59,038 nucleotides of DNA from assembly GCA_022826045.1 (NCBI GenBank), contig JAJDVQ010000029.1:1-59038 (forward strand), given 5' to 3'. Position 1 is the stretch's first letter. Every line of letters starts with the position of its first letter. The DNA is from Acidimicrobiia bacterium. Its GTDB lineage: Bacteria > Actinomycetota > Acidimicrobiia > Acidimicrobiales > Poriferisodalaceae. Position numbers and translations under genes: made by a program. Below the pieces are notes generated by a model, which saw nothing but the letters and a program-made list of their open reading frames with translations, was not told the origin of the DNA and did no database searches. This document shows positions 1-59,038 of this stretch, piece by piece.

Positions 1-509
1 GGCAGCATCGCCTGCGGCGTCCCCGTGCTCACCACCTGCGCCGGCACGCTGTCGAGCATGTCCGAGACGGAGATGCCCAGCGCCTGCGCGTACACGCTCC
101 GGTCGAGGCGCCGGTGGAACTCGGGCGTCGCCTGCGTCATCACCACCCGCACGCGCACGTCGTCGAGCCGCTCGATGTCCACCGGCAGCACGCCGATGCT
201 CAGCTCCTGCACGATCCGCCGCGGCCCGGCCCCCACCTCCACGCGCCCCTCCTCCACGAGCGTGTGCATCGTCGCGATCGTGGGGTGGCCCGCCAGCGGG
301 ATCTCCTTCTTCGGGGTGAAGAAGCGCACCTTCACGTCCGCCACCTCCGAGGGCGTGACGAAAGCGGTCTCGCTCAGGTTCAGCTCGCGCGCGATGTTCT
401 GCATCTGCTCATCGCTGAGCCCCTCCGCGCGCGTGATCACCCCGCAGGGGTTCCCCGCGTACCGCTCGCTCGTGAACGAATCGACGATCTTGACCTCGTA
501 CTCCGCCAT
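1..509 (-). CDS. PhzF family isomerase-like protein (3' end outside window)
   Basis: The minus-strand frame begins MAEYEVKIVDSFTSERYAGN and continues with GNPCGVI, NLSETAFV, FTPKKEIPLAGHPTIA. These are the N-terminal hallmarks of the PhzF/YddE family; in PhzF itself the glutamate of the E-T-A-F motif is the catalytic acid and is present here. About 169 of the usual 270-300 residues are visible because the gene runs off the left edge. Only 22 bases separate its ATG from the start of the pncC-like gene on the other strand, so the two are divergent and must share a very compact promoter region. The substrate of most PhzF homologues is unknown, and none is proposed. The long plus-strand frame over the same bases is an antisense artefact. 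Confidence 0.9.
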   Translation of the reverse strand, partial: MAEYEVKIVDSFTSERYAGNPCGVITRAEGLSDEQMQNIARELNLSETAFVTPSEVADVKVRFFTPKKEIPLAGHPTIATMHTLVEEGRVEVGAGPRRIVQELSIGVLPVDIERLDDVRVRVVMTQATPEFHRRLDRSVYAQALGISVSDMLDSVPAQVVSTGTPQAML

Positions 510-531
510 CGCGGAAGCGTAGCATCGGACC

Positions 532-1026
532 ATGTCCATACAAGAGCACGACCCCCTCGCCGCCCGCGTCGGAGAGCTCCTCCTCGCCCGCGAGGCCCGC
601 GTCTCCGTCGCCGAAAGCACCGCCGGCGGGCTCATCTCCGCCCGCCTCATCAGCGTCTCCGGCGCCTCCAAGTGGTTCGACCGCGGCCTCGTCGCCTACA
701 CGATGCCCTCCAAGCAGGACACCCTCGGCGTCGATATCGAGTTCCTGCGCGAGCACGGCACCGTCACCGCCGCCGCCGTCACCGCCATCGCCGAGTCCGT
801 GCTTGCGCGCGGCGCGGCCGACTACGTCATCGCCGAGAGCGGCATGGCCGGCCCCATCCGCGGCCGCTCCCCCCGGCCCATCGGCAGCGTCGCCTTCGCC
901 CTCGCCGGCCCCGATGGCGCCGTCAGCGAGGAGCTCCAGTTCGAGGGCTCCCGTGTCGCCATCATGGAGCAGATCGCCGAGCACGCCCTCGAGATGCTGG
1001 TCGCCGCCCTCGACTCTGGCGCCTAA
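532..1026 (+). CDS. pncC: CinA C-terminal domain protein, nicotinamide-nucleotide amidohydrolase-like
   Basis: The 164-residue product contains only the CinA C-terminal domain. It shows VSVAESTAGGLIS near residue 25, FDRGLVAYT near 45, an alanine-rich helix 'TVTAAAVTAIAE', and ESGMAGP, where most homologues have TGIAGP. In E. coli and relatives this stand-alone domain (PncC) deamidates nicotinamide mononucleotide to nicotinate mononucleotide in pyridine-nucleotide salvage. Its length matches stand-alone PncC (about 160 residues), so it is not a truncation of full-length CinA. Family membership is clear. The amidohydrolase activity is inferred from the family, and the altered TG-to-ES motif near the C-terminal half is a reason for some caution. 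Confidence 0.85.
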   Translation: MSIQEHDPLAARVGELLLAREARVSVAESTAGGLISARLISVSGASKWFDRGLVAYTMPSKQDTLGVDIEFLREHGTVTAAAVTAIAESVLARGAADYVIAESGMAGPIRGRSPRPIGSVAFALAGPDGAVSEELQFEGSRVAIMEQIAEHALEMLVAALDSGA

Positions 1027-1077
1027 CCGCCCGCTGCGAGAAGGTGAGCCTCCCACCCCCGCGCAGCCAGCGCGAGA

Positions 1078-2430
1078 ATGGAGCCACCCGTGCCCGCACC
1101 CGACCTCGATACCATCGTCTCCCTGGCGAAGCGCCGCGGCTTCGTCTTCCCCTCCGCCGAGATCTACGGCGGCTTCGCCAACACCTACGACTACGGTCCC
1201 CTCGGCGCCGAGCTCAAGCGCAACATCCGCGACGCCTGGTGGCGCGCCATGGTGCGCGAGCGCGACGACGTCGTCGGCATCGACGCGGCCATGATGACCA
1301 ACCCCCGCGTGTGGGTCGCCAGCGGCCACACCGAGACGTTCAACGACCCCCTCGTCGACTGCAAGGAATGCCGCCAGCGTTTCCGCCCCGACCACATCGA
1401 GGAGGGCCAGTACGGCGAGCCCGCGCGCGATGAGGCGGGCAACGTCCGCTGCCCCAGCTGCGGCGGCGAGCTGACCGAGCCACGCCTCTTCAACCTCATG
1501 TTCCAGACCCAGGTCGGCACGGTTGCCGACGAGGGCTCCATCGCCTACCTGCCCCCCGAGACCGCCCAGGGCATGTTCGTCAACTTCAAGAACATTCTCG
1601 AGACCAGCCGCAAGCGTCCGCCGTTCGGCATCGCACAGGTCGGCAAGTCGTTCCGCAACGAGATCACCCCGGGCAACTTCGTGTTCCGCACACGCGAGTT
1701 CGAGCAGATGGAGCTGGAGTTCTTCGTGCCGCCCGATGACGCCCCGCAGTGGTACGAGTACTGGCTGGCCGAGCGACTCGAGTGGTATGCCGACTTGGGC
1801 ATCCCCGGCCACCAGCTGCGCCTGCGGGCCCATGACGCCGACGAGCTCAGCCACTACTCCAGCGGCACCAGCGATGTCGAATTCCTGTTCCCCTGGGGCT
1901 GGGGCGAGTTGGAAGGCATCGCCAACCGCGGCGACTACGACCTGCGCCAGCATGCCGAGCACTCGGGTCAGAAGCTGGAGTACTTCGACCAGGCCAGCGG
2001 CGAGCGCTACGTCCCGCATGTGATCGAGCCCGCGGCCGGCGCGACGCGAGCGCTCATGGCGTTCCTGCTCGCTGCCTACCGCACCGAGAGCGTCAACGAC
2101 GAAGAGCGGACGGTGCTGGGCCTGCACCCGCGCCTGGCGCCGTACAAGGTGGCAGTGCTGCCGCTGTCGCGCAAGGAGCCGCTTCCCGCGCTGGCAACCG
2201 AGGTGCTCGGGCTGTGCCAGCCGCACTGGATGTGCGATTACGACGAGACACAGGCCATCGGGCGCCGCTACCGCCGCCAGGACGAGATCGGCACGCCACT
2301 GTGCGTGACCGTCGATTTCGACTCCATCGACGACCGCTGCGTCACGGTCCGAGACCGCGACACGATGACCCAGAACCGTGTGCCGATCGACGCGCTCGTC
2401 GAACACCTGACCGCCCGCTTGGATCTCTGA
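1078..2430 (+). CDS. glyQS: Glycyl-tRNA synthetase (single-chain class II)
   Basis: This 450-residue protein is the single-chain, alpha2-type glycyl-tRNA synthetase that charges tRNA-Gly. The start FVFPSAEIYGGFANTYDYGP is the family signature. Cysteines 95, 98, 125 and 128 (CKEC, CPSC) form a likely zinc knuckle. FGIAQVGKSFRNEI and the motif-2 region RTREFEQMELEFF follow, then motif 3 around GATRALMAFLLAAY and an anticodon-binding domain near residues 340-440. Only a weak GAGA lies ahead of the ATG, and a GTG four codons later is an alternative start. The next gene is a PPDK-like protein 76 bases downstream; glycyl-tRNA synthetase and PPDK genes are neighbours in many bacteria, which I recall but cannot check here. 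Confidence 0.97.
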   Translation: MEPPVPAPDLDTIVSLAKRRGFVFPSAEIYGGFANTYDYGPLGAELKRNIRDAWWRAMVRERDDVVGIDAAMMTNPRVWVASGHTETFNDPLVDCKECRQRFRPDHIEEGQYGEPARDEAGNVRCPSCGGELTEPRLFNLMFQTQVGTVADEGSIAYLPPETAQGMFVNFKNILETSRKRPPFGIAQVGKSFRNEITPGNFVFRTREFEQMELEFFVPPDDAPQWYEYWLAERLEWYADLGIPGHQLRLRAHDADELSHYSSGTSDVEFLFPWGWGELEGIANRGDYDLRQHAEHSGQKLEYFDQASGERYVPHVIEPAAGATRALMAFLLAAYRTESVNDEERTVLGLHPRLAPYKVAVLPLSRKEPLPALATEVLGLCQPHWMCDYDETQAIGRRYRRQDEIGTPLCVTVDFDSIDDRCVTVRDRDTMTQNRVPIDALVEHLTARLDL

Positions 2431-2453
2431 GCGTGATGGCGGGCGTACGGAGG

Positions 2454-2505
2454 CTGAGCCCTGGGCCCGAGCGGCCCGTGAGCGCAGCGGGCAAGAGCGG
2501 GAAAC
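2454..2505 (+). repeat. Interspersed repeat element, copy A
   Basis: This copy contains GGCCCGTGAGCGCAGCG followed by CAAGAGCGGGAA. The same core recurs at 20736-20801 (plus) and, expanded, at 48887-48939 (minus). Copies A and B agree over roughly 38 bases apart from four or five substitutions. This copy fills the gap between the glyQS stop and the GTG of the PPDK-like gene. GCCCG/CGGGC could form a 5-bp hairpin here, but copy B has lost that pairing, so a fixed hairpin is not what is conserved. Confidence 0.65.
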
Positions 2506-2506
2506 A

Positions 2507-4066
2507 GTGACGGCTCAGCAGGCGGGTGGGCCGAGCAGCGCAGGCTCGCGAGCTGGGCTGAGCGCTCGCCAGCAGCAGGCCGTTGCCGAACTCAGCTTCG
2601 AGGAGCTGACCGCGGCTCTGCACCCGATGTTCGCCGGCGATGCCGGTGCGGTGCTGACGACCGGTCTGGCGGCGTCGCCGGGCGCGGCGTCGGGGGTCGT
2701 GGCGGTCGGCTCTGAGGCAGCGCTGGATCTGGCGTCCGCTGGCAGCACGGTGATCCTGGTCGCCACCGAGACCACCCCCGCCGACGTGGCGGCGATGGGC
2801 CTGTCGGCGGGAATCCTCACCGCCCGGGGCGGCTCGACGAGCCATGCGGCGGTGGTGGCCCGGGGCTGGGGCATTCCGGCCGTGTGCGACGCTCGCGAGA
2901 TCACCGTGGAGGTCGATTGCTTCGCGGTCGGTGACCGGCGCATTGCCAATGGCACGCCGATCTCGATTGATGGATCCACCGGTGAGGTGACGCTCGGCGG
3001 CCGTGAGATCGCCGGGGCGACCGTTGGCAGTGCTGGTGCGGGTACGGAGCCGAGTTCGCTGCTGTCGGCGGAGATTGCTGAGGTGCTCGATTGGGCGGAT
3101 CGGGTCACGGCAGGGAGGTTCGCCGTGCTCGCCAATGCGGACACCGCGGCTGATGCGGCGACGGCCCGCGAACTCGGAGCGCAAGGCATCGGATTGTGCC
3201 GCACCGAGCACATGTTCTTGGAGCCCGACCGGCTGGAGATCGTGCAGCACGTCGTGCTGCGCGGGCACGACGAGCACATCGACGATCTCGCGACTGCCCA
3301 GCGAGCAGACTTCCGCGACCTGCTCGCTGCGATGGACGGGCTGCCCGTCACCGTCCGGCTGCTCGATGCGCCCATGCACGAGTTCCTCGCCGGCGCAGAT
3401 CCCGAGGAGGCCGGGCAGTGGCACGAGCACAACCCGATGCTCGGCGTGCGCGGCGTGCGGCTCGGCCTGCTGCGGCCCGAGCTCTATGCCGCGCAGGTCG
3501 AGGCGCTCGCAGGCGCGGTGGCGGACCGCCGTGCCGCAGGCGGCGATCCCCGAGTGGAGATCATGGTGCCCCTCGTGTCCACCGCCGGCGAGCTGGCGGC
3601 TGCAGTGGGCGCGGTGCATTCGGCGTGGAAGGGTGCCGATGCCGGTGCGGCACCGCCGGTCGGCACCATGATCGAGACGCCCCGTGCCTGCCTCATCGCC
3701 GGCGAGTTGGCGAGCGGCGTGGAGTTCGCGAGCTTCGGCACCAACGACCTCACCCAGATGGTGTTCGGCTTCAGCCGCGATGACACGGCGACGCAGGTCA
3801 TTGCGCCCTATGTCGCCGATGGGCTGCTGAATGCCGATCCGTTTGCCTCGCTGGACCCTGCCGGCGTCGGCGAACTCGTGAGCAGTGCGATGGATCGAGG
3901 GCGCGCTGCCAATCCAGGCCTGCGCGCGGGCATCTGCGGCGAGCACGGCGGCGACCCGGCCAGCATCAAATTCGCAGTGCACGCAGGGCTTGACTACGTC
4001 TCATGCTCGCCCTACCGCGTACCAATAGCCCGCCTAGCCGCCGCCCAAGCTCTCCTCGCCATGTGA
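2507..4066 (+). CDS. PPDK-like PEP-utilising protein lacking the ATP-grasp domain
   Basis: The 519-residue product matches the C-terminal two thirds of pyruvate, phosphate dikinase. Residues about 50-170 are the swivelling phosphohistidine domain (TGLAASPGAASG, then GGSTSHAAVVARG with His113). Residues about 200-519 are the PEP/pyruvate TIM barrel (GIGLCRTEHMF, GLPVTVRLLDAPMHEFL, FGTNDLTQM, GICGEHGGDP with Cys477, GLDYVSCSPYRVPIARLAAA). The PPDK catalytic His and Cys are both present. Full PPDK is near 880 residues; the roughly 340-residue N-terminal ATP-grasp domain is absent and glyQS lies directly upstream. It could be a phosphotransfer protein needing a separate ATP-grasp partner, or a PEP-binding enzyme of other function. 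The GTG start sits just after the interspersed repeat. Confidence 0.85.
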   Translation: MTAQQAGGPSSAGSRAGLSARQQQAVAELSFEELTAALHPMFAGDAGAVLTTGLAASPGAASGVVAVGSEAALDLASAGSTVILVATETTPADVAAMGLSAGILTARGGSTSHAAVVARGWGIPAVCDAREITVEVDCFAVGDRRIANGTPISIDGSTGEVTLGGREIAGATVGSAGAGTEPSSLLSAEIAEVLDWADRVTAGRFAVLANADTAADAATARELGAQGIGLCRTEHMFLEPDRLEIVQHVVLRGHDEHIDDLATAQRADFRDLLAAMDGLPVTVRLLDAPMHEFLAGADPEEAGQWHEHNPMLGVRGVRLGLLRPELYAAQVEALAGAVADRRAAGGDPRVEIMVPLVSTAGELAAAVGAVHSAWKGADAGAAPPVGTMIETPRACLIAGELASGVEFASFGTNDLTQMVFGFSRDDTATQVIAPYVADGLLNADPFASLDPAGVGELVSSAMDRGRAANPGLRAGICGEHGGDPASIKFAVHAGLDYVSCSPYRVPIARLAAAQALLAM

Positions 4067-4137
4067 AATTGTCGTGTGTCCGAGGGACGGCTGTGCCAAG
4101 GTGTGGATGTCGGCATGTGCCCGACGCGGAGTTGCGT

Positions 4138-4380
4138 ATGCCTTCCCAAGCGCTGTCGAATCACGACGCATACCAGCGCTTCCATCGTGAGGAGATGGAG
4201 GCCGACCACTTCGGCAAGATCGCCCTGTTGCACGACGGTGCAGTAGTCGGTATCTACGAAGACAGGGAATCCGCCTACTCAGTCGGCATCACGCAGTACG
4301 GGTCGGGCGAGTTCTCGTTCGAAGAGATCGGCGCCCAGCCCATCTTCGTGAGCCTGCCCATGGTGGGCCAGGAGCGTTGA
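4138..4380 (+). CDS. Small DUF5678-like protein paired with a retropepsin gene
   Basis: This encodes 80 residues starting MPSQALSNHDAYQRF. The core GKIALLHDGAVVGIYEDRES followed by EIGAQPIFVSLPMVG looks like the short DUF5678-type fold ('G.wvAl.dG.vv...p.lv.vp'). I chose the ATG at 4138 because a GGAG lies upstream and the remaining upstream sequence reads as non-coding. Another frame-compatible start at 4003 would overlap the previous gene. The stop is followed within a few bases by the retropepsin-like frame, and GGAG inside this gene's end could serve as that frame's ribosome site. This is the arrangement expected of a two-gene module. The function is unknown. Confidence 0.6.
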   Translation: MPSQALSNHDAYQRFHREEMEADHFGKIALLHDGAVVGIYEDRESAYSVGITQYGSGEFSFEEIGAQPIFVSLPMVGQER

Positions 4381-4385
4381 ATGGA

Positions 4386-4790
4386 TTGACAGTGACCGTT
4401 CAGAACCGGCAGGTTCTGACCGAGACACTTGTCGCTCCCACTCCCGAGGCCTAGGGCCGCCGATTCCTAGGACTCGTAGACACTGGGAGCCAAAGATCGG
4501 CTGTGTCTGCGCGCGTCATCAACGCGGTGGAATTCCCGGGAAACCCAGTTGAGTACCTCGACGTTGGCGGGATTGGAAGCTCTGCCCAGTCGACACCGGC
4601 GTTCTGGCTCTGGCTGGGCATCGAACTCGATCCGGGGAACGGCCAGGCGATCCCGCACGGACGTCAGCTCTCCGTGTGGCAACTGCCGCCGCCGGCACCG
4701 CCCAACTTCGACGTCCTGCTCGGCATGGACTTCTTGAGTCTCTTCGAGCTTGTGCTCAACGATCGGACGTGCACGTTCACACAGAACTGA
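4386..4790 (+). pseudogene. Retropepsin-like aspartic protease interrupted by an in-frame TAG
   Basis: One reading frame from a TTG at 4386 (or GTG 4392) reads VTVQNRQVLTETLVAPTPEA, then TAG at 4452-4454, then GRRFLGLVDTGSQRSAVS and on to DVLLGMDFLSLFELVLNDRT. VDTGS is the catalytic aspartate motif of clan AA retropepsins, and LLGMDFL is the conserved C-terminal strand motif; together they give a normal domain of about 130 residues. No ATG, GTG or TTG lies between the TAG and the DTGS motif. Translation from the GTG at 4503 would lose the catalytic Asp, so as read this is a nonsense-mutated gene. The alternatives are a sequencing error or genuine readthrough. The upstream small gene is its presumed partner. 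Confidence 0.7.
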
Positions 4791-4864
4791 CAGGCCATGC
4801 GGTTTGGCTGTGGGCGATCCTCCCGCCGGGGTGTGTTGCAGGCAGTAACTAGCGTCATCGGCAG

Positions 4865-6961
4865 ATGAGCATTCGGGACTCCGACGTGCAGCGTGTACGC
4901 GAGGCGACCGACCTTGTCGCGCTCATCGGTCGTCGGGTGAGCCTGAAACGTGTAGGCAGCCGCCACGTGGGATTGTGCCCGTTTCACACAGAGAAGACGC
5001 CGTCGTTCAGCGTCAACGGCGCCGAGGGCTTCTACCACTGCTTCGGCTGCAAGGCCTCGGGCGATGCCATCACATTCGTACGTGAAACCGAGCACTTGGG
5101 CTTCACCGAGGCAGTCGAGCAACTGGCGGCAGCAGCGAACATCGAACTCGCCTACGACGCGCCCGGTGCGCAGCACGCCAATCGGCACCGCAGGAAGCTG
5201 ATGGACCTGCTCGAGCTGGCGGCGCGCTACTACCACGAGCGCCTGATGAGCAGTCCCGATGCGGGAGAGGCGCGGGCGTACCTTCGTAAACGGGGATATA
5301 ACCGCGAGACCGTCGTGAAGTGGCGTCTTGGCTACGCCCCGCCACTCTGGGATGCCCTGTGCCAGCACCTCGGCGCTCCGGTGGATCTGCTCAGGAAGGC
5401 CGGGCTGGCGTCGGCGGAACAGGAATCGGATTTCTTTCGGGACCGTGTCATGTTCCCGATCTGTGACGCCGGCGGCCGGGTAGTCAGCTTTTCCGGGCGC
5501 GTCCTGCCTCGGTCCGGCGAGCCGCCGCCGAAGGTTCCGAAGTACAAGAACACTGCCAGCACAGCGGTCTATGACAAGAGCAAGGTGCTCTACGGGCTGC
5601 ACCTGGCCAAGCAGGCTGCCCGGAAATCGGAGCGAATAGTGGTCTGCGAGGGCCATACCGACGTCATCGGCTGCGACTCGGCCGGAATCTCCGAAGCCGT
5701 TGCCACCTGCGGCACAGCGCTGACCAAGCAGCACGCCGAACTGCTCTCACGTTCAGCCAGGCGCATCGTGCTGGCGTTCGACGCGGATGCTGCGGGCCAG
5801 ACCGCCGCCGAGCGGGTGCATCAATGGGAGCGGGAGTTCGGACTCGACATCTTCGTGGCAGTGCTCCCGCCGGGATCCGATCCGGGCGATCTTGCAGCGA
5901 GCAACCCGCCTGCGCTTCGCAGGGCATTGGACGAAGCTCAACCGCTGCACACCTTCCGGGCCGAGCGGATCCTGGAGCGCGCCGAACTCGACAGTCCTTC
6001 AGGCCGCGATCGCGCCGCAGACGACGCGGCCGAAGTGTTCGCCGTGTATCCGCCGGAGATCCTGCTGGACGGCGATCTGCGGCCGATTGCCGATCGCGTC
6101 CCGATGGATGTCGAGAAGTTCCGCGAACGCGTCGACGCGGCCCGACACCGTCTGGACGATCGCGCGGCCGCCGAGCGGCAACGCGAAACTGCGCGCAGCT
6201 ACGAGGCAGCCGATCATGCCTACTCCGATGACTGGTACGACGACGCGGGGTACTCCGACTATCCGGGCGGCGACTACGACGACACCGGCTATCCCAAGGA
6301 CGGTCCTCCCTACGCCAACGACGGGAGCGACCCAGGCAGCGGCTCGGTCGAAACCCGTACCTCGCGCTCCCAGCGGCGCAGCGCACGCCAGCGGAAACCC
6401 GACGCTCGCAAGCAAGCCGAGACGGACCTGAAACTGCTGGCGGCGGCGGCTTCTCCCCACAGCGATGTGATCGGTCTGATGGTGCCAGAGATGTTCGCGA
6501 CGTCCGCGGGGCGCGAGGCATTCGCGCAGATGACGAACGACGAAGGCTGGCGCGAGCGTGCCGCGACAGCAGGCCGCTCATCGCAAACCAACTCGTCGGG
6601 AGGCGACCCAGAGCAGGACGACCCGCCCGATGCAACCGTCGATCCTGTTGCCGAATTGCTGCTCGATGCTGATGTCGCAGGGGCGCATGTGAGCGAAGAA
6701 GACGCCAAAGACCGCGTGGCGATGGCCATGTGGCACTTCGTCCGCGCGACGATCGACAGTGTCAGCGCAGGCGGCGACATCCCGAGGATGGAGCTTGACC
6801 CGAGCCTCTCGGCGGATGCGCAGTTCGAGTTCCGCCACCAGTGTCTGCGATGGCTACGTGAGCGCGAGCCTGAGCTGCTGGACCTCGACAAGCGCATCGG
6901 TGCGGTCCAGGACGTGCGGGACTGGCTTGACTCGTTGAGCGCACCCGCGCCAACTGGGTGA
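4865..6961 (+). CDS. dnaG: DNA primase DnaG
   Basis: This 698-residue primase synthesises RNA primers at the replication fork. The N-terminal zinc-binding domain uses C38, H41, C59 and C62 (CPFH, CFGC). The catalytic core follows with DFFRDRVMFPI, and the TOPRIM domain carries EGHTDVIG (Glu262) and AFDADAAG (Asp306, Asp308). Residues about 445-500 form a low-complexity linker rich in Asp, Tyr and Gly (YSDDWYDDAGYSDYPGG). A helical C-terminal DnaB-interaction region runs to the end. The length is slightly above the usual 600-650 because of that linker. It stands alone on the plus strand; rpoD and rpsU, its usual partners elsewhere, are not adjacent. Confidence 0.98.
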   Translation: MSIRDSDVQRVREATDLVALIGRRVSLKRVGSRHVGLCPFHTEKTPSFSVNGAEGFYHCFGCKASGDAITFVRETEHLGFTEAVEQLAAAANIELAYDAPGAQHANRHRRKLMDLLELAARYYHERLMSSPDAGEARAYLRKRGYNRETVVKWRLGYAPPLWDALCQHLGAPVDLLRKAGLASAEQESDFFRDRVMFPICDAGGRVVSFSGRVLPRSGEPPPKVPKYKNTASTAVYDKSKVLYGLHLAKQAARKSERIVVCEGHTDVIGCDSAGISEAVATCGTALTKQHAELLSRSARRIVLAFDADAAGQTAAERVHQWEREFGLDIFVAVLPPGSDPGDLAASNPPALRRALDEAQPLHTFRAERILERAELDSPSGRDRAADDAAEVFAVYPPEILLDGDLRPIADRVPMDVEKFRERVDAARHRLDDRAAAERQRETARSYEAADHAYSDDWYDDAGYSDYPGGDYDDTGYPKDGPPYANDGSDPGSGSVETRTSRSQRRSARQRKPDARKQAETDLKLLAAAASPHSDVIGLMVPEMFATSAGREAFAQMTNDEGWRERAATAGRSSQTNSSGGDPEQDDPPDATVDPVAELLLDADVAGAHVSEEDAKDRVAMAMWHFVRATIDSVSAGGDIPRMELDPSLSADAQFEFRHQCLRWLREREPELLDLDKRIGAVQDVRDWLDSLSAPAPTG

Positions 6962-6966
6962 GAGTG

Positions 6967-7039
6967 CTCCGGGGGTGGGGCTCGAACCCACGACAAACGG
7001 ATTAACAGTCCGCTGCTCTGCCAACTGAGCTACCCCGGA
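6967..7039 (-). tRNA. tRNA-Asn(GTT)
   Basis: The reverse complement folds as a cloverleaf. The acceptor TCCGGGG pairs with CCCCGGA (6968-6974), the D-arm is GCTCAGTTGGCAGAGC, the anticodon loop CTGTTAA gives GTT, and the T-arm is GTGGGTTCGAGCCCAC. The discriminator is G. No CCA is encoded. It lies downstream of dnaG on the opposite strand, 147 bases from the next tRNA. Confidence 0.97.
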
Positions 7040-7186
7040 CCGAACGGGCCGCGCTGCGCCCCGAACGTGCGGAGCAACGATACTGAGTCATGGTGCGCCG
7101 CTGACGGAGCGGTCGTCCTGTGCCGCCGACGGAGCGGTTGCTGTGCGCGTCCGACATCGTGGTCGTTGTGCACTTCGGACAGCGGG

Positions 7187-7259
7187 TGGGCCGGGTGGGG
7201 ATCGAACCCACGACCCAGCGATTATGAGTCGCCTGCTCTGACCACTGAGCTACCGGCCC
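7187..7259 (-). tRNA. tRNA-Ile2(CAT), probable lysidine substrate
   Basis: The acceptor GGGCCGG pairs with CCGGCCC; the anticodon loop CTCATAA gives CAT. The anticodon arm GGCGACTCATAATCGCTGG is nearly identical to that of E. coli tRNA-Ile2 as I recall it, and unlike the elongator tRNA-Met at 42193-42269. I therefore call it the AUA-reading isoleucine tRNA whose C34 is modified by TilS, rather than a methionine tRNA. The discriminator is A. Confidence 0.85.
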
Positions 7260-7407
7260 GGCCGCACCGTACCGGCCCAGCGAGCACGACGGTCGTGAGC
7301 GACATGTGGTGCCCGATCGGAGAGCGCTGCCGGGTCAGCGCCCGGCTGCTGGGCTAGTAGGTTTCGCCGAAAGCGCCGCCGGGCGCCATTGGGGAGGGGA
7401 ATCCACG

Positions 7408-9444
7408 ATGCACACAGTTCAATCGCGGCGCCATGCCGATCAACTCACGAGCAGGCGCCGCCGCAGAGGAGTCGGGCGCTCGTTCGGCATTCGGCTGGGC
7501 GTGGTGCTCGCCGCATTCGCCCTGATCGCAGTCGCCTGCGGCGGCGGAGACGACGGCGGCGACACCGGCGACGGCGCCGCACCGGCGGAGCCGGACACCA
7601 CCGAGGCTGCTGTCGAAGCGCCTTCCACCACGATGTCCGAGCAGGATGAAGAGGTGGTCGAGGCCCGCGAGGCCGGCGAAGCCACCGGCGAGGACGTCCG
7701 CGAAACTGAGACCGGCCCGGTGCACGGGGGCAAGCTCGTGTACGGCATCGAGGCCGACTCGGCCAACCCGTTCGTCCACTACGCCACCTCGTGCGCGATC
7801 AGCTGCCGCATGATCTTCCGTGCCATCACCGACTCGCTGTACATCACCGACAGCGACGGCGAGATCGTGCCCTTGCTGGTGGAGTCAGAGGAGCACAGCG
7901 ACGACTACATGACTTGGACGCTGACAATCCGCGACGGCATCAAGTTCCACGACGGCACGCCGCTGGATGGCGAAGCGGTGGCGTACAACATCAACCTCTG
8001 TCGCCTCAGTCAGCTCACGGGCCCGGCATGGCTGGGCGTCGACAGTGTTGTCGGCGAGGGACAGACAGTCACAGTGACGGCCAGCCCCGGCCAACCGCTC
8101 GCTGCCGGTGTCGGACCGGCTGGCCGCGCCGAAGTCTGCGGCCAGATGTTCAGCCCGGCATGGATGGAGACGCTGCCCAACAATCCGCTGTATGTCTCAC
8201 CGGCATCGCCGCTGCCTGAGGCCGCTCGCGAGGCGGCCCTCGCGAACGCTGCCGGCGATCCATCGGCGCCGGTCGGGCTGGGCGCATTCAGGTTCGTGAG
8301 CTACACGCCGGGCAACGGCAACAGCTTCATCGCCGAGCGCAACCCGGATTACTGGCGTGGCGAAAACGGCATCACCGGCGAGAACCTGCCGTACCTCGAC
8401 GAGATCGAATTCGTCGTGGCTGTCGACATCCAGGGTCGTTCGAACGGTCTGAAAGCCGGCCAGTTCGACATCATCCACACGGCGAACGCCGATGAGATCT
8501 CCAAGTACGAGGGCGATCCCGACTTCGTGCTGCTGCAAGCCAATGACTTCGGCGAGACCAGCCACAACCTCATCAACGTCGCGGCAGGTGTGAACCCTGT
8601 GCTGACATTCGTGCGCGGCGCTGAGGAGCCGATCCAGATGGACCCGCTGGGTCTCAATTCAGTCAATCCGCTGGTGCATCTGAGCTGCCGCAAGGCGATG
8701 GCTCACGCGTTCGACGGCGAGCGCTTCGCCAACGAACGCCACCAAGGCTTGGTGCAGGTGGCGAATGGCCCGTTCCCGCCCGGCAGCGTGGGCTACTTGG
8801 AAGACTCGGGCTTCCCGAGCTACGACCTCGACGCCGCACAGGCGGAGTTTGAGCAGTGCAAGGCCGACAGCGGCCAGAACCCGGTGACGTTCTCGTTCAA
8901 CACCACCAACGACGCATTCAACGTCGAGTCGAACGAGCTCATCGTGTCGATGTGGACCGAGGCGTTCGGAGATGAATTGGCAGTGTCGATCGCGCCCATC
9001 GAGCAAGGCCAGTACATCGGCTTGGCGTTGGCCGGCGTGTTCCAGATGCAGGGCTGGCGCAACCACGGCGGCGTGGATCCGGCGGAGCAGTGGTACTGGT
9101 GGAGCTCGGCGACGGCGAGTCCGGTCAACCCCGGGGTGCCTGAGCTCGCGCTGAACTTCGGGCGCTTCCAGGATCCCGAGATCGATGCTGCCTTCCAGGT
9201 CATCCGCCACAATCCCGACCCCGAGGCCCGGCGTGAGGCGGCAGAGGCGGTCAATCGGGCATTCGGCAAGAACGTCTGGAATCTGTGGACCTACTGGACG
9301 CTGTGGGGGGTCATCGCCAACCCGCGGGTGCAGAACATCACCGATCTGCCGATCCCCGACAACGCGGAGGGTTCCTTCCCGGTGATCTCCGGCAAGCACC
9401 ACTTGCCGCAGATCTGGTGCACCGACGGGAACTGCCAAGGCTGA
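7408..9444 (+). CDS. Peptide-type ABC transporter substrate-binding lipoprotein (family 5), copy 1
   Basis: The 678-residue product has an arginine-rich start, a hydrophobic segment and the lipobox LIAVAC (Cys about 47), followed by a Gly/Asp/Glu-rich linker. The body is an SBP_bac_5 extracellular domain: GKLVYGIEADSANPF, WTLTIRDGIKFHDGTPL, VGLGAFRFVSYTPG, NPDYWRG. It captures a peptide-like or other small ligand outside the membrane and delivers it to the two permeases downstream. GGGGAGGGGA lies a few bases before the ATG. The next gene is a close paralogue, so the operon carries two receptors. The ligand cannot be read from sequence. Confidence 0.93.
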   Translation: MHTVQSRRHADQLTSRRRRRGVGRSFGIRLGVVLAAFALIAVACGGGDDGGDTGDGAAPAEPDTTEAAVEAPSTTMSEQDEEVVEAREAGEATGEDVRETETGPVHGGKLVYGIEADSANPFVHYATSCAISCRMIFRAITDSLYITDSDGEIVPLLVESEEHSDDYMTWTLTIRDGIKFHDGTPLDGEAVAYNINLCRLSQLTGPAWLGVDSVVGEGQTVTVTASPGQPLAAGVGPAGRAEVCGQMFSPAWMETLPNNPLYVSPASPLPEAAREAALANAAGDPSAPVGLGAFRFVSYTPGNGNSFIAERNPDYWRGENGITGENLPYLDEIEFVVAVDIQGRSNGLKAGQFDIIHTANADEISKYEGDPDFVLLQANDFGETSHNLINVAAGVNPVLTFVRGAEEPIQMDPLGLNSVNPLVHLSCRKAMAHAFDGERFANERHQGLVQVANGPFPPGSVGYLEDSGFPSYDLDAAQAEFEQCKADSGQNPVTFSFNTTNDAFNVESNELIVSMWTEAFGDELAVSIAPIEQGQYIGLALAGVFQMQGWRNHGGVDPAEQWYWWSSATASPVNPGVPELALNFGRFQDPEIDAAFQVIRHNPDPEARREAAEAVNRAFGKNVWNLWTYWTLWGVIANPRVQNITDLPIPDNAEGSFPVISGKHHLPQIWCTDGNCQG

Positions 9445-9475
9445 GCGGCTACCAGAGCGAAGGAGGAGGCGGCAG

Positions 9476-11431
9476 TTGGCGCGAGCGCGTTCGCTCGCAG
9501 CAGCGGCAGCGTTCGCGCTGATTGCCGTCGCCTGCTCCGCCGGAGACGGCGGCGGGGGCTCTGGCACCCCATCCGACCCAGCCGATGACTCGGCAAGCGA
9601 CGCAGCCGGTGAGGTCGCGACGACGCTGGGGGAGTCGCAGGCGGAAGTTGTTGAGGCACGCGAGGCCGGAGAGGCCACGGGCGAAGACACTCGCGACGTC
9701 TCATCCGGCCCGGTGCACGGCGGACGGCTGGTGTACGGCATCGAGGCAGACACGGCCAACCCGTTCGCGCCCTACGCGGCGCTGTGCGCGATCTCCTGCC
9801 GCATGATCATGCGGGCTGTCACCGAGTCGCTGTACGTCACCGACGCCAACGGCAACATCGTTCCGTATCTGGTGGAGACCGAGACGGCCAGCGACGATTC
9901 CATGACATGGACGCTCCGGATCCGCGACGGCATCACGTTCCACGACGGCACGCCGCTGACCGGCGAGGCCGTGGCGTACAACATCAACCTGTGCCGCTTC
10001 AGCCAGCAGACCGGGCCCGGCTACCTGGGCATCGAGAACGTCTGGGGCGAAGGCCAGTACGTCCACTACGAGACCTCCATCCCGTTCGCCACTGGGCCCG
10101 GTCCCGCGTCGAGGGCGCAGGGCTGCGGCTTCATGTTCTCCCCGGCATGGCTGGAGACGCTGCCCAACAACCCGATGTACACGTCGCCGTTCTCGCCCTT
10201 ATCGTCTGAGGAGCGGGCGGAAGGGCTCGCCACCGCCACCGGCGATCCCTCGGCACCGGTGGGGCTGGGGGCGTTCAGGTTCGTGAGCTACACGCCGGGC
10301 AACGGCAACAGCTTCATCGCCGAGCGCAACCCCGACTACTGGCGCGGCCCCAACGGCATCACCGGCGAGAGCCTGCCATACCTCGACGAGATCGAGTTCG
10401 TGGTGTCGGTGGACATCGTGGGCCGCTCCAACGGACTGCGAGCTGGCCAGTTCGACATCATCCACACCTCCAACGCGGATGAGATCGCCAAGTACGAAGG
10501 CGACCCCGACTTCGTACTGCTGCAAGCCAACGACTTCGGCGAGACCAACTTCAGCCTCATGAACGTGGCATCGGGCACGAATCCGGTGCTCGCCGAGCTG
10601 CGGGGTCTCGACGAGCCGATCCCGATGGACCCGCACGGGCTCAACGCGGCGAACCCGCTGGTGCACCTGAGCTGCCGCAAGGCCCTGGCGCACGCGTTCG
10701 ACGGTGAGCGGTTCGTCAGCGAGCGGCTCCGGGGCTTGGTGCGAGCGGCGAACGGGCCGTTCCCGCCCGGCAGCATGGGCTACCTGGACGACTCGGGCTA
10801 CCCGACGTACGACATTGATGCCGCGCGAGCCGAGTTCGCCCAGTGCAAGGCCGACAGCGGCCAGAACCCGGTGACGTTCGGGTTCAACTCCACCAACGAC
10901 CCGTTCAACGTGGAGTCGAATGAGCTCATCGCGTCGATGTGGCGGGCTGCCTTCGGCGACGAGATCGCGGTGACGATCCAGCCCATCGAGCAGGGTCAGT
11001 ACTTCGGCTTGGCGCTGGCCGGCCTGTTCGAGATGATGGGAATGCGCGCCCACGGCGGGGTGGATCCCATCGAGCAGTGGCTCTGGTGGAATTCGTCGAC
11101 TGCGCTCCCGATCGACCCGAGCGTGCCCGAGCTGGCCTTCAATGTGGGGCGCTTCCAGGACCCCGCCATCGATGCCGCATACGACGTCATCCGCCACAAT
11201 CCCGACCCGGCAGCTCGGCGTGAGGCCGCAGAAGAGGTGAACCGGGCCTTCGGGCGCAACGTCTGGAACCTGTGGACGCACTGGACGCTGTGGGGCGTCA
11301 TCGCCAATCCCCGGGTGCAGAACCTCACCGATCTGCCGATCCCGGGCAGCGATGTCGGCGCGTTCGCCGTGAACGCCGGGGCGCACCATGTCGCCCAGAT
11401 CTGGTGCGATGACGGCGATTGTCAGGGCTGA
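9476..11431 (+). CDS. Peptide-type ABC transporter substrate-binding lipoprotein (family 5), copy 2
   Basis: This is a tandem paralogue of the preceding gene, 651 residues, with the lipobox LIAVAC at the N-terminus. Long identical stretches (SYTPGNGNSFIAERNPDYW, QFDIIHT.NADEI, CKADSGQNPVTF) show a duplication followed by divergence, mainly in the linker and around residue 200. The start is TTG at 9476, chosen because AAGGAGGAGG sits nine bases upstream and no ATG gives a full signal peptide. Only 31 bases separate it from copy 1 and 48 from the first permease, so they are probably co-transcribed. The two may have split ligand preferences. Confidence 0.92.
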   Translation: MARARSLAAAAAFALIAVACSAGDGGGGSGTPSDPADDSASDAAGEVATTLGESQAEVVEAREAGEATGEDTRDVSSGPVHGGRLVYGIEADTANPFAPYAALCAISCRMIMRAVTESLYVTDANGNIVPYLVETETASDDSMTWTLRIRDGITFHDGTPLTGEAVAYNINLCRFSQQTGPGYLGIENVWGEGQYVHYETSIPFATGPGPASRAQGCGFMFSPAWLETLPNNPMYTSPFSPLSSEERAEGLATATGDPSAPVGLGAFRFVSYTPGNGNSFIAERNPDYWRGPNGITGESLPYLDEIEFVVSVDIVGRSNGLRAGQFDIIHTSNADEIAKYEGDPDFVLLQANDFGETNFSLMNVASGTNPVLAELRGLDEPIPMDPHGLNAANPLVHLSCRKALAHAFDGERFVSERLRGLVRAANGPFPPGSMGYLDDSGYPTYDIDAARAEFAQCKADSGQNPVTFGFNSTNDPFNVESNELIASMWRAAFGDEIAVTIQPIEQGQYFGLALAGLFEMMGMRAHGGVDPIEQWLWWNSSTALPIDPSVPELAFNVGRFQDPAIDAAYDVIRHNPDPAARREAAEEVNRAFGRNVWNLWTHWTLWGVIANPRVQNLTDLPIPGSDVGAFAVNAGAHHVAQIWCDDGDCQG

Positions 11432-11479
11432 GGCGATGACTTGGTGTAGGAACGGCACTCGAAGGGGGGCACGACGGGC

Positions 11480-12619
11480 ATGAAGCAGGCTGTTCGCGAT
11501 CAGCTCGGCCGCATCGTCGCGGTAGCGCTGCTGGCCACGATCGCGTGGGCGTGGTTCTGGCGGCCCCCGTTCAGCTGGACCTTTGGCGTGCTCGTCGCCA
11601 TCGGCACCGTCGGGGCCGGCATCGCCGACGGCCGCTACGCACTGCGTCGCATCGCCGGTGTGATCCCGGTGCTGGTCGGTGTGTCGTTCGTGGTGTTCGC
11701 GCTGATGGCGAGCCTGCCGGGCGATCCCGCCATCAACATCCTGGGCCCTGCGGCCACGGCGGACCAGATTGCGATCGTGCGCACCGAGCTCGGCCTCGAC
11801 GAGCCGTTCTTCAACCGCTACGGCAACTGGCTGGGCGGCGTATTGACGGGCGACCTCGGAACGTCGATCGTGCTGCGCGAGGACGTGGCCGACGGCATCT
11901 CGCGCTCGATGACCCCGACGCTGCAGATCATGGCCTATTCGGTCGTGATCGCCCTGGGCTTCGCCATCCCGCTGGGCATCTGGGCCGGCTACCGGCAGGG
12001 AACCAAGACCGACGGCACCATCAACAACGTGATGCTGGGGTTTCTGGCCACGCCGAACTTCGTGCTCGCCGTGATGCTCGTGCTCTTCCTGTCCATCGGC
12101 GGGCTCAGCGTGGCAGGCAACGAGATCGGATTCCGCGTGCTGCCGGCCGCGCGCTATGTGCCGCTCGGCGAGGATGTCGTGCTGCATTTCAAGCACATGC
12201 TGCTGCCGTCGCTGGCATTGGCGATGGGCCAAGCGGCCGTGTTCATGCGCTTGCTTCGGTCGGACATGATCGCCACGCTGCGCCTGCCGTTCATCGATCT
12301 GGCTCGCAGCAAAGGGCTGCCGACGCGACGGATCCTGTGGCGCCACGCGCTGCGACCGTCGAGCTTCACGCTGCTGACCGTGGTGGGGCTGACCGTCGGC
12401 CTGCTCATCGGCGGCGCGCTGATCGTCGAGTTCATCTTCACGATCCCAGGCGTGGGGGCGTACATCTTCTTGGGCGTGACCCAACGCGATTTCATCGCCG
12501 TGCAGGGCGGCGTGCTGGTGATCTCGACGCTCTACATCGTGGTGCTCACCATGTCCGACTTCCTGTACCTGTCCTTGGACCCGAGGCTGCGCGGCCGGGA
12601 GGTGGGCGCTCGTGCGTAA
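11480..12619 (+). CDS. ABC transporter permease, DppB/OppB type
   Basis: This 379-residue integral membrane protein begins with two extra hydrophobic helices before the conserved DppB start (RRIAGVIPVLVGVSFVVFAL, then LPGDPA). Near residue 275 it has the EAA-like cytoplasmic loop LPFIDLARSKGLPTRRILWRHALR, which docks with the ATPase. GVGAYIFLG and RDFIAVQGGVLVIS follow. DppB proteins are usually near 310-340 residues, so the N-terminal extension is the oddity. GAAGGGGGG precedes the ATG. Its stop overlaps the GTG of the next permease by eight bases, which suggests translational coupling. Confidence 0.95.
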   Translation: MKQAVRDQLGRIVAVALLATIAWAWFWRPPFSWTFGVLVAIGTVGAGIADGRYALRRIAGVIPVLVGVSFVVFALMASLPGDPAINILGPAATADQIAIVRTELGLDEPFFNRYGNWLGGVLTGDLGTSIVLREDVADGISRSMTPTLQIMAYSVVIALGFAIPLGIWAGYRQGTKTDGTINNVMLGFLATPNFVLAVMLVLFLSIGGLSVAGNEIGFRVLPAARYVPLGEDVVLHFKHMLLPSLALAMGQAAVFMRLLRSDMIATLRLPFIDLARSKGLPTRRILWRHALRPSSFTLLTVVGLTVGLLIGGALIVEFIFTIPGVGAYIFLGVTQRDFIAVQGGVLVISTLYIVVLTMSDFLYLSLDPRLRGREVGARA

Positions 12620-13442
12620 GCGGCTGGGATTCGTCTTCTGGCTGGCGGTGGCATACCTCGTCGTGCTGGCCCTTGCGGCTGTATTCGCCGACGTGCTGCC
12701 CATCAAGGACCCTGCCGAGACCTTCCCGGGCACCTCGAAACAGGGGCCCAGCCTGACTCACTGGTTCGGCAATGACGGGGTCGGCAGGGATGTCTTCAGC
12801 CGCGTCATCTACGGGGCGCAGGTGAGCCTCGTGATCTCGACCGTCGGCACCGTGCTGGCGTTGGTGATCGGCGGCCTGCTCGGCATGGTCTCGGGGTACT
12901 TCAGCAGCCGGGTCGATCGCTGGCTCACGGCCACGCTGAACGCATCGCTGGTGATCCCGCCGCTGATCCTTTTCTTGGCGTTGGTGCTGTTCCTGGACGG
13001 CGAAGCGAAGCGGCGCATCTTCATTCTGGTGTTCACCTTCGTGCTGCTGTCGATCGCGCCGATAGCGCGAGTGGTGCGTGCCGCCACCTTGAGCTGGGCC
13101 GGGCAGGACTTCGTGCTCGCGGCCAGGACTCTCGGGGCCCGAGACGGCAGGGTGCTGTTCCGTGAGATCCTGCCGAATGTGGCGCCCTCGTTCGTCAGCT
13201 ACTCGCTCATCATCATGGCGGGCCTGATCGTCGTGGAGGGCTCGGTGGCATTCCTGGGACTGAGCGTCCCGCCGCCGACGCCCACCTGGGGCGACATGAT
13301 CAACAAGGGGCGCACCAACCTCGACGTGGCCGCCCACATCAGCCTGATGCCCGCAATCGTCATGTTTGTGACGGTGCTGGCGCTCAACTTCGTGGGCGAC
13401 AAGCTGCAGCAGTACTTCGAGCCGAGGGAATCGGTCTTGTGA
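12612..13442 (+). CDS. ABC transporter permease, DppC/OppC type
   Basis: This 276-residue permease starts at a GTG inside the end of the upstream gene. It shows the DppC features HWFGNDGVGRDVFSRVIYGA, a set of about six hydrophobic helices, the cytoplasmic EAA loop DFVLAARTLGARDGRVLFREILPN, and EGSVAFLGLSVPPPTPTWG near the end. It forms the heterodimeric channel with the DppB-type subunit. The ATPase genes follow after 13 bases. Nothing appears truncated. Confidence 0.95.
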   Translation: MRKRLGFVFWLAVAYLVVLALAAVFADVLPIKDPAETFPGTSKQGPSLTHWFGNDGVGRDVFSRVIYGAQVSLVISTVGTVLALVIGGLLGMVSGYFSSRVDRWLTATLNASLVIPPLILFLALVLFLDGEAKRRIFILVFTFVLLSIAPIARVVRAATLSWAGQDFVLAARTLGARDGRVLFREILPNVAPSFVSYSLIIMAGLIVVEGSVAFLGLSVPPPTPTWGDMINKGRTNLDVAAHISLMPAIVMFVTVLALNFVGDKLQQYFEPRESVL

Positions 13443-13455
13443 GGGCTGGTATCTG

Positions 13456-15168
13456 ATGGCAGGCAGCGGAGACGCCCATCTGCGCCCGGATGCGCTCCTG
13501 AGCGCGCGGGATCTGGTGGTCGAGTTCCCCGCGGCCGGCGGACGGACGGTGTACGCGGTCTCGGGTGTGTCGCTCGACTTGACCGAGGGCGAGACCCTCG
13601 GGCTGGTCGGCGAGTCGGGCTGCGGCAAAAGCACGACTGGGCGGGCGATCCTGCAGCTGCCACGGCCCACCTCGGGCACCGTGCAGCTCGCCGGCCAAGA
13701 GCTGACCGAACTCGACGAGGACGCCATACGCGAGGTGCGGCCGCGGCTGCAGATGATCTACCAGGATCCGATCTCGTCACTGAACCCCCGGCGCCGCGTG
13801 CGCGACATCGTGGCCGAGCCGCTGTTCATCGCCTTGGAGAACGTGTCGAGGCGGACCGCCATGGCGGTGTGGCAGGAACGCATCGGCGAGCTGCTGCAGA
13901 GCCTGTTGCGGCGAGCTGCAGCCCCGCTGCGCATCGTGGGCCGGCTGGCCTCGGTGGCCTTCGTGCTGTGGATACTCTCCGAGACCGTCGAGGAGCGTGC
14001 CGCCGAGGGGTGGCTGGGCTGGACGCAGGTGCCTGCAGCGATCATCGGCTTCCCGACGCTCGCGTTGTTGCTGCTGGCCGGCGCAATTGCCCTGTTGCTC
14101 GGCCTGACCTGGGTGCTGCTCGCAGTGATGCTGCCCTTTGGCCTGATGTCGCGCCAGTTCGGTGAGGTGTCCGGTGCTGTCGGGCTCGCGGGCGTGGTCG
14201 TCACCACGGGCGCGAGCGCCTTCATGCTGTGGCGCACTTGGTCGAGTTTCGGAGGCTGGGCGAAATGGCTGAACTCCGGCGGGCTGATCCTGCTCACCGC
14301 CGTGCTGGCGGTATGGCTCGTGCTGTCTGTTGCGAAGCCCGAGCGGGCGGGTGCCAGTGGAGTCGCAACGACGCTGAGCGCCATGGTGGTCCTTCAGGTC
14401 TTCTACGTCGCCGGTCTTGACGGAGGCATCAAGCTGGCGGTGCTGGTTGCCTCGGCGGTCGTCGACGCCCTCCTGTTCCGCTGGGTCCTGCGGCGTTACC
14501 GGGTGAACCGCGACGCCGAGCGCGAGCAGGCTGAGCCGCGCGTCCGCGAGGTGCTCGACTACGTCGGCATCAACCCCGACGACGCCATGGACCGTCGGCC
14601 GTGGGAGTTCTCCGGCGGGCAGGCACAGCGGCTCTCGATCGCCCGTGCGCTGGTGAGCGTGCCGCAGGTGATCATCTGCGATGAGCCGGTGTCGTCGCTG
14701 GACGTCTCGGTGCAGGCGCAGATTCTCAATCTGCTCGAAGACCTCAAGAACCTCATGGGCCTGACGCTGGTGTTCATCGCGCACGACCTGGCGGTGGTCA
14801 AGAACGTGAGCGACCGGGTGGCAGTCATGTACCTGGGCAAGCTCTGTGAGGTCAGCGAGCCCGATGCCATGTTCGAGGAGCCCGCCCATCCGTACACGGA
14901 GTTGCTGCTGGCGGCGATTCCGCAGCCTGATCCGGAGGCGGAGCTGGGGTCGGGGCGCATCGGCGGCGAGCTGCCCTCGCCGATGGATCCTCCGTCGGGC
15001 TGCCGGTTCCGCACCCGCTGCCCGCACGCGGCGCAGCGCTGCATCGACGAAGAGCCCGAGATGCGGGAGATCGCTCCTGGGCGCTTCGTGGCCTGTCACA
15101 CGCCGCTCGTCGGCGAAGAGGCGCCGGTGCGCGTCGAGATGGCGTCGGCCTCGCGGGGCGAGTCGTGA
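13456..15168 (+). CDS. ABC transporter ATPase (DppF/OppF-like) with a polytopic membrane insertion in the ATPase domain
   Basis: This 570-residue protein has all ATPase motifs, split by a membrane module. Walker A GESGCGKST is at 52-60, the Q-loop IYQDP at 101-105 and FSGGQAQR at 385-392. Walker B VIICDEP is at 405-411 and the H-loop IAHD near 441. The oligopeptide C-terminal Cys motif (CRFRTRCPHA) is near 516. In ordinary DppF proteins about 35-45 residues separate the EPL after the Q-loop from the signature; here about 260 do. Residues about 130-355 contain five to seven hydrophobic spans (near 158-176, 192-230, 238-258, 276-293, 303-345) flanked by Arg-rich ends, then normal helical-subdomain sequence resumes at PRVREVLDYVGINPDD. 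The frame is uninterrupted, so the insertion is in-frame and probably expressed. Its role is unknown; membrane anchoring or sensing is a guess. Confidence 0.9.
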   Translation: MAGSGDAHLRPDALLSARDLVVEFPAAGGRTVYAVSGVSLDLTEGETLGLVGESGCGKSTTGRAILQLPRPTSGTVQLAGQELTELDEDAIREVRPRLQMIYQDPISSLNPRRRVRDIVAEPLFIALENVSRRTAMAVWQERIGELLQSLLRRAAAPLRIVGRLASVAFVLWILSETVEERAAEGWLGWTQVPAAIIGFPTLALLLLAGAIALLLGLTWVLLAVMLPFGLMSRQFGEVSGAVGLAGVVVTTGASAFMLWRTWSSFGGWAKWLNSGGLILLTAVLAVWLVLSVAKPERAGASGVATTLSAMVVLQVFYVAGLDGGIKLAVLVASAVVDALLFRWVLRRYRVNRDAEREQAEPRVREVLDYVGINPDDAMDRRPWEFSGGQAQRLSIARALVSVPQVIICDEPVSSLDVSVQAQILNLLEDLKNLMGLTLVFIAHDLAVVKNVSDRVAVMYLGKLCEVSEPDAMFEEPAHPYTELLLAAIPQPDPEAELGSGRIGGELPSPMDPPSGCRFRTRCPHAAQRCIDEEPEMREIAPGRFVACHTPLVGEEAPVRVEMASASRGES

Positions 15169-16319
15169 GCGACGCCTCGGCGCCGGATCTGACGGGGAAT
15201 GACGAGCAGTCGCTGCTCGACATCGCTGAACTGCGCACCACCTTCCACACCGCGGTAGGCCCGCTGGTCGCGGTCGACGGAGTCGAGTGGTCGCTGCGTC
15301 GGGGCGCTCGGCTGGGCGTGGTGGGGGAGTCGGGCTCGGGCAAGTCGGTCATGTCGAGGTCCATCATGCGGCTGCTGCCCAAATCCCGGGTGACCTCGAC
15401 CGGCAGCGTGAGCTTCGACGGCATCGACATGATGTCGCTCGGCCGCCGCGACCTGCTCGAGATGTGGGGGCCGCAGCTCGCCATGGTCTTCCAGGATCCG
15501 CTGGGCTCGCTGAACCCGGTCATGAAGATCGGCAAGCAGGTGGGCGAGGGTCTGCGGGTGCATCGCGACCTGTCGGCGCGTGCCGCACGCAGCGCTGCGC
15601 TCGATCTGCTCGAAGAGGTAGGCATTCCCGAGCCGCACCGGCGCATCGACGAGTATCCGCACCAGCTCTCGGGCGGGATGCGCCAGCGCATCGTGATCGC
15701 CATCGCCTTGGCGTGCAGCCCTCGCCTGCTCATCGCGGATGAGCCGACCACGGCGCTGGATGTCACTGTGCAAGCCCAGATCCTGGACTTGCTCGAAGCT
15801 CAGCGGGCCGAGCGCAACATGTCGCTCGTGCTCATCACCCACGACCTGGGAATCGTGGCGGGCCGCACCGACGAGATCATCGTGATGTACGCGGGGCGGA
15901 TCGTGGAGCGCGCTCCCACGTCAACCCTGTTCAGCGACATGAGGATGCCCTACACCGAGGCGCTGTTCCGGTCGATCCCCAAGGTCACCGACGACAGCCA
16001 TGCGCGCTTGGAGATCATCGGCGGTCAGCCGCCCCAGATGACCGATCTGCCGCCCGGATGCAAGTTCGCTCCCCGCTGCAAGTACGCGCAAGATCTGTGC
16101 TTCGCCGAGGAGCCGGCGCTCATCGAGGTGCCCAAGGCAGCACCCGCTCGATCGAGCATCACCGACAGTGGCGACGACGGCGAGCCCGATCCCGCCACGG
16201 GTGTGCACCTATACCGCTGCTTCTACCCGGTCGGCACGCCCGAGGCGGCCGAGGCGTTCGAGCGCAACATCGCGTCGGGCCGGGTCAGCGAAGCCGGGGT
16301 CGTGATCAACCCCACCTGA
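15165..16319 (+). CDS. ABC transporter ATPase, DppD/OppD type
   Basis: The 384-residue ATPase has Walker A GESGSGKS at 54-61, the Q-loop FQDPLGSLNP, the signature LSGGMRQR near 168, Walker B LLIADEPTTALD near 185, and the oligopeptide-family C-terminal cysteine motif CKFAPRCKYAQDLC near 300. Unlike its partner it has no insertion: about 45 residues separate Q-loop and signature. The GTG start overlaps the stop of the previous gene in GTGA, which implies coupled translation. With the inserted ATPase it should make the heterodimeric motor of the importer. It ends the operon. Confidence 0.95.
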   Translation: MSDASAPDLTGNDEQSLLDIAELRTTFHTAVGPLVAVDGVEWSLRRGARLGVVGESGSGKSVMSRSIMRLLPKSRVTSTGSVSFDGIDMMSLGRRDLLEMWGPQLAMVFQDPLGSLNPVMKIGKQVGEGLRVHRDLSARAARSAALDLLEEVGIPEPHRRIDEYPHQLSGGMRQRIVIAIALACSPRLLIADEPTTALDVTVQAQILDLLEAQRAERNMSLVLITHDLGIVAGRTDEIIVMYAGRIVERAPTSTLFSDMRMPYTEALFRSIPKVTDDSHARLEIIGGQPPQMTDLPPGCKFAPRCKYAQDLCFAEEPALIEVPKAAPARSSITDSGDDGEPDPATGVHLYRCFYPVGTPEAAEAFERNIASGRVSEAGVVINPT

Positions 16320-16331
16320 CGATTGATCAAA

Positions 16332-17858
16332 ATGTCCCCTTCGATGGCCGACGGCCCGGTAGCGATGTCATGGGGCTGGCGGACGATCCTGTGTGCATGC
16401 ATCTTCCTCGTTGCGAGTTGTTCTAGTGAGACGCCGCAAGACTCATCGCTCGCTCCGGATACGTCCGTAAGCAGCCAGCCGGAAGCCCCTTCGGCTTCCA
16501 CAACAACAAGTGCTGTAGCAAGACCGGCTGCCGGCAGCCCTCGGGACTCTCTCCCGGTGCCAGTGTCATCGGTCCCGGCGCCCATTGAGGACGCAGAGTC
16601 ACCGGAAGCCGACGAGTCCCATGGTGAGTCGATCACGAATGCAGGAACGGCTGGCCAGACCGAAGATTCCCAGCCAGAAACAGACCCAGGTGCCACTGGT
16701 GCCGGGTCCGAAGCAGAGCCTGAGACTGCCGACACTGAGGGCGAGCCGTCGCGCGATGAACGGTGCGAGCCGCTGGTTCCTCCGCCTCTCGTCGCGTACG
16801 ACGACGGTGACACATGGGAAGGAACGCCGATCATTGTCCCTCGCAAGGCCGTCGGTCTCACCGCTGGCGAAGCGCCCATCGCACCGGCTGCACTGCAACC
16901 ACTTGACGGTGCCGAACTGGTGTTTCATGGCGCATGCGAGGTGCAGGCCTTCGAACGCGATGGGACCCTGAAGCGCGAATGGGCGTTTGATCAGCCGGTC
17001 CAAAATGTCTATGCCGACGGCGGAGGGGGCGTCGTCTACGAACAGATCGGTGATTCCACGCACAATCGTGAGCTGCGATGGTGGCCGGCAGGCGCCGACG
17101 AGCCGACGGTACTGCTGACTGGCATCTTCACGTTCGGCGATGGGGGATTCGAGAGCTACTTCGGCGTCACTGTCGTGGAGGACTCGCCGGTCGTCCTGTA
17201 CACGACCATCGAATGGCCCGAGGATGAAGATGAGTGTGTCGGCTGCAACCCCAACTACCTGGAGGTGCTCTATCGGAGGGAGCTTCTGGGCACTGACTCG
17301 CTGCGACTTGGCGATGTGGGTGGCCACGAGTGGGCGTTTGAGCCAAAGGCGATCACCCCGGAAGCGATCTACGGCTTCAACAGCACCGATGGTGGCCAGT
17401 GGAACTCAGCTGTTGCTACAGATCCAGAGAGCCGCGACGAGGTGTCCTTCATCACGCGAACTGACGACTTCGACGGCGACTGCTTCGACCGTCCAGACTC
17501 GTTGATTTGCCCGACGCTGATTGTGCCCGTTGGCGATGGCTTTGTCGTCGGCTTTGTAGCGTTCTCTGACGGACATGACGCCCGCCTGTATGTGCTTGCT
17601 CGTGTAGATGGCACCTCAGGCGAGATCGTTGAGTTCTTCCCTGTGGTGCTGACCGGTAGCGGCTGGAACGTGCTCGGCGTTCAGGTTTCGGGCCAGCGCG
17701 TGGTTCTGAATAGGTCAAGTGCGCAGACCCATCTCGGTGGACGGCGCACGGAAAACCTCCGCCGTCCGATCATCGTCGACTTGGCTTCGCGCACAGCAGA
17801 GGTGTACGACCGCTACGGCACGCTCCATCTCACTCAGAGCTGGGATCACCCGTCCTGA
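16332..17858 (+). CDS. Secreted lipoprotein of unknown function
   Basis: The protein (about 508 residues from the ATG at 16332; ATG 16368 is also possible) has a signal peptide ending in the lipobox LVASC. A roughly 110-residue Ser/Thr/Pro/Glu-rich linker follows, typical of surface lipoproteins, then a globular part beginning CEPLVPPPLVAYDDG. This part has periodic aromatic and Gly/Asp motifs (GGGGVVYEQIGD, VLYRREL, VDLASRTAEVYDRYG) that suggest a beta-propeller-like sheet protein. It also has CVGCNPN and paired cysteines. I do not recognise the family. It follows the ABC operon by 13 bases, so co-transcription is possible but not shown. Confidence 0.8.
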   Translation: MSPSMADGPVAMSWGWRTILCACIFLVASCSSETPQDSSLAPDTSVSSQPEAPSASTTTSAVARPAAGSPRDSLPVPVSSVPAPIEDAESPEADESHGESITNAGTAGQTEDSQPETDPGATGAGSEAEPETADTEGEPSRDERCEPLVPPPLVAYDDGDTWEGTPIIVPRKAVGLTAGEAPIAPAALQPLDGAELVFHGACEVQAFERDGTLKREWAFDQPVQNVYADGGGGVVYEQIGDSTHNRELRWWPAGADEPTVLLTGIFTFGDGGFESYFGVTVVEDSPVVLYTTIEWPEDEDECVGCNPNYLEVLYRRELLGTDSLRLGDVGGHEWAFEPKAITPEAIYGFNSTDGGQWNSAVATDPESRDEVSFITRTDDFDGDCFDRPDSLICPTLIVPVGDGFVVGFVAFSDGHDARLYVLARVDGTSGEIVEFFPVVLTGSGWNVLGVQVSGQRVVLNRSSAQTHLGGRRTENLRRPIIVDLASRTAEVYDRYGTLHLTQSWDHPS

Positions 17859-17894
17859 CCGTGGCGTGGCACCGAAATTGTGTCGCGCGAATGT

Positions 17895-17923
17895 TTGCTT
17901 TTGGGTACATACGAATGTATGCT
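17895..17923 (+). promoter_or_regulatory. Candidate leaderless promoter and operator of the DUF222-HNH gene
   Basis: TTGCTT (17895-17900) and TATGCT (17918-17923) are spaced by exactly 17 bases, and the gene's ATG begins 6 bases after the -10, where transcription would start. There is no ribosome-binding site, so a leaderless mRNA fits. The inverted repeat TACAT-N4-ATGTA (17906-17919) lies in the spacer and touches the -10, a likely repressor site. LexA control is a possibility because some mycobacterial 13E12 genes are in the SOS regulon; that link is inference. Confidence 0.5.
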
Positions 17924-17929
17924 TACTCC

Positions 17930-19120
17930 ATGTTGGTCGACGCTCCGGTAGCCCTTTTCGAAGGCGATGCGGCGGCGGATAGGCGCAGTGGCGTCAACGG
18001 TACGACCGGTGCAGGCCTCGAGACCTTGAGCCATGGCAAGTTGGTTGAAGAGCTGGTGGATCTAGTGGCCGAGCGTGCTCGGCTGGAAGGCCGCTATGCG
18101 GCGGTGCTTAGCGAGCTGGTCTCCCGGGACGGTGCTCAGTCAGCTGCCTGGCAACTGCGTCAATACACGAGGATGAACTCAGCGCAGGCACACAGCGAGG
18201 CGCGGCTCGCGGAGGCACTGGTGGAGCACGAGTTCACCGACACGCTCGAGGCGCTGCGCGCCGGTGAGATTCAGATGTCCCATGCCAAGGTGATCGCACG
18301 GGAATCGCCAAAGAAGCACCGTCGTAGCGAGAGCGACCTCTTGGAACTGTGCCGGGCCTATCCGTCAGATGTCATTGCTCGTCACACGCTGGCCTACGAG
18401 AGCCTGCAGGTGTACGCCGATCTCGAAGCCGAGGCCGCAGCCGATGATCGCACGCCGGCCGATGCCGAACTGGCGCTGCAACGCGAGGAGCGCCGTTGCT
18501 CGATGTTGTTGGGCGATGACGGGATGTGGCACCTGCGAGCGGATCTCGATTTCATCACGGGCCGACAGATCAGCCAGCAGCTCGCGGCTGCTGAGCGGGC
18601 AGTGCGCCAGCAAGACGACGTCGGCGAGCTCACGTTTCCACAGCGCAATGCAGATGCACTCTGCGATCTGATCTTGGGCCGCCAGAAGTCTCAGGCGAAC
18701 CTGGTGATCGTTGCCGACTACGACATCGTGACGGGCCAGCTCGACAACCCTCGGCTCGACGACGGCACCCCGTTGTCAGCGCGACAGCTTGCCGAACTCG
18801 CAGCCGATGCCAAGGTGCTGCCGGCGGTCTTCAAGAGCGATTGGTCTGAACTGGCGTTGGGGCGGGCTCGTAGTGCCAACGACGCCCAGCGCATCGTGCT
18901 GGCTATCCGCGACGGAGGCTGCATCGGTTGCGCCACCCAGTCCGAACGCTGTCACGCCCATCACATCCAGCACTACGAGGATGACGGACTTACAGACATC
19001 CCGAACCTCGCAATGCTGTGCGAGCCCTGCCACATCGACCACCACCAACGCCACTGGGTCATCGACACACCACCCAACGGCACCCCGCGCCGCGCTCCGC
19101 CGCCGATTCTTCCCGACTAG
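17930..19120 (+). CDS. DUF222 / 13E12-repeat protein with HNH endonuclease domain
   Basis: The 396-residue product joins an all-helical DUF222 domain (about residues 40-280, LVELVAERARLEGRYAAVL-like helices and LAEALVEHEFTDTLEALRAG) to a C-terminal HNH nuclease. The nuclease has CIGCATQSERC, HAHHIQHYEDDG, and NLAMLCEPCHIDHHQ. These supply the paired cysteines and the catalytic HH-N-H residues. Such genes are abundant and mobile-like in actinobacteria; cellular function is mostly unproven. I chose the ATG at 17930, where a good promoter ends just upstream, rather than an in-frame start at 17861. Codon use is like that of its neighbours. Confidence 0.9.
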   Translation: MLVDAPVALFEGDAAADRRSGVNGTTGAGLETLSHGKLVEELVDLVAERARLEGRYAAVLSELVSRDGAQSAAWQLRQYTRMNSAQAHSEARLAEALVEHEFTDTLEALRAGEIQMSHAKVIARESPKKHRRSESDLLELCRAYPSDVIARHTLAYESLQVYADLEAEAAADDRTPADAELALQREERRCSMLLGDDGMWHLRADLDFITGRQISQQLAAAERAVRQQDDVGELTFPQRNADALCDLILGRQKSQANLVIVADYDIVTGQLDNPRLDDGTPLSARQLAELAADAKVLPAVFKSDWSELALGRARSANDAQRIVLAIRDGGCIGCATQSERCHAHHIQHYEDDGLTDIPNLAMLCEPCHIDHHQRHWVIDTPPNGTPRRAPPPILPD

Positions 19121-19273
19121 GCAGACTGAGCACGACCAGCAGAACCTGCGCCCGCAAGCGACCAGGCCTCGCAACCGCACCGCAATCGGCAGTCCTGTTG
19201 GAGTGCAGCGGCACATGCACAAAGAGGCGAGCGCATCGGTCCGGCACAGGCGGCGGGCTGGAGCGAATCGGCG

Positions 19274-19843
19274 CTACGCAGGTGCCTCGTCGTACCAGTC
19301 GTGTGCGTGGTGCAGCAGGTAGTCGCAGATCTTGGTGCACCGGTCGAAGGGCTCGCACATGTCGTCCTCGCCTCGCAGCAGCGCCTGCAGCGACAGGTCC
19401 TTGCGCGCCACGATCATCAGCGTCCGTTTCGCTGGGTCGGTCACCGATGTGAGCGAATCGATGGCCGACACCTCCACCGGCAGGGCTGTGCCGCCGAGAC
19501 CGGCCAGGTCGGTCGCCAGCACGAGCATGTCGGGGCTGCGATCCAGCGGCGGGAGCGCCCAGGTGAACATCAAGGGCAGCCAGAATTCATCGGGAGGCAG
19601 CTCGTCTTCTGGCGTCGCCCACAGCACCTCCTCGAATGACAGCATCGTGCGCGGATCGGCTTCCAGCGTGAGGTGGAGGTCGAGTGGGCCGCCGCAGGCC
19701 TCAGCGGGGTGCAGGTCGACCTCCCAGGTCTGGCGCAGGCTGTAGGTCTCGATGAACTGCCGCTCGTCGTGAATGTGGAAGCCGTGCGCATGCGCATGGT
19801 CTTTCAGGCTCGCCATGTAGCCGGAGATGTCGATCGCTGCCAT
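19274..19843 (-). CDS. Conserved-looking hypothetical protein
   Basis: This encodes 189 residues beginning MAAIDISGYMASLKDHAHAH. It looks like a compact alpha/beta protein: WEVDLHPAEACGGPLDLHLT, a D/E/P-rich middle, and a C-terminal helix with CTKICDYLLHHAHDWYDE. I see no enzyme motif and do not recognise the family. GGGGAG nine bases upstream favours this ATG over one five codons earlier at 19858. It converges with the HNH gene and diverges from the inositol-monophosphatase-like gene. Confidence 0.75.
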   Translation of the reverse strand: MAAIDISGYMASLKDHAHAHGFHIHDERQFIETYSLRQTWEVDLHPAEACGGPLDLHLTLEADPRTMLSFEEVLWATPEDELPPDEFWLPLMFTWALPPLDRSPDMLVLATDLAGLGGTALPVEVSAIDSLTSVTDPAKRTLMIVARKDLSLQALLRGEDDMCEPFDRCTKICDYLLHHAHDWYDEAPA

Positions 19844-19912
19844 CGGGATGCTCCCCATGCGGCGCTGAGGTGATGCGCGGAGGTTATAGCGCCGGGTGGC
19901 AGCATTCGACGA

Positions 19913-20740
19913 ATGAATTCCGAGAGCGACGGTTGGCTGGAGCTGCTGCGGCGTACTGCCGACGCTGTCGAAGTAGCGCTGGCCGGTTTCGACCGCTGGC
20001 AGGACGGCGGGGAACGGCCCGACCAGTACGCGCTTGATCAGGTGGCTGACGCTGGGGCGCTCTCGGTGCTCGACGAGGCGGGCGTCGGTGTGCTGAGCGA
20101 GGAATCCGGCCTGCGGGCTGGATCAGGCAGCGAGACCGTCATCGTGGATCCGGTGGACGGCTCCACCAATGCCTCACGCGGCATCCCGCACTACTGCATC
20201 AGCCTGTGCGTGGTGGACACCTCCAGCAGTACGCCTGCGGCCCACGACGGCAGCGGCGCGGTGACGCCGGTTGGCGATAGTGCTGGCACTGCCGCGGCCC
20301 GCCGCGGCGCCACGGTCGTGACGCCTGTCGCCGGTTTCGTTCGGCATTTGGTGACAGGTGAAGAGTTCACTGCATGCGCCGGCGGGGGAGCGCAGCGCAA
20401 CGGTGCCCCGATCGGGCCTAGCGGGCAGACGACCGGTGAACGGGCCGTGATCGGCGTGTCGGGTCGCCCCGGCGCTGACCTGCCGGTCTGGCAGGTGCGA
20501 GTGCTCGGCTCGGCGGCGCTCGACCTGTGCGCCGTCGCCTGCGGCCGCCTCGACGCGTACATCGACCTCAACTCGAACCACGGCGTCTGGGACTACGCCG
20601 CAGGCATTCTGATCTGTGCCGAAGCGGGCGCATGGACCGGCGATGCCAGCGGCAGGGAGCTTTTTCACCTCAGCCACAGCGAGCGCCGGGGACCCATCGC
20701 CGCCAGCACCTCCGAACTAGCTGCGCTGCTGAGAGGCTGA
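19913..20740 (+). CDS. Inositol monophosphatase family protein
   Basis: The 275-residue protein carries the metal-dependent phosphatase signatures of the IMPase/FBPase/CysQ superfamily: SEESG near residue 64, VDPVDGSTNA near 80 and GVWDYAAG near 225. The second Glu and the three Asp residues that bind Mg are all present. A roughly 40-residue Ser/Ala/Gly-rich insertion follows the first metal motif (between CVVDT and GATVVTPVAGF), which is not typical. Likely substrates are inositol-1-phosphate, histidinol phosphate or PAP; the sequence does not decide between them. The stop codon lies inside the start of interspersed repeat copy B. Confidence 0.9.
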   Translation: MNSESDGWLELLRRTADAVEVALAGFDRWQDGGERPDQYALDQVADAGALSVLDEAGVGVLSEESGLRAGSGSETVIVDPVDGSTNASRGIPHYCISLCVVDTSSSTPAAHDGSGAVTPVGDSAGTAAARRGATVVTPVAGFVRHLVTGEEFTACAGGGAQRNGAPIGPSGQTTGERAVIGVSGRPGADLPVWQVRVLGSAALDLCAVACGRLDAYIDLNSNHGVWDYAAGILICAEAGAWTGDASGRELFHLSHSERRGPIAASTSELAALLRG

Positions 20741-20801
20741 GCCGAAAGGCGAAGCCGTGGTCCGAGTGGCCCGTGAGCGCAGCGAACAAGAGCGGGAAGC
20801 A
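20736..20801 (+). repeat. Interspersed repeat element, copy B
   Basis: GGCTGAGCC, a variable stretch, then CCGAG-GGCCCGTGAGCGCAGCG and CAAGAGCGGGAAGCA. It matches copy A at 2454-2505 in the same orientation relative to the upstream gene, and it begins on the stop codon of the IMPase-like gene. The hairpin possible in copy A is destroyed here (CGAAC instead of CGGGC). Confidence 0.65.
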
Positions 20802-20912
20802 CTACGTGCTGCGATGTGAAGGCCCGCCCATCTGCGCCTCGCGCAAGACACGCTGGGCAGCCGGGCTCCCCGTCCGGAGGCGGCCGGTAGCCTGCGAGAC
20901 CCGGCCGACCGG

Positions 20913-20986
20913 GGGCGCTTAGCTCAGCTGGCGAGAGCACCTCCCTTACAAGGAGGGGGTCGCAGGTTCGAGTCCTGCAGCGCCCA
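20913..20986 (+). tRNA. tRNA-Val(TAC)
   Basis: The acceptor GGGCGCT pairs with AGCGCCC; the D-arm is GCTCAGCTGGCGAGAGC. The anticodon stem CTCCC/GGAGG encloses TTACA, giving anticodon TAC. The T-arm is CGCAGGTTCGAGTCCTGCA. The discriminator is A and CCA is not encoded. The IS scar starts about 50 bases downstream, and tRNA 3' ends are common integration points, but I see no duplicated tRNA end nearby. Confidence 0.97.
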
Positions 20987-21030
20987 CCGACGTGCCCATG
21001 CCCGCACGTTGAGTCGGCTCGCTAGCCGGA

Positions 21031-21189
21031 TCAGTAGATGCCGGGAACGATGCGGTAGGGGACCCGCTCCCGGTATTCCGCCCACATGTCCGGGCCGTAT
21101 TTCTGCGCGCAGCGCCTGTCGTCGTCCATCTGCCGGTAGCTGAACAGCGCGAAGACCTAGATCAGGTAGTGCCACGCCCACAGGTTGCC
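21031..21189 (-). pseudogene. C-terminal remnant of a sterol-reductase-like (ERG4/ERG24-type) membrane protein
   Basis: On the minus strand the bases next to the IS read LWAWHYLI-stop-VFALFSYRQMDDDRRC, then AQKYGPDMWAEYRERVPYRI, VPGIY and a TGA stop. The pattern R-DD-x2-C-x2-KYG-x2-W-x2-Y-x3-VPYRI-x-PGIY is the C-terminal signature of the ERG4/ERG24 and lamin-B-receptor sterol reductase family. Only about 50 residues remain, with an internal TAG, and the IS replaces the rest. It is dead sequence, but it shows that a sterol-reductase-like gene once lay here. Confidence 0.6.
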
Positions 21190-21217
21190 GGCTCTTCGCG
21201 TTTTAGCGTGGAGTGAG
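21190..21217. repeat. Left terminal inverted repeat of the ISL3-type element
   Basis: 28 bases beginning GGCTCTTCGCG and ending GTGGAGTGAG. It pairs with 22576-22603 with three mismatches. It lies 13 bp after the stop side of the transposase gene. Confidence 0.88.
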
Positions 21218-22564
21218 TGTGTCGAGCAGGGTCCAGTCGGGTTTGCCTGCATACAGCAGGACTCGTGTGCGGTAGTGGTCGAAGTTGGCGTTCCCGAACG
21301 ACACCCGCTTGATCAGCTTCGCGAGGTTGTTGGCTGCCTCGGTCGGCCCGTTGGTGACATGCGAGCGGTGCCAGTTGGCGTTCTGGGTGCGCCAGGCGGC
21401 GAGGGTGCGGCCGAGCTTGTTCAGCTCCGGGGAGAACGTGTCGTCCTGAAGGTCGCGGGCGAGCTCGTCGAGCGTCTCGGCGGCGAGGGCGCGGCTGGGG
21501 ATCCGGTAGACGCCGCGCAGGGTCTCCTTGGCGTGCCACGCGTCTCGCACCTCGCTGTGGGGGTCGCCGGCTGCGAGCAGGCCCCGCAGCTTGTGTCGTC
21601 CCTTGTCGGTGACCCGCTCGGCGGCGGTGAGCAGCAGCCGCCGTGTCCGATAGAGGGGGTCGTGCTTGGTGCCTCGCCCGCCGGTGGTCTCGTTCTGCAC
21701 CCGGCGGCGCACGTCGTCGATCGCCGAGTTCGCGAGCTTGATCACATGGAACGGGTCAGCTATCTGCCGGGCGCGGGGCAGCGCGTCGGTGAACGTCTTG
21801 CGGTACGGCCCCGACAGGTCCATCACGCCCCAGCGGACCCGTCTTCGCCGCCGCGGCGACCGGGCCTCGATCCACCTGGTCGCTCCTTGGGCGCTGCGGC
21901 CGGGCACGATGTCGAGCAGCTTGCCGCGGCGGGTGTCCACGATCGTGGTGCCCCAGTGTTTTTCGCGGTAGCGGCCGCGGCGGAACAGCACGATCTCGTC
22001 GAGGCCCAGCGCGGTGACCTCTTCAAGCCGTGCCATGTCGGCTTCGAGCAGCGCGCCGCCCCAGCGATGCACCGCGGCCATCACCGTGTGCCACCCCGCG
22101 CCCAGGCCCGCGGCGATCTCGCTGATCGTCCTTCCCGCACCGGCGCGGCGGGTCGCATGCCGCGCCGCCCGGCTGGCCATCCGCGCCCGCCGCGGCGCGA
22201 TCCCCGGCTCCTGGTCGGTGAACGTGCACACCCCGCAGCCGCTGTGAGGGCACCGCCAGCGGCGCTTGTTCCACACCAGCCGCACCGGCCGACCGAACGC
22301 CGGCAGATCGGCCAGCTTCACCTTGGCCGAACCGTGCGCCCACACCGGCCCCCCGCAGCCCTCACAGCACGGGCGCCGGACCAGCTCGATCCCGACCGAC
22401 AGCGGGCCGTCGCGCCGGTCCGACACCTCGGTCACCGCCACGCCGGCGCCCAAGCCGACAACAGCATGCAACGCGCGAATAGCGTCAAGCCTCACAGGGA
22501 TCCTCCAGAACTCAGAGATGCCAACCACCTCCGATTCTGGGGGATCCCTCCCTATGCCGCCCAC
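21203..22564 (-). CDS. ISL3-family transposase
   Basis: The 453-residue protein has an N-terminal zinc-binding domain with cysteine pairs (CCEGCGGPVWAHG; CPHSGCGVC), a helix-turn-helix region (RTISEIAAGLGAGWHTVM), and a DDE catalytic domain. Probable catalytic residues are Asp in LGLDEI, Asp in MDLSGPY and Glu in NGPTEAANN. Its length fits ISL3 transposases (about 400-460), with no frameshift, so the element may still be active. Its C-terminus overlaps the left terminal repeat. An opposing long frame on the plus strand is a GC-bias artefact. Confidence 0.93.
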   Translation of the reverse strand: MGGIGRDPPESEVVGISEFWRIPVRLDAIRALHAVVGLGAGVAVTEVSDRRDGPLSVGIELVRRPCCEGCGGPVWAHGSAKVKLADLPAFGRPVRLVWNKRRWRCPHSGCGVCTFTDQEPGIAPRRARMASRAARHATRRAGAGRTISEIAAGLGAGWHTVMAAVHRWGGALLEADMARLEEVTALGLDEIVLFRRGRYREKHWGTTIVDTRRGKLLDIVPGRSAQGATRWIEARSPRRRRRVRWGVMDLSGPYRKTFTDALPRARQIADPFHVIKLANSAIDDVRRRVQNETTGGRGTKHDPLYRTRRLLLTAAERVTDKGRHKLRGLLAAGDPHSEVRDAWHAKETLRGVYRIPSRALAAETLDELARDLQDDTFSPELNKLGRTLAAWRTQNANWHRSHVTNGPTEAANNLAKLIKRVSFGNANFDHYRTRVLLYAGKPDWTLLDTLTPR

Positions 22565-22575
22565 ACCCTCAACGG

Positions 22576-22603
22576 CTCACTCCACGCGCAAACGCGAAGC
22601 GCC
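22576..22603. repeat. Right terminal inverted repeat of the ISL3-type element
   Basis: 28 bases, CTCACTCCACGCG through CGCGAAGCGCC. This is the mirror of 21190-21217 with three differences, and it sits 12 bases upstream of the transposase start, so the transposase promoter probably overlaps it. Confidence 0.88.
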
Positions 22604-22604
22604 C

Positions 22605-22960
22605 AAAAGGTGAACATCGTCGTCTGTGAGCGCGCAGCCGAGATGTTTGCGGCAGGCTGCGTCGGCTGAGGACAGGGCGACGGCGCCGGTGCCGTACCAG
22701 CGGGCGAGCTCGGGTCTCGCGGTCGAACCGGGCGGGGTCGCCGACCTCGCGCAGCAGCACGGCGGCGGAGACGGGCCGATGCCGGGCTCGTCGCGCAGGG
22801 TGGTGCCGTGGCAGTCGAGCAGGTCGTCGATGAGCCGTTCGAGGCGGCGGATCTCGCGGCGCGCTTCGCAGTCTTGTTCGATGAACGCTTGAAGCTGGGC
22901 CAGGCGGTGGCGGCCTGTCGAGACGGATGAGCAGACCTCGACGGAGGACAGCACATGGCA
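22605..22960 (-). pseudogene. IS110-family transposase remnant, frameshifted
   Basis: The minus strand reads, in one frame, LQAFIEQDCEARREIRRLER, LIDDLLDCHGTTLRDEPGIG, and in another frame VSAAVLLREVGDPARFDRET; the first frame then resumes with WYGTGAVALSSADA. Together this is the middle of an IS110 transposase, in the helical linker and the Tnp_20 region with its 'EPGIGP' core. Both ends are missing and at least two frameshifts are needed. The right end of the ISL3 element abuts it, so the ISL3 element apparently landed in or next to an older decaying IS. Confidence 0.7.
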
Positions 22961-23109
22961 ACATTCGCCGAGATCGACTGGGGCGGCGCTGCGGGAATGG
23001 ACAGGCACAGCTCGTCGCCGTGCGGAGGTACGGCCTCATCTGCGGGCCAGCATGATGTTGCGCCTTCGCGTTTTCTTGGGATTCGGTCTGCTGGCTCGGC
23101 GGGGTCAGG

Positions 23110-23230
23110 CTATGTGGTGAGGATGCCGCGGGCTTCGAAGTTCGTGTAGTTGGTGAAGCCGTGGGCTTTGCGGCGCAGGACCTGGAGCAGGTTGTTGGTG
23201 CCTTCGATGCGGCCGTTGCTGGGCCGCCCG
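23110..23230 (-). pseudogene. C-terminal remnant of a second, different ISL3-like transposase
   Basis: The minus strand encodes PSNGRIEGTNNLLQVLRRKA, HGFTNYTNFEARGILTT and a TAG stop. NGRIEGTNN is the conserved DDE-glutamate region of ISL3/Tnp_12-type transposases. Only about 37 residues survive, and the sequence differs from the intact element's end (NGPTEAANN), so it comes from another IS. Its upstream edge fuses directly into the retropepsin gene and cuts off that gene's 3' end. Confidence 0.65.
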
Positions 23231-23480
23231 GTTTGGTGCCCGACCAGTCAACGCTGGCAATGAACGTATCGAAGGTCTCCTCTTGGCCGTTTGCCAACTC
23301 GAGACTGCTGGTGCCCACACGCAGAAGCCCAAGACGGCTCACCACGTCAGGAGGAAGAGTGAGGTCGCCGTTGTAGCCGGTGTCTATTCGAGCAGCCACT
23401 CGGCTGCTGCGCCCAGCGGTGCCCAAGACATCCAAGGCGATGACCGCTTCGAGGCCGACGTTGACGGCACCCTCGATCAT
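23225..23480 (-). pseudogene. Retropepsin-like aspartic protease, 3' truncated by an IS remnant
   Basis: From the ATG at 23480 the frame reads MIEGAVNVGLEAVIALDVLG, then VAARIDTGYNGDLTLPPDVV and a strand pattern TSSLELANGQEETFDTFIAS. IDTGYNGDLTLP is the clan AA catalytic Asp region (COG5550-like; the usual form is 'IDTGFNG.LTLP'). The C-terminal third, with the LLGM-type motif, is replaced by ISL3-like sequence after about SVDWSGTKP. The ATG overlaps the stop of the upstream small gene as ATGA, so the pair was translationally coupled. Confidence 0.72.
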
Positions 23481-23753
23481 CGTGGCGGTTGCAGACCTCG
23501 CCCGGCGAAGCTGAACAACCCCCGGTGACCAACCCGCATCAGCCAAACATCACAGGCTTCGGGACGTCGAACTCTCAAGTCAGCCGCCGCATCGAGCCAC
23601 CTCGTCTGCGATGGCCCAGTCGCCGCTGTCAACATCAATAGCCAAGCAGCGGCCATGTTGATCCTCGGCGAGGTTGGGCTTGATGTCTCGCTCGTAGATC
23701 TCGCCACCGCGGCGAGCCGTTTCCTTGCGGGCGCTCTGATTCCGAACTGCCAT
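23477..23753 (-). pseudogene. Small partner gene of the retropepsin, frameshifted
   Basis: The start MAVRNQSARKETARRGGEIY is preceded by AGGAGG, and continues ERDIKPNLAEDQHGRCLAID VDSGDW in one frame. It stops early (after VARCGG), while LRVRRPEACDVWLMRVGHRG and LFSFAGRG follow in another frame up to a TGA overlapping the protease ATG. The combined sequence has the form, as I recall it, of the roughly 80-residue proteins often encoded just before clan AA proteases ('EIYERDI.P....G...AID..SGD...RRP.A..wlmRvG.R...sF.GR'). One single-base frameshift near 23580-23600 explains the break. Confidence 0.6.
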
Positions 23754-23791
23754 GGTCGCCTCCTCGCCGCACTCGAACCGATGAACGCAGC

Positions 23792-24243
23792 CTAACCCTG
23801 ACCTTCGGATGGTCTCCAAGTGATTTTCTCGGCTTGCGCTCGACGCAAGTGGGTCGGCCCAAAGTTGAGTCCCTGGTAGTGGTGTATGGAGGGGGCATCC
23901 CTTGGGCGCGTGATCACCGCGTCTGCCTCTGGAGGTAACGACTCATCCAGAGAGGAAGACACGGTGATCGATCCCGACACGATGGACGCGCTCGGGTGGC
24001 TGCGCACGCACCCACGAGCAAATCAACCGGGGAAAAGTCGTCAATCGAATCGACCGCGAGCAGCTGCTCCGCCAACTCCAGTACGAACAGCTCGCATTCA
24101 TCAGGTGGCAAGAATTTCACCCATGGGTAGGCATCACTGAGCGCTGCTTCCAGTGCAGTCGGTTGGCTTGCCGCCAGGCTGCACAACATTCGGGCCACGC
24201 TGCCGAACACTTCATGGGCGCTTCGTCTCCGTCGGCACGACAC
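23792..24243 (-). pseudogene. Possible decayed small ORF between rpsJ and the IS scar
   Basis: Minus-strand frames contain LSDAYPWVKFLPPDECELFV, LELAEQLLAVDSIDDFSPVD, LLVGACAATRA, and then in another frame SITVSSSLDESLPPEADAVI. The first part has the composition of a real small helical protein (perhaps an antitoxin-like partner). The remainder requires a frame change near 24000. I do not recognise the family with any certainty. This stretch is where rplC would be expected after rpsJ. Confidence 0.3.
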
Positions 24244-24266
24244 TGTGGCGACATTGGAACGTTGCG

Positions 24267-24581
24267 CTAGGGCTGGACTTTGAGCTCGATCTCTACGCCG
24301 GCGGGCAGGTCGAGACGCTGGAGCGAGTCGACCGTTTTGTCGGTGGGATCGATCACGTCGATCAGGCGCTTGTGGATCCGCATCTCGAAGTGCTCGCGCG
24401 AGTCCTTGTCCTTATGGGGCGACCGCACGACCGTGTAGCGATGCTTCTCGGTCGGCAGCGGCACGGGACCCCGCACCTTGGCGTTGGTGCGCAGCACCGT
24501 CTCAGTGATCTTCTGCGCCGACTGGTCCACGATCTCGTGGTCGTAGGCCTTGAGACGCATCCGGATGCGAGGTGCTGCCAT
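24267..24581 (-). CDS. rpsJ: 30S ribosomal protein S10
   Basis: This gives 104 residues beginning [20 protein letters not shown], with the canonical S10 sequence [20 protein letters not shown] and [13 protein letters not shown]. It is a head protein of the small subunit; in E. coli it (as NusE) also contacts NusG and NusB in antitermination. It follows tuf after 19 bases. In most bacteria rpsJ leads the S10 operon (rplC, rplD, rplW, rplB...). Here none of those follows; decayed and IS-derived sequence does. Confidence 0.98.
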
Positions 24582-24600
24582 TGGACTGTTCCTGCCGTTG

Positions 24601-25785
<1,185 letters not shown>

Positions 25786-25951
25786 GTCGTACCCGCCTTT
25801 CGGGGTTCTGCTCGCCTACCGCGGCAGCGTGAGGTGCAGGGTTGTCTGTTTTCTTTGTTTCTTCACCGCTCTGAACGGTGTGAGGCTAGGGATGCCGTGG
25901 CCCAGTTCCAATAAGCCCGGCCGATGTCGCCCGCAACGGGACCGGCCGCAG

Positions 25952-25970
25952 CCCGCCCGCAGCAGGCGGG
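25952..25970 (-). terminator. Hairpin just after the fusA stop codon
   Basis: CCCGCC (25952-25957) and GGCGGG (25965-25970) form a 6-bp GC stem with a 7-base loop directly after fusA. No U-tract follows, so it may be a processing or attenuation hairpin in the fusA-tuf gap rather than a full terminator. Confidence 0.35.
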
Positions 25971-25971
25971 G

Positions 25972-28056
<2,085 letters not shown>

Positions 28057-28094
28057 TTCAGACGTGCCTCAATTGATCAGGTCTGCCGATCAGA

Positions 28095-28565
28095 TCACCA
28101 GCGGTAATGCGCGAAGGCCTTGTTGGCCTCTGCCATGCGGTGCGTGTCCTCACGCCGCTTGGCCGCCGAGCCGGTGCCGTTGGAGGCATCCATCAGCTCG
28201 TTCGCAAGACGTTCGGACATGGTCCGCTCGCGGCGCTCGCGGGCGAAGCCCACGATCCAGCGGATCGCCAGGGCGGTGGCACGGCGGGGCCGCACCTCGA
28301 CTGGCACCTGGTACGTGGCGCCGCCCACCCGGCGGCTCTTCACCTCGACCTGGGGTCGGGAGTTGTCCACCGCACGCTTGAGGATCTCGAGCGGGTCGCC
28401 GCCCGTGCGCTCGCCGACGAGGTCCATCGCTTGGTAGACGATGCGCTCGGCCAGCGAGCGCTTGCCGCGCCGCAGCACCTTGTTGATGAACTGGGTGACC
28501 AGCGCCGACTCGTAGACGGGATCGGGGTCGATGTGGCGGCGAGGAGCTGCGCCTCGGCGTGGCAT
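28095..28565 (-). CDS. rpsG: 30S ribosomal protein S7
   Basis: The 156-residue primary 16S rRNA-binding protein starts [20 protein letters not shown] and has [37 protein letters not shown] and a C-terminal [18 protein letters not shown]. One base separates its start from the rpsL stop, so the two are co-transcribed and probably coupled. S7 is the autogenous repressor of the str operon in E. coli; no matching structure was looked for here. Confidence 0.99.
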
Positions 28566-28566
28566 G

Positions 28567-28938
28567 TCAGGACTCCCGCTTGGCGCCGTAGCGCGAGCGC
28601 GCTTGCCGGCGGGAGTTCACGCCCGAAGCGTCGAGTGCACCCCGGATGATCTTGTAACGGACGCCGGGGAGATCCTTCACGCGGCCTCCGCGGACCAGCA
28701 CGATGCTGTGCTCTTGGAGGTTGTGTCCCTCGCCGGGGATGTAGGCCGTCACCTCGACACCGCTGGTGAGGCGCACGCGTGCGACCTTGCGCAGAGCGGA
28801 ATTCGGCTTCTTCGGGGTGTGGGTGTAGACGCGCGTGCAGACCCCACGCCGTTGCGGAGAACCCTTCAACGCAGGCGTGCGCACCTTCGTCGGCTTCGAC
28901 TTGCGGCCCTTGCGGACCAGCTGCTGGATCGTCGGCAC
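28567..28938 (-). CDS. rpsL: 30S ribosomal protein S12
   Basis: The 123-residue decoding-site protein starts at a GTG (28938), P-T-I-Q-Q-L-V-R-K following, which gives the family's usual length. An in-frame upstream start would add an implausible 67 residues. Key regions are [11 protein letters not shown] (Lys43-equivalent present, streptomycin-sensitive form) and [20 protein letters not shown], with the [10 protein letters not shown] loop containing the aspartate-methylation neighbourhood. It opens the str operon, 157 bases after rpoC. Confidence 0.98.
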
Positions 28939-29095
28939 GAAGACCTCTGCGGGTTGGGCTGTCAGCGGGACAGGCTCACGAACGGGATTCGGCAGATCTG
29001 CACGCCACCCCACCGGTGACGCGCCGAAACCGGCAGTCAAGGCTAGGCAGCGCGCCCCAGTGCCACAACTGACAACAGCACGCGCCGAGGTCGAA

Positions 29096-33034
<3,939 letters not shown>

Positions 33035-33097
33035 GTGAGTGTTTCTGGCCCCGTGTGTCTGGCTCGTCGAGCCTCGGTCAGTGGTCGTCAGTGCCGC

Positions 33098-36727
<3,630 letters not shown>

Positions 36728-36771
36728 CGGGCTCTCCTAGCGGTTCAGTTGTTGGGTGATGGGTCGCAGGT

Positions 36772-36822
36772 GCCTGCCCACGGCAGGCGGCAAGTGGCCG
36801 CAGGCGCGTGCGGTCGCACGCG
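36772..36822 (-). promoter_or_regulatory. Two hairpins in the rpoB leader
   Basis: GCCTGCC-CAC-GGCAGGC (36772-36788) and CGCGTGC-GGTC-GCACGCG (36805-36822) are two perfect 7-bp GC stems 16 bases apart. They lie 45 to 95 bases upstream of the rpoB start in the transcribed direction. They could be attenuator, processing or stabilising structures separating rpoBC expression from the genes upstream. No U-tract is present. Confidence 0.5.
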
Positions 36823-36975
36823 TCCGCAGCAAGAAGGTCCCCCGCTGGTGGGGTTCGATGCTGGGGACTGGTGGGTGCGCGAAGAGGAGGGCCACCTGTG
36901 CCACGACTCGGACAACGCTACCCCGCCTGTGCCGGTGTCACAACCGGCGGACGACACCTAGCGGCAACAGTTCCG

Positions 36976-37215
36976 TCAGGAGGATTCGTTCAGTTTCCTG
37001 TTGATGTCGGCGACGGCGTCCACCAAGGCGTTCGTGACGGTCTCGACCTCGGAGAAGCGCTGATCGACCTTGCGCTCAAGCTGATCGAAGCGACGGTCCA
37101 CGCCACTGAAGCGCTGCTCCATGTGGTCGAAGCGCTGCTCCATGTGGTCGAAGCGCGCGCCGATCTGCCCGAACATCTCACCGAGGTAGTCGCGCAGAGC
37201 GTCAGGCGTATCCAT
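36976..37215 (-). CDS. Small coiled-coil protein
   Basis: From the ATG at 37215 this encodes 79 residues, MDTPDALRDYLGEMFGQIGA then RFDHMEQRFDHMEQRF and RFDQLERKVDQRFSEVETVT, a continuous coiled coil with a duplicated 7-residue unit (a 21-base direct repeat at about 37104-37148). No enzyme motif. It lies between rplL and rpoB in their orientation and shares the QRFSEV segment with the protein encoded on the other strand at 37419-38078. The function is unknown. Confidence 0.65.
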   Translation of the reverse strand: MDTPDALRDYLGEMFGQIGARFDHMEQRFDHMEQRFSGVDRRFDQLERKVDQRFSEVETVTNALVDAVADINRKLNESS

Positions 37216-37418
37216 GTGCACAACGTACTGGCAGCCGACGCGGTAACCAAGCATCTCCGTTCGGCCGAGGAGGCTGGGGTCTGTCGGACAGTCCCATGCC
37301 CCAGCGGCTGAATGCCCCGTGATCGCTGATCGAAAGACACTGAAAATAACTTTTATTCCTCAATCCGGCGGCCTACGGTCTGCTGACGTTCAAGCTCTGC
37401 GCCGTCAAGGAGCCCGCC

Positions 37419-38078
37419 GTGTCCGAAGCCGAGCGTTCCCGCCTCGAAGCCGCCGTGAGTACCATCTCCACTGTGTCCGAGAGCGACACCCCCTGCGACT
37501 CGCCGCCAGCGCCAGACGCGGACCTGCCCGGCGCAGAGCCGACGGTCGCTCCCCCAACAGCGTCAGCGACGGCGCACCCAGGCGCCGCAGCCGGGGCGCC
37601 CGCAGCGGCAACGGCGCAAGCGCGGCGTGCACGCAAACTCGCCATCCCGATCCCCACGGCGGTCGTGGCCGCGCTGATGGCCGGCATGTTCGGCTTGCTG
37701 TTCTTCAGCCTCAACGGCCTGCGCTCCGACATCGCCAGCACGAACAGCAGAATTGACAGCACCAACAACAGAATCGACAGCCTCCGCAGCGACATGACGA
37801 GCGAAATCGGCGGCCTCCGCAGCGACATGACGAGCGAAATCGGCGCCCTCCGCAGCGACATGACAGGCGAAATCGGCGCCCTCCGCAGCGACATGAACCA
37901 GCGCTTTTCGGAGGTGGACCAGCGGTTCGTCGAGGTCAATCAACGATATGCCGAGATCCATGGGATCCTGCTCGGCCACACCGACCGGCTCGCCCGCATC
38001 GAGACCATCCTCGACATCGAACCTCGGGTCGCTGCGGCAAACGACGGCGAAGCCTTGGTTCAGCAGGAAATTCCGTGA
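37419..38078 (+). CDS. Single-pass membrane coiled-coil protein
   Basis: The 219-residue product starts at a GTG with AAGGAG seven bases upstream. Residues 1-80 are Pro/Ala/Thr-rich and disordered. Residues about 82-100 (IPIPTAVVAALMAGMFGLLF) form one membrane helix. Residues 104-170 are an 11-residue repeat (LRSDMTSEIGG/A, four copies) that forms a parallel coiled coil, followed by QRFSEVDQRFVEVNQRYAEI. It is on the opposite strand to the whole ribosomal/RNA polymerase block and separates rplL from rpoB. The family is not recognised; it resembles many actinobacterial membrane-anchored coiled-coil proteins. Confidence 0.7.
   Translation: MSEAERSRLEAAVSTISTVSESDTPCDSPPAPDADLPGAEPTVAPPTASATAHPGAAAGAPAAATAQARRARKLAIPIPTAVVAALMAGMFGLLFFSLNGLRSDIASTNSRIDSTNNRIDSLRSDMTSEIGGLRSDMTSEIGALRSDMTGEIGALRSDMNQRFSEVDQRFVEVNQRYAEIHGILLGHTDRLARIETILDIEPRVAAANDGEALVQQEIP
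37781..37912 (+). repeat. 33-base in-gene tandem repeat
   Basis: Four units begin at 37781, 37814, 37847 and 37880, each starting CCTCCGCAGCGACATGA. Each encodes 11 residues, L-R-S-D-M-T-x-E-I-G-x. The last is partial and diverges. Near-identity of units 1-3 at DNA level points to recent slippage or unequal exchange. Confidence 0.85.
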
Positions 38079-38219
38079 CCGACGAATCGGCAGCCAACCG
38101 ATCGTCCGATGATCTCGGCGGCGCTTGCGGCACGGCGATCTCGACAGCGCCGCCGAGTTGGTGGATGCGCTCACCCCGCTGACAACACCCGCTTGAACCC
38201 CGCTGCGAGTTGAGTGGGG

Positions 38220-38609
38220 TCAGGAGAGCTCGACGGTGGCGCCTACGCCCTCGAGGGCTTCCTTGGCCTTGTCGGCGTCGGCCTTGGGCACGCCTTCGAG
38301 CACTGCCTTCGGGGCAGCCTCCACGAGGTCCTTGGCCTCCTTGAGGCCCAGGCTGGTGAGCGAGCGCACCTCCTTGATGACCTGCACCTTCTTGTCGCCG
38401 ATGGCAGTCAGCATGACGGTGACCTCATCGGCAGCCTCCTCGGCGGCCTCGCCGTCTCCGTCGGTGCCCGCAGCGGCAGCCACCATCATCGGGGCGGCAG
38501 CAGCGGCGGTGACGTCGAAGCGCTCTTCGAACGCCTTCTTCAGTTCGACCAGCTCGAGCACCGTCATGTTGCCGATGGCGTCGAGGATCTCTTCGGTGGA
38601 CGTGCTCAT
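38220..38609 (-). CDS. rplL: 50S ribosomal protein L7/L12
   Basis: The 129-residue stalk protein starts [20 protein letters not shown] (N-terminal dimerisation domain), has an Ala-rich hinge near 35-55, and a C-terminal factor-binding domain ([35 protein letters not shown]). It overlaps the rplJ stop by four bases (ATGA). It binds L10 in several copies and recruits EF-Tu and EF-G. Confidence 0.98.
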
Positions 38610-39280
38610 TGGTTGTTCTCCGTGTTTGTCTGAGTGGGATCGTTTGTCTGGGTGGGATCAGCTTGGGCTGAGGTTGACGGGTCGCCGTCTTGGCCGTCGG
38701 ACGCTTCGTCGGGTGCCGGGTTGTCTGGTGCTTTGTCAGCCAGCGCTTGCAGCAGGCCCGACACTTCGCCGATCAGGTTGTTCATCATCGACGCCAGCGC
38801 ACTGAGCGGCGCGGCGAATGCACCGAGCATCTGCGCCATCAGGTCATCGCGTGACGGCAGGTCGGCGAGATCGCGCACCTGCGCATCGCTGAGCAGCGTG
38901 CCCGCAAGCACGCCGCCCTTGATGACCAGCGCGTCATGCTCGGTTGCGAACGTGCGCAGTGCCTTGGCGGCCGCAGAAGGGTCCCTGCCGCAGAAGGCGA
39001 GCGCAGTGGGACCCAAGAGCAGGTCGGCGACACCATCAGGCGTGCCGTCGGGCGCCTGCTCGGTCAGCGCCCGGCGGACGAGGGTGTTCTTGTAGATCTT
39101 GTACCGGCAGTCGGCATCGACGAGGCGGCCGCGCAGGTCGGCCATCTCGGCCACGTCGAGACCTCGGTACTCGGTGAACAGCACCGCGTCGGCCTCGGCG
39201 AAACGTTCGCGAACCTCATCGACCACCGCGACCTTGTCGGCCCGCGGCGCACGCTGATCAGCCGTCGTTGCTGTGGCCAC
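38606..39280 (-). CDS. rplJ: 50S ribosomal protein L10
   Basis: I place the start at the GTG (39280), preceded by AGGAGA, giving 224 residues ([20 protein letters not shown]). The fold is L10: [32 protein letters not shown], and the helical C-terminal region that binds L7/L12. The last 45 residues are an unusual low-complexity tail with [18 protein letters not shown], absent from typical L10 (about 165-180 residues). The rplL start overlaps the stop. An upstream in-frame start would add 40 implausible residues from the leader. Confidence 0.95.
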
Positions 39281-39575
39281 TGTGGAGATCTCCTGTGCTG
39301 TGCGGATATGGCGGTGCTCGGGCGGTTGGGTCGCTCCCGGCCCCGGATCGGGCGCCGGTCCGCAGACCAGACAGAACCGCACCCCGACGCTGACGCGCAC
39401 AGGAAGCCAGTCCGCCTCATCGGGCTCGACCCGTGCCGCTTGCTCAATTCGAGCAAGCTCCTGAACTGGGTTCAGACGGGGCCGATTTCAGGCCGGAGCC
39501 ACCGGAGATCTGCGGCGAGCAGGTTGTAGAAGCCAGAACGCTACCGGCGATCGCGGATGTGTCCAACTGCGGCCA
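39281..39575 (-). promoter_or_regulatory. rplJ leader region (candidate L10 autoregulatory leader)
   Basis: A 295-base untranslated stretch separates rplA from rplJ. The same position in many bacteria carries the L10 leader RNA, which binds L10-L7/L12 and represses the rplJL transcript. It contains GC-rich inverted segments (GCTTGCTC/GAGCAAGC near 39442-39461: TTGCTC-AATTC-GAGCAA). I did not confirm the consensus leader, so this rests on position, length and pairing potential. Confidence 0.45.
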
Positions 39576-40262
39576 TCAACCGAAGTCGGCGGGGTCAATC
39601 TGGACCCCGGGACCCATCGTGGAGGAGACCACCATCTTGCGGACATAACGCCCCTTGGCGCTGGCGGGCCTCGCGCGGGTGAGCTCGTCCATGACCGCCT
39701 CGAGGTTCGCGTTCAAGTCCTCGGCCGAGAAGCTGACCTTGCCGATTGCGAGGTGGACGTTGCCGTAGCGATCGGTGCGGTACTCCACCTTGCCGCTCTT
39801 GAACTCGCCGACGGCCTTGCCCACGTCGGGGGTCACCGTGCCAGATTTGGGGTTGGGCATGAGCCCCCGCGGGCCGAGCACCTTGCCCAAGCGACCCACC
39901 ACGCCCATCATGTCCGGTGTCGCGATGGCCACATCGAATTCGGTGTATCCAGCCTCGACCCGCTCGGCGAGTTCGGCGCCGCCCACGACGTCGGCGCCCG
40001 CCTCGGAGGCTGCCGCAGCCGCGTCGCCCTGCGCGAACACCGCAACGCGCACGTCGCCGCCGGTGCCCGACGGCAGCGCAACGGTGCCTCGGACCATTTG
40101 GTCGGCCTTGCGCGGATCGACGCCGAGGCGAACCGACAGCTCGACCGACTCGTCGAACTTGGCGGTGGCGAATGTCCTCACCATGTCGATCGCTTGAGCC
40201 GACTCGTGCATCATCTGCCGGTCGTAGCGGCGAGTGGCGTCCGCGTACTTCTTTCCTGCCAT
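39576..40262 (-). CDS. rplA: 50S ribosomal protein L1
   Basis: The 228-residue protein starts MAGKKYADATRRYDRQMMHE and has KFDESVELSVRLGVDPRKAD, DVAIATPDMMGVVGRLGKVL, GPRGLMPNPKSGTVTPDV and ends STMGPGVQIDPADFG. L1 is the L1-stalk protein and the autogenous repressor of the L11 operon in E. coli. Its start is 27 bases after the rplK stop. All conserved segments are present. Confidence 0.99.
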   Translation of the reverse strand: MAGKKYADATRRYDRQMMHESAQAIDMVRTFATAKFDESVELSVRLGVDPRKADQMVRGTVALPSGTGGDVRVAVFAQGDAAAAASEAGADVVGGAELAERVEAGYTEFDVAIATPDMMGVVGRLGKVLGPRGLMPNPKSGTVTPDVGKAVGEFKSGKVEYRTDRYGNVHLAIGKVSFSAEDLNANLEAVMDELTRARPASAKGRYVRKMVVSSTMGPGVQIDPADFG

Positions 40263-40289
40263 CTGGTGTCTCCTGTGCTGCGAGCTAGC

Positions 40290-40742
40290 TCAGCCGGCGA
40301 CTTCGATGCCCATCGAGCGTGCGGTGCCGATCACCTGCAGCTTGGCGGCCTCGATGTCGCGGGCGTTGAGGTCGGGCATCTTGGTCTTCGCGATCTCGGC
40401 GACCTGGGACTCGGTGACGTGAGCCGCCGTCTCGCGGCCGGGGTTCTCGGCGGCCTTGGTGAGTCCGGCAGCTTGACGCAGCAGCACCGATGTCGGCGGC
40501 GTCTTGGTGATGAAGGTGAACGAGCGGTCCTCGAAGATCGTGATCTCGACCGGCACGATCGTGCCTCGCTGGCTCTCGGTCTTGGCGTTGTAGTCCTTGC
40601 AGAAGTCCATGATCGCCACGCCGTGCGGGCCCAAGGCGGTGCCCACCGGCGGCGCGGGCGAGGCTTGGCCCGCTGGGATCTGGATCTTGACGACTGCAGC
40701 GACACGCTTGCGCCTCGGTGTCCGTGCTGCGTTGTCTGCCAT
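40290..40742 (-). CDS. rplK: 50S ribosomal protein L11
   Basis: The 150-residue protein starts [20 protein letters not shown], followed by [20 protein letters not shown] (the proline-rich thiostrepton-binding segment), [15 protein letters not shown] and a C-terminal rRNA-binding domain ending [12 protein letters not shown]. It forms the GTPase-associated centre with 23S rRNA. The order secE, nusG, rplK, rplA is conserved in bacteria. Confidence 0.99.
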
Positions 40743-40787
40743 GTTGTGCTCCTGAGTCTGGGGGTGGGTCTGTGCCGGGGCTGCAGC

Positions 40788-41570
40788 TCAGATCTTTGCG
40801 ACTTGGACGAAGTCGAGCTCGACGGGGGTCTCCCGGCCGAAGATGTTCACCAGCACCTTGACCTTGAGCTGTTCCTCGTTGATCTCGATCACCTGACCTT
40901 GGAAGTCCGAGAACGGACCTTCCTTGATGCGCACGCTCTCATCGATCTCGAAGATCATCGACGGCTCGGTGCGGCGCGGCATCTCGGGCCCTTCGTCGGG
41001 CTCGGCCAGGAACGCCTCGACCTCCCTGCGGCGCAGCGGCGAGGGCTTGCCGCCGGGCCCGGCGTAGCCCGTGACGCCCGGCGTGCTGCGGATCATGTGG
41101 TGCGCCTCGTCGCTCGGGCGGCAGCGGATCAGCAGGTAGCCGGGGAAGACCTTCTTCTTGGCGACCACCTTGCGGCCGGCCTTGAACTCGATCACGTCCT
41201 CCATGGGGATCGCAACCTCGTGGATCTGGTCCTCCATGTCGAAGGTGCCGATGCGGGCTTCGAGATTCTGCTTGACCTTCTTCTCGTAGCCCGACTGGGT
41301 GTGCACCACGAACCAGCGGCCGGGCCGATCATAGGGCGACACGCGCTTCGGCTCGGGCTCGGTGGGAGCGAGCAGTTCGTCCTCGGTGAGCACGTCGGTG
41401 AGGGCGCCCTCGCCGACAGGCTCGTCGACGCCTTCGACCGGGCCGGTGTCGTCTGCGGCCTCGGGCGCTGGCGGGGCCAAGGTGGTCGCGGACTGCGACG
41501 TCAGCAGGCGGCGAGCCGCGGCCATCGGGTCGGACTCGGGTGCGGTGGAGGTTTCGGTCAGATCGCTCAT
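40788..41570 (-). CDS. nusG: Transcription antitermination/elongation factor NusG
   Basis: The 260-residue protein has an N-terminal acidic and Ala/Pro-rich extension of about 75 residues, then the NGN domain (RWFVVHTQSGYEKKVKQNLE, FPGYLLIRCRPSDEAHHMIR, GVTGYAGPGGKPSPL) and a C-terminal KOW domain (VRIKEGPFSDFQGQVIEINE). The extension is common in actinobacteria and absent from E. coli NusG (181 residues). It couples RNA polymerase to the ribosome and Rho. It lies 20 bases after secE. Confidence 0.98.
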   Translation of the reverse strand: MSDLTETSTAPESDPMAAARRLLTSQSATTLAPPAPEAADDTGPVEGVDEPVGEGALTDVLTEDELLAPTEPEPKRVSPYDRPGRWFVVHTQSGYEKKVKQNLEARIGTFDMEDQIHEVAIPMEDVIEFKAGRKVVAKKKVFPGYLLIRCRPSDEAHHMIRSTPGVTGYAGPGGKPSPLRRREVEAFLAEPDEGPEMPRRTEPSMIFEIDESVRIKEGPFSDFQGQVIEINEEQLKVKVLVNIFGRETPVELDFVQVAKI

Positions 41571-41590
41571 GTTCGTCAGCTCGGTCTCAG

Positions 41591-41899
41591 TCAGTTCACG
41601 TCGAAGAGGCGCAGCACAGCCTCGCCAAGAATCCAGTCGAATCCCGCGATCATCGCCGTCAGGATCACGATCGTGATGAAGACGACGATCGAGTAGTTGA
41701 CGAGCTCGGAGCGGGTCGGCCAGATGACCTTCTTCAGCTCGGAGCGGACCTCGCCTACGAACTGAGCCGGTCCCGCCCGTTCCGTTGTCGGGGATGCCGG
41801 AGCTGCCTGGCGCCGCTCGCGCCGTCCCGCGGGCGCGCCGTCCGCCGTCATCTCGCCCTGACGCTGCAGGTGACGGCGTGTGCGTCGGTTCATGGCCAT
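41591..41899 (-). CDS. secE: Preprotein translocase subunit SecE
   Basis: The 102-residue protein has a long basic N-terminal extension, then RSELKKVIWPTRSELVNYSI and one membrane helix (VVFITIVILTAMIAGFDWIL). The K-x-V-x-W-P-T/S-R motif is the SecE cytoplasmic amphipathic helix. It is part of the SecYEG channel. The gene starts the secE-nusG-rplKA transcript, just downstream of tRNA-Trp. Confidence 0.96.
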   Translation of the reverse strand: MAMNRRTRRHLQRQGEMTADGAPAGRRERRQAAPASPTTERAGPAQFVGEVRSELKKVIWPTRSELVNYSIVVFITIVILTAMIAGFDWILGEAVLRLFDVN

Positions 41900-41994
41900 C
41901 GGGAGTGTCTCCGGCCTCGGGTTCTCAGGGACTTGACGTCGGGGGTTCGGGCGTGGTCAGCCCGCCGGGCTGGCGGTCCAAGCCGGCGGAAGCG

Positions 41995-42068
41995 CAGGGC
42001 AGGAGGGACTCGAACCCGCAACCGCCGGTTTTGGAGACCGGTGCTCTACCAAATTGAGCTACTGCCCT
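41995..42068 (-). tRNA. tRNA-Trp(CCA)
   Basis: The acceptor AGGGCAG pairs with CTGCCCT; the D-arm is GCTCAATTTGGTAGAGC. The anticodon loop CTCCAAA gives CCA, and the T-arm is GCGGGTTCGAGTCCC. The discriminator is G. Position directly before secE is conserved in many bacteria. Confidence 0.97.
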
Positions 42069-42192
42069 CAGCGTCGGCGCATCGCGTGCGATACGCAGGT
42101 GACACTCAGTGCGGGCCTTCTTGGCGAATGTCCGCCGCAACAGGCTACCGGCAGCGATCTGGGTCGCGTCCAGAGGCGCTTGGAGCGGAGTC

Positions 42193-42269
42193 TGGTAGCG
42201 GGACTGGGACTCGAACCCAGGACCTCACGATTATGAGCCGTGCGCTCTGACCAACTGAGCTATCCCGCC
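42193..42269 (-). tRNA. tRNA-Met(CAT), elongator type, CCA encoded
   Basis: The acceptor GGCGGGA pairs with TCCCGCT (one G-U), the D-arm is GCTCAGTTGGTCAGAGC, and the anticodon stem CACGG/TCGTG encloses CTCATAA (CAT). The T-arm is CTGGGTTCGAGTCCCAG, followed by A and a genomically encoded CCA (42193-42195), unlike the other tRNAs here. The anticodon arm differs from the tRNA-Ile2 at 7187-7259. The first base pair is not mismatched in the initiator fashion, so I call it elongator. Confidence 0.93.
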
Positions 42270-42318
42270 GACAAATCGCCTCGCAGCCTACTCACAGCAC
42301 CGACGACGACCGCCGCCC

Positions 42319-42401
42319 GGACCTCACGATGCTGCGCCCAATGCGACGACCGCAAGCGGCCGCCGCTGCCGTGCGCTCTGACCAACTGAGCTATCCCGCC
42401 G
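42319..42401 (-). pseudogene. Broken second copy of the tRNA-Met gene
   Basis: 34 bases at 42368-42401 are identical to the 5' half of the tRNA-Met at 42237-42270 (acceptor 5' strand, D-arm, anticodon 5' stem), and 12 bases at 42319-42330 match its anticodon 3' stem and variable region (42220-42231). Between them, where the intact gene has 5 anticodon-loop bases, lie 37 unrelated bases. The T-arm and the 3' acceptor strand are absent. It cannot form a normal tRNA. Confidence 0.85.
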
Positions 42402-42423
42402 TGCGGGCCGCAGGGCAGCGGCG

Positions 42424-42496
42424 AGCCCCGTGCCGGAATCGAACCGGCGACACCAGCCTTACCATGGCTGTGCTCTGCCTACTGAGCTAACGGGGC
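42424..42496 (-). tRNA. tRNA-Thr(GGT)
   Basis: The acceptor GCCCCGT pairs with ACGGGGC; the D-arm is GCTCAGTAGGCAGAGC. The anticodon stem CAGCC/GGCTG encloses ATGGTAA (GGT), and the T-arm is GCCGGTTCGATTCCGGC. The discriminator reads T. It completes the Thr-Met-Trp tRNA group ahead of secE; rpmG, often present here, is not found. Confidence 0.96.
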
Positions 42497-42581
42497 AACG
42501 CTCGTGCGCCATCGCCAGCGATGTGCGCCGAACAGTGTGGGGTCCGGAGTGTATCTGCGGCCCTTCGGTAGCTTCGCAGCC

Positions 42582-43094
42582 ATGCGAACCCGGCTGGCCA
42601 CGTTGGCCGACGCCGATGCGATCGCGGAGATCTACAACCGCGAGGTCACCGAGGGCACGGCCACGTTCGACATGGTGCCCCGCTCATCGACCGAGCAGGC
42701 CGCCTGGATGAGGGAGCACTCAGGCGCCTACCCGTGCCTCGTCGCAGTGCCCGGCGACGACGACGCCGAGCCCTACGGCACGGTGCTGGGCTGGGCCTGC
42801 CTGTCGCCCTACCGCACCCGCCCCGCCTACTCCACCAGCGTCGAAGACTCCGTTTACGTGCATCGTGACTACCACGGGCGCGGTGTCGGCAGCCTGCTGC
42901 TCGGCGATCTCGTGGCATTGGCCGACGACCACGGCTTTCACGCTGTCTTCGCCCGCATCGCCGACGCCGGCGATGCATCAGTAGCGCTGCACGCCAAACA
43001 CGGCTTCGAGCTCGTCGGTGTCGAACGTGAGGTGGGGCGAAAGTTCGGGCGCTGGCTCGACGTTACCCTCATGCAACGCCTCCGCTACGCCTGA
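42582..43094 (+). CDS. GNAT-family N-acetyltransferase (phosphinothricin acetyltransferase-like)
   Basis: The 170-residue protein starts MRTRLATLADADAIAEIYNR and continues EVTEGTATFDMVPRS. It has the acetyl-CoA binding motif A VHRDYHGRGVGSLLLGDLVA (R-G-x-G), preceded by SVEDSVYV, and ends with HGFELVGVEREVGRKFGRWLD. This is the pattern of the Pat/Bar-like and YncA-like subgroup that acetylates small amines. Its substrate is unknown here; resistance should not be assumed. I chose the ATG at 42582 because upstream residues lie over the tRNA-Thr flank. It converges with the RES gene. Confidence 0.9.
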   Translation: MRTRLATLADADAIAEIYNREVTEGTATFDMVPRSSTEQAAWMREHSGAYPCLVAVPGDDDAEPYGTVLGWACLSPYRTRPAYSTSVEDSVYVHRDYHGRGVGSLLLGDLVALADDHGFHAVFARIADAGDASVALHAKHGFELVGVEREVGRKFGRWLDVTLMQRLRYA

Positions 43095-43116
43095 CGTAAT
43101 TCGGAGCGAAATGCGG

Positions 43117-43800
43117 TCACGACTCATCGCTTACGGCAACGTTGTACAACGACAGAATCAGCGTGATGAGATCGAATGCCTCTGCGCCGCATGATGAGTT
43201 GGTCGACGTCACGATCTCGCCCTCATCGATGCGATCGCCGAAGAAAACGAATGCGAAGCCATCGAGCTCCCGACCCGAGCGCCACGTGAGTCCCTGGGCC
43301 TCATCATCCCAATCGCGGATCGCCGCGGACCACTTGCGCGTCACGGGATACTCGATTGATGATCCGATGGTCAACCGGGCGTCAATTCCGATGGCGGCAA
43401 GGTCAACGCCAGAACGAAGGTTGACTAGTTCAAGATCTGCTTGGACGTTGATTTGGCTGACGCACAACCCGGAGATCTCTTGGGATAGCAATTCACGCGT
43501 TCCGGATTGACTGACCGGCAGGTCTCGAAGCAGTTTCTCCGCGACCGCAGTTCTGTCGTCTACGGCAGCGTAGAGAAATGGATATGGGTCCTCCGTTGTG
43601 GAATCGAAGCGGCCTGCCGCGAACTCGCCCGCGAGGTCTTGGGCCACCGGGTTCGGATTGAATTCAGTGGCGGGGTAGACCTCCTTGTGAATGCGCCAAA
43701 GCGGAGTTCCGGCCGATAACGGATATCTGTTCGGAGTGCCGTTGAGTTGAGTGGGTGGATTGGGCAGCGTCGGCAAACGCCTCGATTGGGCGGAACCCAT
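43117..43800 (-). CDS. RES-domain toxin, NAD+ phosphorylase-like
   Basis: The 227-residue protein has the RES fold sequence: GTPLWRIHKEVYPATEFNPN, AAGRFDSTTEDPYPFLYAAV, DDRTAVAEKLLRDLP, and later VTRKWSAAI and DGFAFVFFGDR. The conserved Arg in LWRIH, Gly-Arg-Phe, the Tyr of YAA, and the Glu in TAVAE correspond to the catalytic pocket of MbcT/RES toxins, which split NAD+ using phosphate. It is the last gene of a three-gene minus-strand operon and lies 51 bases after the antitoxin-like gene, the antitoxin-then-toxin order typical of RES-Xre pairs. It is intact. Confidence 0.82.
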   Translation of the reverse strand: MGSAQSRRLPTLPNPPTQLNGTPNRYPLSAGTPLWRIHKEVYPATEFNPNPVAQDLAGEFAAGRFDSTTEDPYPFLYAAVDDRTAVAEKLLRDLPVSQSGTRELLSQEISGLCVSQINVQADLELVNLRSGVDLAAIGIDARLTIGSSIEYPVTRKWSAAIRDWDDEAQGLTWRSGRELDGFAFVFFGDRIDEGEIVTSTNSSCGAEAFDLITLILSLYNVAVSDES

Positions 43801-43851
43801 CGGAACGAGTTCCGCCTGTTACCGCAAGAACCTGATGCCCTGACTGCGCGG

Positions 43852-44802
43852 CTACGCGACCGGATCGGTCATCGCCTGTGCCGCAGCAAAAAGGGCATCG
43901 GCTATGCCACGAGCCTCATCACCGGAAGATGCGCCTCCCTCTCCGACGTCTGCCTCCGTGTGTATCAGGTCAGCCGGCCGGCCTCCCAATCGGACGTGCT
44001 CGGAGAACCACCATGAGGCGACACCCCAAGGGTCATCGGCTGCCCTCAAGCGCTGATTGATTCGCTGCGCCATCTCATAGACCGAGCCGTCTTCGTCAAA
44101 CTGGAATCTCGGATACAGGAATCCGTTGTCGATCGGCAGGGCCAGCACCATCGAATCGGCGCGCCTCAAGCGAATGTCCGCTAGGTCCAAGTGGCCATGA
44201 CTGACTGCAGCAACCTCATCTTCACTGAACATCGGTTCTTCCAGCACTTGGTGCCGCGCAGCGGCCCTCAGCCGTGCCGGGGCCGCAAGCACCTGCTTAG
44301 ATTCATCGAGCAGAACTCTGAGCTGCTCGAGCAAACCCCGCGTCACGTCACGGATATCGGGGTCGTCCAACATCTGAGCACCGTGCGCAGTGATTGCGAT
44401 GAGCTGATTCTGCACGTGCTGAGCAAGGGCGTTGCGGAGTCCCGGGTCTCCTTGCTCAAGAGACCGCTCATGTTGCCAATCGGCGCCGACGCGGCGTTCC
44501 CAACGCTGGCGAAGCGCCTTGTCGATCAGCGATGAGACAACTACCGCCGAATTCAGCGGGCCCGATTCCCGCACAGGATCAGCGGAGCGGTTGAAGACGG
44601 ATGCAGTCAAGATGCGCGACGGAACCAACATGTGTATCCCGGTGCCGAAATGTGACTCGGCAACGAACTCGTCTGGGTCTTCGCGTTGCTTGGTTGGTGA
44701 GGACCACAAAGCGAATGTCCGTTCGTTCCAGCTCCACATGTTCTCCGCGGGCTCATCAAGAACCCGAGGTCGGTAGATGTTCTCGGCCTGTGCCAATGCC
44801 AT
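43852..44802 (-). CDS. MbcA/ParS-type antitoxin-like protein, unusually long
   Basis: The 316-residue product ends in a toxin-binding domain of the MbcA/ParS/Xre type: FLYPRFQFDEDGSVYEMAQR, then DDPWGVASWWFSEHVRLGGR and PADLIHTEA (compare 'FP.fQf....pwavA.wl....LggRtPadll'). Immediately before it is a segment like a DNA-binding motif (SEDEVAAVSHGHLDLADIRL). The N-terminal 200 residues are additional: ERTFALWSSPTKQREDPDEF, a helical middle (ALAQHVQNQLIAITAHGAQM). Ordinary RES antitoxins are about 130-180 residues. The start at the ATG at 44802 overlaps the stop of the upstream gene in TGATG, with GGAGG in that gene's end. Confidence 0.68.
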   Translation of the reverse strand: MALAQAENIYRPRVLDEPAENMWSWNERTFALWSSPTKQREDPDEFVAESHFGTGIHMLVPSRILTASVFNRSADPVRESGPLNSAVVVSSLIDKALRQRWERRVGADWQHERSLEQGDPGLRNALAQHVQNQLIAITAHGAQMLDDPDIRDVTRGLLEQLRVLLDESKQVLAAPARLRAAARHQVLEEPMFSEDEVAAVSHGHLDLADIRLRRADSMVLALPIDNGFLYPRFQFDEDGSVYEMAQRINQRLRAADDPWGVASWWFSEHVRLGGRPADLIHTEADVGEGGASSGDEARGIADALFAAAQAMTDPVA

Positions 44803-45458
44803 CACGCCTCCAACGTGAAATTTGCGATGTCAGCGGACTCTAGAGTCTGCCGCAGTGACGCCGCCTTCTCGATTGCTCGCTCCACTGCCGACTGCATGAC
44901 CTGCAGATCAGACTGATCCAAAACCACATCGAATCGGCGGCGGCGGCCCTCCTCGATGAAGTCGATCTTGAGCGAGTGCGAGAGCACAACTGCGTCTAAT
45001 TCTTCAGATACGTCACCGCCGAAGACAGGTCTAATGTCCGTCACAATCCGTGTGTCAAGGAAGATCCTCTGATGCTCACGCATCAGCGCCAAGCTCTTGT
45101 GCAGAACTTGAGTCGACCTGTGGTCGATCAAGCCCTTGATGCGCAGAGCAAGGTCCTCCCGCTCATCACCCCCTAGCCCGAGCGAGTCTGTCGCGGCCAT
45201 CTGGTCGACAAGTTCGTCTAGGTCGAGGTCGCCCACATCGGCGCGTGCGAGAGTGGACAGCATCATCGATAGCAGTGCTTGTGCCTCTTCGATGCTCACG
45301 TCCCCTGACCCGCTAGCTAGGTCAGCGAATTCGGCGATGCCGGCGGGTTGGCCGAGAACATCGACTGCGTCGCGTAAGGCCTCGTAGTTCTCCTGCGACA
45401 CTCGGTGGAGCATCGTTAGAACGGGCACAAACTCTTCGGGCATCTGCTGAATCATCAT
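44802..45458 (-). CDS. Helical protein, first gene of the RES operon
   Basis: The 218-residue protein starts M-M-I-Q-Q-M-P-E-E-F (ATG at 45458 or 45455), continues as a helical region (VLTMLHRVSQENYEALRDAV), and ends with a different alpha/beta part: FLDTRIVTDIRPVFGGDV, AVVLSHSLKIDFIEEGRRRR, FDVVLDQSDLQVMQSAVERA. The second part has the look of a small recognisable domain ('TDiRpvF...A...H.lkI.......e..valD..DL..l......A..K...L') that I cannot name. It is translationally coupled to the antitoxin-like gene. Two direct repeats upstream mark the probable promoter. Role in the toxin-antitoxin system is inferred from position only. Confidence 0.65.
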   Translation of the reverse strand: MMIQQMPEEFVPVLTMLHRVSQENYEALRDAVDVLGQPAGIAEFADLASGSGDVSIEEAQALLSMMLSTLARADVGDLDLDELVDQMAATDSLGLGGDEREDLALRIKGLIDHRSTQVLHKSLALMREHQRIFLDTRIVTDIRPVFGGDVSEELDAVVLSHSLKIDFIEEGRRRRFDVVLDQSDLQVMQSAVERAIEKAASLRQTLESADIANFTLEA

Positions 45459-45570
45459 CGCAGTCCTCGGATCATGCCCAAACCGCCCGATTCCTCGCGG
45501 GCAGCGCAGCAGCATAGGCGGCCACGAATTGAGGCGTCGTGCAGACCCGTCAATGGAGTGGCGACCGATG

Positions 45571-45612
45571 GCACATGGTGAGTTATAGCGCGCGTTTGTT
45601 CGCACATGGTGA
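45571..45612 (-). promoter_or_regulatory. Direct repeats flanking the -10 of the RES operon
   Basis: GCACATGGTGA occurs at 45571-45581 and at 45602-45612, 31 bases apart, which is close to three helical turns. A TATAAC box (45582-45587, read on the minus strand) lies between them. The first gene's start is about 115 bases downstream. This geometry suits a dimeric autorepressor occluding the promoter, as expected if the antitoxin-like protein represses its own operon. Confidence 0.5.
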
Positions 45613-45626
45613 ATCCGGTGCCTGTC

Positions 45627-46541
45627 TCAGAAGTGCCAGGGGAACTGCTCGTATTCGGGGTCGCGCTTTTCCAGGAATGCGTCACGGCCCTCCGCGGCCT
45701 CGTCGGTGCCGTAGGCCAGGCGGGTCGCCTCGCCCGCGAACACCTGCTGGCCCACCAGGCCGTCGTCGATGAGGTTGAACGCGAACTTGGCCATGCGCTG
45801 TGCCGTGGGTGAGCGCGACACGATCTCGGCCGCCCACTCCAGCGCCACCGACTCCAGCTCGGCGTGGGGCACCACAGCGTTGACATCGCCCATGTCGAAC
45901 CGTTCCTGCGCGGTGTAGGTGCGGCCGAGGAAGAAAATCTCGCGGGCCTTCTTCTGGCCGATCTGGCGGGCGAGGTAGGCCGACCCGAAGCCGCCGTCGA
46001 AGCTGGCCACGTTGGTGTCGGTCTGGCGGAAGCGAGCGTGCTCGGCCGAGGCGATCGTGAGGTCGCAGACCACGTGCAGGCTGTGCCCACCGCCAGCCGC
46101 CCAGCCGCTTGCCACGCAGATCACCACCTTGGGCATCATCCGGATCAGCCGCTGACACTCGAGGATGTGCAGCCGCCCGGTGCGGGCCGGATCGATGTCG
46201 GCCGCGGTCTCGCCGTCGGCGTAGCGGTAGCCGTCCTTGCCCCGGATGCGCTGGTCGCCGCCTGAGCAGAACGCCCAGCCGCCGTCGGCGGGTGCGGGGC
46301 CGTTGCCGGTGAGCAGGATGCAGCCCACGTCGGGAGTTTGGCGGGCATGGTCGAGCGCCCGGTACAGCTCGTCGACGGTGTGCGGCCGGAAGGCGTTGCG
46401 CACATCGGGCCGGTCGAACGCGATGCGAACCGTGCCGTGCTCGTTGCTGCGGTGGTACGTGATGTCGGTGAAGTCGAACCCGTCGACCGCGCTCCAGCGG
46501 GACGGGTCGAAGATGTCTGAGACGTGTGACAAGAACGGCAT
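45627..46541 (-). CDS. menB: 1,4-dihydroxy-2-naphthoyl-CoA synthase (MenB-like)
   Basis: The 304-residue crotonase-fold protein starts MPFLSHVSDIFDPSRWSAVD. MenB-specific motifs are present: CSGGDQRIRGKDGYRYAD, MPKVVICVASGWAAGGGHSL, TDTNVASFDGGFGSAYLARQ, IGQKKAREIFFLGRTYTAQE. MenB makes the naphthoate ring of menaquinone from o-succinylbenzoyl-CoA. No other men genes are nearby in the window. It is slightly longer than usual (285) because of the N-terminus. It starts 131 bases from an LLM oxidoreductase on the opposite strand, so the two diverge. Confidence 0.93.
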   Translation of the reverse strand: MPFLSHVSDIFDPSRWSAVDGFDFTDITYHRSNEHGTVRIAFDRPDVRNAFRPHTVDELYRALDHARQTPDVGCILLTGNGPAPADGGWAFCSGGDQRIRGKDGYRYADGETAADIDPARTGRLHILECQRLIRMMPKVVICVASGWAAGGGHSLHVVCDLTIASAEHARFRQTDTNVASFDGGFGSAYLARQIGQKKAREIFFLGRTYTAQERFDMGDVNAVVPHAELESVALEWAAEIVSRSPTAQRMAKFAFNLIDDGLVGQQVFAGEATRLAYGTDEAAEGRDAFLEKRDPEYEQFPWHF

Positions 46542-46671
46542 GGGTGCTCCGAGACCGGTGGCGTGAGGGCACGGTATTGGATCGAGGCACCGCACCGGTC
46601 GCCAGGCGGTGCCGCGCGCGAGACTGCGGGCTCGACACCCACCCAAGGGGCCTCAGCGAAGGGACAGCGAC

Positions 46672-47550
46672 ATGAAGTTTGGGCTCAGGTATTGCAACAC
46701 CGGCAAGTTCGCCATGGACACAGCCCTTGCGACCGAGTTGGTGCAAGCAGGTGAGGCGGCCGGCTTCGAGTCGGCATGGACGGTGGAGCACACGGTCATC
46801 CCGTCGGGCTACCAATCGCAGTATCCCTACAGCCCCGACGGCAAGATGGCCGGTGGCGTCGAAGACCTGCTGCTGCCCGACCCGCTCATGTGGATGGCAT
46901 ACATGGCGGGCGTCACGTCCACTATCAACTTCGGCACCGGCATCCTGATCGTGCCCCAGCACAGCCCGGTGGTGTGCGCCAAGCAGATCGCCACGCTCGA
47001 TCACATGTCGGGCGGCCGGGTGCTGCTGGGCATCGGCGTGGGCTGGATGCGCGAGGAGTTCGAGGCCATCGGCGTCGGCGATCACTTCGACGATCGCGGT
47101 CCCCGCACCGACGAGTACGTGGCGGCGATGCGAGAGCTGTGGTCGGCGGACCGCCCGACGTTCCACGGCGAGTTCGTCGACTTCGACGCCGCGTACTGCC
47201 GGCCGCAGCCGGTCAACGGCTCGGTGCCGATCATCGTGGGCGGCGACTCCAAGGTTGCGGCCCGGAGAGCGGGTCGGCTCGGCGACGGCTACTTCCCGGC
47301 GCGCGGTGCGCCGTGGGATCTGATCGAACTGGCGCGCCAGACCGCCGCCGAGCACGGCCGAGATCCCGATGCGCTGGAGATCACGGTGCAGTTGCCTGCC
47401 GACCTCGACGAGATTCCCGAGCTGGCCCGCCGCGGCGTCAGCCGGATCGCCGTGCCCGTCTCACCAATGGCCGGACTGCAGACGGTCATCTCCACGCCCG
47501 ACGACGCCAGCGCCTGGGCCGAAACCATCGAGCGTTTCGCCGACCTCTAG
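46672..47550 (+). CDS. LLM-class oxidoreductase, F420-type
   Basis: The 292-residue protein has a TIM-barrel luciferase-like fold: MKFGLRYCNTGKFAMDTALA, AAGFESAWTVEHTVIPSGYQ, STINFGTGILIVPQHSPVVC, ATLDHMSGGRVLLGIGVGWM, REEFEAIGVGDHFDDRGPRT. The motif GRVLLGIGVGW is that of the F420-dependent group of LLM enzymes common in actinobacteria. The substrate is unknown. AAGGGA precedes the start at 46672. Its TAG stop overlaps the TAG of the convergent rhodanese gene. Confidence 0.88.
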   Translation: MKFGLRYCNTGKFAMDTALATELVQAGEAAGFESAWTVEHTVIPSGYQSQYPYSPDGKMAGGVEDLLLPDPLMWMAYMAGVTSTINFGTGILIVPQHSPVVCAKQIATLDHMSGGRVLLGIGVGWMREEFEAIGVGDHFDDRGPRTDEYVAAMRELWSADRPTFHGEFVDFDAAYCRPQPVNGSVPIIVGGDSKVAARRAGRLGDGYFPARGAPWDLIELARQTAAEHGRDPDALEITVQLPADLDEIPELARRGVSRIAVPVSPMAGLQTVISTPDDASAWAETIERFADL

Positions 47551-48815
47551 CAGAAACGGAATTCGACCAGGTCGTCGCGGGCGTACTGGCCGGGCAGCGC
47601 GACTTCCCAGACCAGGTAGGCCTCCATGGCGGCCCGTGCCACATCGGCGTCTTCGGGGTCGTAGGGCAGTGGCGGCTGGCGTGAGCGGATCGCAGCGGCT
47701 GTCTCGTCGTCGGCACTCTCGACGAGCTGGGCATCGTCGAGCCAACCTGGCTCCAGCACGCAGGCATCCCAGCCCATCTGGATGAGCCACGAGGCCGTCA
47801 TGGTGTTGCCGATGCCGTCGCCGTCGGCCAGCACGACCCGGGCCCCGCGGGTCACCAGATACTCGTCGGTGGCCTGCACGAGCTGACCCCCGGGAGCGCC
47901 AGTGGCCTCGCGCAAGTGCCCAGCGGCGAATTCCTCCGGCGTGCGCACGTCCATGAAGTAGGTGGTGCGGTCAGCGTCGGCGAGCCACTCGTCGAGCTGG
48001 GCACTGTCGATCGTCCGAACCCCGCAGCGCTCTGCCACCGCCTGCGCCGCTGACGTTGCTCGGGCCCGACCGGCCTCGCTCGGTTCGGGGGCCAGCTCGT
48101 CGCGGCCGTGCTCCAGCTCGAGGCCGGCCAGCTCCCAGCCCATCGTGCCGTCTTTCAGCGCGTACACGGAATTGGGCAGCCCAGCCGAACGCAGCGACTG
48201 TGCGCCCATGATGCTGCGGGTCCGCCCCGCGCAGTTGACCACCACCGTGGTGCTGTCGTCGACGAGGTCACCCACCCGGCGCACCAGCTCACCACCGGGG
48301 CACGACCGGCCGGTCGGGATGCTCATGCGGTTGAACTCCCGACGAGTACGCGAGTCCACCACCATGAGGTCGCGGCCGTCGGCCAGCCAGCCGGCCAGCT
48401 CGGTCGCCGTGACATGCGGGGTGCCGAAGTGCTCCTCGACCAGCTCGCCGAACAGCTTGGACGGCACGTTGATGCCCGAGTACAGCTCACCGCCCGCAGC
48501 CGCCCACGCATCGATGCCGTCATCGAGCACCGCCGTGTCGCCGTAGCCCAGCACGGTGAGCTCCAAGGCGACCGCGGCGGCCTCTCCCCCGCCGTCGTCG
48601 CACACCACGACCGGCGTGCCGCGCCGCGGGATGCGCGCCGCCACTTCGAGGCCCACATGGCTCGGCGGCAGGTTTGCGGCGTACAGCAGGTGACGCCGGG
48701 TGAACTCGGTGGGCTCGCGAGCATCGATCAGCGCCAGCTCAGTGCCGTCGCCGCGCAGCAGCCCTCGATGCCGCTCCATCAACTCGGTTGCCGTGATCGT
48801 GCGAACGTCAGCCAT
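47547..48815 (-). CDS. Triple-rhodanese-domain sulfurtransferase
   Basis: The 422-residue protein has three rhodanese folds. Domain 1 (about 1-115) has LIDAREPTEFTRRHLLYAAN and Cys in VVVCDDGGGEA. Domain 2 (about 125-230) has MVVDSRTRREFNRMSIPTGR and NCAGRTRSIMGAQSL, with Cys in the active-site loop. Domain 3 (about 265-390) has FMDVRTPEEFAAGHLREATG, but VVLADGDGIGNTMTA, so no cysteine at the active-site loop and probably structural only. Sulfur transfer in thiosulfate, mercaptopyruvate or polysulfide chemistry is likely. A cysteine-dioxygenase-like gene lies upstream on the same strand. Interspersed repeat copy C lies between them. Confidence 0.87.
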   Translation of the reverse strand: MADVRTITATELMERHRGLLRGDGTELALIDAREPTEFTRRHLLYAANLPPSHVGLEVAARIPRRGTPVVVCDDGGGEAAAVALELTVLGYGDTAVLDDGIDAWAAAGGELYSGINVPSKLFGELVEEHFGTPHVTATELAGWLADGRDLMVVDSRTRREFNRMSIPTGRSCPGGELVRRVGDLVDDSTTVVVNCAGRTRSIMGAQSLRSAGLPNSVYALKDGTMGWELAGLELEHGRDELAPEPSEAGRARATSAAQAVAERCGVRTIDSAQLDEWLADADRTTYFMDVRTPEEFAAGHLREATGAPGGQLVQATDEYLVTRGARVVLADGDGIGNTMTASWLIQMGWDACVLEPGWLDDAQLVESADDETAAAIRSRQPPLPYDPEDADVARAAMEAYLVWEVALPGQYARDDLVEFRFC

Positions 48816-48886
48816 CAGACATCCCTCGACGCCGGGGCGCGAGGATGCGTGGTCTGGCGAACCTTCTCACAGCGCCGCTCCTTGGC

Positions 48887-48939
48887 TCCCGCTCTTGTTC
48901 CCCGTGCTCATGCGAATGGGATCACGGGCCGCTCGGCTC
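48887..48939 (-). repeat. Interspersed repeat element, copy C (expanded)
   Basis: The reverse complement contains GAGCCGAGCGGCCCGTGA, about 22 different bases including GAGCACGGG, then GAACAAGAGCGGGA. The two flanking cores match copies A and B. It lies downstream of the cysteine-dioxygenase-like gene, in that gene's orientation, matching the 3'-of-gene position of the other two copies. Confidence 0.55.
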
Positions 48940-48958
48940 TAGCCGCACCGGTGACAGT

Positions 48959-49591
48959 TCAGGCAGCGGCCGTCGCTGGATAGCCTGGGCGGGCCTCGAT
49001 GACGCTGCTCGTGTCCGTGAAGACCCGCCACTCGCCTTCTTCGGCGTTCCAGTAGCGGCGACCGGTCATGTTCTCCATCGCCAGCCCATAGCAGTGGAAG
49101 TTGGTCGACGCGCCCTCGATGTGGATCGAGTGCACGTCGTGCCCCAGCATCGCGACGCCGGCGCCGCGCTCGACCATCTCTTCGCGTTCGACGTGCGGCT
49201 CGCCTTCGCCGGCACAGCAGTCGTAGAAGCGGTTCAGCTCCTGGCCGCGCATGCCCACGATGACCGCCCAGGTGAGGTGCTCATGCGGCGGCGCGGAGGT
49301 GCCCTCGCTCACGCTCTGGACATACAGCGCCAGCGTGCCGTCGTCGTTCTGGGCGAGCCGGTAGTTGTGCGAGCCGCGCTCGCCGTCGGGCGGCGGGAAG
49401 TCCTCGTTCGGGAAGAGATGCTCGTGGGCGGCGAGCTCCAACAGCCGTTCCTTGATGCGGGCGATGCCGGCCCGGTCGATGCCGCCGTGCTCGCGGCCGT
49501 GCGCGTCGATCTTCGCGATGTCGTCCATCGCGTCCGCTACCGCCGCCGCTCGCTCCGAAGCCCTCTTCTCCGCGACGTCCGATGCACTCAT
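48959..49591 (-). CDS. Cysteine-dioxygenase-like cupin (thiol dioxygenase family)
   Basis: The 210-residue cupin has TSAPPHEHLTWAVIVGMRGQ, the iron-binding H-x-H pair, and a later GHDVHSIHIEGASTNFHCYG with further histidines, as in cysteine, 3-mercaptopropionate and related thiol dioxygenases. The N-terminal 60 residues are helical. It would oxidise a thiol to a sulfinate with O2 and Fe(II); the exact thiol is not readable. It sits 12 bases after the GlnT/GmaS-like gene, so the two are probably one transcript. Confidence 0.82.
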   Translation of the reverse strand: MSASDVAEKRASERAAAVADAMDDIAKIDAHGREHGGIDRAGIARIKERLLELAAHEHLFPNEDFPPPDGERGSHNYRLAQNDDGTLALYVQSVSEGTSAPPHEHLTWAVIVGMRGQELNRFYDCCAGEGEPHVEREEMVERGAGVAMLGHDVHSIHIEGASTNFHCYGLAMENMTGRRYWNAEEGEWRVFTDTSSVIEARPGYPATAAA

Positions 49592-49603
49592 GGGCTCATC
49601 CTC

Positions 49604-50983
49604 TCAGAACAGGGTGAGGTACTGGTCGACCTCGCCGGCGGTGACCACGCTGTGGTGAGCCAGGAACTCTGCTTTCTTGGTTTGTACGAAGTAGTCCCGG
49701 TACGGGCCCTCTGCGGTATCACCCAGCCCTGCGCCGAGCACCTCGCACCGCGCGAGCTCCTCGGCGGCGTGCAACAGCGTGGGCGGAAGCACTGCGATTC
49801 CCTTGGCGGCCACCTCGTCGGCAGACATGGCGTGCAGATTGTCGACGTTCGGGTCGCCGGGGTCGATGTCGTTGTCGATGCCGTCGAGCCCGCACGCCAG
49901 GTAGGCAGCGAACATCAGGTAGGGGTTCGCTGCCCCGTCACCCAGGCGGATCTCGATCCGGTCGGGCTCGGGGATGCGGATCATCTGGGTGCGGTTGTTG
50001 CCGCCATACGCCGCATACGCCGGTGCCCACGTGGCTCCCGAGGTGGGCGCACCTACACCCATGCGCTTGTAGGAGTTGACGATCGGGCACACCACCGCCA
50101 CCAGCGAGCGGGCATGGCGCAGCAGCCCGCCCACGAACTGGTAGGCGAGCTCGCTCAGGCCCAGGCCCTTGGTGTCGGCGCCGCCGGCCGTGCCGCCGAT
50201 GAACAGCGGATCGTCGGTGTCAGCGGTCCACAGGCTCATGTGCGTGTGCAGCCCGTTGCCGGTCTTGTCGGCAAACGGCTTGGGCATGAAGGTGGCGTAG
50301 CGGCCGTCGCGTTGGGCCAGCGTGTGCACCATCAGCCGGAACAGGATCAGCCGGTCGGCGGTGGTCAGGGCGTCTGAGTACAGCCAGTTCTGCTCGTACT
50401 GGCCGTTGGCGTCCTCGTGATCGTTGGCGTAGTTGCCCCACCCCATGGCGTCGAGATTCTTCGACACTGCCTCGAGGTGCGGCAGCATGCGGGTGAGCCC
50501 GCGAGCGTCGTAGCACGGCAGGGTCAGGTTGTCGCGGTCGTCCGCCACGGCCAGCGAGCCGTCTTCGTTGCGCACCACCAGCGAGTACTCGGCCTCCACG
50601 CCGCACTTGAGCACCAGGTTGCGCTCGGCTGCCGCTGCCAGCGCCTGGCGCAGGATCACTCGCGGCGCATACGGCCACAATTCGCCCTCCACGGTTGGGT
50701 CGCACTGCATGGCAGCCACGTTCGGCTGCCACGGCAGTTGCGTGTACGAGGCGGGATCGGGCAGGGCCAGGATGTCGGGGCTGGAGGGGTCTTGGCCCAT
50801 CGGGCCTGCTGCGAAGCCCGCGAAGCCGGCCCCGTCGCTCATCAGCCCGTCCAGGGCGCTGACCGGCACCAGCTTGGCGCACGGCTTTCCGTGCATCTCC
50901 ACGAACATGGCGTAGATGAACTCCACACCGTCGGCCTCGGCCCGGGCTCGGATCTCCTCGGTTGCGTCGGTGACATCGCTCAT
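49604..50983 (-). CDS. Glutamine synthetase-like enzyme, GlnT/gamma-glutamylmethylamide synthetase-like
   Basis: The 459-residue protein starts MSDVTDATEEIRARAEADGV, with GGGGGAACG upstream. It has the synthetase core: VEFIYAMFVEMHGKPCAKLV, LKCGVEAEYSLVV (first metal site glutamates), PFADKTGNGLHTHMSLW, and NSYKRMGVGAPTSGATWAPA, plus GDGAANPYLMFAAYLACGLD. These fit the GlnT/GmaS group, which ligates ammonia or methylamine to glutamate, rather than GlnA. The glxBCD genes diverge from it 191 bases away, and glnT and glxBCD (mgsABC) are linked in rhizobia and methylotrophs. The GMAS role is inference. I see no mgd dehydrogenase genes in the window. Confidence 0.85.
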   Translation of the reverse strand: MSDVTDATEEIRARAEADGVEFIYAMFVEMHGKPCAKLVPVSALDGLMSDGAGFAGFAAGPMGQDPSSPDILALPDPASYTQLPWQPNVAAMQCDPTVEGELWPYAPRVILRQALAAAAERNLVLKCGVEAEYSLVVRNEDGSLAVADDRDNLTLPCYDARGLTRMLPHLEAVSKNLDAMGWGNYANDHEDANGQYEQNWLYSDALTTADRLILFRLMVHTLAQRDGRYATFMPKPFADKTGNGLHTHMSLWTADTDDPLFIGGTAGGADTKGLGLSELAYQFVGGLLRHARSLVAVVCPIVNSYKRMGVGAPTSGATWAPAYAAYGGNNRTQMIRIPEPDRIEIRLGDGAANPYLMFAAYLACGLDGIDNDIDPGDPNVDNLHAMSADEVAAKGIAVLPPTLLHAAEELARCEVLGAGLGDTAEGPYRDYFVQTKKAEFLAHHSVVTAGEVDQYLTLF

Positions 50984-51174
50984 GTCGCGTTCCCCCTGGT
51001 TCGTCCCCGCTGCGGGTGCGGCGCATGCGCCGAGCACCTTCGCGCACAGTAGTCAACGGTCCCGAGACTGAGAGCAGTGCCCGACACGATGCGCCCTGAA
51101 TCGCAGGGCGTCTGGGGCTGGGCGCTACGGTGCGGGCCGGGCGATCGTCGGGATCGACCACCGGGAGGAACGCC

Positions 51175-52074
51175 ATGTGCGGGATTGTGGGCCTGTTCTG
51201 CAAGACGCAAACGCACCGGCACGAACTGGGCCGGCTGACCGAGGTGATGCTGGGCGAGATGGGCGATCGCGGCCCCGACAGCGCCGGGTTCGCTGTGTAC
51301 GACGCCAGCACGCCCGACCGAAGCCGCATCACCGTGCTGGCCGAAGGGCTGGCGGTTGACTGGGAGCCCGTCGCTGCCGACTTGGAGACGGCGCTGAACG
51401 CTGAGGTGACCGTCCGGGCCGTGCACGACCATGCGGTCTTCTCCACCGACGGCGACGGCCGGGCCGCCCGCCAGTGGCTCATCGACAACGTGGCCGGCGC
51501 GACAGTTCTGGCCTACGGCAGCCAGATCGAGCTGTACAAGGCGGTGGGCTACCCCGACCAGGTGGCAGAGCGCTATGACCTGGCGTCGCGTACCGGCACC
51601 CACGCATTGGCCCATACCCGCATGGCCACCGAGTCCGCGATCACGACGGCCGGTTCGCACCCGTTCGCCACCGGCGCCGACACCTGCCTGGTGCACAACG
51701 GGTCGCTGTCGAACCACAACCGCCTGCGCCGGTTCCTGGAGGCTCACGGCGAGTCCTTCCAGACCGAGAACGACTCGGAGGTGGCGGCCGGCTACCTCTC
51801 GTGGCGGATCCGCTCCGGTGACAGCATCTCCGAGGCCCTGGAGGGTGCCCTCGACGATCTCGACGGCTTCTACACCTTCGCCATCGGCGTGGCCGATGGC
51901 TTCGCCATCCTGCGCGACCCCATCGCCTGCAAGCCCGCGGTGGTGGCAGAGACCGACGACTGGGTCGCCATGTCGTCTGAGTACCGTGCCATAGCTCGCC
52001 TGCCAGGCGCCGCCGACGCCGACATCTGGGAGCCGGAGCCGGCTCGCATCTACTCGTGGAGCCTGGCCGCGTGA
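51175..52074 (+). CDS. glxB: Class II glutamine amidotransferase, GlxB/MgsA-like
   Basis: The 299-residue protein starts MCGIVGLFCKT, with the Cys2 nucleophile of Ntn-type amidotransferases. GDRGPDSAGFAVYD and THALAHTRMATESA follow, then SHPFATGADTCLVHNGSLSN. GGGAGGAACGCC precedes the ATG. It would release ammonia from glutamine for the partner synthase subunits encoded next. Its stop overlaps the GTG of the next gene (GTGA). The nearest characterised relatives by arrangement are MgsA (N-methylglutamate synthase) and GlxB. Confidence 0.88.
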   Translation: MCGIVGLFCKTQTHRHELGRLTEVMLGEMGDRGPDSAGFAVYDASTPDRSRITVLAEGLAVDWEPVAADLETALNAEVTVRAVHDHAVFSTDGDGRAARQWLIDNVAGATVLAYGSQIELYKAVGYPDQVAERYDLASRTGTHALAHTRMATESAITTAGSHPFATGADTCLVHNGSLSNHNRLRRFLEAHGESFQTENDSEVAAGYLSWRIRSGDSISEALEGALDDLDGFYTFAIGVADGFAILRDPIACKPAVVAETDDWVAMSSEYRAIARLPGAADADIWEPEPARIYSWSLAA

Positions 52075-52805
52075 GGGGTGACGTTCAGACCTTCGACTTG
52101 GCAGAGGTGACCCGGCGAAGCCTCAACCAGGCGCTGCATGATGCCACCGACGGGGCGTCATTCGAGGTGGTCAACCCGCGTGGTGCCCATGCGGTGGCCT
52201 GCGGGATCACGTCCGACATCGACGTGGTGGTGCGGGGCTCGGTGGGCTACTACTGCGCCGGCATGCATCAGCAGGGCAGGGTGCGGGTGGAAGGCAACGC
52301 CAGCACCGGCCTCGCCGAGAACATCATGTCGGGCGAGGTGCACATCACCGGCAACGCAACCATGTCAGCGGGTGCCACCGGTTGCGGCGGCCTCCTGGTC
52401 GTGGGCGGCAACTCGGGTGCTCGCTGCGGCATCTCCATGAAGGGCGTCGACATCGTGGTCGGCGGCAATGTCGGCCACATGAGCGCGTTCATGGCCCAAG
52501 CCGGGAATCTGGTGGTCTGCGGCGACGCTGCGGCCGACTTGGGCGATTCCATCTACGAGGCCCAGATCTTCGTGCGGGGCGATGTGGAGTCGCTCGGCGC
52601 CGACTGCGTCGAGAAGGAGGTCCGTCCCGAACACCTCGACACGTTGGGCAGGCTGCTCGCCGCCGCCGGGGCTGCGGCCGGCGGGGCCGACCCCGGCGAC
52701 TTCCGCCGCTATGGCTCGGCCCGACGCCTCTACAACTTCACGATCGACGACGTGGACGCGCTGGCGGCCGAGGCCGCAGTCGAACGGGAGGTCGCCGGCC
52801 GATGA
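52071..52805 (+). CDS. glxC: GltS C-terminal-like beta-helix protein, GlxC/MgsB-like
   Basis: The 244-residue protein is made of Gly-rich turns: GGLLVVGGNSGARCGISMKG, VDIVVGGNVGHMSAFMAQAG, NLVVCGDAAADLGDSIYEAQ. This resembles the right-handed beta-helix domain at the C-terminus of glutamate synthase large subunit, here a separate subunit as in MgsB. I chose the GTG at 52071, which overlaps the preceding stop. The gene overlaps the next by four bases (ATGA). It likely holds the synthase complex together. Confidence 0.85.
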   Translation: MRGDVQTFDLAEVTRRSLNQALHDATDGASFEVVNPRGAHAVACGITSDIDVVVRGSVGYYCAGMHQQGRVRVEGNASTGLAENIMSGEVHITGNATMSAGATGCGGLLVVGGNSGARCGISMKGVDIVVGGNVGHMSAFMAQAGNLVVCGDAAADLGDSIYEAQIFVRGDVESLGADCVEKEVRPEHLDTLGRLLAAAGAAAGGADPGDFRRYGSARRLYNFTIDDVDALAAEAAVEREVAGR

Positions 52806-54187
52806 CTGAAAGATCGGTAGGGACATCGACGGGTACATCCGACGACGACATCGACCCCCTCGCAACCTCAGACCCCGACTACTGGCACCTGCGCGAGTCG
52901 TACACGTTCGACCGCAACGTGATCGCCGAGATCCGCCGGGCTGCCAACACCGGCATCTACCGCATCCGCGGCTGGGGGGCCAAGCGCCGGATGCCCACGC
53001 TCGACGACCTGGTCTTCCTGGGGGCGTCGATGTCGCGCTACCCGCTGGAGGGATACCGCGAGGCGTGCGGCACCGACGTGGTGATCGGCGAGGACCGGGC
53101 CGAGCGCCCAGTGCATCTGCGGATTCCCGTGACCATCGCCGGCATGAGCTTCGGTTCGCTGTCGGCCCAGGCCAAGGAGGCGCTCGGTCGGGGAGCATCG
53201 GCCGCCGGGACCTCCACGACTACTGGCGACGGCGGCATGACCGCCGAGGAACGCGAGCACTCGTCAGTGCTCGTCTACCAGTACCTGCCGTCGCGCTACG
53301 GCATGAACCCCGATGATCTTCGGGCAGCCGACGCCATCGAAGTAGTGGTGGGCCAAGGCGCCAAGCCGGGCGGCGGCGGGATGCTGCTGGGCCAGAAGAT
53401 CACCGAACGGGTGGCCGAGATGCGCACGCTGCCCACCGGGATCGACCAGCGCTCGGCCTGCCGCCACCCGGACTGGACCGGGCCCGACGACCTGGAGATC
53501 AAGATCGGCGAGCTGCGCGAGATCACCGACTGGCAGGTGCCGATCTATGTGAAGGTGGGCGCGGCGCGGCCCTACTACGACACCGCACTGGCGGTGAAGG
53601 CCGGCGCCGACGCCGTGGTGGTCGACGGCATGCAGGGCGGCACTGCCGCCACCCAGGATGTGTTCATCGAGCACGTCGGCATCCCGACGATCGCTGCCAT
53701 TCCCGAGGCGGTGCGGGCGCTGCGCGAGCTCGGCGTCCACCGCCGTGAGGTGAAGCTGATTGCCGCGGGCGGCGTCCGGTCGGGGGCCGATGTGGCCAAG
53801 GCGCTGGCGCTGGGCGCTGATGCCGCGTCGATCGGCACGGCTGCGCTGATCGCCATCGGCGACAATGACCCCGCGTACGAGAGCGAGTATCGCGAGCTGG
53901 GCACCTCAGCCGGTTATTGGGAGGATTTCCAATCCGGCACCGATCCTGCCGGCATCACCACGCAGGACCCGGAGCTGTCGGCCCGGGTCGACCCCGAGCT
54001 GGCGGGGCGACGCTTGGCCAACTACCTGCAGGTGCTCACCATCGAGACCCAGATCCTGGCCCGCGCGAATGGCAAGTCTCACGTGCTGAACCTGGAGCCC
54101 GAGGATCTGGCCGCGCTCACGGTCGAAGCCGCGGCAATGGCCAAAGTGCCGCTGGCCGGCACCAGCTGGGTGCCCGGCGCAGACTGA
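52802..54187 (+). CDS. glxD: FMN-binding glutamate-synthase-domain protein, GlxD/MgsC-like
   Basis: The 461-residue protein contains the FMN-binding TIM barrel of glutamate synthase: MSFGSLSAQAKEALGRGASA, QGAKPGGGGMLLGQKITERV, DLEIKIGELREITDWQVPIY, AGADAVVVDGMQGGTAATQD, AAGGVRSGADVAKALALGAD. The position of the usual 3Fe-4S cysteine cluster reads FQSGTDPAGITTQDPEL, without the cysteines, as I recall for the MgsC/GlxD group. With GlxB and GlxC it would form N-methylglutamate synthase or a related transaminating synthase. The ATG at 52802 overlaps the glxC stop. Confidence 0.88.
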   Translation: MTERSVGTSTGTSDDDIDPLATSDPDYWHLRESYTFDRNVIAEIRRAANTGIYRIRGWGAKRRMPTLDDLVFLGASMSRYPLEGYREACGTDVVIGEDRAERPVHLRIPVTIAGMSFGSLSAQAKEALGRGASAAGTSTTTGDGGMTAEEREHSSVLVYQYLPSRYGMNPDDLRAADAIEVVVGQGAKPGGGGMLLGQKITERVAEMRTLPTGIDQRSACRHPDWTGPDDLEIKIGELREITDWQVPIYVKVGAARPYYDTALAVKAGADAVVVDGMQGGTAATQDVFIEHVGIPTIAAIPEAVRALRELGVHRREVKLIAAGGVRSGADVAKALALGADAASIGTAALIAIGDNDPAYESEYRELGTSAGYWEDFQSGTDPAGITTQDPELSARVDPELAGRRLANYLQVLTIETQILARANGKSHVLNLEPEDLAALTVEAAAMAKVPLAGTSWVPGAD

Positions 54188-54236
54188 ACTAATTCAGTGG
54201 TTCGAGTCTCGGCCGTATCAGTAGGTTGACGCGCCG

Positions 54237-54289
54237 GTGCGTCGCCCCTGACACCGCTCATAGCAGGGAAGCGCCTGGGGGCGACGCAC
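54237..54289. terminator. 12-bp perfect inverted repeat between convergent genes
   Basis: GTGCGTCGCCCC (54237-54248) and GGGGCGACGCAC (54278-54289) form a 12-bp perfect stem with a 29-base loop. It lies between the end of glxD and the end of the enoyl-CoA hydratase gene, so a bidirectional terminator is the simplest reading. No U-tract follows. The unusual loop size means it could also be an IS-like or structured element. Confidence 0.5.
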
Positions 54290-54321
54290 TTGCAATCGCA
54301 ACTATAGAAGCTGCAGGCGGG

Positions 54322-55098
54322 CTAGCGGCCCTGCCACTGGGGCGGTCGCTTCTCGGAGAATGCCCGCGGACCCTCGATGTAGTCGGCGCTGTTGTTCATA
54401 GCCCGCACTGCCTCGTAGCGACCTTCATGTGCAGCCTGAACGCTAGCCTCGTTGAGGCCCTGCATAGCCGCTTGCTTGGTCGCCCGGATCGACATCGGCG
54501 AGCACTCCAGCACCATCTCGGCCCAGCGACGGGCACAGGCCAACGCCTCGCCTTGGGGCACCACCTCGGCCGCGATGCCCATCTCCTTGGCCTCGGCGGC
54601 GGGCACATGTCGGCCGGTCAGCATCATGCTCATCGCGCGCTTCAGCCCGATGTGGCGCGGCAGGCGATGGACGCCGCCCGCCAGCGCGGCGAGTCCCACC
54701 TTGGGCTCAGGCAGCGCGAGCAGCGCATTCTCCGAAGCCACGATGATGTCGCAGGCCAGCGCGATCTCGAAACCGCCGCCCATCGCCACGCCGTTAACCG
54801 CCGCGATGACCGGCTTGTCGAGATCCCAGCGCGAGGTCAGGCCGCCGAAGCCTGACGGCGGCATCGCCGACCGATCGCCGCCCTCGGCCTGGTACCGCAG
54901 GTCGTTGCCCGCCGAGAAGGCACGGTCGCCCTCCCCGGTCACGATCGCGACCCACAGCTCCGGATCGTTCTGGAATTCGTCGAACAGGTCCGACATCTCG
55001 GCATTGCCCGGCGGGTGCAGCGCATTCATCCGCTCCGGCCGGTTGATCGTCACGACGAACAAGTGCCCGTCGCGTTCCGCATGACAAAACTCACCCAT
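54322..55098 (-). CDS. Enoyl-CoA hydratase/isomerase family protein
   Basis: The 258-residue crotonase has FSAGNDLRYQAEGG (oxyanion-hole segment), NGVAMGGGFEIALACDIIVA, ALLALPEPKVGLAALAGG, the P-E-x-K-V-G motif. The catalytic Glu of ECH is recognisable near LPEPKVGL, though the second Glu pattern is not fully standard. The specific CoA substrate cannot be read. No fatty-acid genes are adjacent. It lies convergent to glxD and divergent to the SulP gene, with 135 bases between. Confidence 0.9.
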   Translation of the reverse strand: MGEFCHAERDGHLFVVTINRPERMNALHPPGNAEMSDLFDEFQNDPELWVAIVTGEGDRAFSAGNDLRYQAEGGDRSAMPPSGFGGLTSRWDLDKPVIAAVNGVAMGGGFEIALACDIIVASENALLALPEPKVGLAALAGGVHRLPRHIGLKRAMSMMLTGRHVPAAEAKEMGIAAEVVPQGEALACARRWAEMVLECSPMSIRATKQAAMQGLNEASVQAAHEGRYEAVRAMNNSADYIEGPRAFSEKRPPQWQGR

Positions 55099-55233
55099 GC
55101 CGCGGCAACCTAGTGCGCGGCCCTCGCCGGCGCTTGTGGGCCGCCGGGCGATGCCACGGGCCGCGGATGCGTGCGCGCATAGTGTCTGCGGGGCAGATCA
55201 GCCGCAGGGCGCGGCAAAGACGCTGGGGGACGG

Positions 55234-56904
55234 TTGCAACTACGGCAAGCGCGCGCTTCCTACGACCTCGCCACGCTGCGCGGCGACGTCTTCGGCGGCA
55301 TCACCACGGCGGTGGTCGGCCTGCCCGTTGCCTTGGCGTTCGGGGTGGCATCTGGGCTCGGCGCCATGGCTGGCCTGTACGGCGCCATCGCGCTCGGCTT
55401 CTTCGCTGCGGTCTTCGGCGGGACGCGCTCCCAGATCTCAGGGCCGACCGGGCCGATGGCGGTGGCGATGGCCGTGGTCATCACCGACCATGCCTCAACC
55501 CTCGCCGAGGCGCTCACCGTGGTGGTCATGGCAGGGATCATCCAGGCGCTGCTCGGCGTGCTGCGGTTCGGGCGCTTCGTGTCCTACACGCCGTACTCGG
55601 TGATCTCGGGGTTCATGTCGGGCGTCGGCATCATCATCATCATCCTGCAGACGCTGCCTGCGCTGGGCGCAGCGTCGGCCGACGGCGGTCCGCTGGAGGT
55701 GATGCGAGCCTGGCCCGACGCCATCGCGGGCATCAACGCCAGCGCCGTTGCCATCGCCGCAGTGAGCCTCAGTGTGTGCGTCTTCTGGCCGGCACGATTC
55801 AGCCGGTGGTTCCCCGCAACGCTGGCTGCTCTTGCCGCCGGCACGCTGCTGGGGGTGCTGTGGCTGGCAGAGGCCCCCGTGATCGGGGAGGTGCCGACCG
55901 GGTTACCCGAGTTCACCGCGCCGGCGCTGTCGCTGGGGGCACTGGCCGGCGCAGTGCAGCCTGCGGTGACGCTCGCCCTGCTCGGCGCGGTGGACAGTCT
56001 GCTGACATCGCTGATCGCCGACTCGATGACACGCACCCGGCACAATCCGAACCAGGAGCTCATCGGCCAAGGCCTGGGCAACATCGCGACCGGACTGGTG
56101 GGCGGCCTTCCCGGCGCTGGCGCAACGGTGGGCACGGTGGTGAACATCCGCGCCGGCGGCAGCACCCGCGCGTCGGGCGCGCTGCGTGCGCTGGTGCTGC
56201 TGGCGCTGGTGCTGGGCGCCGGCAGCTATGTGGAGTCGATACCGCTCGCCGCTCTCGCGGGCATTCTGCTGAAGGTCGGCTGGGACATCGTGGACTGGCG
56301 CTTCCTGAAGCGGCTGCGCCGAGTGCAGCGCGAGCACTTGATGATCATGGGCATCACCATGGTGCTGACCGTGGTGCTCGACCTCATCACGGCCGTGGCG
56401 ATCGGGCTGATCGTGGCGGCCATGTCGGCAGCGCGCCAGTTCGAGCGGCTCCAGCTCGACAATGTGGTGTCGGTGCCCCTGCTCGACCAGAGCTTCCTAG
56501 GCGACACCGCCGACGGCACCAGCGACAGCGACGTGAGCAGCGGCGCTGCCGACTTCTCTGCACGAGTCGGTTTGGTGGCGCTGCGGGGCACGTTCACCGT
56601 GGCCTCCTCGAAGAGCCTCATCGACATTCTGGGCGCCGACATCGCCGAGCACGAAGTGGTCATCATCGACTTCGCCGACACCGTGCACATGGACGACAGC
56701 GCAGCGCTCGTGGTCGAGCGCCTGCTCGACACTGCGGAGGCCTCAGGCACCGAGGTCATCCTGCTCGGCCTCGACGGCGCGCCCGCCACCAGCCTCCAAG
56801 CGCTGGATGTGCTGGGCCAAGTGCCTCACGAGCGCATCGTGGCGACGCTCGATGAGGCGCGCGTGCTGGCACGCAGCCTGCTGGGGCTGCCCGAGTCAGC
56901 CTGA
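55234..56904 (+). CDS. SulP-family anion transporter with STAS domain
   Basis: The 556-residue protein has about ten hydrophobic segments and the SulP signatures GVASGLGAMAGLYGAIALGF, FGGTRSQISGPTGPMAVAMA, SYTPYSVISGFMSGVGIIII and NQELIGQGLGNIATGLVGGL. A cytoplasmic STAS domain of about 120 residues closes it (ARVGLVALRGTFTVASSKSL, VVIIDFADTVHMDDSAALVV). SulP members carry sulfate, bicarbonate, or other anions; the sequence does not say which. The start is a TTG at 55234 with GGGGGA upstream; no ATG fits. A neighbouring thiol-oxidation gene set lies about 6 kb upstream but is not linked. Confidence 0.9.
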   Translation: MQLRQARASYDLATLRGDVFGGITTAVVGLPVALAFGVASGLGAMAGLYGAIALGFFAAVFGGTRSQISGPTGPMAVAMAVVITDHASTLAEALTVVVMAGIIQALLGVLRFGRFVSYTPYSVISGFMSGVGIIIIILQTLPALGAASADGGPLEVMRAWPDAIAGINASAVAIAAVSLSVCVFWPARFSRWFPATLAALAAGTLLGVLWLAEAPVIGEVPTGLPEFTAPALSLGALAGAVQPAVTLALLGAVDSLLTSLIADSMTRTRHNPNQELIGQGLGNIATGLVGGLPGAGATVGTVVNIRAGGSTRASGALRALVLLALVLGAGSYVESIPLAALAGILLKVGWDIVDWRFLKRLRRVQREHLMIMGITMVLTVVLDLITAVAIGLIVAAMSAARQFERLQLDNVVSVPLLDQSFLGDTADGTSDSDVSSGAADFSARVGLVALRGTFTVASSKSLIDILGADIAEHEVVIIDFADTVHMDDSAALVVERLLDTAEASGTEVILLGLDGAPATSLQALDVLGQVPHERIVATLDEARVLARSLLGLPESA

Positions 56905-57043
56905 ACCCGGCGACTGGCGCCGCTTCAGACTGCGGGGCTGGCAGCAGCGCATTTCTTGGCAGGCGCGCCGCGCCGGGCCTGCACGTTGCCGACGGGGACC
57001 TGATCGGTCCGCAGCAACAGGCGGCGAGTCGGTGCTCGACGCG

Positions 57044-57622
57044 TCAGTCGGCCGGGGAGTAGATGGGGTGCGGTCCGAACTGGTTCTTGGTCACCGGGAT
57101 ACCGGTCTCGGCGAAGTACCCGGCGCCGCGCACTACCGAGTCGAGATAGGAGGGCAGCGGGCGGCGGATCATGTGCTCGGCGTAGTGCTCGCGCTGGTCT
57201 GCAGGAACATCGTGCCGCAGCAGCGCCACCACCTTGATGGCGAATTCGCAGCCGGAAGCATCCGCAGCCGCCGTCGGGGCCGTTGCGGGACCGGGCTCGC
57301 CGACCCGCCAGCGCACCAGCGCAGTGCGAGCCTCGGGCGGGCCGAGCACCAAGTCGTAGCCCGCTCCGTCGAGCCAGTCGAGAAACTGCCGCCGGTAATG
57401 GACGCCGCTGTAGTAGTGAACATGGTCGCGGCTGGCGGCACCGTCCCAGATGCTGACCTCGTTGCGCTCGCAGAACGGGTGAATGCGGGTGAGGTTGCCC
57501 GGCGCGCTGATCGCCGCCCACACGTCGGCGGGCGAAGCAGCGACTGCCGTCGAAGCAATGATCGGTTCCATCATCTCGTAGCCCGCGCCGACGTGACGTT
57601 CAACCAGTTCCTCGTCTGTCAT
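57044..57622 (-). CDS. SRPBCC-fold (START/Bet v1-like) protein
   Basis: The 192-residue protein starts MTDEELVERHVGAGYEMMEP, followed by STAVAASPADVWAAISAPGN, LTRIHPFCERNEVSIWDGAA, then a Tyr-rich strand YSGVHYRRQFLDWLDGAGYD. The A-x-P-x-D-V-W-A-x-I-S-x-P motif and strand pattern suit the SRPBCC/polyketide-cyclase-like ligand-binding superfamily. The ligand is unknown. Starting at 57856 would add 78 low-quality residues, so I prefer 57622. It converges with SulP; a GC-rich GCAGGC/GCCTGC hairpin at 56959-56982 lies between the two. Confidence 0.75.
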   Translation of the reverse strand: MTDEELVERHVGAGYEMMEPIIASTAVAASPADVWAAISAPGNLTRIHPFCERNEVSIWDGAASRDHVHYYSGVHYRRQFLDWLDGAGYDLVLGPPEARTALVRWRVGEPGPATAPTAAADASGCEFAIKVVALLRHDVPADQREHYAEHMIRRPLPSYLDSVVRGAGYFAETGIPVTKNQFGPHPIYSPAD

Positions 57623-57826
57623 ACAGCCATTGTGCCCAATAGCGCCAGCACCCACAGGCCCTGCCGCAGCCCGCAATCGATGCCCTCGAGAATCACATGG
57701 ATGTCGTTCGGTCGCCGCTATCTTCGAGAGAAACGGCCGCATGTTCGCCATTGACAGATCACGGGTGTCGCGGTACTTGTCGTCATTTTGCGGGATCGCA
57801 TTTCTGACCTCCTCAGGAGCCAACGC

Positions 57827-59038
57827 ATGATCCACTCCTCGCACGCCCATCGGCACACGCCGCGAGGCTGGTTCGCGGCGCTGCTGGCGGCGGCAACCGC
57901 AGCCGCAGTGCTAGTCGTAGTGCCCCTCGCCCCGCCCGTCGGCGCCGCCACCGACTCGGTCGTCACCGTGACCGCCCATGAGAACTGGGTCTACGAAGGG
58001 GCCACTGCCTCGTTCACCTTCGCGGCCGACCCGGCACCGGCGGCAGACCTCACCGTCACCTACGACATCACCGAGTTCCACAACACCCACGGCGGCAATG
58101 GCAGTGACCTTGGCGTCTCCGGCCGGACGATCACCATTCCCGCGGGGCAGACGAGCGCCGTGCTCGACATCGGCCTCCGCAAGGACATGCAGTTCCGCTG
58201 GGCCCCGGACACCGATGCCAAGAAATACAAGCTGAACGGCAGTTCATTCGGACCGTTCTGCAAGAACTCCGCTGGCGACGGCACGCCGTACCACGACACT
58301 CCGGACCACTGGGAGAGCAAAGACCGCGAGGTACCTGAGCAATTCGCCGATTGGCCTGAGCGGGCGCTGCACCCCGACTACGCCTGCAGCGAAAAGTACG
58401 GCCAGATCGCGATGCTGCACTCATCGACGATCGGGTCCATCGGCGTTCTGATCACTGGAGTGGGCTCAGGCGGGTCCAAGGGGTCGCCGGACTACGGCGC
58501 GACCGATGTCCGGGACAGGTCGCTGTGGACGGAGAGGCTGACGATCGCCGAGTCGAGCGGCGACACGACGGTCGCAGAGAACGGCGGCACCGACACGTAC
58601 ACGGTGGCGCTGACCGTGGCGCCCTCGCACGACGTGACGGTGACAGCCAAGTCTGCGAACCCTGCGGCGGCCACGGTCAAGACGACCGGCACGGCAGGCG
58701 CCTCGGCGACGCTCACGTTCACCCCGCAGAACTGGAGCACGCCTCAGACGGTGACCGTGACCGGCGTCGACGACAGCGTCGTGAACACAGGCGGCGAGCG
58801 CTCGGCGAACATCACCCATGCCGTCGCATCGTCCGACTCGAGATACTCGGGCAAACAAGGGTCCGTCACGGTCACAGTGACCGACGACGACTCGGCGCCG
58901 CCGGTGGTGGTGCCGGTTGCGACTGTCGGCTCGACGAACTACACGGGCGGCGAAGCCGCTGGCAGCCGCAGCGTGAGCGTCGCCGTCAGCCTCGACTCGC
59001 CCGCGCCCCAAGGCGGCCTCGCCGTCAGCTACACCGTC
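57827..59038 (+). CDS. Secreted repeat protein, 3' end outside window
   Basis: An uninterrupted frame of 404 codons runs from the ATG at 57827, preceded by CAGGAGCC, to the window end. The N-terminus MIHSSHAHRHTPRGWFAALL with LAAATAAAVLVVV and a GAA cleavage region is a signal peptide. Two repeat types follow: an AHENWVYEGATASFTF segment (about 45-110) and a Calx-beta-like module, TTVAENGGTDTYTVALTV, TPQNWSTPQTVTVTGVDD, SVTVTVTDDD. Secretion as a surface or adhesion protein is likely. The Calx-beta assignment is by motif. Confidence 0.85.
   Translation, partial: MIHSSHAHRHTPRGWFAALLAAATAAAVLVVVPLAPPVGAATDSVVTVTAHENWVYEGATASFTFAADPAPAADLTVTYDITEFHNTHGGNGSDLGVSGRTITIPAGQTSAVLDIGLRKDMQFRWAPDTDAKKYKLNGSSFGPFCKNSAGDGTPYHDTPDHWESKDREVPEQFADWPERALHPDYACSEKYGQIAMLHSSTIGSIGVLITGVGSGGSKGSPDYGATDVRDRSLWTERLTIAESSGDTTVAENGGTDTYTVALTVAPSHDVTVTAKSANPAAATVKTTGTAGASATLTFTPQNWSTPQTVTVTGVDDSVVNTGGERSANITHAVASSDSRYSGKQGSVTVTVTDDDSAPPVVVPVATVGSTNYTGGEAAGSRSVSVAVSLDSPAPQGGLAVSYTV

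Follow-up and report, generated by a model that had tools for sequence, protein, structure and literature searches.

The window (the whole 59,038-nucleotide stretch of DNA that was analyzed) encodes, adjoining on a single strand, two permeases with BPD_transp_1 domains, two ATPases and solute-binding proteins of the SBP_bac_5 family, which together we read as one Dpp-type importer operon (table 1). The substrate is probably peptide-like, judging at the level of the protein families present. The tandem binding proteins are 74% identical over 620 residues (blastp), and the GTG start at 7306 of the first seems too early, with a lipoprotein-like signal lying well downstream of it. A single binding protein stands beside the corresponding operon in a genome from another genus of the same family (G037) and in three loci of family f18 (L096–L098), and in L040 the binding protein is split over two frames. 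Directly 3′ of dppD lies the gene for a 511-residue lipoprotein-like product with a Ser/Thr/Glu-rich linker (16323–17858), for which no Pfam family was found at E ≤ 0.001, followed by a protein with DUF222 and HNH endonuclease domains (17861–19120). A scan of the DNA for promoters and terminators returned no more matches than chance would.

Table 1. Genes of the importer operon, with the parts of DppF and DppB discussed in the text
Feature	Positions	Strand	Basis
Solute-binding protein 1, SBP_bac_5 (start codon uncertain)	7306..9444	+	Pfam PF00496, 3.4e-49
Solute-binding protein 2, SBP_bac_5	9476..11431	+	Pfam PF00496, 7.9e-50
DppB-type permease	11480..12619	+	BPD_transp_1, BPD_transp_1_N
Extra N-terminal membrane hairpin of DppB, predicted (residues 1-54)	11480..11641	+	Hydrophobic windows
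DppC-type permease	12612..13442	+	BPD_transp_1, 4.8e-24
DppF-type ATPase with inserted putative membrane domain, 570 aa	13456..15168	+	ORF, Pfam, NCBIfam
NBD, N-terminal half (Walker A 52-60, Q-loop Q103)	13456..13845	+	Pfam, alignment
Insert, residues about 131-355	13846..14520	+	Loop of 230 vs 3-6 in insert-free relatives; no Pfam match
Predicted span 1 (157-175), in to out	13924..13980	+	Hydropathy; helix 115-182 in low-confidence model
Predicted long span 2 (194-229), out to in	14035..14142	+	Hydropathy; model helix 193-234; aligns with last span of L085
Predicted span 3 (241-259)	14176..14232	+	Hydropathy; low-confidence model
Predicted span 4 (273-292)	14272..14331	+	Hydropathy; low-confidence model
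Predicted span 5 (301-318)	14356..14409	+	Hydropathy; low-confidence model
Predicted span 6 (327-345)	14434..14490	+	Hydropathy; runs into next helix, 323-369, in low-confidence model
NBD, C-terminal half (SGGQ 386-389, D409/E410, H443) and C-terminal domain	14521..15165	+	Pfam, alignment
Cysteines C516/C522/C529/C547, spacing 6, 7, 18	15001..15096	+	Invariant in six-sequence alignment
DppD-type partner ATPase, no insert	15165..16319	+	Pfam, NCBIfam; loop gap 5

The dppF gene is one frame, open throughout, and its product passes the Pfam cut-offs for both ABC_tran (105 bits against 25) and oligo_HPY (67.5 against 27.1; residues 465–529), with the ABC_tran match split into two stretches. The best NCBIfam models are all of the OppF/DppF type, each scoring below its own cut-off (PRK15079 OppF, 353.7 bits against 540; PRK11308, 334.2 against 408; DppF_dipep, 282.2 against 660). 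The catalytic positions given in table 1, which we take to be the Walker A, Q-loop, signature, Walker B and H-loop motifs, are invariant columns in an alignment of six sequences that includes the window. The original prediction had described a complete and ordered set of ATPase motifs in an uninterrupted frame, had expected the ABC_tran match to be divided, and had placed about 220 extra residues between Q-loop and signature in this ATPase and none in its partner; this description holds, and the added length is 225 residues by measurement.

The Insert Is a Conserved Protein Domain

Loop length was taken as the distance between separate profiles of the two ATPase halves. Measured in this way, the loop is exactly 230 residues long in 15 genomes and 3–6 residues in 24 DppF without the insert from the same order, so that 225 residues have been added between the Q-loop and the signature; the DppD partners have a loop of 5 residues, and a genome from a third family (G236) has a DppF loop of 127 residues. 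The insert-free set comprises 24 loci outside the six-span group, minus one with the two-span form described below (L060) and one with no measurable pair of ATPase halves (L078), with the second DppF in L084 and the DppF of L099 added. Mapped on OppF (8z21_D), the insert falls between adjacent residues (profile positions 132 and 355 against chain positions 137 and 136), at a point where, as known from ABC structures, a loop presumably joins two helices of the helical subdomain.

Five genomes from outside the window's genus (G037, G380, G685, G701, and G706) have an insert 43–48% identical to that of the window and a catalytic domain 67–71% identical; the insert alignment of six sequences contains zero gaps. 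Over its whole length the insert evolves with dN/dS of 0.04–0.20 in seven comparisons, made on seven of the nine named relatives L021–L029 (L025 and L026 excluded), and its first part (131–232) reaches up to 0.29 in the most distant comparison. These low ratios indicate a protein domain under purifying selection rather than debris. The G+C content is even over the three parts of the dppF gene (0.703, 0.684, and 0.690).

An in-frame insertion in a conserved gene could also have been left by an assembly chimera, by a frameshift, or by an intein or other splicing element, and the original prediction had itself named a chimeric assembly or frameshift as the result that would overturn it. The recurrence of the insert at the same site and with the same length in 15 genomes, in divergent sequences and under purifying selection, excludes assembly error and frameshift, and we assign explanations of this kind as a whole a negligible probability. 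An intein was rejected in addition on the profile searches, in which a 240-residue piece bearing the insert matched nothing in Pfam at E ≤ 10 or in NCBIfam at E ≤ 1, and six aligned members had no Pfam match at E ≤ 1. Likewise, an insert profile matched none of the PDB sequences, and one of six members matched a single PHROGs family at E 0.66, which we take as chance.

Predicted Membrane Topology

The insert contains six windows with Kyte–Doolittle values of 1.70–2.62, compared with a best window elsewhere of 1.56 in DppF and 1.46 in the partner DppD, and mean hydropathy is 1.13 over residues 155–348 against −0.11 for the rest of DppF. Both ends of the insert are tied to the cytosolic ATPase, so the number of crossings must be even. 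Of the five to seven spans first proposed, the polytopic hydrophobic character stands and the number is best read from hydropathy as six. Under a six-crossing topology, the predicted inner loops carry 11–14 Lys/Arg residues and the outer loops 1–2 in all six sequences, with loop limits that were drawn by eye for this count and differ slightly from those of the conservation count below. We infer from these patterns a putative membrane location for the insert, with both ends predicted to be cytosolic; by the same prediction, the six hydrophobic windows set DppF apart from a peripheral subunit without membrane spans.

Two AlphaFold models, both of low confidence (pLDDT 43.1 and pTM 0.41; pLDDT 47.8 and pTM 0.30), each place six long helices at the predicted spans, plus one short helix. 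In the full model, the first helix starts before the insert and the last extends past it. The modeled helices lend weak support to the six-span layout and, carrying no information on the membrane, would suit a soluble helical insertion outside the bilayer too. Such an insertion is nevertheless very unlikely given the mean hydropathy, the six long hydrophobic windows and the charge bias between predicted loops.

Conservation within the insert is uneven. Across eight sequences, five of the six predicted spans are 5–16% invariant and span 2 is 33% invariant, compared with 56–59% for the catalytic domain, whereas the predicted outer loops are 33–50% invariant; conserved loop motifs are RTW.S..G, GLD...K and P.RAG, the last of these in a predicted inner loop that is itself 50% invariant. 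With spans less conserved than the catalytic domain, a bundle that acts mainly as a lipid-facing anchor fits as well. In its strictest form, that reading has the bundle do nothing but raise the local concentration or stability of DppF, with no part in coupling, and it gains from the probable two-span form (below), which does without spans 3–6. However, the exact conservation of length, the conserved loop motifs and the co-occurrence with a hairpin in DppB all exceed what a bare anchor needs, and we regard a purely passive role as unlikely. The contrast between outer loops and most spans might instead point to a sensor or regulator, in which the bundle and its outer loops detect a ligand, a lipid or the binding protein in its loaded state, with the helical subdomain relaying the signal that gates the ATPase. 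The inner P.RAG loop is conserved to the same degree as the outer loops, and the insert resembles no family in Pfam, NCBIfam or the PDB sequences; a sensory role seems distinctly improbable to us.

Taxonomic Distribution

The 230-residue loop is present in 10 of 11 genomes of the window's genus, in G037, and in four genomes of another family (G380, G685, G701, and G706). The remaining genome of the genus (G023, 84% complete) gave no match to the insert. A search with the insert itself matched 12 of the family's 39 genomes, one of them through a contig-end fragment (G038) that lies outside the 15 genomes. Among 397 genomes sampled from the order, a profile of the six-span insert found 11, counting this fragment, and it found 4 of 39 genomes of family f18; its single match among 395 genomes in the class sample was the window's own genome, and its three among 396 in the phylum sample were the own genome and two chance matches. 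These two weak phylum matches were rejected as a 126-residue open frame (G860) and, by reading of its sequence, a YidC-like insertase (G1021). A profile that includes the two-span form returned 16 of 394 genomes in the order at E ≤ 0.01; five of these, all weak matches (L111–L115), have no DppF domain and were set aside.

The insert was found neither alone nor in other ATPases in the window's own genome and, chance matches apart, nowhere outside DppF in the 397 order, 395 class and 396 phylum genomes sampled. The viral contigs yielded 80 pattern matches and zero relatives of the insert, and no relative was found on plasmids. The question raised at the outset, whether the domain exists by itself or in other ATPases, is thus answered in the negative for the sampled genomes, viral contigs, plasmids and PDB, and the suggested check for the same insertion in other Acidimicrobiia came out positive, with the same site and length in 15 genomes. 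The named relatives are metagenome bins labeled Acidimicrobiia, Acidimicrobiales, Acidimicrobiaceae or Microthrixaceae; those at L021–L029 largely repeat genomes from the genome search and are hence not counted as extra evidence.

A Probable Two-Span Form and a Hairpin in DppB

The DppF with the 127-residue loop in G236 (L085, 5778–7181) resembles a two-span version of the insert. Its insert occupies the same site and can be aligned to the window's first two spans, after which a basic stretch leads back into the ATPase, a basic end that agrees with the requirement of the topology. If the two are homologous, L085 would independently place an inner loop after span 2. Because the hairpin is 22% identical to that of the window and the six-span profile did not match it in the order sample, homology rests on position, pattern and operon. 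As to the operon, the L085 binding protein is 51% identical to the first of the window, compared with at most 38% in insert-free loci; its DppB carries the extra hairpin. The two- and six-span forms probably have a common origin, and the change may have run from two spans to six or from six to two. Within the family of G236 the form was seen in one of six genomes, G236 itself, with no second example.

The N-terminal hairpin of DppB, with two or four hydrophobic windows, is present in all nine insert operons in which DppB was examined (of 16, the two-span operon included) and in none of 15 other DppB, one of which belongs to a second pair in L097 whose DppF was not seen. The four solved DppB/OppB sequences among the matches listed align with the window's DppB only from residue 51–53 on. 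In G701 and G706 (L096 and L097) the hairpin is doubled to four hydrophobic spans. The second dppB–dppC pair of G706 (L097, 11969–13964) is hairpin-free and lies directly upstream of the insert-type operon. Gene order also separates the groups: dppF precedes dppD in the window, in the same-genus loci compared and in five six-span loci, whereas dppD precedes dppF in all 16 insert-free loci compared; in L085, dppD lies upstream in divergent orientation. The original prediction, whose reading is supported as regards a polytopic hydrophobic domain within the helical subdomain of an importer-type ATPase, and whose membrane insertion and roles as anchor, lipid coupler or channel stay proposals, mentioned neither the probable two-span form nor the DppB hairpin.

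In a tree of the C-terminal half of DppF, the 10 six-span rows form one group (98/95) and the two-span row sits among insert-free rows (81/84). A tree of the DppB core, with the hairpin left out, groups the six-span operons with the two-span operon (96/91; 95% of bootstrap trees), and the DppC tree gives the two-span operon no firm position (a single group in 38% of bootstrap trees). The trees place the two-span form inconsistently. The association of insert and hairpin is essentially one event and is not to be read as repeated co-evolution.

Six spans would also make up a permease core, and E. coli DppB and DppC have six each (PMC12136057); the insert could on that ground be imagined as a second translocation path, a channel of its own carried by the ATPase. 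The insert has no permease match in Pfam, complete DppB and DppC adjoin it, and a probable two-span form exists, all of which make a separate channel extremely improbable; the two-span form and the DppB hairpin fit an accessory membrane assembly better.

A Proposed Mechanism

Textbooks present the motor of an ABC importer as a soluble protein that docks on the membrane permeases by way of coupling helices. We hypothesize, and consider it probable, that the operon encodes a Dpp-type importer in which the helical subdomain of DppF is continued into a membrane bundle that serves as anchor and lever beside the DppB/DppC core. In such a Dpp/Opp-type (type I) importer, the nucleotide-binding DppF would have been partly turned into an integral membrane protein: the helices flanking the loop after the Q-loop would run on as short stalks in the cytosol and then as a bundle of six spans that begins and ends on the cytosolic side and is probably packed laterally on the DppB/DppC core and plausibly against the extra N-terminal hairpin of DppB. 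As a built-in anchor, the bundle would keep DppF docked; as a lever, it would link helices in the bilayer to the turning of the helical subdomain that ATP drives, in addition to the link made by the usual coupling helix. The standing of this reading is independent of the two-span form.

E. coli DppC is paired with DppF and DppB with DppD, and on the way between inward- and outward-facing states the helical subdomain rotates by about 20 degrees (PMC12136057). Since the insert interrupts the helical subdomain, a bundle tied to two of its helices would have to move along with it, bend or restrain it. Were DppC the sole partner of DppF here, as it is in E. coli, the bundle would not have to lie next to DppB. 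More tentatively, in a version that we entertain without expecting it, the ATPase is an integral membrane protein that may pass the subdomain rotation directly into the bilayer through the helices by which that subdomain is prolonged, alongside the classical coupling helix, to be received by the extra helices of DppB.

On the anchor-and-lever reading, this lineage seems to have welded the moving helical subdomain of its motor into the membrane, and the data suggest that some uncultured Acidimicrobiia have a motor set directly in the membrane. With this system one can test directly how far coupling can bypass the coupling helix and, given the probable simpler two-span form in a relative, how membrane domains enter soluble ATPases step by step.

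Comparison with Known Systems

A large insertion also characterizes the OppF-type ATPase described by model NF043078 (MMSYN1_0168, presumably a mollicute gene), in which the extra stretch lies between model positions 68 and 394, in the segment from Walker A to the Q-loop. The part that follows the Q-loop (positions 429 to 473) is too short to contain a large insert, and we rejected this insertion as an equivalent on account of its different site. The insert of the window's DppF has no Pfam or PDB profile match, and so shows none of the homology to a known ABC permease expected of the membrane domain of an ABC half-transporter (permease–ATPase fusion). Extra domains inside the nucleotide-binding domain that contact a partner are described for the arm subdomain of ABCF proteins (PMC6723617) and the signature-domain insertion of UvrA (PMC6486640); these are soluble proteins that act on the ribosome or DNA, and their inserts, unlike that of DppF here, do not span the membrane. 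The original prediction knew of no precedent among described ABC systems, and neither the family libraries nor the literature searched, which covers few subscription journals and was screened mostly through listings and the openings of abstracts, described an ABC ATPase with an insert that spans the membrane. Within that literature, inserted domains in soluble ABC ATPases are already known and a polytopic membrane insert in an importer ATPase is unprecedented.

The M. tuberculosis OppABCD and DppABCD systems (8j5q and 8wd9) are likewise actinobacterial peptide importers, with two ATPase domains in one chain (PMC12136057), which helped 8j5q_D to the top PDB match by summed score. Their aligned parts are without a membrane insert, unlike the window's DppF, and their DppB/OppB start where the core of the window's DppB starts.

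A close likeness exists to the DppBCDF/OppBCDF systems (E. coli DppF, 8z1v/8z1w chain D; OppF, 8z21_D), which share with the window the catalytic motifs, the oligo_HPY domain, the four-cysteine C-terminal domain, and DppB, DppC, DppD and SBP_bac_5 partners. The cysteine spacing of 6, 7, and 18 in the window's DppF is close to the 6, 7, and 17 that separate the ligands of the [4Fe-4S] cluster in E. coli DppF (PMC12136057). Relative to these systems, the window's importer is set apart by the 225 residues, with six predicted spans, that separate Q-loop from signature in its DppF, by the extra N-terminal hairpin of its DppB and by the order of dppF before dppD.
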